From Temperatibacter marinus (GTDB lineage: Bacteria; Pseudomonadota; Alphaproteobacteria; Sphingomonadales; Kordiimonadaceae): a stretch of 64,000 bases of DNA. How positions within the stretch are numbered: position 1 is the first letter of the stretch; the number at the start of each line of letters is the position of its first letter. The translations under genes were made by a program, and so were the position numbers. Below, piece by piece: positions 1 through 64,000 of this stretch. Under the pieces are notes generated by a model. It saw only the letters and a list, made by a program, of their open reading frames with translations, searched no databases and was not told the origin of the DNA. The DNA is taken from contig NZ_CP123872.1 in assembly GCF_031598375.1 (NCBI RefSeq), positions 1,488,001-1,552,000 of the forward strand, written 5' to 3'.

Positions 1-1
1 G

Positions 2-574
2 TGTATCAAGGGAGATGAGCAAGGGATGCTCTATCTTATCGCTCACGAATCTTACCATGGCATACAGAATGAATTTTTTGCAGACCGTCCGAAGAAAGAT
101 GGCCCCGCTAAATTACTGGATGCTATTGTTCGTGAGGGCAGTGCCACAGCTATCGCAGATTTTTCTACCTTACCTGCAGGCGGTTATTACACAGACCTCA
201 GTCAACGTATTTTGCAAAAAAATAGCCGCCGGGTGCAGTCGAATTTCGACTTGTTAGATTTGGCCATACTCTATTTAACCCGTAAAAATCAGGCGGGAGC
301 CTATGAGAAGGTCAATTCAATAGGCCTGTCGGGCAGCTTTGATAGTCCTTTTTATTCTGTTGGCGTAACAATATTTAAAGCGGTGGATCAAAAACTGCCC
401 CGCGCGAAGCTTCTATGTATACTTCATAGCGACCCAGCGGCTATTTTCAGTCTTTACGCATCTTTCCAGAAGCAAGATGACACATTACCACAATTGGGGC
501 CTGCGCTGCTTGGTTATCTGTCGACTAGACCGCTGAAAATGACAGCCTGTGAGACCATAGAAAGTGACCCTTAG
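2..574 (+). CDS. Partial protein with HExxH zinc-peptidase-like motif
   Basis: The frame is open to the left edge, so the N-terminus lies outside the window and about 190 codons are visible. Near the visible start it reads LIAHESYHGIQNEFF, which contains HESYH, an HExxH motif typical of zinc metallopeptidases. The following helix-rich part has no further motif I recognise. Some uncharacterised bacterial proteins use this motif in a putative zinc-peptidase domain, but I cannot name the family with confidence. No second metal ligand is obvious. Its stop codon overlaps the stop of the convergent serine hydrolase gene by a few bases. Function is inferred from one motif only. Confidence 0.6.
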   Translation, partial: CIKGDEQGMLYLIAHESYHGIQNEFFADRPKKDGPAKLLDAIVREGSATAIADFSTLPAGGYYTDLSQRILQKNSRRVQSNFDLLDLAILYLTRKNQAGAYEKVNSIGLSGSFDSPFYSVGVTIFKAVDQKLPRAKLLCILHSDPAAIFSLYASFQKQDDTLPQLGPALLGYLSTRPLKMTACETIESDP

Positions 575-1629
575 GAGTCATGTGCTCCTCGGTGGAAAAT
601 CTTTTTGAGCCGACTGAAAAGAATGTCACCTAGAAAAACTGTATCATCCCCGTTTGTGTTGATGAATTGTATCATGACCGTATCTGTTTCTTTGTCAAAG
701 CGGGCAATGCTATAATATCCGAGAACCCAGCCTGTATGTTCATATTCATAAAGGGATGCATAAAGAGCTGTCTCTTCAGCCGAAAAAAATGTCCCTTCAT
801 TAAGAGCGCGAAGAAATATGCCAACATCCTCAGCTGTCGCTACGAACCCTTGATCTAGGTGTTTGAAATCTTCTTCGTAGCCAACATAATAGCCGCTCAT
901 AAGATCGTTATCGTTAACCTCATTGACGGAAAAATAGGTATTCTTTAATCCCAAGGGCGTTAGTATTTCACTCGTGATAAAGGCGTGATGACTATGTCCC
1001 AGAACATTAGACATTATGCGCGTCATTAGTAAATAATTGGTATTTGAATAGCTATAATCGGTACCGGGTTTGAAATTTCCAGGAAGGTCTAGAAATAACT
1101 TTGTAACCTCTTGATCTTTGCTGGCCCAATTAAAGTCTGGGTGATCTGTATAGTTTGGCAGACCGCTTCGATGTTGAACCATCATACGAAGGGTAATCTC
1201 ATCTGCATAGTCAATCCGTGGTGCCATTTCTGGTAAATAGTCCGCAAGTGTTTTGTCTAAATTCAGTTTGCCAGAGGCAGCAAGTTTGGTAAGGGCAGAT
1301 GCATTATATAGTTTTCCTATGCTCGCAATTTTGAAAAGTGCGTCAGGCCTCGCTGGAATTTTTTCGGCCCTATTATGCAAGCCGGCAGCATATTTTTCCG
1401 CGGCTTTATCCCCTTGTTGAACATAGAAGATTATACCTGCAACATTTTCTTGGGCTGCATCATCCAGTTCCTCTTGAATTGTATCGGGAAGAGGAGAGAG
1501 ATATTGAAGAGCAAATTCCCACGGCGCAAAAATGTAAATGCTGCCTATTGTTACGAAGGCTGCCGCTACTCTAAGCCAAAAAACCAATATTTTATTCTTT
1601 TTCATGCTCTGTTTCATCCTCTGGATCAT
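571..1629 (-). CDS. Serine hydrolase, beta-lactamase/class C-like
   Basis: A 352-residue protein of the beta-lactamase-related family (class C / penicillin-binding fold, which also includes esterases and D-aminopeptidases). It starts with a short basic segment and one hydrophobic helix (about residues 13-35), so it is probably membrane-anchored with the domain in the periplasm. The catalytic SxxK is SIGK at residues 103-106, the second motif is Y194-S-N196, and HTG at about 298-300 fits the third KTG-like box. The family hydrolyses or transfers acyl groups through the SxxK serine; the actual substrate cannot be read from the sequence. It is convergent with the upstream partial gene and divergent from the CPBP protease gene, with no operon partner. 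Confidence 0.8.
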   Translation of the reverse strand: MIQRMKQSMKKNKILVFWLRVAAAFVTIGSIYIFAPWEFALQYLSPLPDTIQEELDDAAQENVAGIIFYVQQGDKAAEKYAAGLHNRAEKIPARPDALFKIASIGKLYNASALTKLAASGKLNLDKTLADYLPEMAPRIDYADEITLRMMVQHRSGLPNYTDHPDFNWASKDQEVTKLFLDLPGNFKPGTDYSYSNTNYLLMTRIMSNVLGHSHHAFITSEILTPLGLKNTYFSVNEVNDNDLMSGYYVGYEEDFKHLDQGFVATAEDVGIFLRALNEGTFFSAEETALYASLYEYEHTGWVLGYYSIARFDKETDTVMIQFINTNGDDTVFLGDILFSRLKKIFHRGAHDS

Positions 1630-1760
1630 CCTCTGTTGCCCGACACAGTAGACGATGTTGAGTTCGTCTGTAAAGTCAGTGGTTTAAGTCGCGATTTACT
1701 CACTGGCTTGACCAGCCGCCCTATACCCTGTTAGCTTGTTTTTCTGTAGGGGAGAGCAGT

Positions 1761-2567
1761 ATGACATCATCATCAATCAACATACCATTAACCATCATTA
1801 AAGCTTTTTCAATTTGGATCATATTCCAGATTGCATTTTATTGGGGCGGCGCAGTAGGGCCTCTCTTGCCACAGTCTATGAAAGCTATTGTTTTTGGGGG
1901 ATCCCTAAGTCTATTCGTCTATTTTTTGACAAAAGTTTATTTACGGACCGATACCCTTACCATGGGGGATCTTGGGATGACATTGTCGCCAGGCTCATGG
2001 ATGCGGTTTTCACTGAGTTTAGTCGTAGGTATGGCTTTCTTTGGGGCATTTTTTGTGGCTTATCTACTTTTTACACCGGTAAAAATAGTGCCCATATTAG
2101 AACCAAATTACCTCAATACGATATTCGTTTCCTTACTTTCTTTTGTGATGTTAGGTGTCATGGAAGAACTCGTCTTTAGAGGGTATTTCATGAAGAAACT
2201 TGAAACAGCGATTGGCATTCGAGGGGCGATATATTTGACTTCTATTGCTTTTGGCCTCTATCACGGGATTACTATTGATAGTATTACGGGACCAGCTATT
2301 TGGGGGTTACTCTATGCGGTATTAGCCTATTGGTCAAAAGGGCTGGCTATACCTATTGGTTTCCATATAGGAGCTAATTATATTCAGGCCCTATTTAGTC
2401 AGAAAGAGAAATGGGTTTCTGGCCTTTGGAACTTTGATGTGACTCAGCAATCTACTCTTTTTACAATCGAGCAAGTTACTCTTATGAATCAGCTAGCCCT
2501 TTTAACTTTGGCTATTTTCCTTGTGGAATATTACTTACGGAAGGTCCGGCCAAAACAAGAACAGTAA
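1761..2567 (+). CDS. CPBP family intramembrane metalloprotease
   Basis: A 268-residue polytopic membrane protein with about seven or eight hydrophobic segments. The CPBP (CAAX protease/bacteriocin-processing, Abi) signature is present: E135-E136 followed by R140 in MEELVFRGYF, H168 in the LYHG motif, and H202 in the FHIGAN motif. These are the glutamate and histidine residues that bind the catalytic metal in this family. Known members cleave prenylated or membrane-embedded peptides, and many bacterial ones have unknown substrates. A good ribosome binding site (ggggag) precedes the ATG. It ends five bases before the convergent TPR gene, leaving no room for a separate terminator. Confidence 0.82.
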   Translation: MTSSSINIPLTIIKAFSIWIIFQIAFYWGGAVGPLLPQSMKAIVFGGSLSLFVYFLTKVYLRTDTLTMGDLGMTLSPGSWMRFSLSLVVGMAFFGAFFVAYLLFTPVKIVPILEPNYLNTIFVSLLSFVMLGVMEELVFRGYFMKKLETAIGIRGAIYLTSIAFGLYHGITIDSITGPAIWGLLYAVLAYWSKGLAIPIGFHIGANYIQALFSQKEKWVSGLWNFDVTQQSTLFTIEQVTLMNQLALLTLAIFLVEYYLRKVRPKQEQ

Positions 2568-2571
2568 GGGA

Positions 2572-3807
2572 CTACTCGTCGATAGACTCAATTCTGACAG
2601 AGGGTTTGCCAATCAATACAGCTTTTAGAGTGTTGTGGATGCACACGGGTAAAAAATAGACCTTTGGCAATCTACGAGGACGCAGTTCAGCGCGCGCCCT
2701 GGGAGGGATTGTATCCCGAAAAATTGTTTTTTGAATTCTGGTGCTCACCTGGGGTGCGATTACGCTGCCATCAGCTTCAACATCGAAGACTCTTGCGCTG
2801 GCATATTTTGCACTATCATCAACACTGCCGCTCTCACAAAATTGGCGGAGGCTCTCCATGTTTTCACGCTGTACAGAGATTTGCATCATCACTTTGTTGC
2901 CAATCTGTAAGTAGTCTCTATTGAGCTCTGGATTCTCTGCTAACCTATTCATCGCCTTTCTGAGTTGTGAATCTTGTTCTGTGTATTTTTTATGGGCAAC
3001 ATTCTTACTATACCGTCCAGATACGCCTGCTTGCACATTTTGATAATCAGCTGTTTCTAATAGCTGGATTTTTGTCAGTGCAATCAGAATTTTTTCTCTT
3101 AAAAAAGGATCTTTCAGGGATGTGCCCGCGATAGCATTTAAGGCCCTCTCAAGATATTTCTCAGCCTTATACCAATCGTTTTTATAGTTGTATTCATTCC
3201 GGTAATTTCTCATGTCGCCAGCATCCGTGAGCCCCCCATCCGTAGTGAATAGTCCTGATGATATGGAAGCTGTGGTCGCATAATTACCTGTTAAATTGTC
3301 GTAAATCATCATGTCAATGGCAACATATAAATTCGCCTTTGCGAAGAGCTCTGTCTTGTCTTTATTGTTTTGCTTCAAAACTTTGATCGCTAAATCATAA
3401 TATTTCTTTGAGGGCTTCATATCTCGCTCAGCCAGTGAATAGGCTCGCGCTAATTGGAAGTAAGGCTCAAACAGCTGTAGGTGGTGTTTACCATTTTTTT
3501 TGAGTATTTTTTTTACATTAGAGTGAAACAGAGCAATCGCTTCGGTATATTTTTTATCTTCAAAATATCTCTGCCCTAATTTGCGCCTAGTTTTGAGAGT
3601 GACGTCCGCATCCTGCCCCTGTGTTTTTTCAAGAAAAGAAACCAAAAGTTTCAAAGCAACATCATGATGCCCTGCTGACTTCGCTGCGTCATAGTGACGC
3701 AGGAAAATTCGTTTCTCCTCCTCCGGTATATCAGACTGCGCTTCACCGCTGTGAGACAGTGTCATCGTTGCGCAATAGAAACTTAAAAGCCAAAAAATTT
3801 TATTCAT
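2572..3807 (-). CDS. Exported TPR-containing protein
   Basis: A 411-residue protein with a cleavable-looking signal peptide (residues 1-23, ending SGEAQ). Residues about 30-160 and 210-260 contain tetratricopeptide-like helical pairs (for example the stretches around KLGQRYFEDKKYTEAIALF and YFQLARAYSLAERDM), which normally mediate protein-protein contacts. The last about 80 residues contain ARVFDVEADGSVIAP, which resembles the start of a TonB C-terminal domain, but the rest of that domain is not convincing. It probably acts in the periplasm. Function and partners are unknown. It stands alone on the minus strand with a long untranslated region upstream. Confidence 0.6.
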   Translation of the reverse strand: MNKIFWLLSFYCATMTLSHSGEAQSDIPEEEKRIFLRHYDAAKSAGHHDVALKLLVSFLEKTQGQDADVTLKTRRKLGQRYFEDKKYTEAIALFHSNVKKILKKNGKHHLQLFEPYFQLARAYSLAERDMKPSKKYYDLAIKVLKQNNKDKTELFAKANLYVAIDMMIYDNLTGNYATTASISSGLFTTDGGLTDAGDMRNYRNEYNYKNDWYKAEKYLERALNAIAGTSLKDPFLREKILIALTKIQLLETADYQNVQAGVSGRYSKNVAHKKYTEQDSQLRKAMNRLAENPELNRDYLQIGNKVMMQISVQRENMESLRQFCESGSVDDSAKYASARVFDVEADGSVIAPQVSTRIQKTIFRDTIPPRARAELRPRRLPKVYFLPVCIHNTLKAVLIGKPSVRIESIDE

Positions 3808-4158
3808 ATCACAGTCATCCTCATCCTTATCCGGAATATACAGAATTTTCCAGTGGGTTCAAAGGCCAAATGACCCCATGAAGGGGCAAGAGTGCTCCTT
3901 TAAATAGAGTCGTATTTTGAAAGCTCAGTATCAGCATATCTACTAGGGAAAGAATTGAAACTAAAGGAATGATAGTCTGTATTCAGGCGTTTACTATTGA
4001 TTTGAAATAGGTATCCTTTTAAGCATAAATACAGACAATGCCTTGGTTCACTCGGATTGATGATATAACGATGTCATCAGTATCGTGTTAGTGAAGGATT
4101 GCAGGAAGTTTACTCGCAACATTGCGTTGTGAAGATAAAAAGGGTGTGGAGGTGTTTG
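3808..4158. other. Intergenic region with divergent promoters expected
   Basis: About 350 bases without a convincing gene, between the divergently transcribed TPR protein and a membrane protein gene. It should hold both promoters. The only structure I see is a 9-bp perfect inverted repeat, GTCTGTATT at 3975-3983 and AATACAGAC at 4028-4036, 44 bases apart. No RNA gene or mobile element was recognised. Confidence 0.4.
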
Positions 4159-4713
4159 ATGGAGCAGTTTGAATTATTGATACCATTTGTTGGTATCATT
4201 TACGCACTTAGTGCAACTGATTTACTCGTCAGTGCACACCGTATCATAATAGAACGAAAGCATGTTAAAGTAGACATTGTCCCAATTCTATGGGCTGTTA
4301 TTGCTTTTCTTTTCATGATCAATGCATGGTGGCAATTCTTTGAGGTTAATGCCAATATTGAGTTAAAGAATGCTGGTCAGCTTTTTATACTGAGTCTGCT
4401 CCCTATGACGGTCTTTATGATTTCGGCCTTTTCGCTGCCCCATACCATTAAGAGCAATTTGTCGATGTGGGACTATTATGATTGTAATAAGTATCCCTTA
4501 TTTTTGTCCCATATTGCATATCTTGTGGTAATTCCTTTGATCATGTGGACTTTTACAGACATGATTAATCTTGAGGTCATTATTAGAAATCTTGCCTTTA
4601 TCGCTGTTTTTGTTTCTTTGATGTTGATTAAGAATTGGGCTTGGCATTTTGTGATTGCACTGGTCTTTATGGTTATCATTTTATATTCAACTTTCCAACA
4701 GACTCTGGGCTAG
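4159..4713 (+). CDS. Hypothetical polytopic membrane protein
   Basis: A 184-residue protein with about five or six hydrophobic segments and no cytoplasmic domain. I chose the ATG at 4159 because GGAGGTG sits a few bases upstream; an in-frame ATG 60 bases earlier would add a polar leader with no ribosome binding site. It starts MEQFELLIPFVGIIYALSAT and contains the tryptophan pair NAWWQFFEV in the second segment. I do not recognise the family. Its downstream neighbour is the Yip1/ABC exporter operon, about 300 bases away, so it is probably a separate transcript. Confidence 0.65.
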   Translation: MEQFELLIPFVGIIYALSATDLLVSAHRIIIERKHVKVDIVPILWAVIAFLFMINAWWQFFEVNANIELKNAGQLFILSLLPMTVFMISAFSLPHTIKSNLSMWDYYDCNKYPLFLSHIAYLVVIPLIMWTFTDMINLEVIIRNLAFIAVFVSLMLIKNWAWHFVIALVFMVIILYSTFQQTLG

Positions 4714-5008
4714 TAAATGCATTCTTATTATTCGCCTGAAAAATATTCTTTCAGAGCTGGGTAGACTTTATGTCACCTAAAGCCTGAACAAATATCTGTC
4801 TTCCTCCAGACCGCTTCATTCTGATTGAAAATAAGAGCCATTCAATTTCATAAAAAGCATGCTCGGCAGCAAAAATGATGAGAAGTATACTTGTCATATA
4901 ATAGCGTTCATTACTGCGAAATTACTGAACATAAATAATATTAACTATGTTTTCTCTGAGGAATATATTACTCTGCTGGCTAGGGGAAAATATATTAGGG
5001 AGGTCGCT

Positions 5009-5704
5009 GTGTCACAGAATGCATCACCTGTATCAACATTACTTGACATCATTACATCACCGCATCAGGCGGTAAAAAATATCCAAGGCAATAACAAATG
5101 GATGTGGCTACCGCTTATACTACTTCTTGGCGTGAACTCAGCCGTGCTCGCATATTATTATCAGATAATAGATATAGATTGGATGTTTGATCAAATATCA
5201 GCTTCCTCCCCAGAACCTCTGCCTGAACAGGCAAGAGGCTTTATGACAAGGGGGGCTATGACCACGACTAGTGTGTTAGGCGTGATGATTATGATCCCTC
5301 TGTTTATGGCCTTGTATGCATTTTATTTAAATATGTTCGATAAGTTTACGGCTAAAGGCGATCATGGATTTGGCTCATGGTTCTCTGTTTCTGTGTGGTC
5401 TTCTTTCCCAAGCATCATTATGCCCCTTGCCTCATTGATTGTTTTGCTAACCACATCTAGCGATCAAATTACAATGGATGAAATGAATTTCATGACCGCT
5501 AATGCATTGATTACACACTATCCAATTGGTGATCCTGCTGCCGGATTTATGTCTGCTCTAAGCCCTTTCTTGTTTTGGTCCCTTTGGCTGCTCGCATTAA
5601 ATGTATCGCACAAGACTAATCGTTCAATGAGCAAATCTCTAGTTATTGCGGCCATACCGTATGTCATTATTTATGGCATTTGGGGTGCGATGGTTTTGGG
5701 GTGA
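5009..5704 (+). CDS. Yip1 family membrane protein
   Basis: A 231-residue inner-membrane protein with a cytoplasmic N-terminal stretch (VSQNASPVSTLLDIITSPHQ) followed by five or so transmembrane segments, the layout of the Yip1 (PF04893) family. The frame is open further upstream to 4859, but the GTG at 5009 is preceded by AGGGAGG and begins at the conserved N-terminus, so it is the likely start. The stop is four bases before the start of the adaptor gene, showing an operon with the ABC exporter downstream. Yip1-like proteins often precede MacA/MacB-type exporters in marine proteobacteria; their role is not established. Confidence 0.75.
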   Translation: MSQNASPVSTLLDIITSPHQAVKNIQGNNKWMWLPLILLLGVNSAVLAYYYQIIDIDWMFDQISASSPEPLPEQARGFMTRGAMTTTSVLGVMIMIPLFMALYAFYLNMFDKFTAKGDHGFGSWFSVSVWSSFPSIIMPLASLIVLLTTSSDQITMDEMNFMTANALITHYPIGDPAAGFMSALSPFLFWSLWLLALNVSHKTNRSMSKSLVIAAIPYVIIYGIWGAMVLG

Positions 5705-5708
5705 TAAG

Positions 5709-6884
5709 ATGAAAAAATTTATTATAGTTATAGCTATTATCACTGTCGTGGTCATCATGGCAGTCTTTTCAAAAAAATCATCTTCTGAAGGTCAAGAGAT
5801 GATGATTGAAAAGGTAGAACGAGGGCGGGTGGCTGCCAGCGTTTTAGCTTCTGGCACATTAAATTTCCGCGAGATTATTAATCTGCGTACAGAGGTGACT
5901 GGAAAGATTAGTGAAATTCATGTTGAGGAAGGCGCTGTAGTAAAGAAAGGCAATACGCTTTTAGTGATCAGCGCGGAACAATTTGAAGCAGATCTAAAGC
6001 GACAAGAGGCAATGGTTAGCATGCGCAGGATTGCTATTGAACGTCAGGAAGTCTTTTCAGAGCAATTAAAACGTAGTCTGAGGCGTCAAAAAGATTTATT
6101 CGAAACGGGTCACATTGGTAGTGATGCTATGGAAAATTACGAGCGGGATTATAAACTTTCTCGCTTGGACTTGGATAGTCGTCGCAAAGACCTTGAACAA
6201 GCGGAAGCCTTGCTCGCGCAAGCTAATGATCGGCTTAATAAAACGGTTATTCGTGCGCCGATCGATGGGATCGTGACCACATCAAATGCAAAAATTGGTG
6301 AGACTGTTGTTGCGGGAACAACTAATATTATTGGCTCCGCTTTACTTGATGTCGCTGATCCATCAGCAGTTTTAGCCGAAGTGCAAGTTGCTGAGACAGA
6401 TATTTTGTCAGTCAAAATAGGTCAAAAAGCGCTGGTTACAACAGTGGCAGCCCCTGAAAACCCTATGGCTGGTGAAGTGATTAGTATCGGTACAACCGCG
6501 CGGCGTGATAGCAATCAGCAAAATTCATTCCTAGTGAAAATTCTAATAAAATCGGACAGCGGTGATTTTTCAAGGCTCGCCATTAGTTGCCGTGCAGAGA
6601 TATATACAGAGGTGGCTGAAAGCGCTGTATTTGCACCGGTTGAAGCCGTCTTAAATGCCAAAAAGGACGGCCAAACTACTCAGCATGTATTTGTTGCAGT
6701 AGAGGGCAAGGTCGTTAAACGCACAGTCGAGATTGGAATTCAGACGGATAGCAAGGTTGAGATTGTATCTGGGTTAAAAGAGAATGATGATTTGATTGTC
6801 GGTCCTTACAGGAAGCTACGCACCTTACGCGAAAATTCCCTAGTTAAGCCAAGGAATGTGAACAAAGAAGATGACAATGCCTAA
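5709..6884 (+). CDS. Periplasmic adaptor subunit of ABC exporter (MacA/HlyD type)
   Basis: A 391-residue membrane-fusion protein. One N-terminal transmembrane helix (residues 4-20) anchors it. It then shows the split biotinyl-lipoyl domain ([18 protein letters not shown] and the second half [12 protein letters not shown]), an alpha-helical hairpin between them, and beta-barrel and membrane-proximal domains. Such adaptors join an inner-membrane MacB-type transporter to a TolC-like outer-membrane channel. The ATG at 5709 lies just after the Yip1 stop; the frame is open earlier but would overlap that gene. The 3' end overlaps the ATPase gene by 14 bases. The exported substrate is unknown, and no TolC gene is nearby. 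Confidence 0.85.
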
Positions 6885-7596
6885 TCATGCTTCTGTGATC
6901 ACCTTAAAGCAGATAGAGCGAACCTATGAAATGGGGGATGAAATTATTCGAGCTCTTGACGGTGTCGATGTATCTATCGGTGACAATGAATATATTGCGG
7001 TCATCGGCAAGTCAGGCTCAGGTAAGTCAACCATGATGAACATTCTTGGGTGTCTGGATAGCCCAACAAAAGGTGAGTATATTTTAAACGGCCACAGAGT
7101 GCATGAATTGTCAGATAATGACTTATCAGCGGTACGAAACCGCGATATTGGTTTTATCTTTCAGAACTTTAATCTGTTGCCAAGGTCGACAGCCCTTCAA
7201 AATGTTATGCAGCCTTTGATTTATAAGGAAGTCCCTCGAGCAGAGCGACGCAATCAGGCAATGGAGGCTCTAAACCGTGTCGGCCTCGGTGAACGGCATC
7301 ATCACTTGCCTAACCAATTGTCTGGGGGTCAGCGACAACGTGTGGCAATTGCGCGTGCACTTGTGACTAATCCATCTATCATACTAGCAGATGAACCGAC
7401 AGGGAACTTAGATAGCAATACGACCAGTGATATTATGGCATTGTTTGACATCTTAATCGAACAGGGTCAGACAATCATTATTGTAACTCATGAAGCTGAC
7501 ATTGCCGCCCATTGTAAGCGGGTAATCACCATATCTGATGGAAAGATAATGAGTGATGAAAGTAAAGTGCCTTCTATTCCAGAGGGGCAGTCTTGA
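6871..7596 (+). CDS. ABC exporter ATP-binding protein (MacB/LolD type)
   Basis: A 241-residue nucleotide-binding subunit. The Walker A motif is GKSGSGKST (residues 46-54), the signature is [15 protein letters not shown], and Walker B is [12 protein letters not shown], followed by the H-loop IVTHEAD. The sequence belongs to the LolD/MacB subfamily, which powers mechanotransmission-type exporters. The start overlaps the adaptor gene and the stop TGA overlaps the permease ATG, so translation of the three exporter genes is probably coupled. Confidence 0.9.
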
Positions 7597-8819
7597 TGAT
7601 GCGTTCAGTTGAAAATTTAATTTTAGCCCTGTTAGCACTTAAGGCTAATTTACTTCGGAGTATTCTGACGACTCTAGGCATTATTGTAGGTGTTGCCAGT
7701 GTGATAATTGTTATCGCTATCATGCAGGGGTTTTCAGATAGCATTACAAAGCAATTTGAAAGTATGGGCAGTAACACATTAATTGTGGAGCCTCACTTGC
7801 CTTTTAGCGAAGTCATGAAAGGCCGACGCGCCCGTATGAAACTTTCAGATTATGAAGCCATCGAGCGCAATATAGAAGGTATCGACTCCATGATACCGAT
7901 GGTCTTTAATGGGGGCGGGGCTCTCTTTTACAACGGAAAACGTGCAAATATGCAATATTATATGGGCACGAACTCGGGCTATGAAGAGTTAAATAATTTC
8001 TTTCCCGTAAATGGCCGTTTTTTCGTTGATAGTGATAGCAGCCAAAACAGGCGGGTAATTATTTTAGGCGCTGATATCAGAAAAGAGCTTGATCTGCCGG
8101 TGGATCCAAGCGGTGAGTTTGTTCAGTTAAATAACCAATGGTTTAAAGTGATTGGGGAGATGGAAAAGCGAGACGCAACGCTTGGATTTTCGCAGGATAA
8201 TATGGTGATGATGCCCTTTGGTACAGCTATGCAAATGCTGGGATCACGCGCTGAGTTTTCACTACAAATGATGATTAAAACCTCTGAAACCGAGAGCATT
8301 GAACGTATTATTGACCAAATTACACTCATGCTACGTAAAAGGCATAATATTAAGGAAAATGAAGTCGATGATTTCCGAGTTCAAGCTTCTGGTCAAATGC
8401 AAGAGCAATTTGAATCTATTATGGCCACCAGTATTATGGTCGTCTCGGCCATCGTAGGGATTTCTCTAATTGTCGGAGGAATTGGCATTATGAATATTAT
8501 GTTGGTCAGTGTCTCTGAGCGCACAAGAGAAATAGGTGTATGCAAAGCACTAGGGGCAACACGCGGTGATATACTCACTCAGTTTTTAGCCGAGGCTATT
8601 ATTCTTTGTTTAATTGGTGGCGCGATTGGGATCGGTTTGGGATATAGTATCGCTTGGATTGCTGTTTCATTAATACCAACCCTCCCTGGGGTCTCTATTC
8701 CTTTATGGGCTATTCTTCTCAGTCTAGGATTTGCGAGTTCAGTGGGAATTATTTTTGGTATTGTACCAGCGTCTAAAGCAGCTAACCTTGATCCAATACA
8801 AGCACTCCATCATGAATAG
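7596..8819 (+). CDS. ABC exporter permease (MacB/FtsX type)
   Basis: A 407-residue permease with one N-terminal transmembrane helix (LLRSILTTLGIIVGVASVII), a large periplasmic MacB-PCD domain (about residues 45-245) and three C-terminal transmembrane helices of the FtsX fold. The conserved cytoplasmic coupling loop VSERTREIGVCKALGA is present. I set the start at the ATG overlapping the ATPase stop codon; a TTG three bases earlier in frame is less likely. With the two preceding genes it forms a tripartite exporter of unknown substrate. Confidence 0.88.
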   Translation: MMRSVENLILALLALKANLLRSILTTLGIIVGVASVIIVIAIMQGFSDSITKQFESMGSNTLIVEPHLPFSEVMKGRRARMKLSDYEAIERNIEGIDSMIPMVFNGGGALFYNGKRANMQYYMGTNSGYEELNNFFPVNGRFFVDSDSSQNRRVIILGADIRKELDLPVDPSGEFVQLNNQWFKVIGEMEKRDATLGFSQDNMVMMPFGTAMQMLGSRAEFSLQMMIKTSETESIERIIDQITLMLRKRHNIKENEVDDFRVQASGQMQEQFESIMATSIMVVSAIVGISLIVGGIGIMNIMLVSVSERTREIGVCKALGATRGDILTQFLAEAIILCLIGGAIGIGLGYSIAWIAVSLIPTLPGVSIPLWAILLSLGFASSVGIIFGIVPASKAANLDPIQALHHE

Positions 8820-8821
8820 AG

Positions 8822-8839
8822 TGGCGCACCCAAGAGGAT
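8822..8839. repeat. 18-bp copy of tRNA-Arg(CCG) 3' end (att-like)
   Basis: The sequence TGGCGCACCCAAGAGGAT is identical to 10584-10601, the last 18 bases (CCA end, discriminator, acceptor stem and part of the T arm) of the tRNA-Arg on the minus strand. Both copies have the same orientation. Duplication of a tRNA 3' end on its downstream side is the usual product of site-specific integration by a tyrosine recombinase. The copy lies two bases after the permease stop and is not part of any complete tRNA. Confidence 0.8.
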
Positions 8840-8917
8840 GAAAATGAGAACTGGATATTGTGCATAAAATCCCACTAGTCTAGAGCGTGAGAGACTTTTA
8901 AATCTACTGCATGAATT

Positions 8918-10489
8918 TTAAAGATAGATTGATATCGTTTTCAGAAGGAGTGATCGATTGATAGGTTTGGTGATATAATCCGACATACCAGACTTTAAAT
9001 ATTTTTCTTTATCACCTGCTAAAGCGTCTGCCGTAACAGCAATGATGGGTGTATTCGAATTTAATCCACTCCCTTTTTTGATTTCTTTGGTTGCTGTAAC
9101 ACCGTCCATCATGGGCATATGAATATCCATCAAGATCAGATCAAATTGACTGCGTTTACATAGATCAACCGCTGCTTTACCATTATTTACCGTTGTTATC
9201 GGGATTTCATCTACCTCGAGAAATTTTTTGAGAATCATCTGGTTGATGGGATTATCTTCTACGATTAGAATACCGTCATTAGAATAGCTGAATTTCACTT
9301 CCTTAAGGCATTGAATTTCATCATTCTGATTGGTTAATTTTGAGGTAGACTCGCTTAAAGGTATTTTGATCTCAAAAGTACTGCCCTTCTTTAATGCACT
9401 CTCTATGGTGATCTCACCTTGTAATAGGGATATTAGTTTTTTTGTGATCGCGAGCCCAAGGCCTGTGCCGCCATAATTTCGAGAAATTGAAGCATCGACT
9501 TGCTTAAAAGCTTCAAAAATATGTTCTTGTTTATCTTTTGGGATGCCAATACCTGTATCGCTGATGGTAATGTTTAATATCGTTTTTCCATTTTCATTTG
9601 AAATAGAAGCATGGATATCGATATGGCCGTCTTGAGTGAATTTTACAGCGTTACCGATAATATTGATCAAAATTTGACGAAGTTTTTGCTCATCACCATC
9701 CAGGTATTGAGGGCATGACTCATCAATAGCTAAATTCAATTCAATTTTCTTTTTCATAGCTGTCGCCGTAAATAATGAGACAGTATCATTAAGTAATGCA
9801 ATTATATTGAATTTTGAAATATCTAACGACATAGCCCCTTGCTCTAAGCGCGATATATCAAGCGTGTCGTTTAAAATATGCAGTAAGTGTTGAGAGGATT
9901 TTAAGGCTGTTTCTAAAAAGTCTTTTTGTTCTTCATTGAGCGGCGTTTTTAGAGCTAATTCAAGCATACCCATAATACCATTCATCGGAGTACGAATTTC
10001 ATGGCTCATAGTTGCTAAAAATTGCTCTTTTACAGCGCGGGCCTCAGCCTCTTTTTTTAAAGCCTCTTTCAGGGCTATTTCTTCACTCATTTCCTTTGAA
10101 ATATCAATATGGATACCAAAAATTTTAAGCGCTTTTCCCTCTTGATCTCGCTCAGTAACCATACCCTTAGCATGGATCCATTTCCAGGAGCCATCCTTAC
10201 ATAGCATTCTGAAGCGACCTTCATATTTATTTATGTCACCTAAAAATGCTCTATCAGCTTTTTCCAGTATTGGCTCTTTATCATCATCATGTGTGAGCTT
10301 TTCCCATGTTGCAAAACCTGAGGGGTATTCATCTTCAGCGTAACCCAGCATTGTGAACCATTCAGAACTATAAATAACATTATTATCAGGAACTGACCAT
10401 TCCCAGAGGCCTACCCCAGAAGCTGCAATAGCTTCTTTCATGAAGCGTTCATTTTGACTTACTTTATTATAATCTTTACTTTTAGTCAT
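8918..10489 (-). CDS. Hybrid sensor histidine kinase (PAS-HisKA-HATPase-REC)
   Basis: A 523-residue soluble hybrid kinase. Domains in order are a PAS fold (about 18-133), a short coiled coil, a dimerisation domain with phospho-acceptor H163 in MSHEIRTPMNG, an ATPase domain (about 265-385, with DTGIGIPKD and GGTGLGLAI boxes) and a C-terminal receiver with phospho-acceptor D455 in LILMDIHMP and the conserved TKP lysine. No transmembrane helix is present, so it senses a cytoplasmic signal. No histidine phosphotransferase or separate response regulator is nearby. It is the only gene between the tRNA-Arg 3' end and the 18-bp copy of it, so it may be cargo of an integrated element. Confidence 0.88.
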   Translation of the reverse strand: MTKSKDYNKVSQNERFMKEAIAASGVGLWEWSVPDNNVIYSSEWFTMLGYAEDEYPSGFATWEKLTHDDDKEPILEKADRAFLGDINKYEGRFRMLCKDGSWKWIHAKGMVTERDQEGKALKIFGIHIDISKEMSEEIALKEALKKEAEARAVKEQFLATMSHEIRTPMNGIMGMLELALKTPLNEEQKDFLETALKSSQHLLHILNDTLDISRLEQGAMSLDISKFNIIALLNDTVSLFTATAMKKKIELNLAIDESCPQYLDGDEQKLRQILINIIGNAVKFTQDGHIDIHASISNENGKTILNITISDTGIGIPKDKQEHIFEAFKQVDASISRNYGGTGLGLAITKKLISLLQGEITIESALKKGSTFEIKIPLSESTSKLTNQNDEIQCLKEVKFSYSNDGILIVEDNPINQMILKKFLEVDEIPITTVNNGKAAVDLCKRSQFDLILMDIHMPMMDGVTATKEIKKGSGLNSNTPIIAVTADALAGDKEKYLKSGMSDYITKPINRSLLLKTISIYL

Positions 10490-10583
10490 TCAAGTTCAGC
10501 CCTGTAATGTAAGCATTTCGACTTAAATTGCTGTGTAGTATAATACATGAATGATACGTTTTTACTATTGCAAAAAGAGAGTA

Positions 10584-10660
10584 TGGCGCACCCAAGAGGA
10601 TTCGAACCTCTGGCCTCTGCCTTCGGAGGGCAGCGCTCTATCCAGCTGAGCTATGGGTGC
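10584..10660 (-). tRNA. tRNA-Arg (anticodon CCG)
   Basis: A complete 77-base cloverleaf on the minus strand. The acceptor stem is GCACCCA/TGGGTGC with discriminator G and an encoded CCA, the D arm is AGCTCAGCTGGATAGAGC, the anticodon stem is CTGCC/GGCAG with loop CTCCGAA (anticodon CCG, reading CGG), and the T loop is GTTCGAATC. Its 3' end is duplicated at 8822-8839. Confidence 0.96.
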
Positions 10661-10748
10661 GCGGTATCAGCTATGAAAGTGAGCGGACAATAGCTTTCTT
10701 AAGTTGTTCACGCAATAGGAATATCAACTTTTTATTTGTGACATTTTT

Positions 10749-11336
10749 TTATTTTAATTTTTGTTCTAAACTTTGAGTCGGTAAACCATAACGGAAGTCA
10801 TTGAGAGAGAGTAAGTCAATTTTATTTTCATTTGAAAGAACAATATGAATGTCACTTGTGATTGAACTGAAAAGATCCGCAAGATCAAGTAAGACTTTTC
10901 GCTGGTTGACATTTTGGAGTTTTTCTTTCGCCAATTCTTTATTATAGCGCGTATTGTTCGCATAAAATTGAGGCTCTAGAAACTCGCGATTATTCACTCT
11001 TTCATAGAGTTTCCCTTCTGGCACATAACAGAGATAAAGAGTTGTTTTATAGGGCTGATTAAGGAGGTTTTTAAGCAGTGGATCTGACCGCAATTCTTCC
11101 ACACTCATTTCTGGCCTGTTCTTAAAAGCATGAAGAGAATTATAATGAACGATCGTTACTGGTCTCTTCGTTATATTAAACGTTTTTGCTAATCGATAGG
11201 CAAAGGTCATTGCGATATCATCTGCGGTAAAGGAGGTCGATTTGGCAGACAGAATTTTAGGAACGAGCACTTGATCAATGAAAGTTGATTTTCCAGAGCA
11301 ACTTACGCCAGCTATGATATAAAGATGTGTATCCAT
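10749..11336 (-). CDS. P-loop kinase-like protein
   Basis: A 195-residue protein starting MDTHLYIIAGVSCSGKSTF, with a clear Walker A (GVSCSGKST, residues 10-18). The size and layout resemble small nucleoside or shikimate/gluconate-type kinases, and some enzymes that make the sulfate donor PAPS also have this fold. However, no lid or substrate motif identifies it. It sits five bases after the sulfotransferase-like gene on the same strand, so the two are co-transcribed and likely act together, perhaps in modifying a surface or secreted polymer. That role is inferred from context. Confidence 0.55.
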   Translation of the reverse strand: MDTHLYIIAGVSCSGKSTFIDQVLVPKILSAKSTSFTADDIAMTFAYRLAKTFNITKRPVTIVHYNSLHAFKNRPEMSVEELRSDPLLKNLLNQPYKTTLYLCYVPEGKLYERVNNREFLEPQFYANNTRYNKELAKEKLQNVNQRKVLLDLADLFSSITSDIHIVLSNENKIDLLSLNDFRYGLPTQSLEQKLK

Positions 11337-11341
11337 TCGTT

Positions 11342-12004
11342 TTATGCCTTATTAAACTTTTCTATAGCAAGAGCATATAGCTCCATATCATGGGGATTAC
11401 AGTCTTTGATAAGCTGAGCAAGCGCGTTTGAGATTTCATATTCTTTTGAAGTATGCTCTTCAGCCTCCGTGGGGAGTGTCGATGATAAAGAAAGGTCAAA
11501 TTGAGTGTTCAATTTTTTTATGCTCTCCTCATATTTCTCTGTCAGGCCGATAAATTCATATTCTTTTAGAGTTGTAGACTGGAGATAGCGTGATTGAATA
11601 TTTCGAGCATCTGGGTGTTGAATATATTCTTCTAGAGAGAAGCCTAACTTATTCACAATAAGGGCCTCAGTCTGATTTGAATTAGGTTGGTTTTTGAGGG
11701 TGTCATAATTGGCTATGACCCGAGAGACAGGATCCCGCATAAAACTGATATAACGACAGTGATTACCTAATATTTCATATTTTCTGCGATTGAAATGACC
11801 ATGGATGGCCTTGAACTTATCTAAAAATAGGGCTTTGCTTTCTTGTGTATTTTTTTGTTGCCGCTCTCTTTTCGCAAGAGAAGAGGGCCAGGTAGATCCA
11901 GTCTCATCCCCTTTATCTTCAAAAAGCGCTGCTTGAAAATGGTCTTTAAGGCCTTGCCTCACCTGTGTCCCGCTGCAGTTTTTTATATGGATAGAGATGA
12001 TCAC
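11342..12004 (-). CDS. Sulfotransferase family protein
   Basis: A 220-residue protein with the two PAPS-binding elements of membrane-type/Golgi-like sulfotransferases. The 5'-phosphosulfate loop is degenerate at the N-terminus (IHIKNCSGTQVRQGL, residues about 5-19, in place of the usual HxPKTAGT), and the 3'-phosphate motif is clear in FMRDPVSRVIANY (about residues 87-99). This family adds sulfate to carbohydrate hydroxyls (heparan 2-O-sulfotransferase type). It starts with no signal peptide, so it would act in the cytoplasm. The P-loop kinase-like gene follows immediately. The acceptor is unknown. Confidence 0.68.
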   Translation of the reverse strand: MIISIHIKNCSGTQVRQGLKDHFQAALFEDKGDETGSTWPSSLAKRERQQKNTQESKALFLDKFKAIHGHFNRRKYEILGNHCRYISFMRDPVSRVIANYDTLKNQPNSNQTEALIVNKLGFSLEEYIQHPDARNIQSRYLQSTTLKEYEFIGLTEKYEESIKKLNTQFDLSLSSTLPTEAEEHTSKEYEISNALAQLIKDCNPHDMELYALAIEKFNKA

Positions 12005-12190
12005 TTATTCTTCCCCTAGGATGATATAATCTTTGGCACGCACAATGTCATAAGGAAGCCTCATTAATCAATAGAGAATAGTTGAAATGTTCATTTTTTA
12101 CCATGATTTTCAAGGGAATGTAGCTTGTTTTACGATCAAGAATTGAGTACAAAAACGGGGTCCCAAATCAACGAGTGAAGAGAGAGTAGA

Positions 12191-13411
12191 ATGACTGGTT
12201 CCTATACAAGAGATGTTTATATCTGTGATGCAATTCGCACGCCCATTGGGCGGTATGGGGGCGCCTTGTCCTCTGTCAGGGCAGATGACCTTGGCGCTTT
12301 ACCTATTAAGCATCTTCTAAAAAACAATGAAGCCCTAGACCCTGCAGCCATTGAAGAAGTTTTTTATGGGTGCGCCAATCAGGCTGGAGAGGATAACAGA
12401 AATGTGGCCCGCATGTCCGGTTTGCTCGCAGGACTCCCTGTATCGGTTCCTGGGGTCACCCTCAATAGATTATGTGGGTCTGGCTTGGACGCTGTGGGCA
12501 GCGCTGCACGTGCAATCGCTTCGGGTGATATGAATCTTGCTATTGCAGGCGGCGTCGAGAGTATGTCCCGGGCCCCTTTTGTCATGCCTAAAGCAACAAC
12601 GGCTTTTTCAAGGGCGAATGAAGTGTTCGATACCACCATCGGATGGCGATTTGTTAATCGCTTATTGGAAGAGCAATATGGTATCGATTCAATGCCAGAG
12701 ACCGCTGAAAATGTTGCTGCGGAATATACAATATCTCGAGAGGATCAGGATAAAATGGCCCTGGCCTCTCAAGAGAAGGCCGCAAAGGCACAAGAAAATG
12801 GTCGCCTGGCTCAAGAGATTATGACGGTTGACATTCCCCAGCGAAGAGGCGATCCAATTCATGTGGACCGCGATGAGCATCCGCGCTTAACCTCCTTGGA
12901 AAAACTCGCGTCGCTAAAAACGCCCTTTAGGAAAGGCGGAAGTGTTACGGCAGGAAATGCTTCAGGTGTTAATGACGGCGCGGCAGCGATGCTTGTCGCC
13001 TCTGCCGAAGCAGCACGGGAAAATGGTCTTCAACCTGTCGCACGGGTGATCACAATGGCAACTGCTGGTGTGGATCCGCGTATTATGGGGGTGGGGCCTG
13101 TTGAAGCTGTGAAGAAAGCCCTATGCAAAGCGCATCTTACCATCGAGGAGATGGATGTCATCGAATTGAATGAAGCCTTCGCGGCGCAAGGGCTGGCTGT
13201 GCTGAGAGCCCTTGGTGTTGCGGATGATGACCCCCGAGTTAATCCAAATGGTGGGGCCATAGCGCTGGGGCACCCCCTTGGAATGTCGGGAACGCGGTTG
13301 GTGATGACTGCTGCCCGCGAATTACAGAATACAGGTAAAAAATACGCTCTCTGTACCATGTGTGTTGGCGTTGGACAGGGTATTGCCATGATTATTGAGC
13401 GGGCTGAGTAA
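12191..13411 (+). CDS. Acetyl-CoA acyltransferase (thiolase, PcaF-like)
   Basis: A 406-residue thiolase. Catalytic residues are all visible: nucleophile C95 in LNRLCGSGLD, H361 in GGAIALGHPLG, and the proton-transfer cysteine C391 in CTMCVGVGQG. The family either condenses two acetyl-CoA or cleaves 3-oxoacyl-CoA. The N-terminal part (VYICDAIRTPIGRYGGALS) is closest in feel to 3-oxoadipyl-CoA thiolases, but no beta-ketoadipate genes are nearby, so a general fatty-acid or acetoacetyl-CoA thiolase remains possible. It is a single-gene unit ending at a hairpin terminator shared with the convergent KDPG aldolase gene. Confidence 0.85.
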   Translation: MTGSYTRDVYICDAIRTPIGRYGGALSSVRADDLGALPIKHLLKNNEALDPAAIEEVFYGCANQAGEDNRNVARMSGLLAGLPVSVPGVTLNRLCGSGLDAVGSAARAIASGDMNLAIAGGVESMSRAPFVMPKATTAFSRANEVFDTTIGWRFVNRLLEEQYGIDSMPETAENVAAEYTISREDQDKMALASQEKAAKAQENGRLAQEIMTVDIPQRRGDPIHVDRDEHPRLTSLEKLASLKTPFRKGGSVTAGNASGVNDGAAAMLVASAEAARENGLQPVARVITMATAGVDPRIMGVGPVEAVKKALCKAHLTIEEMDVIELNEAFAAQGLAVLRALGVADDDPRVNPNGGAIALGHPLGMSGTRLVMTAARELQNTGKKYALCTMCVGVGQGIAMIIERAE

Positions 13412-13433
13412 AAGCCTGAAAGCTGAAATCAAT

Positions 13434-13463
13434 AAGGGGCTCATAGATTTTATGGGCCCTTTT
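13434..13463. terminator. Hairpin terminator between convergent genes
   Basis: A stem AAGGGGCTCATA (13434-13445) pairs with TATGGGCCCTT (13451-13461) across a five-base loop, with one non-Watson-Crick position, and is followed by a short T run. On the minus strand the hairpin is followed by AATA-rich sequence. It lies between the thiolase stop and the KDPG aldolase stop and probably serves both. Confidence 0.7.
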
Positions 13464-13476
13464 ATGAGATCGCCAT

Positions 13477-14109
13477 TCAGGCTAGGGAACGCTGTCCATA
13501 GAAAAGCGTCAACCGTCGGTCAAGTTCTTCAAGATTGGGCGTGTTGGAGAGCGCGGGTTTAATTGGCCAGCTTCCACCGCAGGCTACAACATTTTGACAT
13601 TCCAGAAAGTCGCGTCTTAGATAGTCATCCACGCCGCCAGTGGCAATAAATTCTAATTCCGGGTATGGGCCGTAAAAGGCATCCAACAAGGTCATGGAGT
13701 CAGGCGCGTTGGCGGGGAAAAATTTCATGATTTTTAAATCATACTGTATGGCCTTTTCAACATCTGATGGCGTGTATACACCGGGAAAAATGGGAATATT
13801 TCGGTCAAGGGCGTAGGCCATAACTCGATCATTCACCCCAGCACTCATTAAGTAATCAGCGCCGCAATCTAACGCTTTTTCCGCATCAGATACAGTTGAG
13901 ACTGATCCTGCGCCTATTTTGAAATGCGGCGCTGTTTTTTTGGCAAGTTGAAGCAGCTCTGGCGCTTCTTCACAGCGCAGTGGAATTTCCATGATCGGTG
14001 CATAGACGCCTTCGAGGTGACTTAAAACTGTGTGAAGTTCAGTTTCTGCTTTCCCTTGGAATATAGGAATATACTGCACGCTCTTTATAAGGTTAAGAAC
14101 AGATGACAT
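13477..14109 (-). CDS. eda: 2-dehydro-3-deoxy-6-phosphogluconate aldolase (KDPG aldolase)
   Basis: A 210-residue class I aldolase of the KDPG/KHG family, the normal length. The Schiff-base lysine is K129 in LKIMKFFPA, the general-acid glutamate is E41 in MEIPLR, and the phosphate-binding loops KIGAGSV, TGGV and CGGSWP are present. It splits KDPG into pyruvate and glyceraldehyde-3-phosphate, the last step of the Entner-Doudoroff pathway. The MKFFPA and GGSW boxes favour Eda over the galactonate enzyme DgoA. It is divergent from acs, and the region between them carries two LacI-type operators, one 61 bases before this start, so GlcNAc-responsive control is possible. Confidence 0.85.
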   Translation of the reverse strand: MSSVLNLIKSVQYIPIFQGKAETELHTVLSHLEGVYAPIMEIPLRCEEAPELLQLAKKTAPHFKIGAGSVSTVSDAEKALDCGADYLMSAGVNDRVMAYALDRNIPIFPGVYTPSDVEKAIQYDLKIMKFFPANAPDSMTLLDAFYGPYPELEFIATGGVDDYLRRDFLECQNVVACGGSWPIKPALSNTPNLEELDRRLTLFYGQRSLA

Positions 14110-14169
14110 TGTTGCCTCCTTGTATTCGCGCGACTATTCTTGGGACCTGAGTCGCATTTAACTGTCATA

Positions 14170-14185
14170 TTGACATCGTTGTCTA
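14170..14185. promoter_or_regulatory. LacI-type operator (GlcNAc regulator, predicted)
   Basis: TTGACATCGTTGTCTA matches the central 14 bases of the palindrome at 14271 with one change. It has the central CG and inverted halves usual for LacI-family operators. It lies close to the KDPG aldolase start on one side and about 100 bases from the second site on the other. Assignment to the regulator at 30110 is inferred from the shared motif. Confidence 0.65.
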
Positions 14186-14270
14186 TTGATATCACTCTCC
14201 ATGTATTTCTATATTATCTCACAAGAAATGACATATTGAGGGAGAATTCTATGTATTATATCTCACACAA

Positions 14271-14286
14271 TTGACAACGTTGTCAA
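14271..14286. promoter_or_regulatory. LacI-type operator overlapping acs-nag promoter (predicted)
   Basis: TTGACAACGTTGTCAA is a perfect 16-bp palindrome with the central CG of LacI-family operators. Its left half contains TTGACA, a consensus -35 box, and GTATCT at 14293-14298 is a possible -10 element 16 bases further on. Repressor bound here would block the promoter of acs-nagB-nagA-nagP directly. Near-identical sites precede the glucokinase and regulator genes. Confidence 0.75.
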
Positions 14287-14366
14287 TATACTGTATCTCT
14301 TTCTCAAAATAAGCTCGGTGAAAGTTTTTAGGGAAAAGGCTGCGAGCGTGGGAAAAGAGGGATAAA

Positions 14367-16310
14367 ATGGATCGCATTACTGTAAGCGCTACAATTCGTG
14401 ACACAGCTCATGTAACAGCTGAAGATTACAGACGTCTTTATGAAGAGTCGTTGAATGATCCAGAAGAATTTTGGGCACATCAGAAGGAACGCATTCACTG
14501 GTTCACATCTCCTCAAAAAATTAAAAACACGTCTTTTTCGGGGGATGTTTCTATTAAATGGTTTGAAGATGGTATTCTCAACGCTTCATACAATTGCATT
14601 GATCGTCATTTACCAGAAAAGGAAAATCAAATAGCTCTCATTTGGGAAGGCGACGATCCTGCTGATGATGCCTCAGTCACATATGGTGACTTATTGCTGC
14701 ACGTCTCGCGAATGGCTAATCTGTTAAAATCAATCGGCGTTAAAAAAGGGGATCGGGTCACTCTTTATATGCCGATGATTCTTGAGGCGTCATACGCCAT
14801 GCTGGCTTGTGCACGGATTGGGGCCATCCACTCTGTAATTTTTGGGGGTTTTTCTCCAGAAGCGATTGCTGGGCGCCTTGATGATTGTCAGTCAGACTTT
14901 ATCATTACTGCCAATGAAGGTGTGCGCGGAGGGAAGGTCGTTCCTCTTAAGGCTAACGTGGATCGTGCTTTAGACATACTTGAGGAAAGCTATGGCAAGT
15001 CTGTCAAAAAAGTTGTTGTGGTATATCATACTGAGACTGAGACTGCGTGCGATCCAGATAGAGATGTCAATTATAATGCCGTGATTGGAACTTTAGAGGA
15101 TACGTGCCCAGCAGAGCCAATGAATGCCGAGGACCCGCTTTTTATTCTATATACCAGTGGATCGACAGGAAAGCCTAAAGGTGTTCTGCACACGACAGGC
15201 GGATATATGGTTTGGGCCAGTATGACTCATGAGTATGTTTTTGATTATAAACCTGGAGAGATTTACTGGTGTACGGCAGATGTAGGTTGGATTACTGGGC
15301 ATAGCTACATTCTTTATGGCCCTCTTGCTAATGGTGCGACAAGTTTGATGTTTGAAGGGGTGCCTAATTATCCTAGTAGCAGCCGGTTCTGGCAAGTTGT
15401 TGATAAACATAAAGTGAATATTTTTTACACAGCGCCCACGGCTATCCGTGCCCTGATGCGTGAAGGGGACGGTCCTGTAAAAGCAACAGATCGTTCCTCT
15501 CTTAGGATATTGGGCAGTGTTGGAGAGCCGATTAATCCCGAAGCCTGGTCTTGGTATCACCGTGTTGTTGGTGAAGAAAGGTGCCCGATTGTCGATACAT
15601 GGTGGCAAACAGAAACAGGTGGTATTCTTATTTCGCCGTTGCCTGGGGCAACCGACCTAAAGCCAGGGTCTGCGACCAAGCCTCTATTCGGCGTACAGCC
15701 AGCACTTGTTGATGCGGAGGGTCATTTCTTGGAAGGTGCAACTGAAGGTAATCTTGTAATGGTTGACAGTTGGCCGGGACAGATGAGAACCATTTACGGT
15801 GATCATGAACGGTTTAAGCAAACTTATTTCTCAACTTATGAAGGATTATATTTTACTGGGGATGGCTGTCGCCGTGATGAAGAGGGCTATTACTGGATTA
15901 CGGGTCGTGTCGATGATGTCATTAATGTCTCAGGCCATCGTATGGGCACTGCAGAAGTTGAGAGTGCTCTCGTAGCGCATGAGCAAGTCAGTGAAGCTGC
16001 CGTTGTGGGCTATCCGCATGATATTAAAGGGCAGGGCATCTATGCTTATGTCACATGTGTCGAAGGATGCACGCCGGACGAGGCTCTTTTAAAGCAGCTA
16101 ATCCAGTGGGTGCGATCAGAAATTGGCCCTATCGCCTCGCCTGACTTTATCCAATTCACTCCCGCCTTGCCAAAGACACGATCGGGCAAGATTATGCGTA
16201 GAATTCTCAGAAAGATTGCTGAAAACGAATATAAAAACCTTGGCGATACCTCAACTCTTGCAGACCCTGCAGTTGTGGATAGCCTTATTGACAATAGATT
16301 AAATCGATAA
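14367..16310 (+). CDS. acs: Acetyl-CoA synthetase
   Basis: A 647-residue AMP-forming acetate-CoA ligase, full length. The ATP loop is [14 protein letters not shown], the acetate pocket motif is TWWQTETGG (the tryptophan restricts the pocket to acetate), the hinge region is [20 protein letters not shown], and the acetylatable catalytic lysine is K608 in TRSGKIMRR. It converts acetate, ATP and CoA to acetyl-CoA. It is the first gene of the nag operon here: the NagB-II gene starts 13 bases after its stop. In this setting it probably recovers the acetate that NagA releases. A palindromic operator sits about 80 bases upstream of the start. Confidence 0.93.
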
Positions 16311-16322
16311 ATGGAAGAAAAG

Positions 16323-17360
16323 ATGTCTCTCTCTCCGAATAAAACCCTAATGTACAGTGAAGCTTTAGAAGCAAGCGCTGTCGTCGCCAAGCAATTTAAA
16401 AATAATCGGTCCAAAATTGACGCACTGGTTCAAGAGTTAAAATCAAAGAATATTACGGCCATTGCCACCTGCGCACGAGGCTCATCAGATCATGCAGCCA
16501 CTTACGCAAAATATTTGTTTGAGACGCGACTTGGACTAATGACATGCTCATTGGCCCCTTCAATTAACTCCGTGTATCAGGTTTCGCTTAATCTAAAGAA
16601 TATGCTCTTCATTGCGATCTCTCAATCTGGAGCAAGTCCTGACTTGCTTGCAACCGCTGAAGCAGCGAAGGAGGCTGGGGCTGTTGTTGTGGCTTTTGTA
16701 AATGTAGAGGATAGTCCGCTTGCGAAACTCGCTGATCATTTTATCCCTCTCTATGCAGGGCCAGAGAAAAGTGTCGCTGCCACAAAAAGTTACATCGCTT
16801 CTCTTTCGGCTCTCTATCAATTTGGAGCCTATTACTCCGGAGATGATGCTTTGATAAAGGCCTGTGATGATCTACCTGATCAATTGTCGGCCTCTGCGGC
16901 ACTGGACTGGGCTGGGGCTGAAAAAGCTCTTCAAAAGGCTTCAAACTTCTTTGTGATTGGACGCGGAACGAGCCTAGGGATTGCTCAAGAAGCGGCACTT
17001 AAATTTAAAGAAACATCGGGTTTGCACGCAGAGGCTTATAGCGCGGCAGAGGTGAAGCATGGACCTATGGCTATTGTGAATGAAGGCTTCCCTATTCTGG
17101 CTTTTACTCAGGATGATGAAACACGCGAAAGCGTTGATAACGTGATCGAAGATTTCCTTTCTCGTGGGGCGACTGTAATGGTAGCTGGTAAGGAATATGA
17201 AGGCGCTATAAATCTTCCGATCGTGCAAGGGGCTCATAAAGCTGTGAGTCCACTCTTGAAAATTCAATCATTTTACTTGATGGTGAATAGTCTTGCTGTT
17301 AGCCGCGGCTATAATCCGGATGAACCACCCCACTTAAAGAAAGTGACTGAGACTGTTTAA
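16323..17360 (+). CDS. nagB-II: Glucosamine-6-phosphate deaminase, SIS type (NagB-II)
   Basis: A 345-residue protein with two SIS (sugar isomerase) domains, homologous to the isomerase half of GlmS but lacking the glutaminase domain. Sugar-phosphate binding loops include CARGSSDHA, ISQSGASPD and FVIGRGTS, and the C-terminus ends with the GlmS-like DEPPHLKKVTETV. Stand-alone proteins of this kind in nag operons deaminate and isomerise glucosamine-6-phosphate to fructose-6-phosphate. The ATG at 16323 has GGAAG upstream and is preferred to an ATG 12 bases earlier that directly follows the acs stop. Its stop overlaps the nagA ATG. Confidence 0.88.
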   Translation: MSLSPNKTLMYSEALEASAVVAKQFKNNRSKIDALVQELKSKNITAIATCARGSSDHAATYAKYLFETRLGLMTCSLAPSINSVYQVSLNLKNMLFIAISQSGASPDLLATAEAAKEAGAVVVAFVNVEDSPLAKLADHFIPLYAGPEKSVAATKSYIASLSALYQFGAYYSGDDALIKACDDLPDQLSASAALDWAGAEKALQKASNFFVIGRGTSLGIAQEAALKFKETSGLHAEAYSAAEVKHGPMAIVNEGFPILAFTQDDETRESVDNVIEDFLSRGATVMVAGKEYEGAINLPIVQGAHKAVSPLLKIQSFYLMVNSLAVSRGYNPDEPPHLKKVTETV

Positions 17361-18490
17361 TGAGAACTTTGCTTCATAATGCAACACTATTGACCCCTCA
17401 GGGGAAAGTTGAAGGTCATGATCTACTCATTGAAGGAGAGTATATTAAGGCTCTTGAGTCTGACATCTCTTGTGAGGGTATCACACAGATAGACTGTAAA
17501 GGAGATCTTCTTATTCCTGGGTTTATTGATGTGCAAGTTAACGGCGGTGGCGGCGCACTTTTTAATGCTGACCCCAGCGTTGAGACAATTAAAACTATCG
17601 GAGCCGCCCATCGCATTTATGGGACAAGTGCTTTTTTGCCCACATTGATCAGTGATACTCTAGAGACAGTTAAGAAAGCAATTTCAGCAGTAGAGGCCGC
17701 AATAGAGCAGGGTGTTCCAGGCGTGATCGGAATACATCTAGAAGGGCCTTTTCTAAACCCGGTGAAGAAGGGGATTCATAATGCTGATAAGTTTCGCGTG
17801 CTAGATGACGAGGCTGTTGAGGTATTAACATCCCTTTCAAAAGGGGTTACCCATATAACCCTGGCCCCAGAGCAAACAACCCCTCAAATGGTCGAAAAGT
17901 TGGTTGCTCGCGGCGCAGTTCTTTCAGCGGGACATACTGCCGCAACTTATGAACAGATGATGCAGGCTGTGGATGCGGGTGTCACTGGATTTACACACCT
18001 CTATAATGCAATGACAGGATTAGATAGTCGTGCCCCTGGTGTTGTTGGGGCTGCCCTTACTACCCCTGCGACTTATGCCGGGATTATAAGTGATGGGTTT
18101 CACGTTCATCCTGCAAGCATAGAAGCGGCCATAAAGGCAAAAGGCATATCGAAGATGATGCTTGTCTCTGATGCCATGCCCTGCGTTGGCGCTGTGAATA
18201 AATCTTTCACATTAGAAGGGTTAGAAATTACAGTTGAAGAAGGAAAATGTACGGGCCCGGATGGGACGTTAGCTGGGAGTGATCTAGATATGATCTCTGC
18301 TGTTAGGAACACAGCGGCTTGGACTTCAGTAACATATGAGGAGTCTGTTTATATGGCGTCGAAAACACCAGCCGACTTTCTGGGAGTGTCAGATCAATAT
18401 GGCTCACTTGAAGTCGGGAAAAAGGCAAATATTCTTCAGATTGATGCAGCAGGGAAGGTAGTGTCAAACTGGATTAACGGAAAACTATAA
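17360..18490 (+). CDS. nagA: N-acetylglucosamine-6-phosphate deacetylase
   Basis: A 376-residue amidohydrolase of the usual NagA length. Metal and catalytic residues are in place: E128 (HLEGPF), H192 (SAGHTA), H213 (THLYNAM), H248 (DGFHVHP) and D271 (VSDAMP). It removes acetate from GlcNAc-6-phosphate to give glucosamine-6-phosphate, the substrate of the preceding gene. The start overlaps the upstream stop by one base, so translation is coupled, and nagP follows after 16 bases. Confidence 0.95.
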   Translation: MRTLLHNATLLTPQGKVEGHDLLIEGEYIKALESDISCEGITQIDCKGDLLIPGFIDVQVNGGGGALFNADPSVETIKTIGAAHRIYGTSAFLPTLISDTLETVKKAISAVEAAIEQGVPGVIGIHLEGPFLNPVKKGIHNADKFRVLDDEAVEVLTSLSKGVTHITLAPEQTTPQMVEKLVARGAVLSAGHTAATYEQMMQAVDAGVTGFTHLYNAMTGLDSRAPGVVGAALTTPATYAGIISDGFHVHPASIEAAIKAKGISKMMLVSDAMPCVGAVNKSFTLEGLEITVEEGKCTGPDGTLAGSDLDMISAVRNTAAWTSVTYEESVYMASKTPADFLGVSDQYGSLEVGKKANILQIDAAGKVVSNWINGKL

Positions 18491-18506
18491 CTTAGGGAGG
18501 GCCGTC

Positions 18507-19799
18507 ATGGACACAGCTCAACAAGAGAATACCAACACGAGTATTCTACCAATGACAATCATTGGATTATTATTCTTTATCTTTGGATTTGTAACATGGC
18601 TGAATGGATCCTTGATGCCGTTCTTAAAGATAATTTGCGGGTTGAATGACTTTCAAACTTTCTTTGTAACATTTGCCTTCTACATCGCATATTTCGTGAT
18701 GGCTTTCCCCATGGCTTTGGTTTTGAAAAAGACAGGGTATCGTAACGGGATGGCTTTAGGGCTTGCGATTATGGCCGTCGGTTCATTGTTATTCATTCCT
18801 GCAGCGTTTTCTGCTGAATATTGGGTCTTTTTGATTGCCTTATTTGTTCTTGCTACAGGATTAACGATCTTGCAGACAGCTTCGAACCCCTATGTGGTTT
18901 TTGTGGGGCCAAAAGAGTCGGCTGCGATGCGTATCTCTATCATGGGAATAATTAATAAAGCTGCTGGTGTCGTCGTACCAATTGTCTTTGCAGCGATTAT
19001 TCTATCAGGCCTTGATAGTTCACCTGAAGCCCTTGCAAAGTTGACAGAGGCTGAAATTCAAGAATTGTCCGAGCGTTTAGTCATGCCTTATATTTATATG
19101 GCTGTTGCTCTCTTTTTCCTTATTGGCTTGGTTAAGTTTACTAATTTACCAGAGATCCAAACGGAGGAAGATGAAGGCGGGGAAGAAAAAGGCAACATTC
19201 TTCAATTCCCTCAAGTCATTCTAGGAACTGTTGCTCTCTTCTGTTATGTGGGAGTGGAAGTGATTGCAGGGGATTCTATCGGTGTCTTTGGATCCAATTT
19301 AAACGTGCCTCATTTTGCTTCACTGACGTCCTATACAATGGTGTTTATGGTGCTAGGGTATATCTTGGGCGTCGTCGGTATCCCTCGTTTCTTCAGTCAA
19401 ACTCAAGCTTTGGTTGGTTCTGGTATTGCCGGTTGCGCTTGTATTGTTGGTATTCTACTTTCAGATCCAACATCAAGTGGCTTGTCTGAGATCCTATTTG
19501 GTTGGACAGGGATTGCTACAATTCCTAATCCAGTTTTATTTGTCGCTTTAATGGGGATGGCTCATGCGCTGGTTTGGCCTGCTGTATGGCCACTTGCCTT
19601 GGAAGGCCTTGGAAAATATACCGCTCAAGGATCTGCTCTTTTGATTATGGGGATTGTCGGCGGCGCTATCGTGCCGATGGCTTTTGGGAGTATAGCTGAA
19701 GGTGGTGGGGATATGCAGTCAGCTTATCTACTCTGCTTGCCTCTTTATCTCTATATTCTCTATTATGCTCTTAGAGGGCATAAGAAAAGGACTTGGTAG
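18507..19799 (+). CDS. nagP: MFS sugar transporter, GlcNAc permease (FHS family)
   Basis: A 430-residue major facilitator protein with about twelve transmembrane helices and a charged middle loop (EIQTEEDEGGEEKG). It belongs to the FucP-like fucose/galactose/glucose proton symporter group. The N-terminal segment FFIFGFVTWLNGSLMPFLK and the ILQTASNPYVVFVGP motif are typical. Members located between nagA and GlcNAc genes are called NagP; substrate assignment here rests on operon position. A strong rho-independent terminator follows 23 bases after the stop and ends the acs-nagB-nagA-nagP unit. Confidence 0.87.
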   Translation: MDTAQQENTNTSILPMTIIGLLFFIFGFVTWLNGSLMPFLKIICGLNDFQTFFVTFAFYIAYFVMAFPMALVLKKTGYRNGMALGLAIMAVGSLLFIPAAFSAEYWVFLIALFVLATGLTILQTASNPYVVFVGPKESAAMRISIMGIINKAAGVVVPIVFAAIILSGLDSSPEALAKLTEAEIQELSERLVMPYIYMAVALFFLIGLVKFTNLPEIQTEEDEGGEEKGNILQFPQVILGTVALFCYVGVEVIAGDSIGVFGSNLNVPHFASLTSYTMVFMVLGYILGVVGIPRFFSQTQALVGSGIAGCACIVGILLSDPTSSGLSEILFGWTGIATIPNPVLFVALMGMAHALVWPAVWPLALEGLGKYTAQGSALLIMGIVGGAIVPMAFGSIAEGGGDMQSAYLLCLPLYLYILYYALRGHKKRTW

Positions 19800-19821
19800 A
19801 TATAAGACCGTTTCCTACGAT

Positions 19822-19849
19822 AAGGCCCGCCAAGAGCGGGCCTTTTTTT
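19822..19849. terminator. Rho-independent terminator after nagP
   Basis: A perfect 9-bp stem AAGGCCCGC (19822-19830) and GCGGGCCTT (19836-19844) with a five-base loop, followed by seven T residues on the plus strand. The minus strand also presents a stem followed by TT, so it may help end the convergent hexosaminidase transcript. Confidence 0.93.
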
Positions 19850-19883
19850 ATTTTAAATCTATCTCTTAAGAGAGGAGACTTCC

Positions 19884-22193
19884 TTATCTAAGCGTTACTT
19901 TATCAAGGCCCCAAAGATTATGGCCAATGCCAAAATTCGTGATGGCAGGCCTTGCAAATTTAAAGCAAAGGTCGGTTGCGCCGTCGAAGGTCTTTGGTAG
20001 GTCTGCTGAGAAATTTGTTAGACCATGATTGCCAAGAGCTGGCGTGAGGCTGAGGGACAGTAAAGGTTTGCCTTCGCAGACACCCTCATAGATGTTCAAT
20101 TCACCGTCTTTAGAAGTAGGCGTATCGAATTTCACATGCTTCCAATCTGCACCAATTTGGAAATTAAATGGAATTTGACCAACCACCAACTCAAGAGTTT
20201 TTACATCTTTAAGGTCTGCTCCTTTGTAAATCCAACAGGGATGTAAGATATTCATATTAAAGGAAGCTCTGTCCTTGCTCTCTGGATAATCATCATCAAG
20301 TTTCAGATGGTAGCCTGCGTCACACACTTCAAGCGTATCATCAGTTCTCATTGAGAGACTTACCTTATCCAGTTTAAGTGAGGTCGGCGCACTGAGAATT
20401 TGGTCACCTTTAAAACGAGAAGTTATTAGTGTATCATTCTTGTTTAGGGTGAGAGGATCGGTATAAATCGGGTCTGACGCACTAACAGACTCTTTATTAA
20501 TCGCATAGTGTATTGCCCCAACATCCAGTTGAGAGGAGAGAGAAACAATGCGCTGCTCATCATCAGGGGCAGTAATATTAGGCCTGACTTCAAAAGCGAC
20601 ATCAGCATAGGCGATGTTGAGTTTGTTATACCAATTAAACAGAGCGGGAAGTCTCTGCATGAAATTGTTAAAATCTCTTTCTTTTGACGACCATGCTGCC
20701 TCTGATATAGCGGCTGCACGAGGAAACGTCATATGCATGACTTGGTTATTTGTGCGCATATGCTCCGTCCAAATATTCCCTTGAGCGCCGAGAACGAAAT
20801 GGGCGCCCTCTGTGCCTTGTAACTCTTTGGGGATAGGCTCATACATATAAACATTCTCTAGCGGCGTAAGAGAAGCGAGTGCAGGGCGTCCTGTGGGCTC
20901 TCTCTCGCTTGTAGATTGATGCATGTCTAGATAAAGGGTTGGCCAAGGACTCATAATAACGGTGTGGCCTTTATGAGCTGCCTCGATGCCGCCCTTTTCA
21001 CCGCGCCATGACATAACGGTGGCAGTTTTATGAATATCTCCACCTTCTAGAATTTCGTCCCAACCAATCATTTTACGACCGTATTTAGAGAGGAATTGGT
21101 CAAAGTGCCGTGTAAAATAAGGCTGGATACCTTCAACTGTCTCAATGCCAAGCTCTGCCATGCGCTGCGCGGTTCTTGGATCTTCTTTCCACTGGTTCTT
21201 TTGGACTTCATCACCGCCAAGGTGAATATATTCACTCGGGAAAAGATCCATCACTTCAAGAAGAATATCTTCAAGATAATCGAATGTTTTCTCTTCTAAA
21301 TTATAGGTATATTCAAAAATGCCCCAATCCGCAGAAACATCCATTTTACCTGAAAGATTTACACCGTGTTCAGGATAAGCTGCAAGCGCTGATTGAGCAT
21401 GGCCAGGAAGACCAATTTCTGGCACGATGGTAATATGTTTTGCTGCCGCGTAAGCAACAATTTCTTTGACCTGTTCTTGAGTATAGAAACCACCAATTTT
21501 CTTTGGCTCGCCAGTCGCTGGGTCAAGGATCGCCCGAGCACCTTCCCCTGCAGGCACACGGTATGCACCTACATTTGTAAGCTCTGGATATTTTTTGATT
21601 TCAATACGCCAGCCTTGATCGTCCACCAAATGCCACTGCAGAATATTGAATTTATGGAGACTCATCCAGTCAATCATATCTTTAACAAAAGCGGCCCCTT
21701 GGAAGTGGCGGCCTTCATCCAACATTAAACCACGCCATTTGAAACGCGGTTTATCTTCAATTTTTACAAAGGGAAGGGGCTTGCCAGAATCAAAATGATG
21801 CGTGAATAATTGCCAGAATGTTGCCATGCCATAATAAAGACCTGCTTCGTCTTCGGCCTTAATCTCAATTCCATTTTCTGAGACATCCAGTGAATATCCT
21901 TCAGGACCTGTGAGGCTGTCGACCAAGTCGAAAGAAAGCTTTGCCCCTGCTGAGGTTGATTTGAATGAGTGACCATATGTTTTGGTCATCAGAGAATTAA
22001 GCAGTTCAATTGTTTTGTCATGCCCTGAAAGTTCAAAGTCAAAATTGATCGGTACAGTCTTATGAGCTGTGTGCTCGATGGACTGAGGTTTTGGGATGAT
22101 TGGTAAGAAGAGCTCTTGTGGTTCCCCTTGAGAGACATAGTAAAAGCCGCCTAAAAGTAAGGCTGTAATTACAAGGATAGCTTTGAGTTTCAT
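19884..22193 (-). CDS. Beta-N-acetylhexosaminidase, GH20
   Basis: A 769-residue glycoside hydrolase family 20 enzyme. An N-terminal hydrophobic segment (about residues 3-20) exports or anchors it. A GH20b-like domain is followed by the catalytic barrel with RGLMLDEGRHF, LQWHLVDDQGWR and the catalytic pair D328-E329 in HLGGDEV. About 200 C-terminal residues form an extra beta-rich domain, perhaps carbohydrate-binding. It removes terminal GlcNAc or GalNAc from chitooligosaccharides or glycans, using substrate-assisted catalysis. It is the last gene of the run glk, TonB receptor, SapC, two halogenase-like genes, and probably works in the periplasm to supply GlcNAc. Confidence 0.92.
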   Translation of the reverse strand: MKLKAILVITALLLGGFYYVSQGEPQELFLPIIPKPQSIEHTAHKTVPINFDFELSGHDKTIELLNSLMTKTYGHSFKSTSAGAKLSFDLVDSLTGPEGYSLDVSENGIEIKAEDEAGLYYGMATFWQLFTHHFDSGKPLPFVKIEDKPRFKWRGLMLDEGRHFQGAAFVKDMIDWMSLHKFNILQWHLVDDQGWRIEIKKYPELTNVGAYRVPAGEGARAILDPATGEPKKIGGFYTQEQVKEIVAYAAAKHITIVPEIGLPGHAQSALAAYPEHGVNLSGKMDVSADWGIFEYTYNLEEKTFDYLEDILLEVMDLFPSEYIHLGGDEVQKNQWKEDPRTAQRMAELGIETVEGIQPYFTRHFDQFLSKYGRKMIGWDEILEGGDIHKTATVMSWRGEKGGIEAAHKGHTVIMSPWPTLYLDMHQSTSEREPTGRPALASLTPLENVYMYEPIPKELQGTEGAHFVLGAQGNIWTEHMRTNNQVMHMTFPRAAAISEAAWSSKERDFNNFMQRLPALFNWYNKLNIAYADVAFEVRPNITAPDDEQRIVSLSSQLDVGAIHYAINKESVSASDPIYTDPLTLNKNDTLITSRFKGDQILSAPTSLKLDKVSLSMRTDDTLEVCDAGYHLKLDDDYPESKDRASFNMNILHPCWIYKGADLKDVKTLELVVGQIPFNFQIGADWKHVKFDTPTSKDGELNIYEGVCEGKPLLSLSLTPALGNHGLTNFSADLPKTFDGATDLCFKFARPAITNFGIGHNLWGLDKVTLR

Positions 22194-22209
22194 GGGTCAA
22201 ATTTCCCTT

Positions 22210-23736
22210 TTACAAATTTATCTGATTGAGATAATCCAAATGCGGCACGCTGTTGGATAAAACACGATTTGATTGGTTTTTTACGCGGTCAAAAACGTCT
22301 TTGCTGATTCCCTGATCTACGGAAAGCTTCAAGGCAGGATGATGTCCCATACCATAGAGAACATAGCGATAATTCTCATCTGTAAAGACAGTAGAATAAC
22401 TGCCCGCAAGATCTTGATATTCACAAATTTTATGGTGCCAAATTTGAAGCTGTTCTTTGAGCCAAGGTGTCTGGTTTACTGTTGCTGGCGCTTGCCTCCA
22501 GAAGTCGGTATCCTCTCTGTCCGTTAAGCAATAATGCAAAACAATGAATTGCTTCAGGTCTTGATAAAAACCATTCATCAACCGATTAAAACTGTCTCGA
22601 ACTGACTGATCAGTGTCGCCGTGGTCTAAATGGGTGGCTAATAAGCCGGCCGATAGATTGATCAGATGAAGACCCGTGGATTCCAAAGGTTCGATAAACC
22701 CGCCCGAAAGACCTATGGCAATACAATTGCCAACCCAGAATTCTTTGAGGCACCCTACGCGCATATCAAGATGGACAGATTTGATGACATCCGACTCAGC
22801 CCCTAAGAAATCACGCAGCTCTTGCTCGGCCTGGTCAGCACTAAGACGGTCGCCGTCGTAGACATAGCCTGTGCCTTGTCGGTTTGTTAAATCTATCTGC
22901 CACGCCCAGCCGTTGCTTAAGGCAGTCGCAACTGTATAGGAACGCGGTGATTCACCGTCTGGCATTGATCGCTGTAGGGCGACAGCTTTTGTACAGGGGA
23001 GTGCTTCTTTGAACGATTGCCAGTTGTCTTGCTTTAATTTGCTGATCAATAATGCCCGAAACCCCGTACAATCTAAGAAAACGTCCGCTTCAAACCGATC
23101 TCCATTTTCAGTCAGAACTGCCTGAATATTTTGCCCTTGGATTTCGACGTCATTCACAGTGGCTTCAATATGAGTGACACCATTTTCTATGGCAATTTTT
23201 CGTAAATATCTAGCCAACAGAACCGCATCAATATGATATCCATAGGGAACAAGGCCCTCATATTGACGGGATTGTCTACTCTTGGGGCTATGGCCATTTT
23301 TTGCTAGGGCTGTGCTCAGACAAACGCCTTCGTCAAAGCGCTCAAATTCATGACGGCCAGAAAGCATCCAAAGTGAATTAATATCCAAAAAGCTACCAGA
23401 AAGTTGGCTTTCAAAAGGATGAAAATATTCATGCATTGTTCCGTCAGCATGAGGTTTCATCCAGTTGCGGAACATAATACCTGTTTTTAGGGTTGCGTTG
23501 GTTTCTTTTAAAAGATCAAATTCGTTCAACCCCATCGCTTGAAAGAAGTATCGAATACTATGGACAGTGGCTTCCCCAACACCGATAATACCAATGTCTG
23601 GACTTTCTATGACAGTGATCTCGAAATTTTTCTCAGTGCTATTATAGAGTTTATTGAGGTAAAGTGCTGTCATCCAGCCTGCGGAACCACCGCCCACTAT
23701 GGTCAATTTCTTGATATTATCGGATGCATTTTTCAT
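22210..23736 (-). CDS. Tryptophan halogenase-like FAD protein (1)
   Basis: A 508-residue protein of the tryptophan halogenase family (PF04820). The FAD-binding loop GGGSAGWMTALYL is at residues about 15-27. The halogenase WxWxIP signature is altered: the sequence reads GWAWQIDL, so proline is missing, as in many members next to TonB receptors. Whether it halogenates anything is unknown; relatives in carbohydrate loci have no demonstrated role. It lies 18 bases downstream of a second family member and 16 bases before the hexosaminidase gene, so it belongs to the GlcNAc uptake operon. Confidence 0.82.
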   Translation of the reverse strand: MKNASDNIKKLTIVGGGSAGWMTALYLNKLYNSTEKNFEITVIESPDIGIIGVGEATVHSIRYFFQAMGLNEFDLLKETNATLKTGIMFRNWMKPHADGTMHEYFHPFESQLSGSFLDINSLWMLSGRHEFERFDEGVCLSTALAKNGHSPKSRQSRQYEGLVPYGYHIDAVLLARYLRKIAIENGVTHIEATVNDVEIQGQNIQAVLTENGDRFEADVFLDCTGFRALLISKLKQDNWQSFKEALPCTKAVALQRSMPDGESPRSYTVATALSNGWAWQIDLTNRQGTGYVYDGDRLSADQAEQELRDFLGAESDVIKSVHLDMRVGCLKEFWVGNCIAIGLSGGFIEPLESTGLHLINLSAGLLATHLDHGDTDQSVRDSFNRLMNGFYQDLKQFIVLHYCLTDREDTDFWRQAPATVNQTPWLKEQLQIWHHKICEYQDLAGSYSTVFTDENYRYVLYGMGHHPALKLSVDQGISKDVFDRVKNQSNRVLSNSVPHLDYLNQINL

Positions 23737-23754
23737 GGCAGTCTCCTCGGGGCC

Positions 23755-25314
23755 TCATAAGGTTTGCAGACCGTATTTTTGAATACGCCTAATGAGATCT
23801 CTGTGGGGGATTAATTGGGGCTCAAGCTGTTTATTATACTGCTGAATCGCTTCAAAATCATCTTGGGCTTTGGCCAGATCAGCATAACGTGATTTCAGAG
23901 GTTCAATGTCAGTTTTGAATTCCATACCATTCAAGACATATTGGTAATTCTCAAGATTGAAAATCTCTAGGCGGCTGGAAAAATCGTAAGCACTCGGTAA
24001 GCTATGCTGCCAGTAATGCAATTTATCTTGTAAGCTCTGAGGGATAGAATTGGCGTGACAGTTGTCCAACCAAAAGTCGCTGTCTGTCCTTTGTGAAGTG
24101 CAGTAGTGTAGCTTGATGAAATCAATGACCTTATCCCAGGTGAGTTTTAGGCGTTGGTTAAAACGGTCGGCAACCACAGGGATTGTTTCAGTTGTTGCAG
24201 GGAATTGTTCTGCTAGCATACGGGCTGTAGCGTCGAACATCAGAAGGCCAGTTGCTTCTAAGGGCTCGACAAACCCTTGGCTAAGGCCGACCGCGATGCA
24301 ATTCTTTTCCCAGAGCTTTTCTCGATAGCCCACTTTCATTTTGATCTGCCGCGTTGAAATTTCATCTGCTTTGTCTCCAAGGGACACGCGAGCATAGTCA
24401 CGGATAACTTTTTCTGCCGCCTCGTGTGATGTATGATGAGAGGAATATACATAGCCTGTGCCTCGTCGCTCCATCAGGCCAATATCCCAAATCCATCCGG
24501 CCTCTTTGGCTGTGGCTATGGTGTGACAAGGCAGGTGATCATCTGGACCATAAGGCAGTTGTGCAGCTAGGGCGTAATCTGCGAATAAGATATGGGACTT
24601 ATCGATAAAAGGGATGTCAAGAGTTTCCCCAAGAAGAAGAGAACGGAACCCGGTACAGTCAATAAAAATATCTGCACAGAGTTCTCCGACTGTGTCAGTT
24701 GACAGGGAGAGGATCGTACCATCTTCGGCTTGCTTAACAGTGGTCATTTCCCCCTTCACGTGGGAAATGCCTAATTTTTCAACGCCAAATTTCGTGAGAT
24801 AGGCTGCAAATTTAGCTGCATCAAGGTGGTAGGCATAGCTTGTCAGGCCCTCATATTCGTTGTGGGTCATGGTCTTGGGGCCATACCCTTTATCGCACAT
24901 CATGCCCTGAACAGAGAGAGCATCTACATAAGATTGATTGCCGCAAGCGCCTAAGTGATAATAAGGGCTGAGATCAATGTCTTGTTTCATGGGATAATCA
25001 AAAATATGGTGATAGCTATGGCCACCTTCAGCGGGGCTACGGAGCCAATCAACAAATTTGATACTTTGTTTGAAAGTGGCATCACACTCTCGGATGAAAT
25101 CTGTCTCACTGATGCCTAGATATTTTAGGCTATCTCGCATGGCAGGTACGGTACCTTCACCGACGCCTACAGTCGGGATATTAGGAGATTCAAGCAGGGT
25201 GACTTTTGGGCCACCCTGATTAGGTTTGAGATGTTTTGCCAGATGAACTGCCGTTAACCAACCGGCAGTTCCACCGCCTACAATAAGAATATGGTCTATG
25301 GCTTTTGCCGGCAT
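23755..25314 (-). CDS. Tryptophan halogenase-like FAD protein (2)
   Basis: A 519-residue paralogue of the next gene, with FAD loop GGGTAGWLTAVHL at the N-terminus, ATFKQSIKFVDW around the position of the halogenase catalytic lysine, and WIWDIGLMERRGTGYVY in place of the WxWxIP motif (again without proline). The two proteins share the family fold but differ over most of their length, so the duplication is old. It starts eight bases after the SapC-like gene. Function is unknown beyond membership of the flavin-dependent halogenase family. Confidence 0.82.
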   Translation of the reverse strand: MPAKAIDHILIVGGGTAGWLTAVHLAKHLKPNQGGPKVTLLESPNIPTVGVGEGTVPAMRDSLKYLGISETDFIRECDATFKQSIKFVDWLRSPAEGGHSYHHIFDYPMKQDIDLSPYYHLGACGNQSYVDALSVQGMMCDKGYGPKTMTHNEYEGLTSYAYHLDAAKFAAYLTKFGVEKLGISHVKGEMTTVKQAEDGTILSLSTDTVGELCADIFIDCTGFRSLLLGETLDIPFIDKSHILFADYALAAQLPYGPDDHLPCHTIATAKEAGWIWDIGLMERRGTGYVYSSHHTSHEAAEKVIRDYARVSLGDKADEISTRQIKMKVGYREKLWEKNCIAVGLSQGFVEPLEATGLLMFDATARMLAEQFPATTETIPVVADRFNQRLKLTWDKVIDFIKLHYCTSQRTDSDFWLDNCHANSIPQSLQDKLHYWQHSLPSAYDFSSRLEIFNLENYQYVLNGMEFKTDIEPLKSRYADLAKAQDDFEAIQQYNKQLEPQLIPHRDLIRRIQKYGLQTL

Positions 25315-25322
25315 TGGGTCTC

Positions 25323-26015
25323 CTACTTTCCAGATTTTCTACGTGCGAGAGTATGCACTTGGTGCATCGACGCAAGCTGTGCATACATCACAGCCATTAG
25401 TCCGCGCTTGTGGAAATCCAGAACCACATCGTCAGCCAGATCCATAAGTTTTTCTTCGTCAATGAAGTAGAGGCCATCAATATTGAATTTTTCGCCATTG
25501 ATTTCGAGGTTCATTGATTGTGATTTTAGCAAATTGTGATTCACAAGAGTTTGGGCATAGCCATCTGTGGCTTGTAGGCGATCATAATAGTCAAGCATAC
25601 GATCGCGAAACTTTGTCATGAATTCTGTCATCTCGCCGTCTTCTGTAAACAGTGCTTCGCCTTCTGTTTCTGAGAAGCAAGGGCTATCTTCAATAATACC
25701 CAGTGTGATTTTATCTTCCCCAGCAGGTAAGATTTTAAATGGATAAAGGGTGGCGACAAGAGGTACAAAAGCACCATCCCACTTGCCATTCACATTGAAT
25801 AAATTTTCACCTTGGCTAATGCCACAAAGTAACACGGCCTGAAATTGGCCTGTTTCAGAGTTCTTAACAAAAACAATCGGGCCTTGAGACCCAACGGTTG
25901 GAAATTCGTGTGCAACAACAGGGATAATTTGGGCATCTTTTAAATGCTCAATATCTTGTTTCGCGAGTTTAAAATTTCGGTGGACATCATTTCCTAGTGG
26001 AACGAGTTTTGCCAT
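25323..26015 (-). CDS. SapC family protein
   Basis: A 230-residue protein of the SapC family (PF07277), named for a surface-layer gene in Campylobacter. The conserved start MAKLVPLGNDVHRNFKL and the FPTVGSQGPIVFVKN region are present. No signal peptide is seen. I take the ATG at 26015 because GGGAGA lies just upstream; the frame is open another 75 bases without a ribosome binding site. SapC-like genes recur next to TonB receptors and halogenase-like genes in Alphaproteobacteria and Xanthomonads, but their biochemical role is unknown. It is 105 bases downstream of the receptor gene. Confidence 0.8.
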   Translation of the reverse strand: MAKLVPLGNDVHRNFKLAKQDIEHLKDAQIIPVVAHEFPTVGSQGPIVFVKNSETGQFQAVLLCGISQGENLFNVNGKWDGAFVPLVATLYPFKILPAGEDKITLGIIEDSPCFSETEGEALFTEDGEMTEFMTKFRDRMLDYYDRLQATDGYAQTLVNHNLLKSQSMNLEINGEKFNIDGLYFIDEEKLMDLADDVVLDFHKRGLMAVMYAQLASMHQVHTLARRKSGK

Positions 26016-26120
26016 TTCATTTCTCCCTATAGCAATTTTCACAGACCTTAGCAAAGTAATGAATGGGTTCGCAATTTGAAAAGGGGGCAAAACCCCCTTT
26101 TCTTTATCTTTTCATCTTTT

Positions 26121-28670
26121 TTAGTACTTGAAGCTTACGCCAAGAGTAACGCGGCGTGCGCCTTCATACTGATAGAGAGGGAAATCGTTGATAAACCCTG
26201 ATCCTGGAGAAGCATTGCGGTTGTTACCATATTGCAGGCTATCTTCTTTCAGAAGGTTGTTGATATCCAGTTTCAGTGTGATGTTATCGTCATAGAAGTA
26301 AGACGCTGAAAGGTCTAAGCTTCCAAAATCATCATGCAAACGGTTACCATAAGCACCAACTTCACGTAGCATGTACTGTGAGCGCCAGTTGTAGGATAAA
26401 CGTGCATTCATCACATCGTTTTCAAAGTATGTTGAAACGTTATAAGAATGCTTAGAGCTATCTGTTAGAACTTTATTAGCATCAGTAAACTGATCAGATC
26501 CAACATCACTGTCTGTATAGGTGTAGTTTGCAAGTAAACCAAAGCCGTTACCAAAGTCTTGCTGGTACTGAACCTCTAGACCTTTGATTGACGCAGAGCC
26601 GCCGTTTCCAAGTTCTTGAACTGTCCACCCTGCAGCAGCTTCATCAGCATCTGGAAGATTGAACGGAATATCAGCTGAAGACGCTTGATAGGAAGTGTTT
26701 GTTACAAAATTCTTCACTTTCTTGTAGAAAAGACCACCAGAAAGAATAGAGCCTTCATCGAAATACCATTCTACAGCAAAATCAATTTGATCTGATGTAA
26801 AAGGCTTCAGTCCTACATTACCAACAATCCAGAATTGGTTATCAGGAAGAGAATCGTTTGTACCGGTTACATTCGGATTGACATACATATCAACATATTG
26901 AGGACGTGTAATCACACGAGAAGCACTGGCACGAACGACAACATCTTCTGCAGCATCGAAAGCAATGTTAAAGCTAGGAAGTAACTTGTTATAAGAAGCT
27001 TCTGCTTGGCCTCTAACACCGTCCAAATAGTATGTAGATGTAGCATCAGTACTTACCCAGCGTACACCAACGTTACCACGGAAGCTATCGCCTTCAAAAT
27101 TTGCCATCGCATAAAGGCTTAGGTTTTTCTCATCAATTTGTGAGTAAGCGCCTAAGTCTTCTGTTTCGCCGATAATTGCGTTTTTAGCAGCAGCGAATAC
27201 AGAATCCATATCATAAAACGGCATTTGCATATTGCGGTAGCCCACATCGAGGAGGCCATCTTGAACGCCTGTGAAAGATGCAGAATAAGCTGGATCTACA
27301 TCAAAAACAAAACGACGGCTTACTGTATTGTGGTCAGAATAACGAACACCAGCTTTAATGCTGTTAATAGCGCCGTATTCAACGTCATATGTTACATCTG
27401 ATTGAATATATGTTTCTTGATCTGTTTTTGGTGTTTTATTGAAACTTTCACCAAGAGCATGGTTCAGAGCACCGGCATCGAAGTTTGCGATATCAAAGCC
27501 GCCAAGATCCCACTCAAGTGTATCACCAGTATAGTCATACGAATAAGCTGTTAGGTCAGCATTGTTTGAGCCGCCTAGAAGCAATTCTAGGTCTGTACCA
27601 CCAGAAGCTTCTGTGTGGCCGGCCTGGAATTCAACTGTATAACCATCACCTTCGTGTGTTACATCGATGTCGTATACGCGAGACTTCATGGTCGCTTGAC
27701 GAGGACGTAATTCTGTTACACCGACATTCAGTTGACCTTCAACATAAGTTCCAAGACGTGTTTCAGATGATGGGCCTGGGTTAGCACACCAGCTACAGTT
27801 GTTCATTGTGAGCCAGAAAGCACTGTTTACGTTATCCGCACCCATTTCCATGTCAACAAGGTTGACGACAACATCTGTGCTTTCGTTCGGTGTAAACTGA
27901 ATCGCAGCTGTAAGAGCACGACGTTTACGATCCTGTTGGAAAGCTACTGGGCCTGCACCCCATTCCCAAAATGCTTCGCTACCTTGACGCTGAAGCTGAC
28001 GACGCTGGTAAACCCCAGAAACGAGAACACCAAATGTTTCTTCGTCGTTTTTCCAAGAGAACATGCCAGAAACTTGTGGGTCTGTTGTTGAGCTATCATC
28101 TGTACGAGCAAGCTCTGCAGAGCCGTACATTGTCATGCTATCAAGGTCGAGTGGCTTACGTGTGTTAATGATAACAGTACCACCTACGCCGCCTTCAACA
28201 AGATCTGCCTGTGAAGATTTGTAAACTTCAATGTCGCCAACCAATTCAGATGGGAGAAGTGTATAGTTAAATGAACGACGTGCTGGCTCAAATACGAACC
28301 ATCCTGTCGATGCAACATTCTGCCCATTCAATGATGTTTTTGTAAAACCAGCGCCTGCACCACGAATAGAGACATCTGACCCTTCACCAAAAGATCTTTG
28401 AATTGTAACACCAGGAATACGCTGTAGAGATTCAGCAACGTTTTTATCAGGAAATTTACCGATATCTTCCGCTGAAATAGCATCAACCTGTGCTGTAGCA
28501 TTCCGCTTAACATTCAAGGCTTGTTTCAAGCCTCCACGGATGCCAGTTACGACGATTTCCTCAAGATCTTCACTGTCTTGAGCATTTGCTGGATTGACTG
28601 CCCCAACCGTAAGAGCCATTACTGCTGCCATGCTGACAGAAGAATATAGGCGTGACGTACGATTATTCAT
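26121..28670 (-). CDS. TonB-dependent receptor
   Basis: An 849-residue outer-membrane receptor. A signal peptide (to about residue 30, ending ANAQD) precedes the TonB box region EEIVVTGIRGG, then the plug domain (DISAEDIGKFPDKNVAESLQ-like segment through GGTVIINTRKP) and a 22-strand barrel ending VTLGVSFKY, with the terminal aromatic residue used for barrel assembly. Receptors of this subtype carry carbohydrates. With the hexosaminidase and nag genes, chitooligosaccharide or GlcNAc-glycan uptake is likely. The ATG at 28670 has GGAGGGAG upstream. A small inverted repeat lies about 35 bases before it. Confidence 0.9.
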   Translation of the reverse strand: MNNRTSRLYSSVSMAAVMALTVGAVNPANAQDSEDLEEIVVTGIRGGLKQALNVKRNATAQVDAISAEDIGKFPDKNVAESLQRIPGVTIQRSFGEGSDVSIRGAGAGFTKTSLNGQNVASTGWFVFEPARRSFNYTLLPSELVGDIEVYKSSQADLVEGGVGGTVIINTRKPLDLDSMTMYGSAELARTDDSSTTDPQVSGMFSWKNDEETFGVLVSGVYQRRQLQRQGSEAFWEWGAGPVAFQQDRKRRALTAAIQFTPNESTDVVVNLVDMEMGADNVNSAFWLTMNNCSWCANPGPSSETRLGTYVEGQLNVGVTELRPRQATMKSRVYDIDVTHEGDGYTVEFQAGHTEASGGTDLELLLGGSNNADLTAYSYDYTGDTLEWDLGGFDIANFDAGALNHALGESFNKTPKTDQETYIQSDVTYDVEYGAINSIKAGVRYSDHNTVSRRFVFDVDPAYSASFTGVQDGLLDVGYRNMQMPFYDMDSVFAAAKNAIIGETEDLGAYSQIDEKNLSLYAMANFEGDSFRGNVGVRWVSTDATSTYYLDGVRGQAEASYNKLLPSFNIAFDAAEDVVVRASASRVITRPQYVDMYVNPNVTGTNDSLPDNQFWIVGNVGLKPFTSDQIDFAVEWYFDEGSILSGGLFYKKVKNFVTNTSYQASSADIPFNLPDADEAAAGWTVQELGNGGSASIKGLEVQYQQDFGNGFGLLANYTYTDSDVGSDQFTDANKVLTDSSKHSYNVSTYFENDVMNARLSYNWRSQYMLREVGAYGNRLHDDFGSLDLSASYFYDDNITLKLDINNLLKEDSLQYGNNRNASPGSGFINDFPLYQYEGARRVTLGVSFKY

Positions 28671-28702
28671 GTCTCCCTCCTTCACTTTCTTTTCACTTTA
28701 TT

Positions 28703-28719
28703 ATCGCTTCGTAAGCGAT
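28703..28719. repeat. Short inverted repeat upstream of TonB receptor
   Basis: ATCGCTT and AAGCGAT form a perfect 7-bp inverted repeat with a three-base loop, in the 104-base gap between the glucokinase stop and the TonB receptor start. It could be a weak terminator or a processing or regulatory hairpin that separates the two genes. It does not match the LacI-type operator. Confidence 0.4.
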
Positions 28720-28774
28720 TTTGGTTTTTGCGATCACAATGATCAAACTCAGTACTCACTTTGCTAACTGCAAA

Positions 28775-29779
28775 TTAGGTATTCGCCTCAGATGATCTGA
28801 GACACCATCTCGCCGCCCCAACAACGCCAAGATTGCCATGCTCAATGAGATTGACTGGCACCTTTTCGAGGTAGGTACGCATGGAAGCATTAGCTAAATA
28901 CCGGTCCATGAATTTACTATTGACGAGATAATCTTTAAATTTCGGAAGTATCCCACCCGCTAAATAAGCGCCGCCTTGTGCGCCGTAGGTAAGGACTAAA
29001 TTCGCTGTAACAGATCCCAAGACCTCACAGAAAACATCAAGCGACGCTTGAGCTAGGGGAGAGGAGCCGTCTAATGCAGCTCTTGAGATCATCGAGGGAC
29101 GTTCAAGAAGCGCTTTTTGATCCATGATTTCTGCGAGGGCTTGGTATATGTTCACCAGACCAGGGCCTGATAGGAGATGTTCAATTGATACAAAGTCAAA
29201 TTTCTTAGCTAGAAGGGTTTGAATCTCTCTTTCTACTTGCGTAACAGGCGCAAAGCCTGCGTTGCCGGCTTCGGTTGTCAAGGTGGTCAATGCTTGTCCG
29301 CGAGATATAAGAACGGACGCTCCCAGGCCGGTCCCGGGCCCAAGAATAAAACGGGCTTTGCCCGGCACTGACACACCTTGACTATTCAAAGATTGAATGT
29401 CTGTTTCCGCAAGACAGGTTGTGCTGTATGCGAGAGCCTCATAATCGTTAAGGCCGAATACATTTTTTGTATTAAGAGTGGCACGCACTTCATCTAGGCT
29501 GAATGTCCATGGCAGATTTGTCGCTTTTAATTTTTCATCAACAAAATAGCCGGCACATGCAATAGCCGCTTGATCGATGCGGTCAATATTTTGGGATTTT
29601 ACAAATTCATTTAAGACATCTGAAATAGCGGCATAATCAGCACAGCGATATTTCGTGTATGCCTTTAGTTCGATCATACTATCGGTACGGGCATCACGGT
29701 TCGGAAAAGCATGTATATACCCGAGGCGTGCATGAGTGCCTCCGATATCTGCTGCTATAATTGTCTGTACGTCCGTCAT
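28775..29779 (-). CDS. glk: Glucokinase family sugar kinase
   Basis: A 334-residue kinase of the bacterial glucokinase family. The ATP phosphate loop is IIAADIGGTHARLGY (residues about 7-21), the substrate region has GLNDYEALAYS, and the adenosine site has FILGPGTGLGASVL. Family members phosphorylate glucose, and relatives in nag regulons serve as GlcNAc kinases. No separate NagK gene is visible, so this enzyme likely makes GlcNAc-6-phosphate. It is the first gene of the minus-strand run, and tandem LacI-type operators lie about 100 bases upstream of its start. Confidence 0.85.
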   Translation of the reverse strand: MTDVQTIIAADIGGTHARLGYIHAFPNRDARTDSMIELKAYTKYRCADYAAISDVLNEFVKSQNIDRIDQAAIACAGYFVDEKLKATNLPWTFSLDEVRATLNTKNVFGLNDYEALAYSTTCLAETDIQSLNSQGVSVPGKARFILGPGTGLGASVLISRGQALTTLTTEAGNAGFAPVTQVEREIQTLLAKKFDFVSIEHLLSGPGLVNIYQALAEIMDQKALLERPSMISRAALDGSSPLAQASLDVFCEVLGSVTANLVLTYGAQGGAYLAGGILPKFKDYLVNSKFMDRYLANASMRTYLEKVPVNLIEHGNLGVVGAARWCLRSSEANT

Positions 29780-29879
29780 ACTGACCCCAAGTTTTTGTTT
29801 CCCATGAGTAACTTCTGAACATTATTTTCCCTGGTTCAGAAAGAGACTCGATCTCCAGTTGTCAAAAAATTGTCATAAA

Positions 29880-29916
29880 ATGATAACGTTGTCAAATAAA
29901 ATGATAACGTTGTCAT
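29880..29916. promoter_or_regulatory. Tandem LacI-type operators (predicted)
   Basis: Two 16-bp sites, ATGATAACGTTGTCAA (29880-29895) and ATGATAACGTTGTCAT (29901-29916), lie within two adjacent 21-bp direct repeats (29875-29895 and 29896-29916) that differ at one base. The centres are 21 bases apart, two helical turns, so two repressor dimers would sit on the same face. They lie between glk and the divergent regulator gene and match the palindrome before acs. Confidence 0.78.
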
Positions 29917-29946
29917 TTTATTATATCAGTGATATGGTGATTTCAG

Positions 29947-29962
29947 AAGACAACGATATCAT
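29947..29962. promoter_or_regulatory. Weaker third LacI-type operator (predicted)
   Basis: AAGACAACGATATCAT agrees with the operator consensus ATGACAACGTTGTCAT at 13 of 16 positions. It lies 46 bases beyond the tandem pair, towards the regulator gene, and may be an auxiliary or autoregulatory site. The rest of the 29780-30109 region is AT-rich with no other recognised feature. Confidence 0.5.
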
Positions 29963-30109
29963 TATATAGCGATGCAACCATTTGTGATCCAAAGGGTTTT
30001 TTGCCTGAGGCAGATGTCAGGAAGGCAGATGAATGGATTGCACTTTTTTGCTATCCGTTTTAGGGTTGCGATACTTCTGGGGTAATTGAAACGAGGGAAT
30101 AAGACTACG

Positions 30110-31141
30110 ATGACAAAAGCAACAATTAAGGATGTGGCAAAACTTGCTGAAGTTTCTTTAAAAACTGTTTCGAGGGTTATCAACAAAGAACCGTCAGTGA
30201 GTCGGACTAAAGTCCTTATTGTGGAAGATGCTATCAAGAAATTAGGCTATAAGCCTAATCTCGCCGCCCGTAATTTGCGCAGCACTAAAAGTTATGCTGT
30301 GGCCCTGGTATACGATAATCCCAACCCTTATTATGTGATTGATATGCAAAATGGCGCGCTGAATGCCTGCCGAGATAAAGGGTATGGCCTTCAAATTCAT
30401 CCGTGCTATTCCGATGATAGCTCTATTGCTCAAGACTTGGTTCAGCTTGTAAAGACGGCGGACCTGGCTGGATTGCTTCTTGCGCCGCCTATCTCTGAAA
30501 GGGCTGACATTATTTCAATCCTTCGAGACAATGATGTGCACTATGTGGGGATTGTTTCTGGCAGTAAAGAAAATGATGAATTATCCCCATGTATTTGTGT
30601 GGATGATAGGCAGGCCGCTTATGAAATTACGGACCATCTTATAAAGGAAGGGCATACTGACATCGCCTTCTTTTGGGGCGAAGAAATTCATAAATCCAGT
30701 CCTGAGCGATTTAGTGGATATCAAGATGCTTTAAAAGACCATCACATTGAGTTGAAGGAAGAGTTCATTTTCGAAGGGGAATATTCTTTTGAATCTGGGA
30801 TGAAAAATGCTGAGAAGCTTATTGCTCTGAAACAGAAGCCTTCAGCGCTTTTTTGCAGCAATGATGAAATTGCGGCTGGGGCACTGACGGCCTTTAATGC
30901 CGCTGGCCTCACAGTTCCTCATGATATCGCTATTGCTGGTTTTGAAGATAGCCCCTTTTCTAGGCATTCATCTCCGCCAATTACAACTGCCAAACAAGCA
31001 ACACAGTCGATTGCGGAAGCCGCGACTAATAGCCTTATTCATGAAATTCGCCCGGATGCGCGTTCTAAAGGTGAGGAAAAACCTAAAACTATTTACTCGC
31101 CAAGTTTAATTATTCGTCCTTCTACAACCGGTAAAGATTAG
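30110..31141 (+). CDS. nagR: LacI family transcriptional regulator (GlcNAc regulon, predicted)
   Basis: A 343-residue repressor. The N-terminal helix-turn-helix ATIKDVAKLAEVSLKTVSRVINKEPSVS is the LacI-family signature (quoted in part: IKDVAKLAEVSLKTVSRVI), followed by the hinge helix LAARNLRS and a periplasmic-binding-protein-like sensor domain with FCSNDEIAAGAL and DIAIAGFEDSPF. I prefer the ATG at 30110 to an in-frame TTG at 30086. It is divergent from glk, with operators between. By context it should repress the GlcNAc genes and respond to a GlcNAc catabolite; the effector is not readable from the sequence. The symbol is by analogy. Confidence 0.8.
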   Translation: MTKATIKDVAKLAEVSLKTVSRVINKEPSVSRTKVLIVEDAIKKLGYKPNLAARNLRSTKSYAVALVYDNPNPYYVIDMQNGALNACRDKGYGLQIHPCYSDDSSIAQDLVQLVKTADLAGLLLAPPISERADIISILRDNDVHYVGIVSGSKENDELSPCICVDDRQAAYEITDHLIKEGHTDIAFFWGEEIHKSSPERFSGYQDALKDHHIELKEEFIFEGEYSFESGMKNAEKLIALKQKPSALFCSNDEIAAGALTAFNAAGLTVPHDIAIAGFEDSPFSRHSSPPITTAKQATQSIAEAATNSLIHEIRPDARSKGEEKPKTIYSPSLIIRPSTTGKD

Positions 31142-31151
31142 CTTTCAGCCA

Positions 31152-32342
31152 ATGTTCAATAGTTTCAAAAAGCACGGACAGTCCATTCTTGGCTCTATGG
31201 ATCCAGAACGATCACTGGCTGTTGATGTTTTTCGTGGTTTAACCATCACTTTGATGATTCTCGTGAATAATCCGGGCAGTTGGTCCTATGTCTATTGGCC
31301 TCTCGCTCATGCAGAGTGGCACGGCTGGACACCAACAGATTTGGTCTTTCCTTTCTTTATTTTTATTGTTGGGATGGCTCTTTCTTTCAAAAAAGTTACC
31401 AAAGAGGAAAGTCAACTTACCCTCGTTCTGGAAGCATTCAATCGAGGCGCAAAGTTATTCCTTATCGGTCTCGCTATTGCTTTATTTTATTATGATTTTT
31501 TGAATCCTGCTTATGATTGGTGGCAAGAGAAATTTTTCACGATAAGGGTTATGGGCGTGCTTCAGCGCATTGGATTGGTTTTCTTCTTTTCTGCGACTCT
31601 TATCTATTTTTCTCGTCCACGAGGTATTGTCTTATGGATGATAGGTCTGCTTATATTTTATAGTGGCCTGATGATTTTTATGCCCTATCAATTACCGGAT
31701 GGTTCTGTGGCTATGGGGCTTTGGGAAAAAGGGAATAATTTTGCTGCCTCGATTGATCACTTTATTTTGGGAAGGGATCATGTCTACGCAGGCGGTAATC
31801 AGCCCTTTTCTTATGACCCTGAAGGACTGTTGACGACCCTGCCGTCTATATCATCTTGTCTAGCTGGGTATCTGACAGGCCTGTATTTAAAGGCAGACTC
31901 TGAGGCCGCAAAAAAAGTTAAAACTCTTTTTTATGCAGGGATCGTTTTGACGATGGCAGCCTATGGCTTATCCCTCTATATTCCTATTAACAAAGCCCTT
32001 TGGACACCAAGCTATGTGGTGTTGACAACAGGGTTAGCGCTGGCAACCCTCGCATCCTTAATTTATATCCTCGATATGAAAAAGGCACGGCTTTGGTCTG
32101 CTCCCTTTATTGTCTTCGGTGCTAATGCTTTACTATTTTATGTATTTTCTATGATTTTTGCTCGGATACTTGTTATCATTCCTTTTAAAGGGCGTGAGCT
32201 TCAGGAAGTTTATTATACCGACTATTTGGCCCCAATTTTTGGCAACTATGCCGCATCTTTAGTTTTTGCATTACTATTTTTATGTTTCTCCTATGGACTT
32301 TTCTATCTGTTGTATAAGCGACAAATTTTCTGGAAAGTTTAA
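31152..32342 (+). CDS. nagX: NagX-like membrane acyltransferase (DUF5009/HGSNAT type)
   Basis: A 396-residue polytopic membrane protein with about ten helices. The segment SLAVDVFRGLTITLMILVNN, followed by W-H-G-W-TPTDLVFPFFIFIVG, is the signature of bacterial homologues of heparan-alpha-glucosaminide N-acetyltransferase, called NagX in nag regulons. The human enzyme transfers acetyl from cytosolic acetyl-CoA to terminal glucosamine on the other side of the membrane. Here it may re-acetylate glucosamine-containing sugars in the periplasm so that they become substrates of the GlcNAc pathway. It follows the regulator gene after ten bases and is probably co-transcribed with it. Confidence 0.82.
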   Translation: MFNSFKKHGQSILGSMDPERSLAVDVFRGLTITLMILVNNPGSWSYVYWPLAHAEWHGWTPTDLVFPFFIFIVGMALSFKKVTKEESQLTLVLEAFNRGAKLFLIGLAIALFYYDFLNPAYDWWQEKFFTIRVMGVLQRIGLVFFFSATLIYFSRPRGIVLWMIGLLIFYSGLMIFMPYQLPDGSVAMGLWEKGNNFAASIDHFILGRDHVYAGGNQPFSYDPEGLLTTLPSISSCLAGYLTGLYLKADSEAAKKVKTLFYAGIVLTMAAYGLSLYIPINKALWTPSYVVLTTGLALATLASLIYILDMKKARLWSAPFIVFGANALLFYVFSMIFARILVIIPFKGRELQEVYYTDYLAPIFGNYAASLVFALLFLCFSYGLFYLLYKRQIFWKV

Positions 32343-32491
32343 AAATGTCAGAGGTGTCAGAACTGTTAGGCTATCTGGACCTTATAAAATTTGCGTTGAT
32401 AACCTTTTGTTCATGAGTTTTCGATACACCTATTAGATAGAGGGGTACTCTTTATCGGAGTTTATTCTGAAAATAAGAACGAAATAAGCGA

Positions 32492-33163
32492 ATGCTATCC
32501 ATGTATGATCCGGATCGAATATTAAATTTCATCATTGTTTTTGTCGGTGTCCTTGCTGTTATTGCCATTATTATGCTCTACGCAGGCCGCCAATATCTGG
32601 GTAATCAAAACCCTCTGAAATTGTTAATTGCTACAGGCGTCTCTGCTCTTGCTGCCTCTATTATTCTCGTAGCGGCAAGAGAAATTGAACATAGCCTTCT
32701 GTATAATATTTCTAATGTTCTCTATATTTGTTGTTACATGAGTATGCTATACGGCGCTGCTAAAATTTTAGAGCTATCGCATTCGAAGCTTTTTAATGGG
32801 CTGGCCTTAATCACAGGGGGAAGCGCACATCTATATGCGGCCTTCTCTATGCCATATAGTGAATTACTTTTTGGCAATATTACAGCCTTTTTCTTGACTT
32901 GTATGGCAGGGCAATTCCTGCTGACAAACTATCATGCCATCAAAAGAAAGCGGAAAGCTAGTCTCACCATTGGGTTTGCAATCTTGGTAACATTCGTTGC
33001 CGGATTGATCAGATTTTTTCAAAGTTATATGATGGGCCCAACAGGACCAGAATTTGAGTTAGAAATCATCAATCTATACATTGTAATGATTGCATGCTCG
33101 ATATTAGGCGCGATGGTCACAGTCGTACATTTCATCATAGAAAATCAACATACCGAAACATAG
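32492..33163 (+). CDS. Seven-helix membrane protein, unknown function
   Basis: A 223-residue protein that is almost all membrane, with about seven hydrophobic segments and a short basic loop (KRKRK) before the last part. The layout resembles the membrane sensor regions found in front of GGDEF or kinase domains in marine bacteria, but no output domain follows; the gene stops and the next gene is on the other strand. Function unknown. It is separated from nagX by about 150 bases and probably has its own promoter. Confidence 0.55.
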   Translation: MLSMYDPDRILNFIIVFVGVLAVIAIIMLYAGRQYLGNQNPLKLLIATGVSALAASIILVAAREIEHSLLYNISNVLYICCYMSMLYGAAKILELSHSKLFNGLALITGGSAHLYAAFSMPYSELLFGNITAFFLTCMAGQFLLTNYHAIKRKRKASLTIGFAILVTFVAGLIRFFQSYMMGPTGPEFELEIINLYIVMIACSILGAMVTVVHFIIENQHTET

Positions 33164-33174
33164 CCCCTTAGAAT

Positions 33175-34395
33175 TTAATCAAATCGTAAGGCGTCAATTG
33201 GATTGAGTTTAGATGCTTTATAAGCAGGATATAAGCCAAAAACAATTCCTACAATTGTTGAGAACATAATGGAAATAATGACGATATTCATGTCCATTTG
33301 AACGTCCCAATTCCCTAGGTCTCCGACGAATTCAGTGCCCACTGCACCAAGGCCAATCCCAAAGATACCTCCCACAAAAGTTAAGGTAATTGCTTCAATA
33401 AGAAATTGTGACAAGATATCCCTTTCTCGGGCGCCGATGGCCATGCGAAGACCAATTTCTCTGGTGCGCTCCGTCACAGAAACAAGCATTATATTCATGA
33501 TTCCAATTCCGCCAACTAAGAGAGCTATGGAGGCTGTACCAGCCAGTAGATAAGTGAATGTTGCTTGAGTTTCATTTCGCGCCCGCATAAATTCAGCCAT
33601 GTTAAAGATTCTGAAGTTATCTTGTGCTCCGGGAGCTATATTGCGGCGCTCTCGGAAAAAGTCCATTATTTGATTTTCTATCTCTTTCATATCTTCATCT
33701 GGATAGGCTTTGACGTCAATTTCTCGAACATAATTTGTTACAATATCAGAACGGCCCATTAAGCGGCTACGAGCCGTTGCTATAGGAACAAAAACCACAT
33801 CATCATTGCTTCGGCCCCAAGAGGTTTGACCTTTGGCTTCCATAACGCCGATGATAGTGAAAGGGATTTTTTTAACACGAACACGCTGACCAATTGGATT
33901 GGATTCACCAAAAAGTTGTTGGGCTGTTTCAGATCCTAAAATTGCGACTTTTCCCCGCAGATCCTGACCGCTGAAAGATGTTCCTTCTGCGATCGTCCAA
34001 CCTCTCACTTCAAAATACTCATTGGTGACCCCGTATATACTGGCGGCCCAATTAGTGTTGCCTGCAATAATTTGCCCGCTGGTTCTAAGCTGTCCAGAGG
34101 CAGAGATTATTCCAGGGACTCGTTCTTTGAGGTCTGGCACATCTTTATCAGAAAAGCTAACTGCAGAGCCGCCCGCGCGCCCCCGCGTGTTACGATTGCC
34201 CGGACGGACCATGAGAACATTGCTGCCAAGTTGTTCGATCTGTGCTTCAACAGCTCTTTGTGCGCCATTTGAGATCGAGACCATAACTACAACAGACGCA
34301 ACACCAATGATCACCCCAAGCATCGCTAAGAATGAGCGCATGGCGTTGGTTCTCAAACTATCAAGAGCGACCAGTAGACTAGAAAAAAAGGTCAT
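33175..34395 (-). CDS. ABC exporter permease (MacB type), second system
   Basis: A 406-residue MacB/FtsX-fold permease. The N-terminal helix MRSFLAMLGVIIGVASVVVM is followed by a periplasmic MacB-PCD domain (about 45-260) and three C-terminal helices, with the coupling loop VTERTREIGLRMAIGA. It is the last gene of a three-gene unit with the ATPase (4-base overlap) and adaptor upstream. Compared with the exporter at 5.7-8.8 kb the permease is clearly diverged, so the two systems likely export different substrates. Confidence 0.9.
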   Translation of the reverse strand: MTFFSSLLVALDSLRTNAMRSFLAMLGVIIGVASVVVMVSISNGAQRAVEAQIEQLGSNVLMVRPGNRNTRGRAGGSAVSFSDKDVPDLKERVPGIISASGQLRTSGQIIAGNTNWAASIYGVTNEYFEVRGWTIAEGTSFSGQDLRGKVAILGSETAQQLFGESNPIGQRVRVKKIPFTIIGVMEAKGQTSWGRSNDDVVFVPIATARSRLMGRSDIVTNYVREIDVKAYPDEDMKEIENQIMDFFRERRNIAPGAQDNFRIFNMAEFMRARNETQATFTYLLAGTASIALLVGGIGIMNIMLVSVTERTREIGLRMAIGARERDILSQFLIEAITLTFVGGIFGIGLGAVGTEFVGDLGNWDVQMDMNIVIISIMFSTIVGIVFGLYPAYKASKLNPIDALRFD

Positions 34396-35096
34396 GGGGC
34401 GTCTCCCGTTTCTGTCAGCCGGTCAAATTCTACACTCCCATCTCGGAAGCCTATTTGGCGTTTAGCGCAGACCGCAATTTCTGCTTCATGAGTCACGAGA
34501 ATGATTGTTATGCCTTTCGCATTTAAATCATTGAGTAATTCCATTATTTCTTCGCTTGTTTTTGTGTCAAGTGCCCCTGTGGGCTCATCAGCTAAAAGGA
34601 TACTAGGATGGTTGACAAGCGCTCTCGCGATGGCAACACGCTGTTGTTGCCCCCCTGAAAGCTGTGTTGGCAGATGATCCATACGATCTCCTAGGCCCAC
34701 CATGGTTAAGCACTCTTTTGCGCGCTCTATTTCGTCTCCTTGAGGCGAATGATTATAGAGCAGGGGCATTTTTACATTGGCAAGAGCTGTTTGGCGGGAC
34801 AAAAGGTTGAACTGTTGGAAGACGAAACCGATCTTTTTGTTTCTAAGTGTTGCCAAGTCGTCGCCGCTCATTTTTGCCAGTTCCTGGCCGTCGATCTGCA
34901 AGCTGCCTTGTGTGGGACTATCTAACGCGCCAATTAAATTCATAAAGGTCGATTTTCCAGACCCTGAAGGGCCTGTGATTGCCACATAATCCCCATCATG
35001 AATATCGATATCGACATTAGCAACCGCATGGATAATTTCTTCCCCCATACGGTATTCTTTTAAGAGGTTTTGTGCACTAATAATGACTTTACTCAT
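34392..35096 (-). CDS. ABC exporter ATP-binding protein, second system
   Basis: A 234-residue LolD/MacB-type ATPase. Walker A is GPSGSGKST, the signature [15 protein letters not shown], Walker B SILLADEPTGALD and the H-loop ILVTHEAE. It sits two bases after the adaptor gene and overlaps the permease start, so the complex is co-expressed. It would power the second tripartite exporter. Confidence 0.92.
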   Translation of the reverse strand: MSKVIISAQNLLKEYRMGEEIIHAVANVDIDIHDGDYVAITGPSGSGKSTFMNLIGALDSPTQGSLQIDGQELAKMSGDDLATLRNKKIGFVFQQFNLLSRQTALANVKMPLLYNHSPQGDEIERAKECLTMVGLGDRMDHLPTQLSGGQQQRVAIARALVNHPSILLADEPTGALDTKTSEEIMELLNDLNAKGITIILVTHEAEIAVCAKRQIGFRDGSVEFDRLTETGDAP

Positions 35097-35098
35097 CG

Positions 35099-36601
35099 TT
35101 AGGTCTCGCTTTTCACAACGCGGGCTGAAACAACAACATTCTCACCAGCTTTTAGTTGGCCCCGCAGGATTTCTGAATGAGATCCATCTGTAATACCGAC
35201 CATGACGCGGCGTTCTTCCAGAGTGCCATCATCCTTTTTGATCCAGACAGATCCGGGACGCCCGTTAGAAGAACGAGCAGAGCGCCTTCCTCTATTTCTA
35301 TTTTGTTGACTGGCGGCCTGATAGGCTGCCATTTGCTCAGGTGTGGCAATTTCTTCTAAAGTTTTGCTCAGGTCAGCTCTGAGCTTTTGGAAAGCAGCTC
35401 TGGCGCCGCTGCCATCAAAACCTCCTGAGCCTTGACGCATCGCTCTCGACGCCTCTTGCATTGGTTTTTCCATGGCTTTTTTAAATTTTACAGCTTGTTC
35501 TTTATTGAGGCCTGCTTGACGGATAACACCCTCTGTAAAGCGTGTCATCATAGCGTTGCCTTGTCCGCCAGATTGTGCTTGAGATGATTTTTGACCCCGT
35601 GGTTTAAACCTGAGGGCTGCATTAGGCACACGCAGAGCGTCAGAGCGGACACCGGTGACGATATCTACGTTGGCCGTCATGCCAGGCAAGAGAAATTTTT
35701 GATCATTCCGCGCTGTTACAACCACTGTATAAGTAACAACATTCTGTTCAATCTTGGGGGCAAGCCGGACCTGCTGAACAGTGCCAGTAAATGTTCGTCC
35801 TTGATGAGCGTCGACAGTAAAACTGACTTGATTACCTTCTTTTACGTTGCCGATATCTGCTTCATCTATGCTGGCTTCAATTTCAATTTCTTCAAGGTTT
35901 TTTGCTATCCGAAATAATTTCGGTGCAGAGAGACTTGCAGCAACGGTTTGACCAATCTCTATGGCTCTTTCAATGACGATGCCGTCGATGGGGGATTTGA
36001 CATTCGTTCTATCAAGATCAATTTCTGCTTGTTCTAGGGATGCTTGGCGCATGGTGACTGTCGCGTAGGCATTTTTGAGTTGCGCTTTGGCCATTTCAAC
36101 GCGGCGTGCGGCTGTTTCAACAGCGAGATTGGCATTGTCTAAAGCCGCTTCAGAGATGTTATTTTGCTCAAAAAGTTTACTTGTTCTCTTGAGATCACGG
36201 CGTAGTTTTTTGAGGGATGCTTCGTCATTAGAGAGTTGTGCTTTTTGGATTCCAATGCTGGCTTCAGCAACAGCAAGTTCTGCTCGGCGTTGAGTAACAC
36301 GAGATTGGAAAATCTGCGGATTGATGACCGCTAAAACCTCGCCTTCTTTGACTTGGGTATTAAAGTCAGCATTGATTTCTCTAATCAGGCCTGAAACTTC
36401 TGTGGAAATTTCTACCATCGTGACAGCATCAACGGCGCCCGAGGCAGACACTTTACGTGTGATGGTTCCTTTTTCCGCCGGTTTCGCTTGGTAGGAAATT
36501 TGATTTTTTGATTGTGCGTCTGCTGGCATGAAAAACCAGGCAACCGCAACCCCTAAAAAAATAAGCGAAAAGATACCCACTTTGGATTTTAAAATACCCA
36601 T
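35099..36601 (-). CDS. Periplasmic adaptor of second ABC exporter, with inserted helical domain
   Basis: A 500-residue MacA-type adaptor (usual length about 380-400). It has an N-terminal anchor helix (VGIFSLIFLGVAVAWFF), lipoyl halves (SGLIREINADFNTQVKEGE and VKSPIDGIVIERA), a long helical hairpin and a beta-barrel. The extra length is one insertion of about 120 residues before the final domain, starting near FKPRGQKSSQAQSG and containing LEEIATPEQMAAYQ, similar to the LTxxQ helices of Spy/CpxP. The start at 36601 is preceded by GGAGC; upstream in-frame starts lack a ribosome binding site. First gene of the exporter unit. Confidence 0.87.
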   Translation of the reverse strand: MGILKSKVGIFSLIFLGVAVAWFFMPADAQSKNQISYQAKPAEKGTITRKVSASGAVDAVTMVEISTEVSGLIREINADFNTQVKEGEVLAVINPQIFQSRVTQRRAELAVAEASIGIQKAQLSNDEASLKKLRRDLKRTSKLFEQNNISEAALDNANLAVETAARRVEMAKAQLKNAYATVTMRQASLEQAEIDLDRTNVKSPIDGIVIERAIEIGQTVAASLSAPKLFRIAKNLEEIEIEASIDEADIGNVKEGNQVSFTVDAHQGRTFTGTVQQVRLAPKIEQNVVTYTVVVTARNDQKFLLPGMTANVDIVTGVRSDALRVPNAALRFKPRGQKSSQAQSGGQGNAMMTRFTEGVIRQAGLNKEQAVKFKKAMEKPMQEASRAMRQGSGGFDGSGARAAFQKLRADLSKTLEEIATPEQMAAYQAASQQNRNRGRRSARSSNGRPGSVWIKKDDGTLEERRVMVGITDGSHSEILRGQLKAGENVVVSARVVKSET

Positions 36602-36803
36602 GAAATGCTCCAAAAAATTAACTTTAAGAAGGCCCCCGTGCCTCATTTAACTCTTTATACGCTCTAAAACGGTTTTGGCCTTCATTTTTTGTTAAAAATA
36701 TAGAACATATGTGTTCCGCCTGAACTGCCTAGGATTGATTTGCAATTCTAAAAGAACATGTTAGGGTAAAGATATTGTTTGGAGTATCATTCATAAGGAA
36801 GTA

Positions 36804-37568
36804 ATGATGCCCACACCTCTAGAGGTCCTGATGGACCCATTGTCACTCATTTTAATTGCACTCTATTTCGCTTTAATGACTTTGGAAGCTTTATTTTCTG
36901 CACGCCCACAACCAATTACGCCCTATTGGCGAACGCGCAGTCTTATAGCTTATGTGATCTATTTTTTTGTAGCAGTCTATTTACCAATGCTCTGGGATCC
37001 GCTTTTAGTAGACTATCAGCTTTTTGACCTAAAACACCTTAGTTTTGAGTTAAGTTTGCTTATTAGTTTTCTTGTGTTTGAGTTTGGCCTCTATTTTTGG
37101 CATCGCTTGCTGCATGATAGCACTTTCCTTTGGCGAACTTGTCACCAGCTTCATCATAGTGCAGAGCGGGTAGATATTTTTGGTGCTTTTTATTTTAGCC
37201 CGCTCGATATGGTTGGGTTTACCTTTTTGGGAAGTTTTTGTATGGCATTCCTTATCGGTGTAGATCCGCAGGTAATGACCGTCTTTCTGATTGGAGGGGC
37301 TTTCTTGAATATGTTCACCCATACTGCCATTAAGACTCCACAGTGGTTGGGCTACTTTATTCAAAGGCCTGAGGGACATTCGGTCCATCACGGCAAAGGA
37401 ATTCACTATAAAAATTTCTCAGAATTTTCCTTTGTTGATATGATATTCGGCACTTGGGAAAACCCCAAAAACTATCAAGAAGAGCAGGGGTTTTATCACG
37501 GTGCTTCGACACGTATTCCTGAAATGTTGGTTTTTAAGGATGTGAGTAAACCGAAGGAAACTGAGTAG
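36804..37568 (+). CDS. Sterol desaturase/fatty acid hydroxylase family protein
   Basis: A 254-residue integral membrane diiron protein. The histidine clusters typical of the family are all present: HRLLH (about 101-105), HQLHH (114-118) and HSVHH (about 195-199), placed between four hydrophobic segments. Members insert oxygen into, or desaturate, membrane lipids such as sterols, hopanoids or hydroxy fatty acids and carotenoids. The natural lipid cannot be told. It is a single gene with a good ribosome binding site (aagga) before ATGATG, divergent from the second exporter operon. Confidence 0.85.
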   Translation: MMPTPLEVLMDPLSLILIALYFALMTLEALFSARPQPITPYWRTRSLIAYVIYFFVAVYLPMLWDPLLVDYQLFDLKHLSFELSLLISFLVFEFGLYFWHRLLHDSTFLWRTCHQLHHSAERVDIFGAFYFSPLDMVGFTFLGSFCMAFLIGVDPQVMTVFLIGGAFLNMFTHTAIKTPQWLGYFIQRPEGHSVHHGKGIHYKNFSEFSFVDMIFGTWENPKNYQEEQGFYHGASTRIPEMLVFKDVSKPKETE

Positions 37569-37594
37569 TGCCTGAGTGACATAGCGAGGTACAT

Positions 37595-38575
37595 TTAAAA
37601 GTTCAACATATAGGCCGTGAGCTTCTCAATGTTTTTAACTTTATAATTCATGTGCCGCTGTAACTTCCCTTCGTCTTTTGGAGAATAGACTTCTTCGTAA
37701 GGAATATATATTTCTTTCAATGTGAGGGCGTATGCCTGTTTGATCAAATCTAAATTACCATTCAGCCCCCCATACCGAGGAATACAGACGACTGTGCCTT
37801 GGAAATTATCTATAAGCATGAAGAGATAAAAGGCAGACCCTTCGAAGCCAGCGACAATTTCAGCATCCCTAATGTGAGTAATTTGATCAGCTATTGAATG
37901 GTCTTGAGGGTGATATAATTCCCACCCTGCAGCCTCAAGAATGGGTTCGATTTCTAGTGCATTTGTAATATTTTGCGATGTTAGTTTTGACCGAGACAGC
38001 CAAATTTTCTTTCCCTTTTTAGGGGGCTGGCCCTGACAAACCGCCAGCGCTTCTTTCTGCTCTTTTATGAGAGAGGTGGCAATCATAAATCCGGGTTCGA
38101 TAATTTTCAATGACTCGACGGAAGTCGGCTCCGAGATGATTTTGACTCGCTCTTTTATATCGAGGAGAGAGCAGAGTTCAGTTTGCCACTTATTGAGAGA
38201 TGTTTTGTCCGTCCCTTGCATGGTCCAAAGTAGTTTTCCTTTAAAAGAAGGTGTTCTTTTCAGATAATAAACGACGGCTAGGCTTTCCATGAGGAAGTGC
38301 CCAAAATGATTGAAGCATATGCGGCCCCAAAGATGCTCACCTTGGAGGTGCGAAAATACTGTGAGTTGATCTGATTGAATGGAAGAGGGGAGAAACATTT
38401 CTTTTTCAGAGCGGGCCCGAATTTGCCTTTGACCTTTATCATTAATACCTATTAAGGCGGGTCGCCTCTTCAATAAGGCCTTCTTGTTAACAGTGAACAA
38501 GTTCATTTGATTGGGGTCTAGGTTTTCTATGACGACGGCGGGTTTATTCTTTGATGGGAAAATAATTTTTTTCAT
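37595..38575 (-). CDS. Glycosyltransferase family 61 protein
   Basis: A 326-residue cytoplasmic-type protein of the GT61 (DUF563) family. Conserved parts are NHFGHFLMESLA (about 89-100), KIWLSRSK (about 194-201) and the C-terminal acceptor/donor segment VAGFEGSAFYLFML. GT61 enzymes transfer xylose, GlcNAc or related sugars to glycans; in bacteria most are in polysaccharide or surface-glycan loci. It is convergent with the hydroxylase gene and divergent from the NDP-hexose dehydratase-like gene, so a role in a small surface-sugar cluster is plausible but inferred. Confidence 0.78.
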   Translation of the reverse strand: MKKIIFPSKNKPAVVIENLDPNQMNLFTVNKKALLKRRPALIGINDKGQRQIRARSEKEMFLPSSIQSDQLTVFSHLQGEHLWGRICFNHFGHFLMESLAVVYYLKRTPSFKGKLLWTMQGTDKTSLNKWQTELCSLLDIKERVKIISEPTSVESLKIIEPGFMIATSLIKEQKEALAVCQGQPPKKGKKIWLSRSKLTSQNITNALEIEPILEAAGWELYHPQDHSIADQITHIRDAEIVAGFEGSAFYLFMLIDNFQGTVVCIPRYGGLNGNLDLIKQAYALTLKEIYIPYEEVYSPKDEGKLQRHMNYKVKNIEKLTAYMLNF

Positions 38576-38735
38576 TTTACGTTCAATATTTTCTCATACT
38601 AGCCCTTGGAGAGACCAAAAATGGGTCGTCAAGGATCTATATGTTTACACTGTGATCAGAGAAGGCGGTTGTATTCCTTCCAGACATAGATTATTCGAAC
38701 AATAGATGTAAACAAAATTATTTTAAGGACATTCC

Positions 38736-40016
38736 TTGATTAAAACGACACAAGAGCTTTCACATTATTTAGCAATGACGACTGAGAAATCAGGTTATTC
38801 ATTGGCTAGATCTCGCTTGAATGTTGTGGATGATTGGGCATATCGGGATAGGGTGCTCAAGCATAACACGGGTGGCTTTTTTAATGTTTGCGGGATGAAG
38901 ACCAGTGAGGAGAAAGAATATTTAGTGCTGTTTCAGCCGCAAAGTGCTTTAACGGGGCTAGTTTTTTGTCGCGTCGAGGATGAAATTTTGATCCTTCTCC
39001 AAGCCCGCGTTGAGCCAGGTAATATTCATATCGGTCAATATGGTCCTACTATTCAATCGACTATGGCCAATTATATGCAGTTGCACGGCGGTAGACCGAC
39101 TTCATATCTTGATTATTTCTTTGGGTTCACACCTTCCTGCACTGTACATTCGACTTCTCTGCAATTGGACTTGGGAAAAAGATATTTTCAAAAATCCAAA
39201 CATCATATGCTTTTAGAAGTTGAGGATATGTTTCCTGTCAAATCGCCGATGGCATGGGTTTCTCTCTCAGCGCTCAGCGAAAGTATGGAGGCGGATTATT
39301 TTCTTAATACGGACTTACGGTCTTTGCTGGCGCTCTATGATTGGCAAAAATACCAGAGTGGAAAAACAGAGGTCATAGATAATTATGGATCTGAGGGGGC
39401 CCTGTCTGATTTGATCACGCATCATCTAATGCAGCAAAAAACTACACTATCCTCTCATAGGTTAGTGTCTCTTGATGGGCTTGAAGGCTGGAGCCGGTCT
39501 GAAGAGGGAGTGGTTTCAAATGACAAGAGAGCTCCTTATATCCACTTTTATCGTTCTCAATGTCAGTCACGAGAAAAGGATAGTTGGATACAACCTCTTA
39601 TGGGCGTCGCAGGGGTGGGGCTTGTGCAACTTTATATGAGGACCGGCGCCCACCAACCAGAATATTTAATTGTAAGTGGGAAAGAATTTGGTGTTAGTGA
39701 AGAAGCAGTTCTTCACCCATCGCGCCTTTATTATGCGGAAGAAATGGTGGATTTCTTTGACCCAGATGAAGAATTTTTAGATAAAATGAAACCCTATGGA
39801 GGAGAGGGAAAACGGGTACTGCGTGCTTTTTATCAATCAGACGAAGGCGGCCGGTTTTATCAGATGCGCAGCCTTTATCAATTGATAGAAGTCGACGAGA
39901 CCTACCAGAAAGCCAGCAATGAATTCTGGATTTCCCGTGCAGAGTTGAAAAAATTATTACTGACGAACAATATGAATAGCATTCAGCTTAGATGCATCGC
40001 CACGCTTCTTGACTAA
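38736..40016 (+). CDS. NDP-hexose 2,3-dehydratase family protein
   Basis: A 426-residue protein of the dideoxysugar 2,3-dehydratase family (PF03559; EvaA type). Two related halves are expected. The N-terminal half has LLQARVEPGN, GPTIQSTMANY and HGGRPTSYLDYF, which match the family well; the C-terminal half (from about 215) is more diverged but still carries the LIEVDET-like end. Characterised members remove water from dTDP-4-keto-6-deoxyglucose on the way to 2,6-dideoxysugars. No other genes of that pathway (3-ketoreductase, 4,6-dehydratase) are near. The start is a TTG with AAGGA six bases upstream. Confidence 0.75.
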   Translation: MIKTTQELSHYLAMTTEKSGYSLARSRLNVVDDWAYRDRVLKHNTGGFFNVCGMKTSEEKEYLVLFQPQSALTGLVFCRVEDEILILLQARVEPGNIHIGQYGPTIQSTMANYMQLHGGRPTSYLDYFFGFTPSCTVHSTSLQLDLGKRYFQKSKHHMLLEVEDMFPVKSPMAWVSLSALSESMEADYFLNTDLRSLLALYDWQKYQSGKTEVIDNYGSEGALSDLITHHLMQQKTTLSSHRLVSLDGLEGWSRSEEGVVSNDKRAPYIHFYRSQCQSREKDSWIQPLMGVAGVGLVQLYMRTGAHQPEYLIVSGKEFGVSEEAVLHPSRLYYAEEMVDFFDPDEEFLDKMKPYGGEGKRVLRAFYQSDEGGRFYQMRSLYQLIEVDETYQKASNEFWISRAELKKLLLTNNMNSIQLRCIATLLD

Positions 40017-40098
40017 GTCAATAAACATGGCGGAAATTTTCAACATAAGGAAAGAGAATTGAATACCCTAGATTGAATTGCTAGGGTGGTGCAATCAA

Positions 40099-41142
40099 GT
40101 GACCAAAAGGATAGAGCGAGTGGTTGATCCCAAAATTAATGATATTGAGTGGTGGCCTCACAGATATGATGAGAAATTAGATCGTGTGCATTATGTTCAG
40201 GCATCCCGGGATGATCACCGGTCCGCGACCTTTTTAACGGATGAATATCTACCTCATGCTGCCAAGCCGTCTCCTATCAAAATGGGAGAGGCTGTTAACG
40301 GTGTGAAGTCAGAAGGGGAAGCCCCGTTGCATTTCATTTTTCATTCTGCGTATTGTTGTTCCACGCTTCTTGCCCGTGCCTATGATGTTCCAGGTCAGTC
40401 GATGGGGCTGAAAGAACCGATGTTGTTGAATGACATAAAAGGGATTCAGTCTCGCGGAGCTCAGCCGCAACAAGTGCTTGCGCTTTTAGACGGCGTTTTA
40501 ACGCTTTTATCGCGCCCCTTTGAAACTGGAGAAGCGGTGATTGTGAAGCCTTCAAACGTCGTGAATTTTTTTGCGGGGCATATGTTGAATATGCGCCCTA
40601 ACGCTCATGCGCTCTTTCTTTATGCCCCTTTAGAAGAATTTCTCGTCTCCATTGCTCGAAAAGGTTTGTGGGGACGCCACTGGGTCAGAGACCTTATGCT
40701 TAAGCAATTAAAAGATGGTCTTGTGCAGCTGGGGATAAAAGGTGATGAGTTTCTAATGCTAACTGATATCCAAGTCGCTGCTGTTGGCTGGCTAACTCAG
40801 CATCTTCTATTTCAGAGACTTATTCAAAGTATAGGGTCTGCCAGAGTGAAAACATTGAACAGTAAAAAATTACTTTCGGATCCGAAACAGGTCATGAAAG
40901 TCTTGAATAAACATTTCAATGTGGCCATGACGGATGATCAACTAGAGGCCTTGGTAACAGGGCCTGTTTTTACTAAACATTCAAAAACAGCAAGCGACTA
41001 TTCGGCCGAGAAAAGGGAGACTGAACGCAAGAGAGGCGCTGATCTTCATGCGGAAGAAGTGGAAAAAGTTGTGCACTGGGCACAGACGATAGCCCAGTCC
41101 GCAAACGTGTCTTTGGAGATGCCTGCACCACTAGTGAAATAA
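40099..41142 (+). CDS. Sulfotransferase-like protein, unknown function
   Basis: A 347-residue protein. The only recognisable element is HFIFHSAYCCSTLLARAYD, a loop resembling the 5'-phosphosulfate (PAPS) loop of sulfotransferases, followed by an about 60-residue helical region and ALFLYAPLEEFLVSIARKG at the place of the 3'-phosphate motif (the usual arginine-aspartate-proline is absent). Start choice is uncertain: a TTG at 40078 is in frame, but the GTG at 40099 has AGGGTGG upstream. It lies about 80 bases after the dehydratase-like gene on the same strand and may be co-transcribed. Function is inferred weakly. Confidence 0.5.
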   Translation: MTKRIERVVDPKINDIEWWPHRYDEKLDRVHYVQASRDDHRSATFLTDEYLPHAAKPSPIKMGEAVNGVKSEGEAPLHFIFHSAYCCSTLLARAYDVPGQSMGLKEPMLLNDIKGIQSRGAQPQQVLALLDGVLTLLSRPFETGEAVIVKPSNVVNFFAGHMLNMRPNAHALFLYAPLEEFLVSIARKGLWGRHWVRDLMLKQLKDGLVQLGIKGDEFLMLTDIQVAAVGWLTQHLLFQRLIQSIGSARVKTLNSKKLLSDPKQVMKVLNKHFNVAMTDDQLEALVTGPVFTKHSKTASDYSAEKRETERKRGADLHAEEVEKVVHWAQTIAQSANVSLEMPAPLVK

Positions 41143-41191
41143 TTGTAAGCCTTGAGGCGACATTCTCAAAATTTCTTGGGCATCACCCTTA

Positions 41192-43039
41192 TCAATCCTT
41201 CTCAACAATAACGGGCAGTTCAATATATGAAGCGTTGTTTCCGCCGTGCCAAAGGGTGTTGACAGCCTTAATCCATGATGTGCTGCGAGCATTAGAAGCG
41301 CCTGTATTTAAATTGCGTTCTATCCGCGGGAAGTTTGAACTGCTTATCTCGATCCGGATTTTATGCCCCTTCTTAAATAGATTACTTGTTGCATTCAGGT
41401 CTACTTCTACGCTGTAGATTTTACCTGCTTCCATCAGTTGAGCCTCTCGAAGAGAATTTCTATATCGCATACGCAGAACGCCTTCCTGGACATTGTATGC
41501 GGTACCATCTGGATAGACATCTACCAACTTAACTGTAAAGTCAGTGTCCCGTGCGCTTGAGGCCACAAATAACTTTGCTTTAATAAGTCCCGTAACTTCT
41601 ATATCGCGCGGGAGACTGTCTGAGGTATAGACAAGCACATCTTGCCTTTCTTCAATTTTGCGCTGGTCATAGCCCCCTGCTTCTGTATCAGTGCCTGTAC
41701 AGCAGGTGTGACCGCCTAGGGATGGCACAGGGTTTTCAGGATCATAAACGAAGTCATCCCGAGCTTTTTTAGACGAAGGAGAGAGGCTGAGTTTCCCGTC
41801 TCCTCGTAATGAATTCGCTTGAGAATAAGGCCCTGGTGATTTTGTAAGATACCACTTTGTATAGTTGGTATTCTTTAGGGGCCATGTGTCTGATGTTTTC
41901 CACTCATCTGCGCCCAAGACATAATAGGTCAAAAAAGGACGGTTGACTGCCGTATTCTCTTCACCCTTTAACCAGTGATTATACCAGTCGATTTGGATTT
42001 GATTATAGGCTTGTGCTGCATTTTTCATAGGTCGATTCCCAGCACTCACATCTTTGTCTTTTTCAGGATAGTTACAATGGGTGCCCGGTCCAATGATGAC
42101 ATATTGATTATTTTTGGCTTTTTCTGTTTTGCCATTCTTCTTAAACTGGTTGGCCATCATGAGGGTCTCACGAGCCCCGTAATCATACCAAGTATCAAAG
42201 AATAAATTCGGAATAGAAACACTGTCTTGTGCTTGAACGAGGTCCATTGTTCGAAAATAGTCTCCATCTGGCGCACTGGACCGCCAATCTTCATAATCAC
42301 TTTTGGGGACGTCATGCCGAGAGAGTAGGGATATAACTGGCAGAGATTTAATGCCAGCAAGATAGGCGGCAAAATTGGTTTCAGGAGCCAGTTTGGTCCC
42401 TGCATTTTTAGGGTCATTAAACCATTGAGATCGCGCTTCGCCTTTTAGATCGGGTCCATTGAATGTTTTTGTCCCGCTGCCAGCAAACCAGCCAGCTGTT
42501 TGTCCTAACTCGAAGGCTCCCCCGCTAAAGGATTGCCAGGCCCGTCCTGGTCTGTAATAGCCTGATGCTGGTGACTGAGGATTAGCAGTGATAAGAGCTT
42601 TATGGTGTGTGGCTGCTAAGACCACCTGAGCCTCCCCTAGATAAGAACAGCCGCTCAGGCCGACCTTCCCATTTGACCATGCCTGATTAGTGATCCAGTC
42701 CAGGGTGTCCATGCCATCTTCTCTTCGTCCTCTAGCAACTGTATAGGCTCCTTCAGATTCAAATCGACCGCGAATGTCTTGAATGGCGATGGCGTAGCCC
42801 TGGCTCACAAGTTCTTTCCAGACTTGATTCCACCCGAATGTATGGTTTTTATTATAGACGGTCCGAACTAATATGGTCGGACGGGGTATATCGGGGCTGC
42901 CCTCAAAATAGATGTCCGTTGAAAGATGAACACCGTCACGCATTGGGACCATCTGACTTTTCAATATATCCTGGCCTGTTGCATGACTAGAACAGAAGAG
43001 TGCCGAAGCGAGTGCGACTATCAAGAAGAAGTTTTTCAT
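41192..43039 (-). CDS. CocE/NonD family hydrolase, exported
   Basis: A 615-residue alpha/beta hydrolase of the X-Pro dipeptidyl-peptidase/CocE group. A signal peptide (about 1-22) is followed by the catalytic domain with DIRGRFESEG, the nucleophile serine in GLSGCSYLGE, and the C-terminal jelly-roll domain with SFPRIERNLNTG. The family contains cocaine esterase, glutaryl-7-ACA acylase and dipeptidyl peptidases. Its start overlaps the galK stop by four bases, so it is in the galactose operon; why an exported ester or amide hydrolase is there is not clear. Confidence 0.85.
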   Translation of the reverse strand: MKNFFLIVALASALFCSSHATGQDILKSQMVPMRDGVHLSTDIYFEGSPDIPRPTILVRTVYNKNHTFGWNQVWKELVSQGYAIAIQDIRGRFESEGAYTVARGRREDGMDTLDWITNQAWSNGKVGLSGCSYLGEAQVVLAATHHKALITANPQSPASGYYRPGRAWQSFSGGAFELGQTAGWFAGSGTKTFNGPDLKGEARSQWFNDPKNAGTKLAPETNFAAYLAGIKSLPVISLLSRHDVPKSDYEDWRSSAPDGDYFRTMDLVQAQDSVSIPNLFFDTWYDYGARETLMMANQFKKNGKTEKAKNNQYVIIGPGTHCNYPEKDKDVSAGNRPMKNAAQAYNQIQIDWYNHWLKGEENTAVNRPFLTYYVLGADEWKTSDTWPLKNTNYTKWYLTKSPGPYSQANSLRGDGKLSLSPSSKKARDDFVYDPENPVPSLGGHTCCTGTDTEAGGYDQRKIEERQDVLVYTSDSLPRDIEVTGLIKAKLFVASSARDTDFTVKLVDVYPDGTAYNVQEGVLRMRYRNSLREAQLMEAGKIYSVEVDLNATSNLFKKGHKIRIEISSSNFPRIERNLNTGASNARSTSWIKAVNTLWHGGNNASYIELPVIVEKD

Positions 43040-44196
43040 AGGATTTCCATGCCTGACCCAGCTTTACAGATGTAGATGCTCTCTGTTAACCCGGTCCTTT
43101 TGTTGTAGTTTTTCTCGACCTGACTCCTCAGGCCTTTTGTTAAAGAGGTGGGGACTAACGCAATAACACAGCCCCCAAACCCCCCTCCTGTCATACGAAC
43201 ACCGCCGCGATCATCTAGATAGGTGTCAATGATATTTACAAGGTCATCGATTTCAGGTGTCGTAATGTCAAAATCATCGCGCATTGAAACATGGCTCTGG
43301 CGCATAAGGTGAGCGATTTTCGCGTAATCACTTTGCTCCATGGCATGCTTCATTGATAGTGTGCGGTCATTCTCAGTAATGACGTGACGTGCACGTTTCT
43401 GGTGCAGGAGAGGTAAAATATTTTGCTCTTCTAAGAAGTGAGCATAGCTAATCTCTCGTAAGCTTTTAGCCTGAAGCAGAGATGCAGCCTCTTGGCATGT
43501 GGTTCTACGCTCATTATAGGCGCTTTCCACAAGCTTCCTTGGTAAGTTTGAATTCACGATAACCAAAGTACAATCGTGTGGAAGGCTTGCGGGTGTCAGA
43601 GACAAATTTTCGCAGTCGATTAACAAAGCCTTCCCTGCAATGCCACAAGCACTGCTCAATTGATCCATGATACCACATGCACAGCCTACATAGTCGTTTT
43701 CCACACGTTGGCAGAGAATGGCAATGCGCTTCGGTGATAGATTTAAGTCGAATAAACTGTTCACTAAATTTAAGACTGCCACTGTCATCGAGGCAGAAGA
43801 ACTCAGGCCTGATCCCTTTGGAATGTTACCACTAACAGTCAGTCTACACCCTTGAACAGGATAGCCTTCAGTTTTTAATACTGCAAAGATTCCGCGGACA
43901 TAAGTGGACCAATCGCCTTGTTCAACTATGGAGATTTCCAGACGATCAAGGCTGAATTCATCCTTGGCACCTTGAAAATCAAGGGCAGTGACCTTAACGG
44001 TTAAATCTTCTGACGCATGACCTGTCACACAAGTATAGAAATCAATTGCGACCGGTAGAACATGGCCATTGTTATAGTCTGTATGCTCGCCGATCAAATT
44101 CACCCGGCCGGGGGCAAGACTGGTTACAGCGGCGGCGTCCTTATAAGCGGAATAATGGTGCTGCTCTGTCATCATTATGAGGTCTGCTCTAGTCAT
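43036..44196 (-). CDS. galK: Galactokinase
   Basis: A 386-residue GHMP kinase of normal length. The galactose-binding motif is GRVNLIGEHTDYNNGHVLP (about 29-47), the ATP-binding loop GSGLSSSASM (about 128-137) and the C-terminal motif RMTGGGFGGCVIALVP. It phosphorylates alpha-D-galactose to galactose-1-phosphate, the first step of the Leloir pathway. It overlaps galT by eight bases and the hydrolase by four, so the three genes form one translationally coupled operon. Confidence 0.95.
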   Translation of the reverse strand: MTRADLIMMTEQHHYSAYKDAAAVTSLAPGRVNLIGEHTDYNNGHVLPVAIDFYTCVTGHASEDLTVKVTALDFQGAKDEFSLDRLEISIVEQGDWSTYVRGIFAVLKTEGYPVQGCRLTVSGNIPKGSGLSSSASMTVAVLNLVNSLFDLNLSPKRIAILCQRVENDYVGCACGIMDQLSSACGIAGKALLIDCENLSLTPASLPHDCTLVIVNSNLPRKLVESAYNERRTTCQEAASLLQAKSLREISYAHFLEEQNILPLLHQKRARHVITENDRTLSMKHAMEQSDYAKIAHLMRQSHVSMRDDFDITTPEIDDLVNIIDTYLDDRGGVRMTGGGFGGCVIALVPTSLTKGLRSQVEKNYNKRTGLTESIYICKAGSGMEIL

Positions 44197-45271
44197 GGGA
44201 AGAACACTGTGTGTAGTGGATATCGGAACAGCTGCGCAACATTTCGGCAGCTTGCTCGGGTGTCATGTCACGCTGAACTTCAGCCAATAATTCATAGCCA
44301 ACCATGAATTTTTTTATGGTTGAAGATCGCAGTAGCGGCGGATAAAAATGACCATGAAGCAACCAAGCATCCTCATCAGAAGGCGCAGAGTTGCTGGTGC
44401 TTTTATTCGGAGCTTGGTGCCAGCCCATGCTGTATGGAAAGGACGTTTTGAAGAGGTTATCATATTTCACTGTAATGCGTTTCAAAAGTGCGGCAAGGGT
44501 CCGTTGCATCTTGGGCGATAAATGCTGCATTTTTGCTTGATGAGTCCGCGGTGCAATCAATATCTCAAACGGCCAACTTGCCCAATAGGGCACCAGAGCG
44601 ATCCAGTCTTTGTTGACACAGACCAGGCGATCTTGTTTTGAGAGCTCTTGATGGACATAATCTAATAATAAAGGCGTTTCATTCTTAGAAAAATAGGCTC
44701 GTTGGTTCATATGTTCAACTTGAATGTCTGTTGGGATATGGTCACTGGCCCATACTTGACCGTGAGGATGCGGATTTGAGCACCCGTTGATAGCCCCTTT
44801 GTTCTCAAAAAGTTGAACCACTTGAAAACTGTCTTCATAACCACGGTGGAGCTTTATCCAAGTAGTAATGATTTGTTGAATTTGTTCTTCTTCCATCTCA
44901 GCCATTGTGAGGCTATGATCTTCGCTGTAACAGATAACCTGACAGTGGCCATTAGCGACTTCTCCCCTAAAAAGGTCTTTAGGGTCAGCAGGACCACTGG
45001 ACTGGCTTATGCCGTTAGGGGCGGTCAAAGCGGCGTGATCATTTTCAAAGACATAGGGGCCTTTATAATCTGGGTTCACAGTGCCAGAGACCCTTGTATT
45101 CCCCGCGCAGAGATAGCAATTCGCATCATAGGAATGCTGAACCTCTTTAGGGATGTCTTCAACCTGTCCGGACCACGGTCTTTTTGCCCTATTCGGCGAT
45201 ACCAAAGTCCAAGCGCCCGAAAGGGGATTAAATCTTCTATGCGGTGCGCTGAATGTTTCTGCCGGTGACAT
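44189..45271 (-). CDS. galT: Galactose-1-phosphate uridylyltransferase
   Basis: A 360-residue enzyme. The active-site motif NPHPHGQVW gives the nucleophilic histidine of HxHxQ, the zinc-site cysteines are in YLCAGNTRVSG (one clear Cys pair position) and the C-terminal part has HGHFYPPLLRS. It exchanges UMP between UDP-glucose and galactose-1-phosphate. It is the first gene of the operon; the divergent symporter gene starts about 140 bases away, so the two promoters are back to back. Confidence 0.95.
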   Translation of the reverse strand: MSPAETFSAPHRRFNPLSGAWTLVSPNRAKRPWSGQVEDIPKEVQHSYDANCYLCAGNTRVSGTVNPDYKGPYVFENDHAALTAPNGISQSSGPADPKDLFRGEVANGHCQVICYSEDHSLTMAEMEEEQIQQIITTWIKLHRGYEDSFQVVQLFENKGAINGCSNPHPHGQVWASDHIPTDIQVEHMNQRAYFSKNETPLLLDYVHQELSKQDRLVCVNKDWIALVPYWASWPFEILIAPRTHQAKMQHLSPKMQRTLAALLKRITVKYDNLFKTSFPYSMGWHQAPNKSTSNSAPSDEDAWLLHGHFYPPLLRSSTIKKFMVGYELLAEVQRDMTPEQAAEMLRSCSDIHYTQCSSHD

Positions 45272-45413
45272 GAAGCTTCCTTTTGTGTCTAGGATGAATT
45301 CTAATCACCCTTAAGAGTACTTGTCAAAATTATCAGGCCATGAAATAGTCAGTGCAGAGTTAGAAAAAATCATGCCTTATAGGCACTGTTCTGATTGGGG
45401 GAAAGGGAGCGAG

Positions 45414-46976
45414 ATGTCCTTAGCAACGTTAGATATAGCCATTGTCGTTATTTATGTATTAATGATCATTACGATTGCACAATATGTCAGCCGAGAAAAG
45501 GCAGGGCATAGTAAAGATACCAAAGACTATTTCTTAGCAGGAAAAAGCTTGCCGTGGTGGGCTATCGGCGCCTCCCTGATTGCAGCTAATATCTCAGCAG
45601 AACAAATCATTGGGATGTCTGGTTCCGGCTATGCAATGGGACTGGCGATAGCATCATATGAATGGATGGCCGCGATAACCCTATTGATTGTGGGCAAATA
45701 TTTTCTGCCAATTTTTCTTAAAAACCAAATTTATTCCATGCCACAGTTTCTAGAAAAACGTTACGATGGTCGTGTAAGGTTCGTGATGGCGATCTTTTGG
45801 ATGGCACTTTATATATTTGTGAATCTGACCTCAATTCTATGGCTTGGCGCGCTCGCTATGAATTCAATTACAGGCATAGACATAACATATGCCCTTGTCC
45901 TGCTCGGCGCTGCGGCAATGGCTTACTCCCTATATGGGGGGCTAAAGGCTGTGGCTCTTACCGATATTATTCAAGTAGTTTTGCTGGTTGCAGGCGGCCT
46001 TTTTGTTGCTGCCATAACGCTAGGGAAAATCGGTGGCGAGGCGGGTGTCATGGGCGGATTGAATATTTTGTCCACCACGTTGCCCGAAAAGTTTGATATG
46101 ATTTTATCCCCTGACAATCCTTACTACAAAGACCTTCCTGGGCTTTCGGTTATTTTGGGAGGGATGTGGATGATGAATTTATCCTATTGGGGATTTAATC
46201 AATATGTAATTCAAAGGGCGTTGGCGGCTCGAGATATTCACGAAGCGCGTAAAGGCATAGTGTTTGCCGCTTTTTTGAAAATTTTAATGCCAATCATAGT
46301 GGTGTTGCCTGGAATTGCTGCGGCTCTCTTGGTTACTGATCTTGCTAAGCCAGATCAAGCCTATCCTGAAATGATGAAGTTGCTGCCTGTCGGCATTAAA
46401 GGCCTGGTATTTGCAGCTTTAATTGCTGCCATCTTATCTTCTTTAGGGTCGATGATGAATTCGATTTCCACTATTTTTACGATGGACCTTTATAAAGTTA
46501 GGAATAAAGAGGCTAGCGAAGCGAAATTGGTGACGGTGGGTCGCTTAATGGCTTTTGCTTCGATGGCTATTGCCATGATGATTGCCCAACCGCTGCTCGG
46601 TAATTTTTCACAGGCCTTTCAATTTATTCAAGAGTTTACAGGCTTTTTTACCCCTGGAATTGTTGTGATTTTCTTATTGGGCCTTTTCTGGAAGAAAGCC
46701 ACAGCAAACTCTGCCCTGGTTGCGGCTATTGGCTCTTTTGTTTTGTCCATAGTGTTGCGTCAATACTGGCCAGAAATACCCTTCATCGATCGTGTAGGAC
46801 TGGTCTTCCTTTTATGCGGAGCTTTCGCAGTCCTTATATCGCTGGTTCAACCAGCCGAGGCAGGCTCAAATGTCATTGAAACTGAAGGTGCAGTCTATCA
46901 TTCGCGCTGGCATTTCAATGCAGGCAGTTTGGCAGTCATTCTCATCGTGAGCGCATTATATGTTATTTGGTGGTAA
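45414..46976 (+). CDS. Sodium/solute symporter, SGLT-like
   Basis: A 520-residue protein with about thirteen transmembrane helices. Its family (SSS) signature is seen in SLIAANISAEQIIGMSGSGYAMG and the later GLVFAALIAAILSSLGSMMNS region. The SGLT subgroup moves sugar with sodium. Placement divergent from galT-galK suggests galactose or glucose as substrate. I chose the ATG at 45414, which has GGGAGC upstream; the frame is open 93 bases earlier to another ATG, but that would add a polar leader before the first helix. Confidence 0.87.
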   Translation: MSLATLDIAIVVIYVLMIITIAQYVSREKAGHSKDTKDYFLAGKSLPWWAIGASLIAANISAEQIIGMSGSGYAMGLAIASYEWMAAITLLIVGKYFLPIFLKNQIYSMPQFLEKRYDGRVRFVMAIFWMALYIFVNLTSILWLGALAMNSITGIDITYALVLLGAAAMAYSLYGGLKAVALTDIIQVVLLVAGGLFVAAITLGKIGGEAGVMGGLNILSTTLPEKFDMILSPDNPYYKDLPGLSVILGGMWMMNLSYWGFNQYVIQRALAARDIHEARKGIVFAAFLKILMPIIVVLPGIAAALLVTDLAKPDQAYPEMMKLLPVGIKGLVFAALIAAILSSLGSMMNSISTIFTMDLYKVRNKEASEAKLVTVGRLMAFASMAIAMMIAQPLLGNFSQAFQFIQEFTGFFTPGIVVIFLLGLFWKKATANSALVAAIGSFVLSIVLRQYWPEIPFIDRVGLVFLLCGAFAVLISLVQPAEAGSNVIETEGAVYHSRWHFNAGSLAVILIVSALYVIWW

Positions 46977-47080
46977 GCTAGGAGAAGCTGTGTTCCTTTT
47001 TGTTTAATCGGACAACACCCTTGAGACTTTGCTTTTCGGTGGGTTTCCTTTGGTCAAGCACAAGGAGAAATAAAGAATGA

Positions 47081-47530
47081 TCAGAGTTTAATGATCATAT
47101 CGACACGGTGCATGCCATCGCCCCATCCATTGGGAATGTTTCGAATAGCTTGAGCCTGGAATTTTGCGAAAAAGGAGCAAGTTTTATGGCTAGTGGCAAT
47201 TTGAATTGTTTTGAATTTTTGGGCATGAGCCTTCTCAAAAATTTGGCCCATCATTTCTTTTCCGATGCCGACCCCTTGGTGTTTGGGGGAAAGCATGATC
47301 CACGTAATGCTTGCTAAACTCTTTTCTTTTTCTGCAGCAAGGCCAAAGGCCCCAATAATGTCATCTCTCAAAGTGCAGACCTGATAGCCTTCAGGGTTGT
47401 TCTTGAGATAGTCCTCATATTCTGGGCGTTCATGAGGTAAAAAATGCTCAGGGCAACTGGCATCGAACAAGGCCAAACAAGCCCTGGAATGAAGAGGCGT
47501 GAAATCCACAAATTCTATACAATCCTTCAT
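47081..47530 (-). CDS. GNAT family N-acetyltransferase
   Basis: A 149-residue acetyltransferase. The acetyl-CoA pyrophosphate loop is seen in LSPKHQGVGIGKEMMGQIF (about 85-103, Q/RxxGxG/A). The substrate is not identifiable. It follows the FAD-dependent oxidoreductase gene after about 20 bases on the same strand, so it may be in one transcript with it. Confidence 0.8.
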   Translation of the reverse strand: MKDCIEFVDFTPLHSRACLALFDASCPEHFLPHERPEYEDYLKNNPEGYQVCTLRDDIIGAFGLAAEKEKSLASITWIMLSPKHQGVGIGKEMMGQIFEKAHAQKFKTIQIATSHKTCSFFAKFQAQAIRNIPNGWGDGMHRVDMIIKL

Positions 47531-47550
47531 TTGAACTTGTGCCCTTCTTG

Positions 47551-49125
47551 CTATCCTGTAATCTTTTTCCAGACCTTGAAAAACCCAAAAGATCCCGCCA
47601 TGACACCTGCTGTTGCGACACCACTAATCATGGCCCCGCCCACACCAAAGGCGAAAGCATCAGCCCCTGTAAGGTATAAATTTTTCACTGGCGTCTTTAC
47701 GCCTAAACATTTTTGTTGATACCGTTCTGGGGTTGCTTTTACTCCGTAAATGGATCCTTTAGGTGAGCCGACGAAATGTTGTGTTGATAAAGGCGTTGAG
47801 AGATCATAATAGCTCACCATATCTTTGAACCCTGGAAAGCGTTCTTCAGCAAGATTTAAGAGGCTTTCCGCAATCTGCTCCTTCAGTTTTTCATAGTCTG
47901 TCCCGCGGTTCATCCATTCACTGCCCTGCCATTTTTCCACAGCGGCCCAATCCATAAAACCTATCAGTTCAGCGCGGTGGGTTTGACTGCGCGGGTCCTT
48001 TAGGGAGGGTACAGATAAATACCCACCTTTTGCCATGCCCTCAGTGAGGCCAGTTCCCTTTGCATAGTTGTTATGGTCATAGCTTGAGAAGATCCAGTGG
48101 TTCTCTCCGCGGAAGCCTAGTTTTGCAGGGTTATCGTTAAAGGCAATATACATGGTCGCAGTGGACATGTCAGCAATCAACGGCTCCAATGCTTTGGCAT
48201 GCTCAGCTCCGTATTCCTTAGGGAGTAATTTATCATACGTGAGGTGAGCCCCCGCACAGCTGACAATTTGAGGGGCATTAAATCGCTTAAGCGTTCCCCC
48301 TTTTTTTCCCTTTTTTGCGAGAACTTCAACACCTACAGCTTTGCCGCTCTCTACGATAATTTCTTTGACTTCATGGTTAATGAGACAAGTGCCCCCTGCC
48401 GCTTCGATCAGGGGCATGATGGTATCCGCCATGCTGGCAGCGCCGCCTTCGGGATAATAGCCACCATGAAGATAATGGTTAGCAACAAGAGCATGGGTGC
48501 CAAAGGCTGCTTCTGAAGGGGCGAGGCCGTAATCTCCCCACTGAGAAAGAAGAACAGCTTTCAATTTCGGGTCTGAAATAAGGGGGTCTATAATGTCATC
48601 TACAGTTGCCAGAGCCACTTTATTGTGGCTGCGCATCATCAATCGAGCTAGGAATTTCATCGGACTTGGCAATACTTCTTTGAGCATACGGCCATAGTTC
48701 CATTTTCGCGCAGCCTTTAAAGCCGCAAAATAAGCGTGAATGCCTGTCTCTTCATGGGGGAACTGTTTGATCAAATCTGAAACGAATTGTTTTTTATCTC
48801 CCACTTGGCCAAAGGAAAAATCTGGGTAATCGAAAACATCAAAAGGATCTTCCATTCTCTGCCATTTAAGATGACCATCAGTAATGAAATCGCTGATTTG
48901 ACGCATGGTTGCCCCGTCGTTCATATCCCCAATATAATGTACGCCGACGTCCCATTCATTGCCACCGGGTCGGCGAAATGTATGAGTGAATCCGCCTATT
49001 TCATAATGGCGCTCTAGGATTAAACAGCGTTTTTTGTAAAGTTTGGCGAGAATGGCTGCTGTGGTTAGTGAGCCAATGCCAGACCCAATAAAAATGGCAT
49101 CATAGGGTTCTTGTATATTTGTCAC
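47551..49125 (-). CDS. NAD(P)/FAD-dependent oxidoreductase, RetSat/CrtI-like
   Basis: A 524-residue flavoprotein of the phytoene desaturase/retinol saturase group. The N-terminal FAD motif is AIFIGSGIGSLTTAAILAK and is followed by ILERHYEIGGFTHTF and WDVGVHYIG, typical of all-trans-retinol 13,14-reductase-like proteins; the C-terminal FAD segment is NLYLTGADAFAFGVGGAMISG. The GTG at 49125 has AAGGAG six bases upstream and is preferred to a GTG 27 bases earlier. The substrate is probably a polyene or fatty lipid. It is divergent from the AbgT transporter gene. Confidence 0.85.
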   Translation of the reverse strand: MTNIQEPYDAIFIGSGIGSLTTAAILAKLYKKRCLILERHYEIGGFTHTFRRPGGNEWDVGVHYIGDMNDGATMRQISDFITDGHLKWQRMEDPFDVFDYPDFSFGQVGDKKQFVSDLIKQFPHEETGIHAYFAALKAARKWNYGRMLKEVLPSPMKFLARLMMRSHNKVALATVDDIIDPLISDPKLKAVLLSQWGDYGLAPSEAAFGTHALVANHYLHGGYYPEGGAASMADTIMPLIEAAGGTCLINHEVKEIIVESGKAVGVEVLAKKGKKGGTLKRFNAPQIVSCAGAHLTYDKLLPKEYGAEHAKALEPLIADMSTATMYIAFNDNPAKLGFRGENHWIFSSYDHNNYAKGTGLTEGMAKGGYLSVPSLKDPRSQTHRAELIGFMDWAAVEKWQGSEWMNRGTDYEKLKEQIAESLLNLAEERFPGFKDMVSYYDLSTPLSTQHFVGSPKGSIYGVKATPERYQQKCLGVKTPVKNLYLTGADAFAFGVGGAMISGVATAGVMAGSFGFFKVWKKITG

Positions 49126-49289
49126 GCTCTTCTCCTTATCCCAAGAAAACACTAGCCTTAAGGCTTAGGAAAGTGCAACTGCTAATCCCGCTTTGGAAGA
49201 GATTAAAACAAAACTGGAAAATGTTTGGAATACCCATTAAGCTTTTATCGTTTCCCATTGGTTCAATAAAAAAGGGTCTGACACTTACT

Positions 49290-50891
49290 ATGACACAGCA
49301 AAATAAGGCACCCACCTCTAAGAGAGCAGAACCTGCTCAGTCTGGTTTGTTTTCAAGATTTTTATCGACTGTAGAATGGCTCGGGAATTTACTGCCTCAT
49401 CCAGTTTCACTCTTTGCCATGTTGGCTATTTTTATTGTTCTCTTAAGTGGTGTTCTTGGCTATTTTGATGTGGCTGTTGCGGACCCAAGGCCTGAAGGGG
49501 CAAAAGGGCGTGAGGCCGATGGCATGATTGCTGTGGTGTCGCTGATGTCAGCAGAAGGATTGCAGCGTATTGTTATGGGTCTGGTGACGAATTTTACTGG
49601 ATTTGCCCCCTTAGGCACAGTACTTGTTGCTATGCTCGGCGTTGCAGTAGCTGAACATAGCGGTTTGATTTCTACAGCGTTGAGAGCTTTGGTTTTAAAT
49701 GCATCTCAGCGCGGGGTAACCTTCGCCATTGTTTTCGCAGGGATCATTTCAAATACAGCTTCTGAACTTGGCTATGTGGTTCTGATACCACTAGCCGCTG
49801 TAATCTTCCATTCACTTGGGCGTCATCCTCTTGCAGGGCTTGCAGCGGCATTTGCGGGCGTATCTGCGGGATATAGTGCGAATTTACTGATGGGGACAGT
49901 GGATCCTCTGCTATCGGGCATTACGGAAGCTGCCGCGCATATGATTGATCCTGACTACGTTGTTGGTCCAGAAGTGAATTGGTATTTTATGTTTATATCG
50001 ACGTTTGTAGTGGCGTTGATGGGAACGCTCGTGACAGAAAAAATTGTAGAGCCTCGGTTAGGGAAGTTTGACCCCACCCAAGCCTCTGTAGAACTTGAGC
50101 CACAGTTGATGGAACCGCCGACAGCTCAAGAAAAACGCGGCCTTAAGATGGCGGGCCTTTCCTTTGTTTTGTTATGCGGCGTTCTGGCGTTAACGATTGT
50201 CCCTGAAGAGGGGATCCTGCGCCATCCCGAGACAGGTGAAGTCGCCGGCTCGCCTTTTTTAAAGGGAATTGTAGCCTTTATTTTCATCACCTTTGCCATC
50301 CCTGGTTTTGTCTATGGACGGGTTGCGGGGACCATGAAAAATGACAGAGATGCCATTGATGCAATGGCAAAGAGTATGAGCACCCTAGGCCTCTATATTA
50401 CGCTTGTATTTTTTGCAGCACAATTTGTGGCCTTTTTCAAATGGACAAATTTAGGCACTGTTCTAGCTGTGAAAGGGGCGGCCATGTTGCAAGCAACGGG
50501 GCTAGATGGCCCTGAGGTCTTTATCCTGTTTATCATTATGTGCGGAATGGTGAATTTATCATTGGGTAGTGCGTCTGCTCAGTGGGCAGTCACAGCCCCC
50601 ATCTTTGTCCCCATGTTGATGTTAATCGGCTATGCCCCTGAAGTCATTCAGGCGGCTTATAGAATTGGTGATTCTGTGACCAATGTGATTGCCCCCATGA
50701 TGAGTTATTTTGGCTTGATTTTGGCGATGGCTGCGCGCTATCAAAAAAACCTCGGTATGGGAACTCTTATAGCTACGATGCTTCCTTATAGTTTGGTCTT
50801 CATGGTTGGTTGGACAATTCTCTTTTATGTCTGGGTGTTCTTGCTTGGTATGCCTGTCGGTCCAGGGGCAGAGACTTATTATCAGCCATAA
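49290..50891 (+). CDS. AbgT family transporter
   Basis: A 533-residue membrane protein of the AbgT (p-aminobenzoyl-glutamate transporter/ion transporter) family. About eleven hydrophobic helices, with VSAGYSANLLMGTVDPLLSG and the re-entrant-hairpin region NLSLGSASAQWAVTAPIFVPM conserved. Members export sulfonamides or take up p-aminobenzoyl-glutamate using ion gradients. I take the ATG at 49290 (MTQQNKAPTSKRAEPAQSG); the frame is open to 49119 but that extension overlaps the divergent gene's start and is rich in basic residues. It ends just before a small hairpin. Confidence 0.87.
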   Translation: MTQQNKAPTSKRAEPAQSGLFSRFLSTVEWLGNLLPHPVSLFAMLAIFIVLLSGVLGYFDVAVADPRPEGAKGREADGMIAVVSLMSAEGLQRIVMGLVTNFTGFAPLGTVLVAMLGVAVAEHSGLISTALRALVLNASQRGVTFAIVFAGIISNTASELGYVVLIPLAAVIFHSLGRHPLAGLAAAFAGVSAGYSANLLMGTVDPLLSGITEAAAHMIDPDYVVGPEVNWYFMFISTFVVALMGTLVTEKIVEPRLGKFDPTQASVELEPQLMEPPTAQEKRGLKMAGLSFVLLCGVLALTIVPEEGILRHPETGEVAGSPFLKGIVAFIFITFAIPGFVYGRVAGTMKNDRDAIDAMAKSMSTLGLYITLVFFAAQFVAFFKWTNLGTVLAVKGAAMLQATGLDGPEVFILFIIMCGMVNLSLGSASAQWAVTAPIFVPMLMLIGYAPEVIQAAYRIGDSVTNVIAPMMSYFGLILAMAARYQKNLGMGTLIATMLPYSLVFMVGWTILFYVWVFLLGMPVGPGAETYYQP

Positions 50892-50904
50892 GAAACTAGA
50901 GGGA

Positions 50905-50928
50905 ATGGGGTAGATGATGACTACCCAT
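50905..50928. terminator. Weak hairpin after AbgT gene
   Basis: GGGTAG (50908-50913) pairs with CTACCC (50921-50926) around a seven-base loop, and flanking AT pairs extend the stem with a one-base bulge. It lies between two convergent stop codons. There is no strong T tract, so termination is only possible. Confidence 0.4.
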
Positions 50929-50953
50929 TTGTCTCATAATGCTTTAAGCGGTC

Positions 50954-51694
50954 CTATTGGGAAATGACTATCCAATCGCTGACCACAGTCTCGCGGAAGT
51001 CGCCCATTGTCTTGAAGGCTTTGCTCATCCTGTCATATAACCTGTCGTCCAGTTTCAGGTTACATCCGATATTGAGGGACGCGCTGGATCGTTTCAGCGC
51101 GATTTCCGGTACTGGGAATCCGAGATGCCGTGCTGCGAGCGGTACATCGATAAGGCCACCAGCCCAGAAATCGGCGCGCCCCTTGTAGAACGCCATAGCC
51201 GCTTGGCGGTCTTTACGGGCGACAATTACTGTTGCACCATATTCCTCGGCTAGTCCTTTGAGCGAGAGGCTATCAGTTTTCCCGATTACAATACGGCCTT
51301 TCAATTCCTCTAGCGAGCCAAGCTTCTCGGGGCTTCCCGGTCTGGCGAAGATAGCTAGTCCTCCCTCCGCCAACGGCCCGATCCAGCGATAGCGAGCTTC
51401 CCGAGCGGGGGTTCGGTTCATGTTAAACAGACAGGCCCTAGGGTCCATTTCCGTTTTACGCAGTGCTCTCAACCATGGCAAAACCGTTAGCTCATAGTCG
51501 ATCCCCGACCGCCTCATCAGCTCCGTGACGATCACATAGCCGATGCCCGTTGGTTCCTTACTATCCTCTTGATAATAAAAATACGGATGATTGACCTCTG
51601 TCACCAGATGGACACGAGGCACAATATCTTCAGCGGTGACGCAGGTGCTGATCAAAGATGCCAAAGCCACGAGTGTATATTGTATCGTTTTCAT
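50954..51694 (-). CDS. Periplasmic solute-binding protein (SBP type 3-like)
   Basis: A 246-residue exported protein. A signal peptide (MKTIQYTLVALASLISTCVTAE) precedes an amino-acid-binding-type domain with YFYYQEDSKEPTGIGYVIVTE, LPWLRALR, GRIVIGKTDSL and a C-terminal lobe. The ATG at 51694 has AGGAAGG upstream; the frame is open 120 bases further but without a ribosome binding site. No ABC permease or ATPase gene is adjacent. By eye its GC is higher than that of its neighbours, which suggests recent transfer. Similar free-standing binding proteins may be signalling or scavenging proteins; the ligand is unknown. Confidence 0.75.
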   Translation of the reverse strand: MKTIQYTLVALASLISTCVTAEDIVPRVHLVTEVNHPYFYYQEDSKEPTGIGYVIVTELMRRSGIDYELTVLPWLRALRKTEMDPRACLFNMNRTPAREARYRWIGPLAEGGLAIFARPGSPEKLGSLEELKGRIVIGKTDSLSLKGLAEEYGATVIVARKDRQAAMAFYKGRADFWAGGLIDVPLAARHLGFPVPEIALKRSSASLNIGCNLKLDDRLYDRMSKAFKTMGDFRETVVSDWIVISQ

Positions 51695-52149
51695 CAACCT
51701 TCCTCTTACATGCCTACAAAAAATAATATATTGTGAGAGTATCTTCAAAATGTACGCTCTGCAATAGACACTCTCTCGCGGGGCTCTTATTGCGATCTTT
51801 GTAGCTTTTCTCACGGAAATTCACAGAGTTTCTTATAACTCATCAAAGCACCTAAAAAAATCCCACAAGGAGGGCTATTTTATTAGATGGCGCCCAAAGC
51901 GGATAAAATGAGACCTGATACGTCACTAAGCTACACAGTAATGTCTTAAATCCTAGAATTGGTGATAAATAATAAAAGTATATCAGCCATGGGTAATTGT
52001 TGCGACTAAGGGCTACAGCCCACAATCATTCAGATAGCGCGTATTTGCTCAATGAAGACGATTAAAACATAGGAGAAAATAATAGCAAGACCAGAGGATC
52101 AAAGCTCATAGATATCTGTGATTCAAGCAATGTTTTAGACTGATCAAAA
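51695..52149. other. Non-coding stretch in island-like region
   Basis: About 455 bases without a convincing gene. No repeat pair, RNA gene or terminator was recognised. It separates a solute-binding protein gene from a DUF6090-like gene, both on the minus strand, so it should hold the promoter of the first. Confidence 0.4.
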
Positions 52150-52983
52150 TCATGGCGTTTCCTTTTTATGCATGACACTGTTTGTGCTACCAGTGATGGG
52201 ATAGTGTTGATGTATCAATTCGATAATTTCTTGGCCATATTTTTTTAGTCTAGGTATTTCATGTGAGGTCCGTGAACTCAATGTTTGACTAATCTCTTTA
52301 TAGACATTTGCCATAGCCCTAATAGACGGTAAATCCTGCGTTAGAAGTACAGTATTATTACTGAGCGCTTTTTTGTATAGTGGTCCATCTTGTATACGCG
52401 TATTTGCGTTTACAATATTGCGGTTGGCTTCTCTCACCAGTTCCCGGCTGTTAGGATAATTCATATCTATAATCTTGATCGCTAGGCTAAAAGCTTCGTG
52501 CATATATTGTTCGTCATTAGTATAATCAAGATCAAGATGCCGCGACAGCGCATCATAGTCTGATATTTTTTTGATCAGTTCAGGGCTGGTAATTTTGCGA
52601 ATAGCACCAGAATTTTTAAGCTGATCTAGTGTAGCTCTGTTCCAGCTGTATGGTCTATATCCCGGTGACGTCGTAAATAAAAAGAGATCGAGGTTACTAA
52701 GCTGGTGAAGTGGAATGTCCTTAATATGTTTTGCCAGCATTCGGCCTTTAGTCCCCCTAAGATCGATTTGCTCAGCTACGGGAATTAACATTTCAGCGTC
52801 TTGTTGTAAGTCATTTTCAAGGGCTGAAAGATACTGTTCTATTTGCAATTGCTCGTTTCTTTCATCGTTCCAGTCAGTGACTTGCATACCAAGGAAAATA
52901 CCCGTAACAACCACAAGCATGTCCAGCCCAACGGCAAACCAGTTTTGCTCAGTAACGTGTTTCACAAAGCGACGTAAGATCAT
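52150..52983 (-). CDS. DUF6090-like single-pass membrane protein
   Basis: A 277-residue protein with one N-terminal membrane helix in the conserved setting QNWFAVGLDMLVVVTGIFLG followed by QVTDWNDERN, a pattern seen in the DUF6090 family of marine bacteria. The rest is helical and charged (YLSALENDLQQDAEML and later) and likely lies outside the membrane, on the periplasmic side. No catalytic motif is visible. Function is unknown. It lies just downstream of a decayed integrase gene next to tRNA-Arg, so it may be cargo of the old element. Confidence 0.65.
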   Translation of the reverse strand: MILRRFVKHVTEQNWFAVGLDMLVVVTGIFLGMQVTDWNDERNEQLQIEQYLSALENDLQQDAEMLIPVAEQIDLRGTKGRMLAKHIKDIPLHQLSNLDLFLFTTSPGYRPYSWNRATLDQLKNSGAIRKITSPELIKKISDYDALSRHLDLDYTNDEQYMHEAFSLAIKIIDMNYPNSRELVREANRNIVNANTRIQDGPLYKKALSNNTVLLTQDLPSIRAMANVYKEISQTLSSRTSHEIPRLKKYGQEIIELIHQHYPITGSTNSVMHKKETP

Positions 52984-53069
52984 AGCTTTCCTCCCCAGAA
53001 AATATTTGAATAATATCTATATGGGAATTGTAGAAGAATGTAAAATTGAGATGACGACACCGGCTGAGT

Positions 53070-53645
53070 TCGCCCTAACCACTCATGCTGTACATCACGA
53101 GGATATCCATTGCCATATCCCTCCTTACTTTTGCCTTACCTGACATTCTCAGAGTTGATCTATGATATCAGATGGGCATTGCTCCGCCTGCAAACGATCA
53201 CGTAAGTCATGTCACAGCTATGGATGACACAACCCTTTGGCACATAAGCAGCTAGCGACTTGTATAAGGTGGCGCTCGCAGCATTAGTCTTGCAAGAAAT
53301 TTGATCCGTATGCCGTGGAAACGTGAACACATCTTCAACAGCCCTACCTGCTTTGCGGACCTTAACCATGTCCCTACAAATGGTACTTTTCTTTCACTGC
53401 TGGATGTCTTTAGTTAACGTCACAGATAGGGATTTAGGTCGATGTATAGCACCACATTGTCTAAGTGTATATCGTCTATAGCTAGACGCAAAATCTATAT
53501 TAACCTCATACCCGTGCCATTGATCAGATCAACATTCCATCTGATATCATCGTTCACGAGCCGACATTGTTCCTGTTCGGGACCTAATTCATTATCCGAC
53601 GCTTGCCTCTTTAAACTTTGTAGGGCTGGTCCCCTCTTGGAGACT
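53070..53645 (-). pseudogene. Decayed tyrosine recombinase (integrase), C-terminal half
   Basis: Reading the minus strand in several frames gives a clear phage-type integrase catalytic domain in pieces. In order they are NDDIRWNVDLINGTGMRLI, stop TAG (53495-53497), ILRLAIDDIHLDNVVLYIDL, stops TGA (53420-53422) and TAA (53414-53416), LKTSSSERKVPFVGTW, all in one frame; then FTFPRHTDQ through ATLYKSLAAYVPKGCVIHS in a second frame (53369-53160 open); then HDLRDRLQAEQCPSDIIDQ in a third; then GYGNGYPRDVQHEWL in a fourth. The shift after VIHS falls inside the catalytic HxxR box. The N-terminal half is missing. The remnant begins about 30 bases from the 3' end of tRNA-Arg(ACG), the usual position of an integrase in an element inserted there. 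Confidence 0.85.
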
Positions 53646-53675
53646 GTAACAGGATTTGATTGTCGTGAGAGTGAG

Positions 53676-53752
53676 TGGCGCACCGGGGAGGATTCGAACC
53701 CCCGGCCCCTAGATTCGTAGTCTAGTGCTCTATCCAGCTGAGCTACCGGTGC
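53676..53752 (-). tRNA. tRNA-Arg (anticodon ACG)
   Basis: A complete 77-base cloverleaf on the minus strand. The acceptor stem is GCACCGG/CCGGTGC with discriminator G and an encoded CCA, the D arm is AGCTCAGCTGGATAGAGC, the anticodon stem is CTAGA/TCTAG with loop CTACGAA (anticodon ACG, whose A34 is normally deaminated to inosine by TadA), and the T loop is GTTCGAATC. A decayed integrase lies on its 3' side. Confidence 0.96.
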
Positions 53753-53920
53753 GCATATATTCAATTGTGTCACACAAGAAGACTGATACCCTCTTGGTGT
53801 GCGGCGGAACCTACTCAGATTGCTTTAGGATTGCAAGAAGAAATTTCTTTTTATTGTAACTTTTATAAAAGAAAGATAGATTGGCCTGAGTTCTAACCTT
53901 CAAAAACGACCTATACTTAC

Positions 53921-54433
53921 ATGCAAAATTTTGTAAAACCTATTGTTATTACTGGATTAATTCTGACTCTTTGTGGCTGCGTTGGCTATCAGCATGAATG
54001 GCCAAAATTGACAGATCCACTCCCCAAAAATGTGGAAATGTCAGCGTCTTCGATTGAAATAAAAGGACATCCATCTCCCATAAGAGAGAGTGTCGAGTCT
54101 CTGTCTGCTGTTTCTTTAACGACGGAGACGATTGAAAAACAAGTGCCTGCTCTCACGATGGCCCTGAAGGAAGCCCAGTCAACATTGATGGCGGCTTTGG
54201 CCTTCTATGAAAAAGAACAACCAGAGGAGGCTAAAGAAGTGGCTTGGGGAAGTTTGCAAATTGCCTATACACGTCTTTCACAGCAGTTCAGTAAGCTTGA
54301 AGACCTTATCCGTGCAGTCGAGCGTGGCAACAAGAGCGAGATGTCTTCATTGTTGAAGATGCTTCTCAAACAGCATGAAACAACTCTTGCCTCAATGAAA
54401 TTAGTCAGCCCTTTTGTTCTGCGAAAGAATTAA
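53921..54433 (+). CDS. Small lipoprotein, unknown function
   Basis: A 170-residue protein whose N-terminus (GLILTLCGCVGYQHEWP) has a lipobox ending at C19 or so, so it is lipid-modified and held in the inner or outer membrane. The rest is helical and hydrophilic, with amphipathic stretches (KEAQSTLMAALAFYEKEQPE). No domain is recognised. Its stop lies four bases before the convergent kinase stop. No ribosome binding site is obvious before its ATG. Confidence 0.65.
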   Translation: MQNFVKPIVITGLILTLCGCVGYQHEWPKLTDPLPKNVEMSASSIEIKGHPSPIRESVESLSAVSLTTETIEKQVPALTMALKEAQSTLMAALAFYEKEQPEEAKEVAWGSLQIAYTRLSQQFSKLEDLIRAVERGNKSEMSSLLKMLLKQHETTLASMKLVSPFVLRKN

Positions 54434-54437
54434 GGCA

Positions 54438-55907
54438 CTAGCTGTCGGGATTAATCGGCAGATAGATAAGGAAGTGACTGCCCTCTTGAGAAGTTTCTTC
54501 CAATTCAATGGTGCCTTTATGGGCTTCGACCATTTCTTTAGCGATGGCTAATCCTAGGCCCGTTCCGCCTTTTGTCTTACGTGTCGTACTCACAAAGGGT
54601 TTGAATAATTTTGCTTGTGCTTCTTCATTGAAACCGGGCCCTGTGTCGCAGAGCCTAATCTGATGATAATCATCTACAGGCTTGGCTGCGACGGTGATCG
54701 ACCCTTCGACTTCCATCGCTTCTAAGCTGTTTTTCACTAGATTATAAATGACACGAAACAACTGATCTGGATCCGCTGGAATGAGATAATCTATGGGTAC
54801 TGCGTTATGAAATTCCACCGGAGAATCGCCCATGTTCAGGCTATCAGCAATTTCACTAGCTAGGTCATGTAAATTGACCTCTCTAAAAACAGGATCTGGT
54901 TCTTTGGCAGATCCATATTTAAGGGTGCGGGTGCATAAATCAATGGCGCGAGTGAGGGCCCGCTCCAGACGCCCTGTAATTCGCGTTATTTTGGGGTCTT
55001 CAACGCGAGCGAGGGTGGAAGAAGCAAGCGAGGCAGTGGTGAGCATGCCGCGCAGATCGTGGTTGATCTTACTGATTGCTTCCCCTAATTCTGCTAAGCG
55101 TTGTTTTTGCTTTAGCGACTGTTGGACGTGTTGCTGACTGCTCCGCAATTCTCTGGATACAACGCCAATTTCATCGCGTCGCTTGCTATAAGGAAGAACC
55201 GCTTTGGGATCTTCTGAGTTTGATTGAAAGCGTACAATGTTTTTCTTCAGCCGCCGCATGGGCCTAACAACCACCCAGTGCAGGCATAGATAAACAAGCA
55301 GGCCTGTGGAAAAAGAAATAAGTGCGGATAGGATAATCAAGTTGTTTGAGTGAGCAATCATGGCCTCATAAAGCTCTTCTTCGTAGACGGTCATCTCAAT
55401 CCACATCGTGTCTTTGAGAATTGGCTCACCAATCACACTGATATAACGATCCCCTTCTGCAGAGAAGGTTTCCATTGCATCCGCGATCAAACTACCGATG
55501 GCTGCCCCGCGGATGTCGTATACTGTTTCAACATCTGAAGGCATTTGATCAAAGCCGAGCATGCGACTTTGGTCATTCCTGCGCATGACAATCGAAACAA
55601 CACCCGAGGCCGCAAGCAGGTTTCGTTCTAGCTCTGGCGTTACCCGATTCATAGGGCTAGCTTCTAAACTCATGGCCGCGATTTGGGCGGCCTTAAGGGT
55701 TTGACTCAAATAGGTTTCTCTAAAAGTTGCTATGGCAGGGAAATAGACAAAGGCTTCTACAAGCATCACAAAAAGTACTGTGACGATAAGAATCTTTGAT
55801 CTAAGACTGGATCGAATAGGCCGGTATCGTTCTGGCATCGCCTTATATAAACCTTTTGAGGGCACTTTAAGTGCCGCATACTTACTAACAAAAAGTGATT
55901 CTTCCAT
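54438..55907 (-). CDS. Membrane sensor histidine kinase
   Basis: A 489-residue kinase. Two transmembrane helices (about 38-60 and 188-210) enclose a periplasmic sensor region; a HAMP-like linker (VVRPMRRLKKNI) follows. The phospho-acceptor is the histidine in AISKINHDLRGMLTTA, an HDLR-type H box different from the common HExxR/HELR form. The ATPase domain has NLVKNSLEAM (N box), CDTGPGFNEE and KGGTGLGLAIAKEMVE. No response regulator is adjacent. It is divergent from rpmH and may have no operon partner. Confidence 0.85.
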   Translation of the reverse strand: MEESLFVSKYAALKVPSKGLYKAMPERYRPIRSSLRSKILIVTVLFVMLVEAFVYFPAIATFRETYLSQTLKAAQIAAMSLEASPMNRVTPELERNLLAASGVVSIVMRRNDQSRMLGFDQMPSDVETVYDIRGAAIGSLIADAMETFSAEGDRYISVIGEPILKDTMWIEMTVYEEELYEAMIAHSNNLIILSALISFSTGLLVYLCLHWVVVRPMRRLKKNIVRFQSNSEDPKAVLPYSKRRDEIGVVSRELRSSQQHVQQSLKQKQRLAELGEAISKINHDLRGMLTTASLASSTLARVEDPKITRITGRLERALTRAIDLCTRTLKYGSAKEPDPVFREVNLHDLASEIADSLNMGDSPVEFHNAVPIDYLIPADPDQLFRVIYNLVKNSLEAMEVEGSITVAAKPVDDYHQIRLCDTGPGFNEEAQAKLFKPFVSTTRKTKGGTGLGLAIAKEMVEAHKGTIELEETSQEGSHFLIYLPINPDS

Positions 55908-56026
55908 ATTTTTATGAATTAGGCGATTAATTTCATCAAAAAAATGTGAATAGCATGACTAAAGGGATATTTTTCATAGAATTTACGCCATAAACCAGAA
56001 AAATGACATCTTAGAGCATGACTCGG

Positions 56027-56055
56027 TTGACTTTAGTGTTCGGGGGCGTTATGTA
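56027..56055 (+). promoter_or_regulatory. Sigma70-type promoter for rpmH (predicted)
   Basis: TTGACT (56027-56032) and TATGTA (56050-56055) are separated by a 17-base spacer, a good match to the housekeeping promoter consensus. They lie 55-80 bases upstream of the rpmH start. Transcription starting about 56062 would serve rpmH and, by read-through, rnpA-yidD-yidC. Confidence 0.6.
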
Positions 56056-56109
56056 CCGCTCAAATTATCCGTTCAGCAGTCGGCTGGGCGACAAACTGGA
56101 GTAAATCAC

Positions 56110-56244
56110 GTGAAACGTACATATCAACCAAGTGTTCTGGTTCGTAAGCGTCGTCATGGTTTCCGCGCTCGTAAAGCTACCGTTGGTGGCCGTTCTATTT
56201 TGAATGCACGTCGCGCGAAAGGCCGTAAGCGTCTTTCTGCTTAA
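56110..56244 (+). CDS. rpmH: 50S ribosomal protein L34
   Basis: A 44-residue basic protein starting [20 protein letters not shown] and ending GRKRLSA, the conserved L34 sequence. The initiation codon is GTG; the frame has no nearby ATG, and the length is exactly that of L34 in Alphaproteobacteria. It is the first gene of the rpmH-rnpA-yidD-yidC-engB block. A hairpin with a T run follows, so part of the transcripts will stop before rnpA. Confidence 0.97.
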
Positions 56245-56275
56245 GAGCAGACTGCTTCGACTTTTGAATAGATTG

Positions 56276-56310
56276 AAAGCTGGTTCGGCGAATGCGGACC
56301 AGCTTTTTTT
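56276..56310 (+). terminator. Hairpin between rpmH and rnpA
   Basis: AAAGCTGGT (56276-56284) pairs with ACCAGCTTT (56298-56306), and three further pairs including one G-T extend the stem to 12, with a seven-base loop and a run of T to 56310. It fits a rho-independent terminator or attenuator that lets L34 be made in far larger amounts than RnpA. Confidence 0.85.
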
Positions 56311-56338
56311 CGTTTCCCTTCCGTGGTAAGAGACAGAA

Positions 56339-56818
56339 ATGACATTGCATAGAATAAAAGAAAGACCTGATTATTTGGCTGTTGCTGCGACACGCCGTCG
56401 CTGGGTCACGCCGTCCTTTATTCTCCAGTATATGCCACCAGCAACTGCATTAGAGACACCTTCTAAAGAGGTTTCTGAAGCAGAAAATTTTAGATCAAAG
56501 GGGCAAGTCGCACCGATGGTTGGATTTACAGTGACAAAAAAGGTGGGCAATGCTGTCGTGCGAAACCGGATTAGGCGCCGTATGAAAGAAGTAGCAAGAG
56601 TGATAGTTCCCTCGCACGGTGAGCAGGGCGCCCGCTATGTGATGATTGGGCGTCATGGGGGACTCGAAAATTCTTTCGAAAAAATGCAAAAGGACTTGAT
56701 TTGGGCACTTGAAAAATTGGCAAAGAACGCTGATTTAAAAGATCAGAGGCCGTCGCGGAAAAAGTCGGCAGGGCAAAAAAGAGATAAAAAGACCAAAAAA
56801 GTAGAGAAAGTGGAATAA
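56339..56818 (+). CDS. rnpA: Ribonuclease P protein component
   Basis: A 159-residue protein; most RnpA proteins have about 110-125 residues. The RNA-binding RNR motif is clear in [21 protein letters not shown] (quoted part: [18 protein letters not shown]). The extra length is an insertion of about 20 residues after the first beta strand ([20 protein letters not shown]) and a basic C-terminal tail rich in lysine ([18 protein letters not shown]). RnpA helps the RNase P RNA bind and cleave tRNA precursors. It is two bases before yidD. Confidence 0.92.
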
Positions 56819-56820
56819 AG

Positions 56821-57078
56821 ATGGCATCTCCTCTTGCATGGTGCCTATCAAAACTGGTACGAGCCTATCAGCTTTTTATTTCCCCTTTGTTAGGGTCAAA
56901 TTGTCGATATGAGCCTTCTTGCAGCAGTTACGCGATGGAAGCTCTTGAAAAACATGGTGGCTTAAAAGGGACTTGGTTGACGGCCAAGCGAATACTGAGA
57001 TGCCATCCTTGGGGAGGGCATGGGTATGATCCGGTGCCGCCAGTTGCTGATGGTGATCATCAGCATAAAGAAGATTAA
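56821..57078 (+). CDS. yidD: Membrane protein insertion efficiency factor YidD
   Basis: An 85-residue protein with the conserved [20 protein letters not shown] motif, the cysteine pattern C-x6-C and [17 protein letters not shown]. It helps insertion of membrane proteins with YidC. The histidine-rich tail (DGDHQHKED) is the variable end. It lies between rnpA and yidC, the standard order. Confidence 0.95.
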
Positions 57079-57126
57079 TATTAATTATTTTGCAGGAAAC
57101 TGCTGCATTACAGGGTGTTTAGTCAC

Positions 57127-58866
57127 ATGGGCGAAAGTAAAAATATTATTGTTGCAATAGCATTGTCGCTATTATTTATGTTTGGATATAACGAGTTCTA
57201 TCTCGGACCCAAATTAGAAAAAGAGCGACTCGCATACGAAGAGCAACAGAAAGCTTTAGAGGGCAGCCAAATTCCAGGAAAAGCGCCCACTGATCCCGCC
57301 AAAGTGATCCCAGGACAAAAACCTGCCTCTTCAGTAGAAACTGGGGGACAAATCTCGCTAGCAGATGCGCTGTCAGAGACAACACGCCTTAAAATCTCGA
57401 CACCAGAACTTATTGGCTCTTTATCTTTGCGTGGGGCCATCATTGATGATCTTCAGTTGGTCAATCACAAGGTAGAGAAAGATAGTGAGGATTTAATCCG
57501 CTTGCTTACCCCAATGGGGATCCGAGGGGAAAAAGCTTATTATACGAGATTTGGCTGGGTTGATTCCAATTTAAATTCGTTGGTTCCTGAAAATGCTTTA
57601 TGGACATCAAATTCTACAGAACTAACCCCGACCAGCCCTGTAACACTCAGCTATGTAAATGCGGAGGGTATAGAGTTTATTCAAACAATTTCCGTTGATG
57701 ATAAATTTATGTTCACCGTGGAACAAACCATTAATAACAATAGTACCGCAGATGTCGCAGCCTCCGCTTATGGCCTGGTAGAGCGTCAAGGTCCCATTGA
57801 GACAGATGGTATGTTTATCCTTCATGAAGGCCTTATTGCTGGGTTGAGTGACGAAGCGAATAAGACTTTGATCGAATTAGATTATGAAGATGCGGCGACA
57901 GACCCAATCAATCAAGAAACAACGGGGGGTTGGCTAGGCATCACTGATAAATATTGGATGACCGTCCTTGTTCCTGATCAAAAGACTGTTTTACCTCGTG
58001 CAGCAATGTCACAGATGGGGGCTGCCTATGGTGCGGAATATTTCAACTATGTTGAAACAGTCAAAGCTAATGAAAGTGCTACGGTTACGAACCGCTTTTA
58101 CGCAGGGGCGAAAGATGTTCCTACAATTCGTCAATATCAAGAAGACCTCGGGGTTGAAATCTTTATCGACTCAGTGGATTGGGGTTGGTTTCATTTTATA
58201 ACCTATCCATTTTATGTGGCTCTGCATTTCTTATTCGGTCTTGTCGGTAATTTTGGGGTTGCTATTATTCTGTTTACGATTGTCATAAAGCTGGCTCTTT
58301 TCCCTCTTGCCAATAAGCAATATGTGTCTATGGCTCATATGAAAAAAGTTCAGCCACAGATCAAGAAAATGCAAGAGCGGTATAAAGACGATCGTGCAAA
58401 ATTGCAGCAAGAGATGATGGCGCTCTATAAAAAAGAGAAAATCAATCCTATGGCGGGTTGCTTGCCAATCTTCATTCAAATACCGATTTTCTTCTCTCTC
58501 TATAAAGTCCTTTATGTGACAATCGATATGCGTCATCAGCCATTCTTTGGATGGATTACTGATTTGAGCGCGCCAGATCCTTTGACGCCTCTTAATTTGT
58601 TTGGCCTCATTCCATGGGATCCTCCAAGCCTCATTGCAGTTGGTATTTGGCCAATTCTCATGGGTGTTTCTATGTGGGCTCAGCAAAAGATGAATCCAAC
58701 GACAATGGCGCCTGAGCAGCAAAAAATTATGAATATGCTCCCAATTATCTTTACATTTATTCTTGCAAACTTTGCTGCAGGACTGGTGATCTACTGGACA
58801 TGGAATGCTATTCTATCAGTGGCACAGCAGTATGTGATTACACGCCGCGAAGAAGCAAAAGGCTAA
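57127..58866 (+). CDS. yidC: Membrane protein insertase YidC
   Basis: A 579-residue insertase. An N-terminal transmembrane helix (NIIVAIALSLLFMFGYNEFY) is followed by a large periplasmic domain (about 60-350) and the conserved five-helix core with FNFGVAIILFTIVIKLALFPL-like first segment, MAGCLPIFIQIPIFFSLYKV and AAGLVIYWTWNAILS. I place the start at the ATG at 57127 (MGESKNI), with AGGGTG nine bases upstream; a GTG four codons earlier is less likely. It inserts and folds inner-membrane proteins alone or with SecYEG. Confidence 0.95.
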   Translation: MGESKNIIVAIALSLLFMFGYNEFYLGPKLEKERLAYEEQQKALEGSQIPGKAPTDPAKVIPGQKPASSVETGGQISLADALSETTRLKISTPELIGSLSLRGAIIDDLQLVNHKVEKDSEDLIRLLTPMGIRGEKAYYTRFGWVDSNLNSLVPENALWTSNSTELTPTSPVTLSYVNAEGIEFIQTISVDDKFMFTVEQTINNNSTADVAASAYGLVERQGPIETDGMFILHEGLIAGLSDEANKTLIELDYEDAATDPINQETTGGWLGITDKYWMTVLVPDQKTVLPRAAMSQMGAAYGAEYFNYVETVKANESATVTNRFYAGAKDVPTIRQYQEDLGVEIFIDSVDWGWFHFITYPFYVALHFLFGLVGNFGVAIILFTIVIKLALFPLANKQYVSMAHMKKVQPQIKKMQERYKDDRAKLQQEMMALYKKEKINPMAGCLPIFIQIPIFFSLYKVLYVTIDMRHQPFFGWITDLSAPDPLTPLNLFGLIPWDPPSLIAVGIWPILMGVSMWAQQKMNPTTMAPEQQKIMNMLPIIFTFILANFAAGLVIYWTWNAILSVAQQYVITRREEAKG

Positions 58867-58902
58867 CCGTCACTTTTTGTGGCAGTCTGTAAGGGACAGA
58901 TC

Positions 58903-59550
58903 ATGGAATTAAACTTTGATGAAGAACAATTAAAGAGCGGTGAGCGTCTATTTCGGGCGCCTATCGACTTTGTCAAAGGGGCTGTATCCCTTGATACACT
59001 GCCGCCGCCGGATCGTCCTGAAATTGCATTTGCTGGCCGCTCGAATGTGGGTAAGTCAAGTTTGATCAATGCCCTTACATGGCGCAAAAACCTTGCACGA
59101 ACATCGGGAACTCCTGGCCGAACACAGGAGTTGAACTATTTTAATATGGGGGCAACCATTGATCTGCCCCTTTATGTGGTTGATTTGCCTGGGTATGGGT
59201 ATGCAAAAATTGAACGCAAGAAGGTACAGGCTTGGACTCGCCTCGTGAAAACATATCTTCAAGGGCGTTCAAATTTAAGACGGGTGATGTTGTTGATTGA
59301 TAGCCGTCATGGTTTAAAAGAAACAGATAAAGAGATTATGGCGATGCTCGACGAAGCTGCTGTTAACTATCAGTTGGTCTTGACGAAATTTGATAAATTG
59401 AAAGTCTCTGATCGAGAAGCTGCCCTTGATAAAGTCAGGGAACAGGCCAAAAAATTTATTGCGTGTCATCCTGTGATCATCGGGACGAGCAGTGATAAGA
59501 ATGTTGGTTTAAAAGAATTGCGCGCTGAAATTCGGACCATTGCCGAATAA
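58903..59550 (+). CDS. engB: Ribosome biogenesis GTPase EngB (YihA/YsxC)
   Basis: A 215-residue GTPase. G1 is GRSNVGKSSLIN, the switch region TSGTPGRTQELNYF, G3 DLPGYGYAK, and G4 TKFDKL. It acts in assembly of the large ribosomal subunit. The ATG at 58903 has AAGGGA upstream and gives the usual N-terminus (MELNFDEEQL); a GTG eight codons earlier is in frame. Only about 35 bases separate it from yidC. Confidence 0.95.
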   Translation: MELNFDEEQLKSGERLFRAPIDFVKGAVSLDTLPPPDRPEIAFAGRSNVGKSSLINALTWRKNLARTSGTPGRTQELNYFNMGATIDLPLYVVDLPGYGYAKIERKKVQAWTRLVKTYLQGRSNLRRVMLLIDSRHGLKETDKEIMAMLDEAAVNYQLVLTKFDKLKVSDREAALDKVREQAKKFIACHPVIIGTSSDKNVGLKELRAEIRTIAE

Positions 59551-59559
59551 CGCGCAGCC

Positions 59560-60234
59560 TTAAAGCTTTTCAAAAATTAAACTGAAATTATTCGCGGGCA
59601 TTGGGAGTATTGTTGGATCGGCAAATCGGGTTCTATTCGCGGCCTCGATGACGTCTTCCATGGCCCTCACACCCCATTCAGGGTTGCTGCTTTTTAAATT
59701 GCGATCAAATTGTACATTTGACTGAGATGTATGCTCCCCACCGCGCTTATAGGGTCCGTATAGATAGAGTTGTCCTCCACTTTCCAGAAGGCTACTAGCA
59801 GCTTTAAAGAGATGTCTAGTCAGTGTCCAAGGCGCGATGTGAATAAGATTAAAGGCGCAGACAGCGTCTACCTTAGGCAAGAGGGGCCATTCCTTCATCA
59901 AGTTTAGATAGAGGGGGTCCGCAAGATTTGGCATACCGCAGTGATTCTTCCACGCTAGAATGCTGGCCAGCTTGTCGTCTTCAATGTCTGAAGGGATCCA
60001 GTGTATATTGGGTAACTGTGACGCAAAATAACTGGCATGTTGTCCCGTGCCGGAGGCAAATTCCAAAACAGTGGCTTTTTCTGGGAAATAATCTTTTAAG
60101 ACATTGAGAATAACATCTTTGTTTCTATCGACGTGAGGAGCATGTAGACGCAGGTCATTATTCTTCAGGTCTACATTTTTTGGATCAAAAAATTTTGCCT
60201 TATTTTTATCAGCCACGTTTTTTCCGCCATTCAC
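59560..60234 (-). CDS. SAM-dependent methyltransferase, DUF938 family
   Basis: A protein of about 220 residues with a methyltransferase fold. The SAM-binding motif I is VLEFASGTGQHASYFA, and the conserved region ADPLYLNLMKEWP with CAFNLIHIAPW places it in the DUF938 family of putative methyltransferases. Substrate is unknown. The first codon is uncertain: the ATG at 60234 overlaps the upstream gene by 26 bases, whereas the GTG at 60216 has GGCGGA upstream. It is convergent with engB. Confidence 0.8.
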   Translation of the reverse strand: MNGGKNVADKNKAKFFDPKNVDLKNNDLRLHAPHVDRNKDVILNVLKDYFPEKATVLEFASGTGQHASYFASQLPNIHWIPSDIEDDKLASILAWKNHCGMPNLADPLYLNLMKEWPLLPKVDAVCAFNLIHIAPWTLTRHLFKAASSLLESGGQLYLYGPYKRGGEHTSQSNVQFDRNLKSSNPEWGVRAMEDVIEAANRTRFADPTILPMPANNFSLIFEKL

Positions 60235-60442
60235 TGAAGAGATAGAGCGGCACTACAATCGCAGCTCCCAAAAGAATATATTCAAGACCTGCGCCTACAA
60301 GCCAATTCCAAAGCGATGCCAGCTTATTTATAATATAGCCATATATATCACCCGCTGATTTCCCAAATGTCTTGAGAAGGAATCCGACGGCCAGGCTTAG
60401 AATGACCAATTTTATGATAGTAGACCCATCAGGAAATTTCAT
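60209..60442 (-). CDS. Small two-helix membrane protein (DUF6460-like)
   Basis: A 77-residue protein with two hydrophobic segments (KLVILSLAVGFLLKTFG and YILLGAAIVVPLYLFSEW) and a basic end. It resembles small conserved alphaproteobacterial membrane proteins of the DUF6460 type (family name from memory). Function unknown. It overlaps the methyltransferase start and belongs to the same minus-strand run. Confidence 0.6.
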   Translation of the reverse strand: MKFPDGSTIIKLVILSLAVGFLLKTFGKSAGDIYGYIINKLASLWNWLVGAGLEYILLGAAIVVPLYLFSEWRKKRG

Positions 60443-60466
60443 AGTATGCCCTCAATCTTGTTTTTC

Positions 60467-60895
60467 TTATGGATAGAGTGACTCAAAGCATAGCTGTAGG
60501 TCAAGCTTTTCACCCATTTGGTTTCTGGCGCTGAGATGATTTGCGTGCTGATCAGTCTCTGTCTCTTGAGCGAAGACTATATCCAGAACACACTTTTGGG
60601 TCTTATATTGCATAATATACTGACTGCCCTCAGTGCGTATTAGACGGGGTTCACCGAAGAGAGTGAATATGTCAGATGGTGTTTTCCCAAGTAATGTTAT
60701 GGCTTTGGGAATAGTGCGCACCACAGGCTTTGGCAGTAAAGGAACTGCCTCACGAGGGGCCTCTTCGACTTGTGAATTCACAGTTTCTGCAACAGGGGCC
60801 TCTGTCTGACCCATGCAGGCAGTAAGGAGGGTTAAGGCAGCAATTAGCCCACCCTTTTTACCATTATCCAAAATGGATCGTCTAGAAATTCCCAT
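60467..60895 (-). CDS. Small lipoprotein
   Basis: A 142-residue protein whose N-terminus (GLIAALTLLTACMGQ) has a lipobox ending in C27, preceded by a twin-arginine-like SRRSIL at residues 4-9. The C-terminal half (ITLLGKTPSDIFTLFGEP) resembles the SmpA/OmlA-type small domain. It overlaps the end of the EI24-like gene by 14 bases and is translated from the same transcript. Function unknown; perhaps envelope assembly. Confidence 0.68.
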   Translation of the reverse strand: MGISRRSILDNGKKGGLIAALTLLTACMGQTEAPVAETVNSQVEEAPREAVPLLPKPVVRTIPKAITLLGKTPSDIFTLFGEPRLIRTEGSQYIMQYKTQKCVLDIVFAQETETDQHANHLSARNQMGEKLDLQLCFESLYP

Positions 60896-61607
60896 GTTTA
60901 TCTTGTTCCATACATTTTTGAGTGATGTGGGTCATAATAGCTGTCCCGATAATGGGAGCGGCTAAATTGAGGACAGGTACTAAAAACATAGCAGCATTTG
61001 CTATGCCACCCAACATCATCTTGCTTTGATGACGTATCCTGAAAGCTTTCATTTCTTGAAAAGACATATGACGCAAGGCTGCAATTTCCATATATTCTCG
61101 ACCGACCAAATAGCCGTTTATCAAAAGATAGAGGACAAGGGTGCCAATGCCTAAGGTCGTCAGTAAAATCAGATAGGGAATCAGAGCTAGAAGATTTACC
61201 ACAAGAACCACAATCCCGAACTTTAAGGCGTGAACTAAGTTTTCAGTAAAACCAACCTCTCTCTTCTTTAAGTTATGAGGGTAATAATCTTCTTCAACAG
61301 CGTCCATAATCTGTTCATTCATAACACCCATCACCACTCTCGCTATGGGGGGGAAGAGAAAATAACCGACGATTCCAAAAAGAGGAATTGCAAGAATAGC
61401 AAAGGTAGTGTCTGCCCATCCCCACTCATGAAGTTTGCCGTCAAGCCAGTCCCATCCGGTAATCATTCCTTCTGGCCAATAGCTGAAGAAAGTGATGAGT
61501 AGAACGATCATTGTCAGTATAGAAAGTCCTGTGCCGATAAAGAATACTTTTCGAAAGGCGGGATGGAGCAGCTGCTGCCAAGTCTTATTAACGCTATCAA
61601 TAACCAT
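60882..61607 (-). CDS. EI24 domain-containing membrane protein (CysZ-like)
   Basis: A 241-residue protein with about four to six hydrophobic helices and the region GYLVGREYMEIAALRHM typical of the EI24/CysZ family. CysZ transports sulfate; many alphaproteobacterial members have unknown roles. It heads a short minus-strand operon with the lipoprotein, the two-helix protein and the DUF938 methyltransferase, and is divergent from the adenosine kinase gene. Confidence 0.78.
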   Translation of the reverse strand: MVIDSVNKTWQQLLHPAFRKVFFIGTGLSILTMIVLLITFFSYWPEGMITGWDWLDGKLHEWGWADTTFAILAIPLFGIVGYFLFPPIARVVMGVMNEQIMDAVEEDYYPHNLKKREVGFTENLVHALKFGIVVLVVNLLALIPYLILLTTLGIGTLVLYLLINGYLVGREYMEIAALRHMSFQEMKAFRIRHQSKMMLGGIANAAMFLVPVLNLAAPIIGTAIMTHITQKCMEQDKHGNF

Positions 61608-61725
61608 GATGTCCTCACTGAGTGTCTTTTTATTATGACTTATATCTATTTTTCTTTATAGGTAAGGATTGATGAAGCCTAATGCAATGGTTCGGTTAAA
61701 AATAAGATGCTTTTAAGGATAGAAT

Positions 61726-62709
61726 ATGACGACATCACCTAAATTAATCACGATTGGCAATGCGATTGTTGATGTACTGGCAAAGGTTGAAGACAGCTTT
61801 TTAGCAACGTTTTCTATGGATAAAGGTGCAATGCTTTTAGTGGACCAAGACCAGTCAACTAACATCTATGACGCTATGCCACCAGCCATAGAGCGTTCGG
61901 GGGGCTCAGCGGGCAACACGGCTGCAGGTGTGGCTATGCTTGGGGGGTCTGTCGGGTACATAGGTAAAGTTTTTGATGACCAGTTGGGGAAGATTTTTCG
62001 CCATGATATCGGCGCTGTTGGCGTTGATTTTCCAACCCCTGCTGCCACAGAAGGGGAATCTACAGCCAATTGTATGGTCCTGATTACTCCAGATGCTCAG
62101 CGCACTATGAATACCTATTTAGGAGCATGCGGTGGCTTGTCAGTCGATGACATTGACGAAGCTTATATTGCTGGCGCTGAAATCATTTATGTTGAAGGAT
62201 ATTTATGGGATAGGCCTGATGCAAAAGAGGCGGTGCTTAAGGCCTTTAAGATTGCAAAGGCTTCTAAGACCAAAGTAGCTCTTAGCCTATCAGATAGTTT
62301 CTGTGTGGATCGGTTCAGAGATGAATTTATGCAGTTAATTGAAGAATATGTGGATATCTTGTTCGCCAATGAAGACGAGATTAAGTCTCTTTATGAAATT
62401 GAAGACTTTTCTCGTGCTGCAAGCCTCGCCCGTGGCAGTGTAGAGATCGCAGCGCTAACCCGGGGTGATAAGGGCAGTACCATCATTGCGGAGGGGCAAA
62501 CTTTTGCTATTCCGGCAGAACCTACATCTGTTGAAGACACAACAGGGGCAGGAGACCTCTATGCCGCCGGGTTTTTATATGGCCTGCAACAAGGCTACGG
62601 TGCTGCTACCTGTGCCAGGATTGGGGGCATTTGTGCTGCCGAGGTGATTTCCCACGTGGGCCCTCGTCCGGAAGTTGATCTTAAAGACTTGATCGTGGGC
62701 CTCACTTAG
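61726..62709 (+). CDS. Adenosine kinase (PfkB family)
   Basis: A 327-residue PfkB-type carbohydrate kinase. The N-terminal GNAIVDVLAKV, the glycine motif SGGSAGNTAAGVAML and the C-terminal catalytic DTTGAGDLYAAGFLYG (aspartate as base) are conserved. Within the family this alphaproteobacterial type is annotated as adenosine kinase, making AMP from adenosine, but other nucleosides or sugars could be used. AAGGAT sits upstream of the ATG. Its end overlaps the convergent GNAT gene by four bases. Confidence 0.87.
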   Translation: MTTSPKLITIGNAIVDVLAKVEDSFLATFSMDKGAMLLVDQDQSTNIYDAMPPAIERSGGSAGNTAAGVAMLGGSVGYIGKVFDDQLGKIFRHDIGAVGVDFPTPAATEGESTANCMVLITPDAQRTMNTYLGACGGLSVDDIDEAYIAGAEIIYVEGYLWDRPDAKEAVLKAFKIAKASKTKVALSLSDSFCVDRFRDEFMQLIEEYVDILFANEDEIKSLYEIEDFSRAASLARGSVEIAALTRGDKGSTIIAEGQTFAIPAEPTSVEDTTGAGDLYAAGFLYGLQQGYGAATCARIGGICAAEVISHVGPRPEVDLKDLIVGLT

Positions 62710-63173
62710 CTCAATTCTTTAATCAAATTAATTGTATCTTCTCCGTAGCCGAGGGCTTTGTAAAAGCCTCGGCCTTCGGTGTTTGAGGAAAAGACTTCTA
62801 AATGTAAAAGACGATAGTCCTTTTTTCTTGCCCAAGACTCGGCCTCTTGCATTAAGGCCTTCCCGACGCCAGAGTGTTGAGCTTCTTTTTTAACAGCAAG
62901 CAATGGAATGGTGCCACAAGCTTCGCCTGATACCTCGTCCTTAGACTTGCATGCATGTATAAAGCCCACAGGTTGAGTGTCTATTTCGGCTATTACTGTG
63001 TGACTTTCACTTTTCTCACACTCCAACATTTCAAGAATGTAAGCCTGTTGGAACATTTTTATAGCGGCATCGGAATGCCAAGCGAGTTTGATTGGTTCCG
63101 CAAGAATAGGCGAGAGAGAAAGGATAAATTCTCTGTCATTGGGAGTTGCGCTGCGCAGTGTTATTAAGGGCAT
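62706..63173 (-). CDS. GNAT family N-acetyltransferase
   Basis: A 155-residue acetyltransferase. The acetyl-CoA loop is QHSGVGKALMQEAESW (about 103-118), and the fold is completed by the LHLEVFSSNTEGRGFYKALGY region. The substrate is not identifiable. It lies 59 bases downstream of purH on the same strand and could be co-transcribed. Confidence 0.82.
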   Translation of the reverse strand: MPLITLRSATPNDREFILSLSPILAEPIKLAWHSDAAIKMFQQAYILEMLECEKSESHTVIAEIDTQPVGFIHACKSKDEVSGEACGTIPLLAVKKEAQHSGVGKALMQEAESWARKKDYRLLHLEVFSSNTEGRGFYKALGYGEDTINLIKELS

Positions 63174-63232
63174 GAATTGTCCACATCAAAAAGATATGAT
63201 GCGGGAGGAGATCCCGCAATATCGTATGTTTC

Positions 63233-64000
63233 TTAGTGTCTAAAGTGACGCATTCCTGTAAAGACCATCGCAAGACCGGCTTCATTTGCTGCATCAATCA
63301 CATCTTGGTCTCGCATAGATCCACCTGGTTGGATCACCGCAGTAGCGCCTGCTTCTGCCGCTGCGAGAAGTCCGTCAGCAAAGGGGAAGAAGGCATCCGA
63401 TGCGACCACAGAGCCTTTGGCAAGAGTTTCTGAATCTCCTGCCATTTCTGCTGCTTCTCCAGCACGAATGGCTGCAATCCGCGAACTGTCGCGACGATTC
63501 ATCTGGCCTGCCCCAATACCCACAGTCATACCATCACGTACATAAACAATCGCATTTGATTTCACATGTTTGCCAACTTGGAAAGCAAACAACATATCGG
63601 TGAGTTCTTGATCAGAAGGTTCACGGTCTGTTACTACTTTTAGATCCTCTCTGATGATGCGCCCTGTATCACGGTTTTGAACAAGAAAGCCGCCGGAAAC
63701 GGTTTTCACCATTTTTGCATCTTGTTTTGGATCCGCTAAGCCGCCGGTTACTAATAGACGTAAATTCTTTTTCGCTGCAATAATTTCTTTAGCGTCATCA
63801 CTCACAGAAGGAGCAATAATTACTTCTGTAAATACTTTTACAATTTCTGAAGCTGTTGTGGCATCAAGAGTGCCATTCAAAGCAACAATACCACCAAAGG
63901 CAGATACGGGGTCACATTTCAGCGCTTTTTTGTAGGCGTCTAGCAAGCTGTCAGCCTGGGCAACGCCGCAAGGGTTGGCATGTTTAATAATGGCAACCGT
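63233..64000 (-). CDS. purH: Bifunctional AICAR formyltransferase/IMP cyclohydrolase, C-terminal part
   Basis: The frame is open to the right edge; about 255 codons of the C-terminal formyltransferase domain are visible. At the edge is the conserved motif [11 protein letters not shown] (the active-site KHxNPCG), followed by [42 protein letters not shown] and [14 protein letters not shown]. The enzyme transfers a formyl group from 10-formyl-tetrahydrofolate to AICAR and closes the ring to IMP, the last steps of purine synthesis. The N-terminal cyclohydrolase domain lies outside the window. Confidence 0.95.

Follow-up and report, generated by a model that had tools for sequence, protein, structure and literature searches.

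The window that we analysed is a stretch of 64,000 nucleotides from Temperatibacter marinus, which contains an intact tRNA-Arg(ACG) gene on the minus strand (53676–53752; ARAGORN and Rfam). Many relatives have a syntenic tRNA with 97–100% identity to this one, whose 3′-terminal ~17 nt form the presumed attachment site. Directly 3′ of the tRNA and on the same strand (from ~53641 down to ~53070) lies an integrase pseudogene (53070–53641, minus strand), which was delineated by frameshift-tolerant alignment, tblastn-type matches, and a PF00589 scan, and which corresponds to the C-terminal catalytic half of a predicted DUF6538-type tyrosine recombinase. The alignment is confident from 53575 downward and weaker between 53576 and 53641. 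The pieces of the catalytic domain follow one another in the order ...EQEQCRLVNDDIRWNVDLINGTGMRLI, stop, ILRLAIDDIHLDNVVLYIDLNPYL, stop, R, stop, LKTSSSERKVPFVGTW..., then AVEDVFTFPRHTDQISCKTNAASATLYKSLAAYVPKGCVIHS, then HDLRDRLQAEQCPSDIIDQL, stop, and finally SKEGYGNGYPRDVQHEWLGR. They are spread over three minus-strand frames and not four, as a sequence-only reading of this DNA had counted. The remnant contains four in-frame stops (53497, 53422, 53416, and 53151), one more than that reading had listed; the pair located 6 bases apart (53422 and 53416, at positions that should hold W and P/R) was described correctly. The reading had also called for at least three frameshifts, one of them inside the catalytic HxxR box, and three were found (at ~53363/53344, at 53213 within the HxxR box, and at ~53150–53132).

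The identity of the remnant was established with a frameshift-tolerant local alignment that was written for it, with the intact relative L045 as the reference. The score was 355, and the maxima of the null, which comprised 25 Markov shuffles and 25 random segments of the window, were 47 and 49 (33 for the opposite strand). That non-coding DNA happened to resemble an integrase, a possibility that we regard as practically nil, is ruled out by this difference in score. A whole-chromosome Pfam scan independently marked the same site (PF00589, E = 0.003, 3 stops), and the match to the PF00589 catalytic domain, weak for the raw frames, became strong once the frames were joined. As the sequence-only reading had proposed, a tyrosine-recombinase gene has decayed at the 3′ end of tRNA-Arg(ACG), and the frameshift-tolerant search against integrases that it had recommended returned the ordered pieces as matches.

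The residue aligned to 53575 lies 101 nt from the 3′ end of the tRNA in the window, compared with 676–770 nt in intact relatives. Therefore, ~600 bp of the original gene, comprising the start codon, the DUF6538 domain, and the core-binding domain, have been lost from the remnant at the junction where the catalytic half that remains meets the 3′ end of the tRNA (53576–53675, minus strand). PF20172, the profile of the DUF6538 domain, had no match at the remnant locus, and the earlier claim that only the C-terminal half is left was thus borne out. Within this half, the catalytic residues R-K-HxxR-H/W-Y are not intact in any single frame: the HxxR box is disrupted by the frameshift at 53213, and the GGW that follows DIIDQL is replaced by a stop/frameshift. 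Among the 57 near-invariant residues that could be tested in the remnant (columns with a conservation of 90% or more in the intact members), 41 are kept and 16 are changed, and 14 more fall in gaps, stops, or frameshift zones. When intact members were left out singly, they lost 0–6 near-invariant residues. Errors in the alignment may account for part of the losses close to frameshifts, yet the remnant still shows a large excess. It is a pseudogene and not a recoded gene. A gene that is still functional through programmed frameshifting or recoding would be in agreement with the partial conservation of the pieces, the only finding in its favor. However, such a gene would have to accommodate three frameshifts, four stops, a broken HxxR box, the absence of the N-terminal half and start codon, and the change of 16 of 57 near-invariant residues, and we consider it extremely improbable.

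The joined pieces match intact integrases in other members of the class with identities of up to 50% and E values down to 5.6e-40, and the integrase of a relative from the same order matches the remnant with an E value of 2.3e-25. One such integrase was found among plasmids, a protein of a Ruegeria megaplasmid whose annotation names a DUF6538 domain. Phage records contained no match to the remnant, a scan of genome contigs returned one weak Sediminibacillus match only, and a literature search for DUF6538 found no paper. PF20172 and PF00589 were both present in all five relatives scanned, and from its catalytic half the remnant would likewise be affiliated with the DUF6538 type.

The intact loci share a common layout. 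A tRNA was found within the fetched flank at 20 of the 27 loci examined, and it was on the same strand as the integrase at all 18 loci that were measured. At these 18 loci, the first Met of the integrase frame is located 55–89 nt from the tRNA 3′ end, with the sole exception of L007 (5 nt). Two intact members adjoin tRNA-Arg(ACG), and the same-order relative adjoins tRNA-Arg(CCG). In L140, an intact member at tRNA-Arg(ACG), the 3′ end of the tRNA is repeated exactly over 17 bp at a distance of 13.3 kb. The segment between the repeats encodes a primase/DUF5906 protein. An ABC sugar transporter and a levanase-like protein are also suggested there, solely by the translations. The primase was found neither in the window nor at the remaining intact loci, the majority of which are too short for its absence to be judged. 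The original element of the window may have been of the L140 kind.

The conserved marker 5′ of the tRNA is a histidine kinase gene (54438–55907, minus strand), whose synteny with tRNA-Arg(ACG) holds in all 20 relatives compared, each from a genus other than that of Temperatibacter marinus. Between the kinase and the tRNA lies a small lipoprotein-like gene (53921–54433, plus strand), which is kept in about half of the relatives; it is syntenic in L110, L111, L114, L116, L122, L123, L126, and L127, with an identity of only ~28–31%. The 3′ side of the tRNA is hypervariable, and the first genes there differ between genomes among the 20 relatives. In the window, the remnant is adjoined on this side by a gene of a multi-copy family (52150–52983, minus strand), the relatives of which are scattered, with several paralogues per genome, and were not found directly beside tRNA-Arg(ACG) in the genomes compared; the gene is possibly former cargo. 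In one genome, ~17 paralogues of this family are clustered (G034:C1:53775-66515), with a conserved N-terminal segment and a variable remainder.

Other tyrosine or serine recombinases are located 3′ of tRNA-Arg(ACG) in four relatives. In G022, the tRNA and a ~50-bp duplicate of its 3′ end enclose a 5-kb segment with an arm-binding-type tyrosine recombinase, in G020 a tyrosine recombinase is found 95 nt from the tRNA, and in G002 and G035 serine recombinases abut it. The latter two proteins (L115 and L121) are large serine recombinases with Resolvase and zinc ribbon domains, and their frames terminate at the 3′ end of the tRNA; the two genomes represent different families of the order, and the tRNA-Arg(ACG) target is common to serine and tyrosine recombinases. 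In five relatives, a GNAT gene is located 3′ of the tRNA. Its homologue in Temperatibacter marinus is 1.1 Mb away, and therefore this genome has a rearranged 3′ flank.

The 5′ side of tRNA-Arg(ACG) is core, and its 3′ side is a hotspot at which integration has recurred across the family. The earlier description of an island insertion is supported, with intact relatives occupying exactly this position beside their tRNAs, but the surroundings are core on the 5′ side only. The comparison of the locus in close relatives that had been suggested yielded the recombinases of the four relatives but neither an intact orthologue nor an empty site: at the syntenic tRNA of the relatives, the place of the remnant or an intact orthologue is taken by other genes or other recombinases, and the search for an empty site through the GNAT neighbor found none with native flanks.

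A tRNA-targeted element is expected to have an integrase 3′ of a same-strand tRNA, which is present here, and a direct repeat at its far border, which was not found: searches with a 20-mer (up to 3 mismatches) and a 17-mer (up to 2 mismatches) detected no second att copy in the window or the chromosome apart from the other tRNA-Arg. The borders of the island itself (distal att and cargo) are no longer definable. The lack of a second att copy and of synteny between the 3′ flank of the remnant and the relatives would also fit a fragment that came in already broken, by homologous recombination or on some other element, as opposed to a relic of integration at tRNA-Arg(ACG). However, its strand and order match those of intact members beside tRNAs, and in relatives this tRNA is a hotspot of integration; we regard such an arrival as quite improbable.

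The remnant is, very probably, the fossil of an integrative element that was once inserted at tRNA-Arg(ACG) and was later truncated and decayed. The missing distal att copy and the displaced GNAT homologue count against this reading. We infer the integration itself, the sequence of the later losses, and what the element originally contained as follows. An element with a DUF6538/Phage_integrase tyrosine recombinase would have entered the tRNA-Arg(ACG) gene at its 3′ end through site-specific recombination, and the insertion would have restored the tRNA, as the anatomy of intact relatives suggests. A later deletion of ~600 bp would have taken the start codon, the DUF6538 domain, and the core-binding half. 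In the absence of selection, stops, frameshifts, and missense changes would have built up, and loss or rearrangement would have affected the distal att together with most, if not all, of the cargo.

An exact 18-bp repeat, TGGCGCACCCAAGAGGAT, is present in the window at 8822–8839 and 10584–10601, the sequence being the 3′ end of tRNA-Arg(CCG) (10584–10660, minus strand). The 1.76-kb segment bounded by the repeats (8822–10601) is a minimal island-like segment without an integrase, and its sole gene encodes a PAS/HisKA/response-regulator hybrid kinase (8918–10489, minus strand). It is conceivable, though rather unlikely, that DUF6538 integrases are a family in the class that uses the 3′ ends of many different tRNAs as targets and mobilizes cargo islands, and that the now dead copy at tRNA-Arg(ACG) served this segment in trans. 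Elsewhere in the genome, a 701-aa frame (L005/L143, G000:C1:~3158225–3159706, minus strand) has weak Phage_integrase (17.6 bits) and DUF6538-like (14.2 bits) matches and starts within ~160 bp 3′ of tRNA-Met(CAT) on the same strand; it is possibly an intact, divergent large integrase.

Compared with DUF6538 recombinases (PF20172 and PF00589; for example, WP_011537162.1 of Ruegeria sp. TM1040, L045, L046, L059, and L061), the remnant is similar in catalytic-domain sequence (41–51% identity), in strand, and in its place 3′ of a tRNA, but it lacks the N-terminal half and carries four stops and three frameshifts. Integrative islands that target tRNAs and have a tyrosine recombinase include the cargo-carrying tycheposons described for Methylophilaceae (PMC10872708). 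The window locus shares with them the tRNA and the tyrosine recombinase at the border, and the intact DUF6538 element L140 carries primase/DUF5906 and apparent sugar-uptake genes. However, the window is devoid of an island body and a distal repeat, and membership is not claimed. The locus also places tRNA-Arg(ACG), beside a conserved histidine kinase block, as a recurrent hotspot for several unrelated recombinases in the group, and it illustrates in detail how an integrase riddled with frameshifts is not shown as one gene when genes are called in single frames. Integrase pseudogenes at bacterial tRNA genes are truncated, frameshifted scars of lost islands. The remnant resembles them with no essential difference and is a real yet ordinary scar of gene traffic in the history of this genome.
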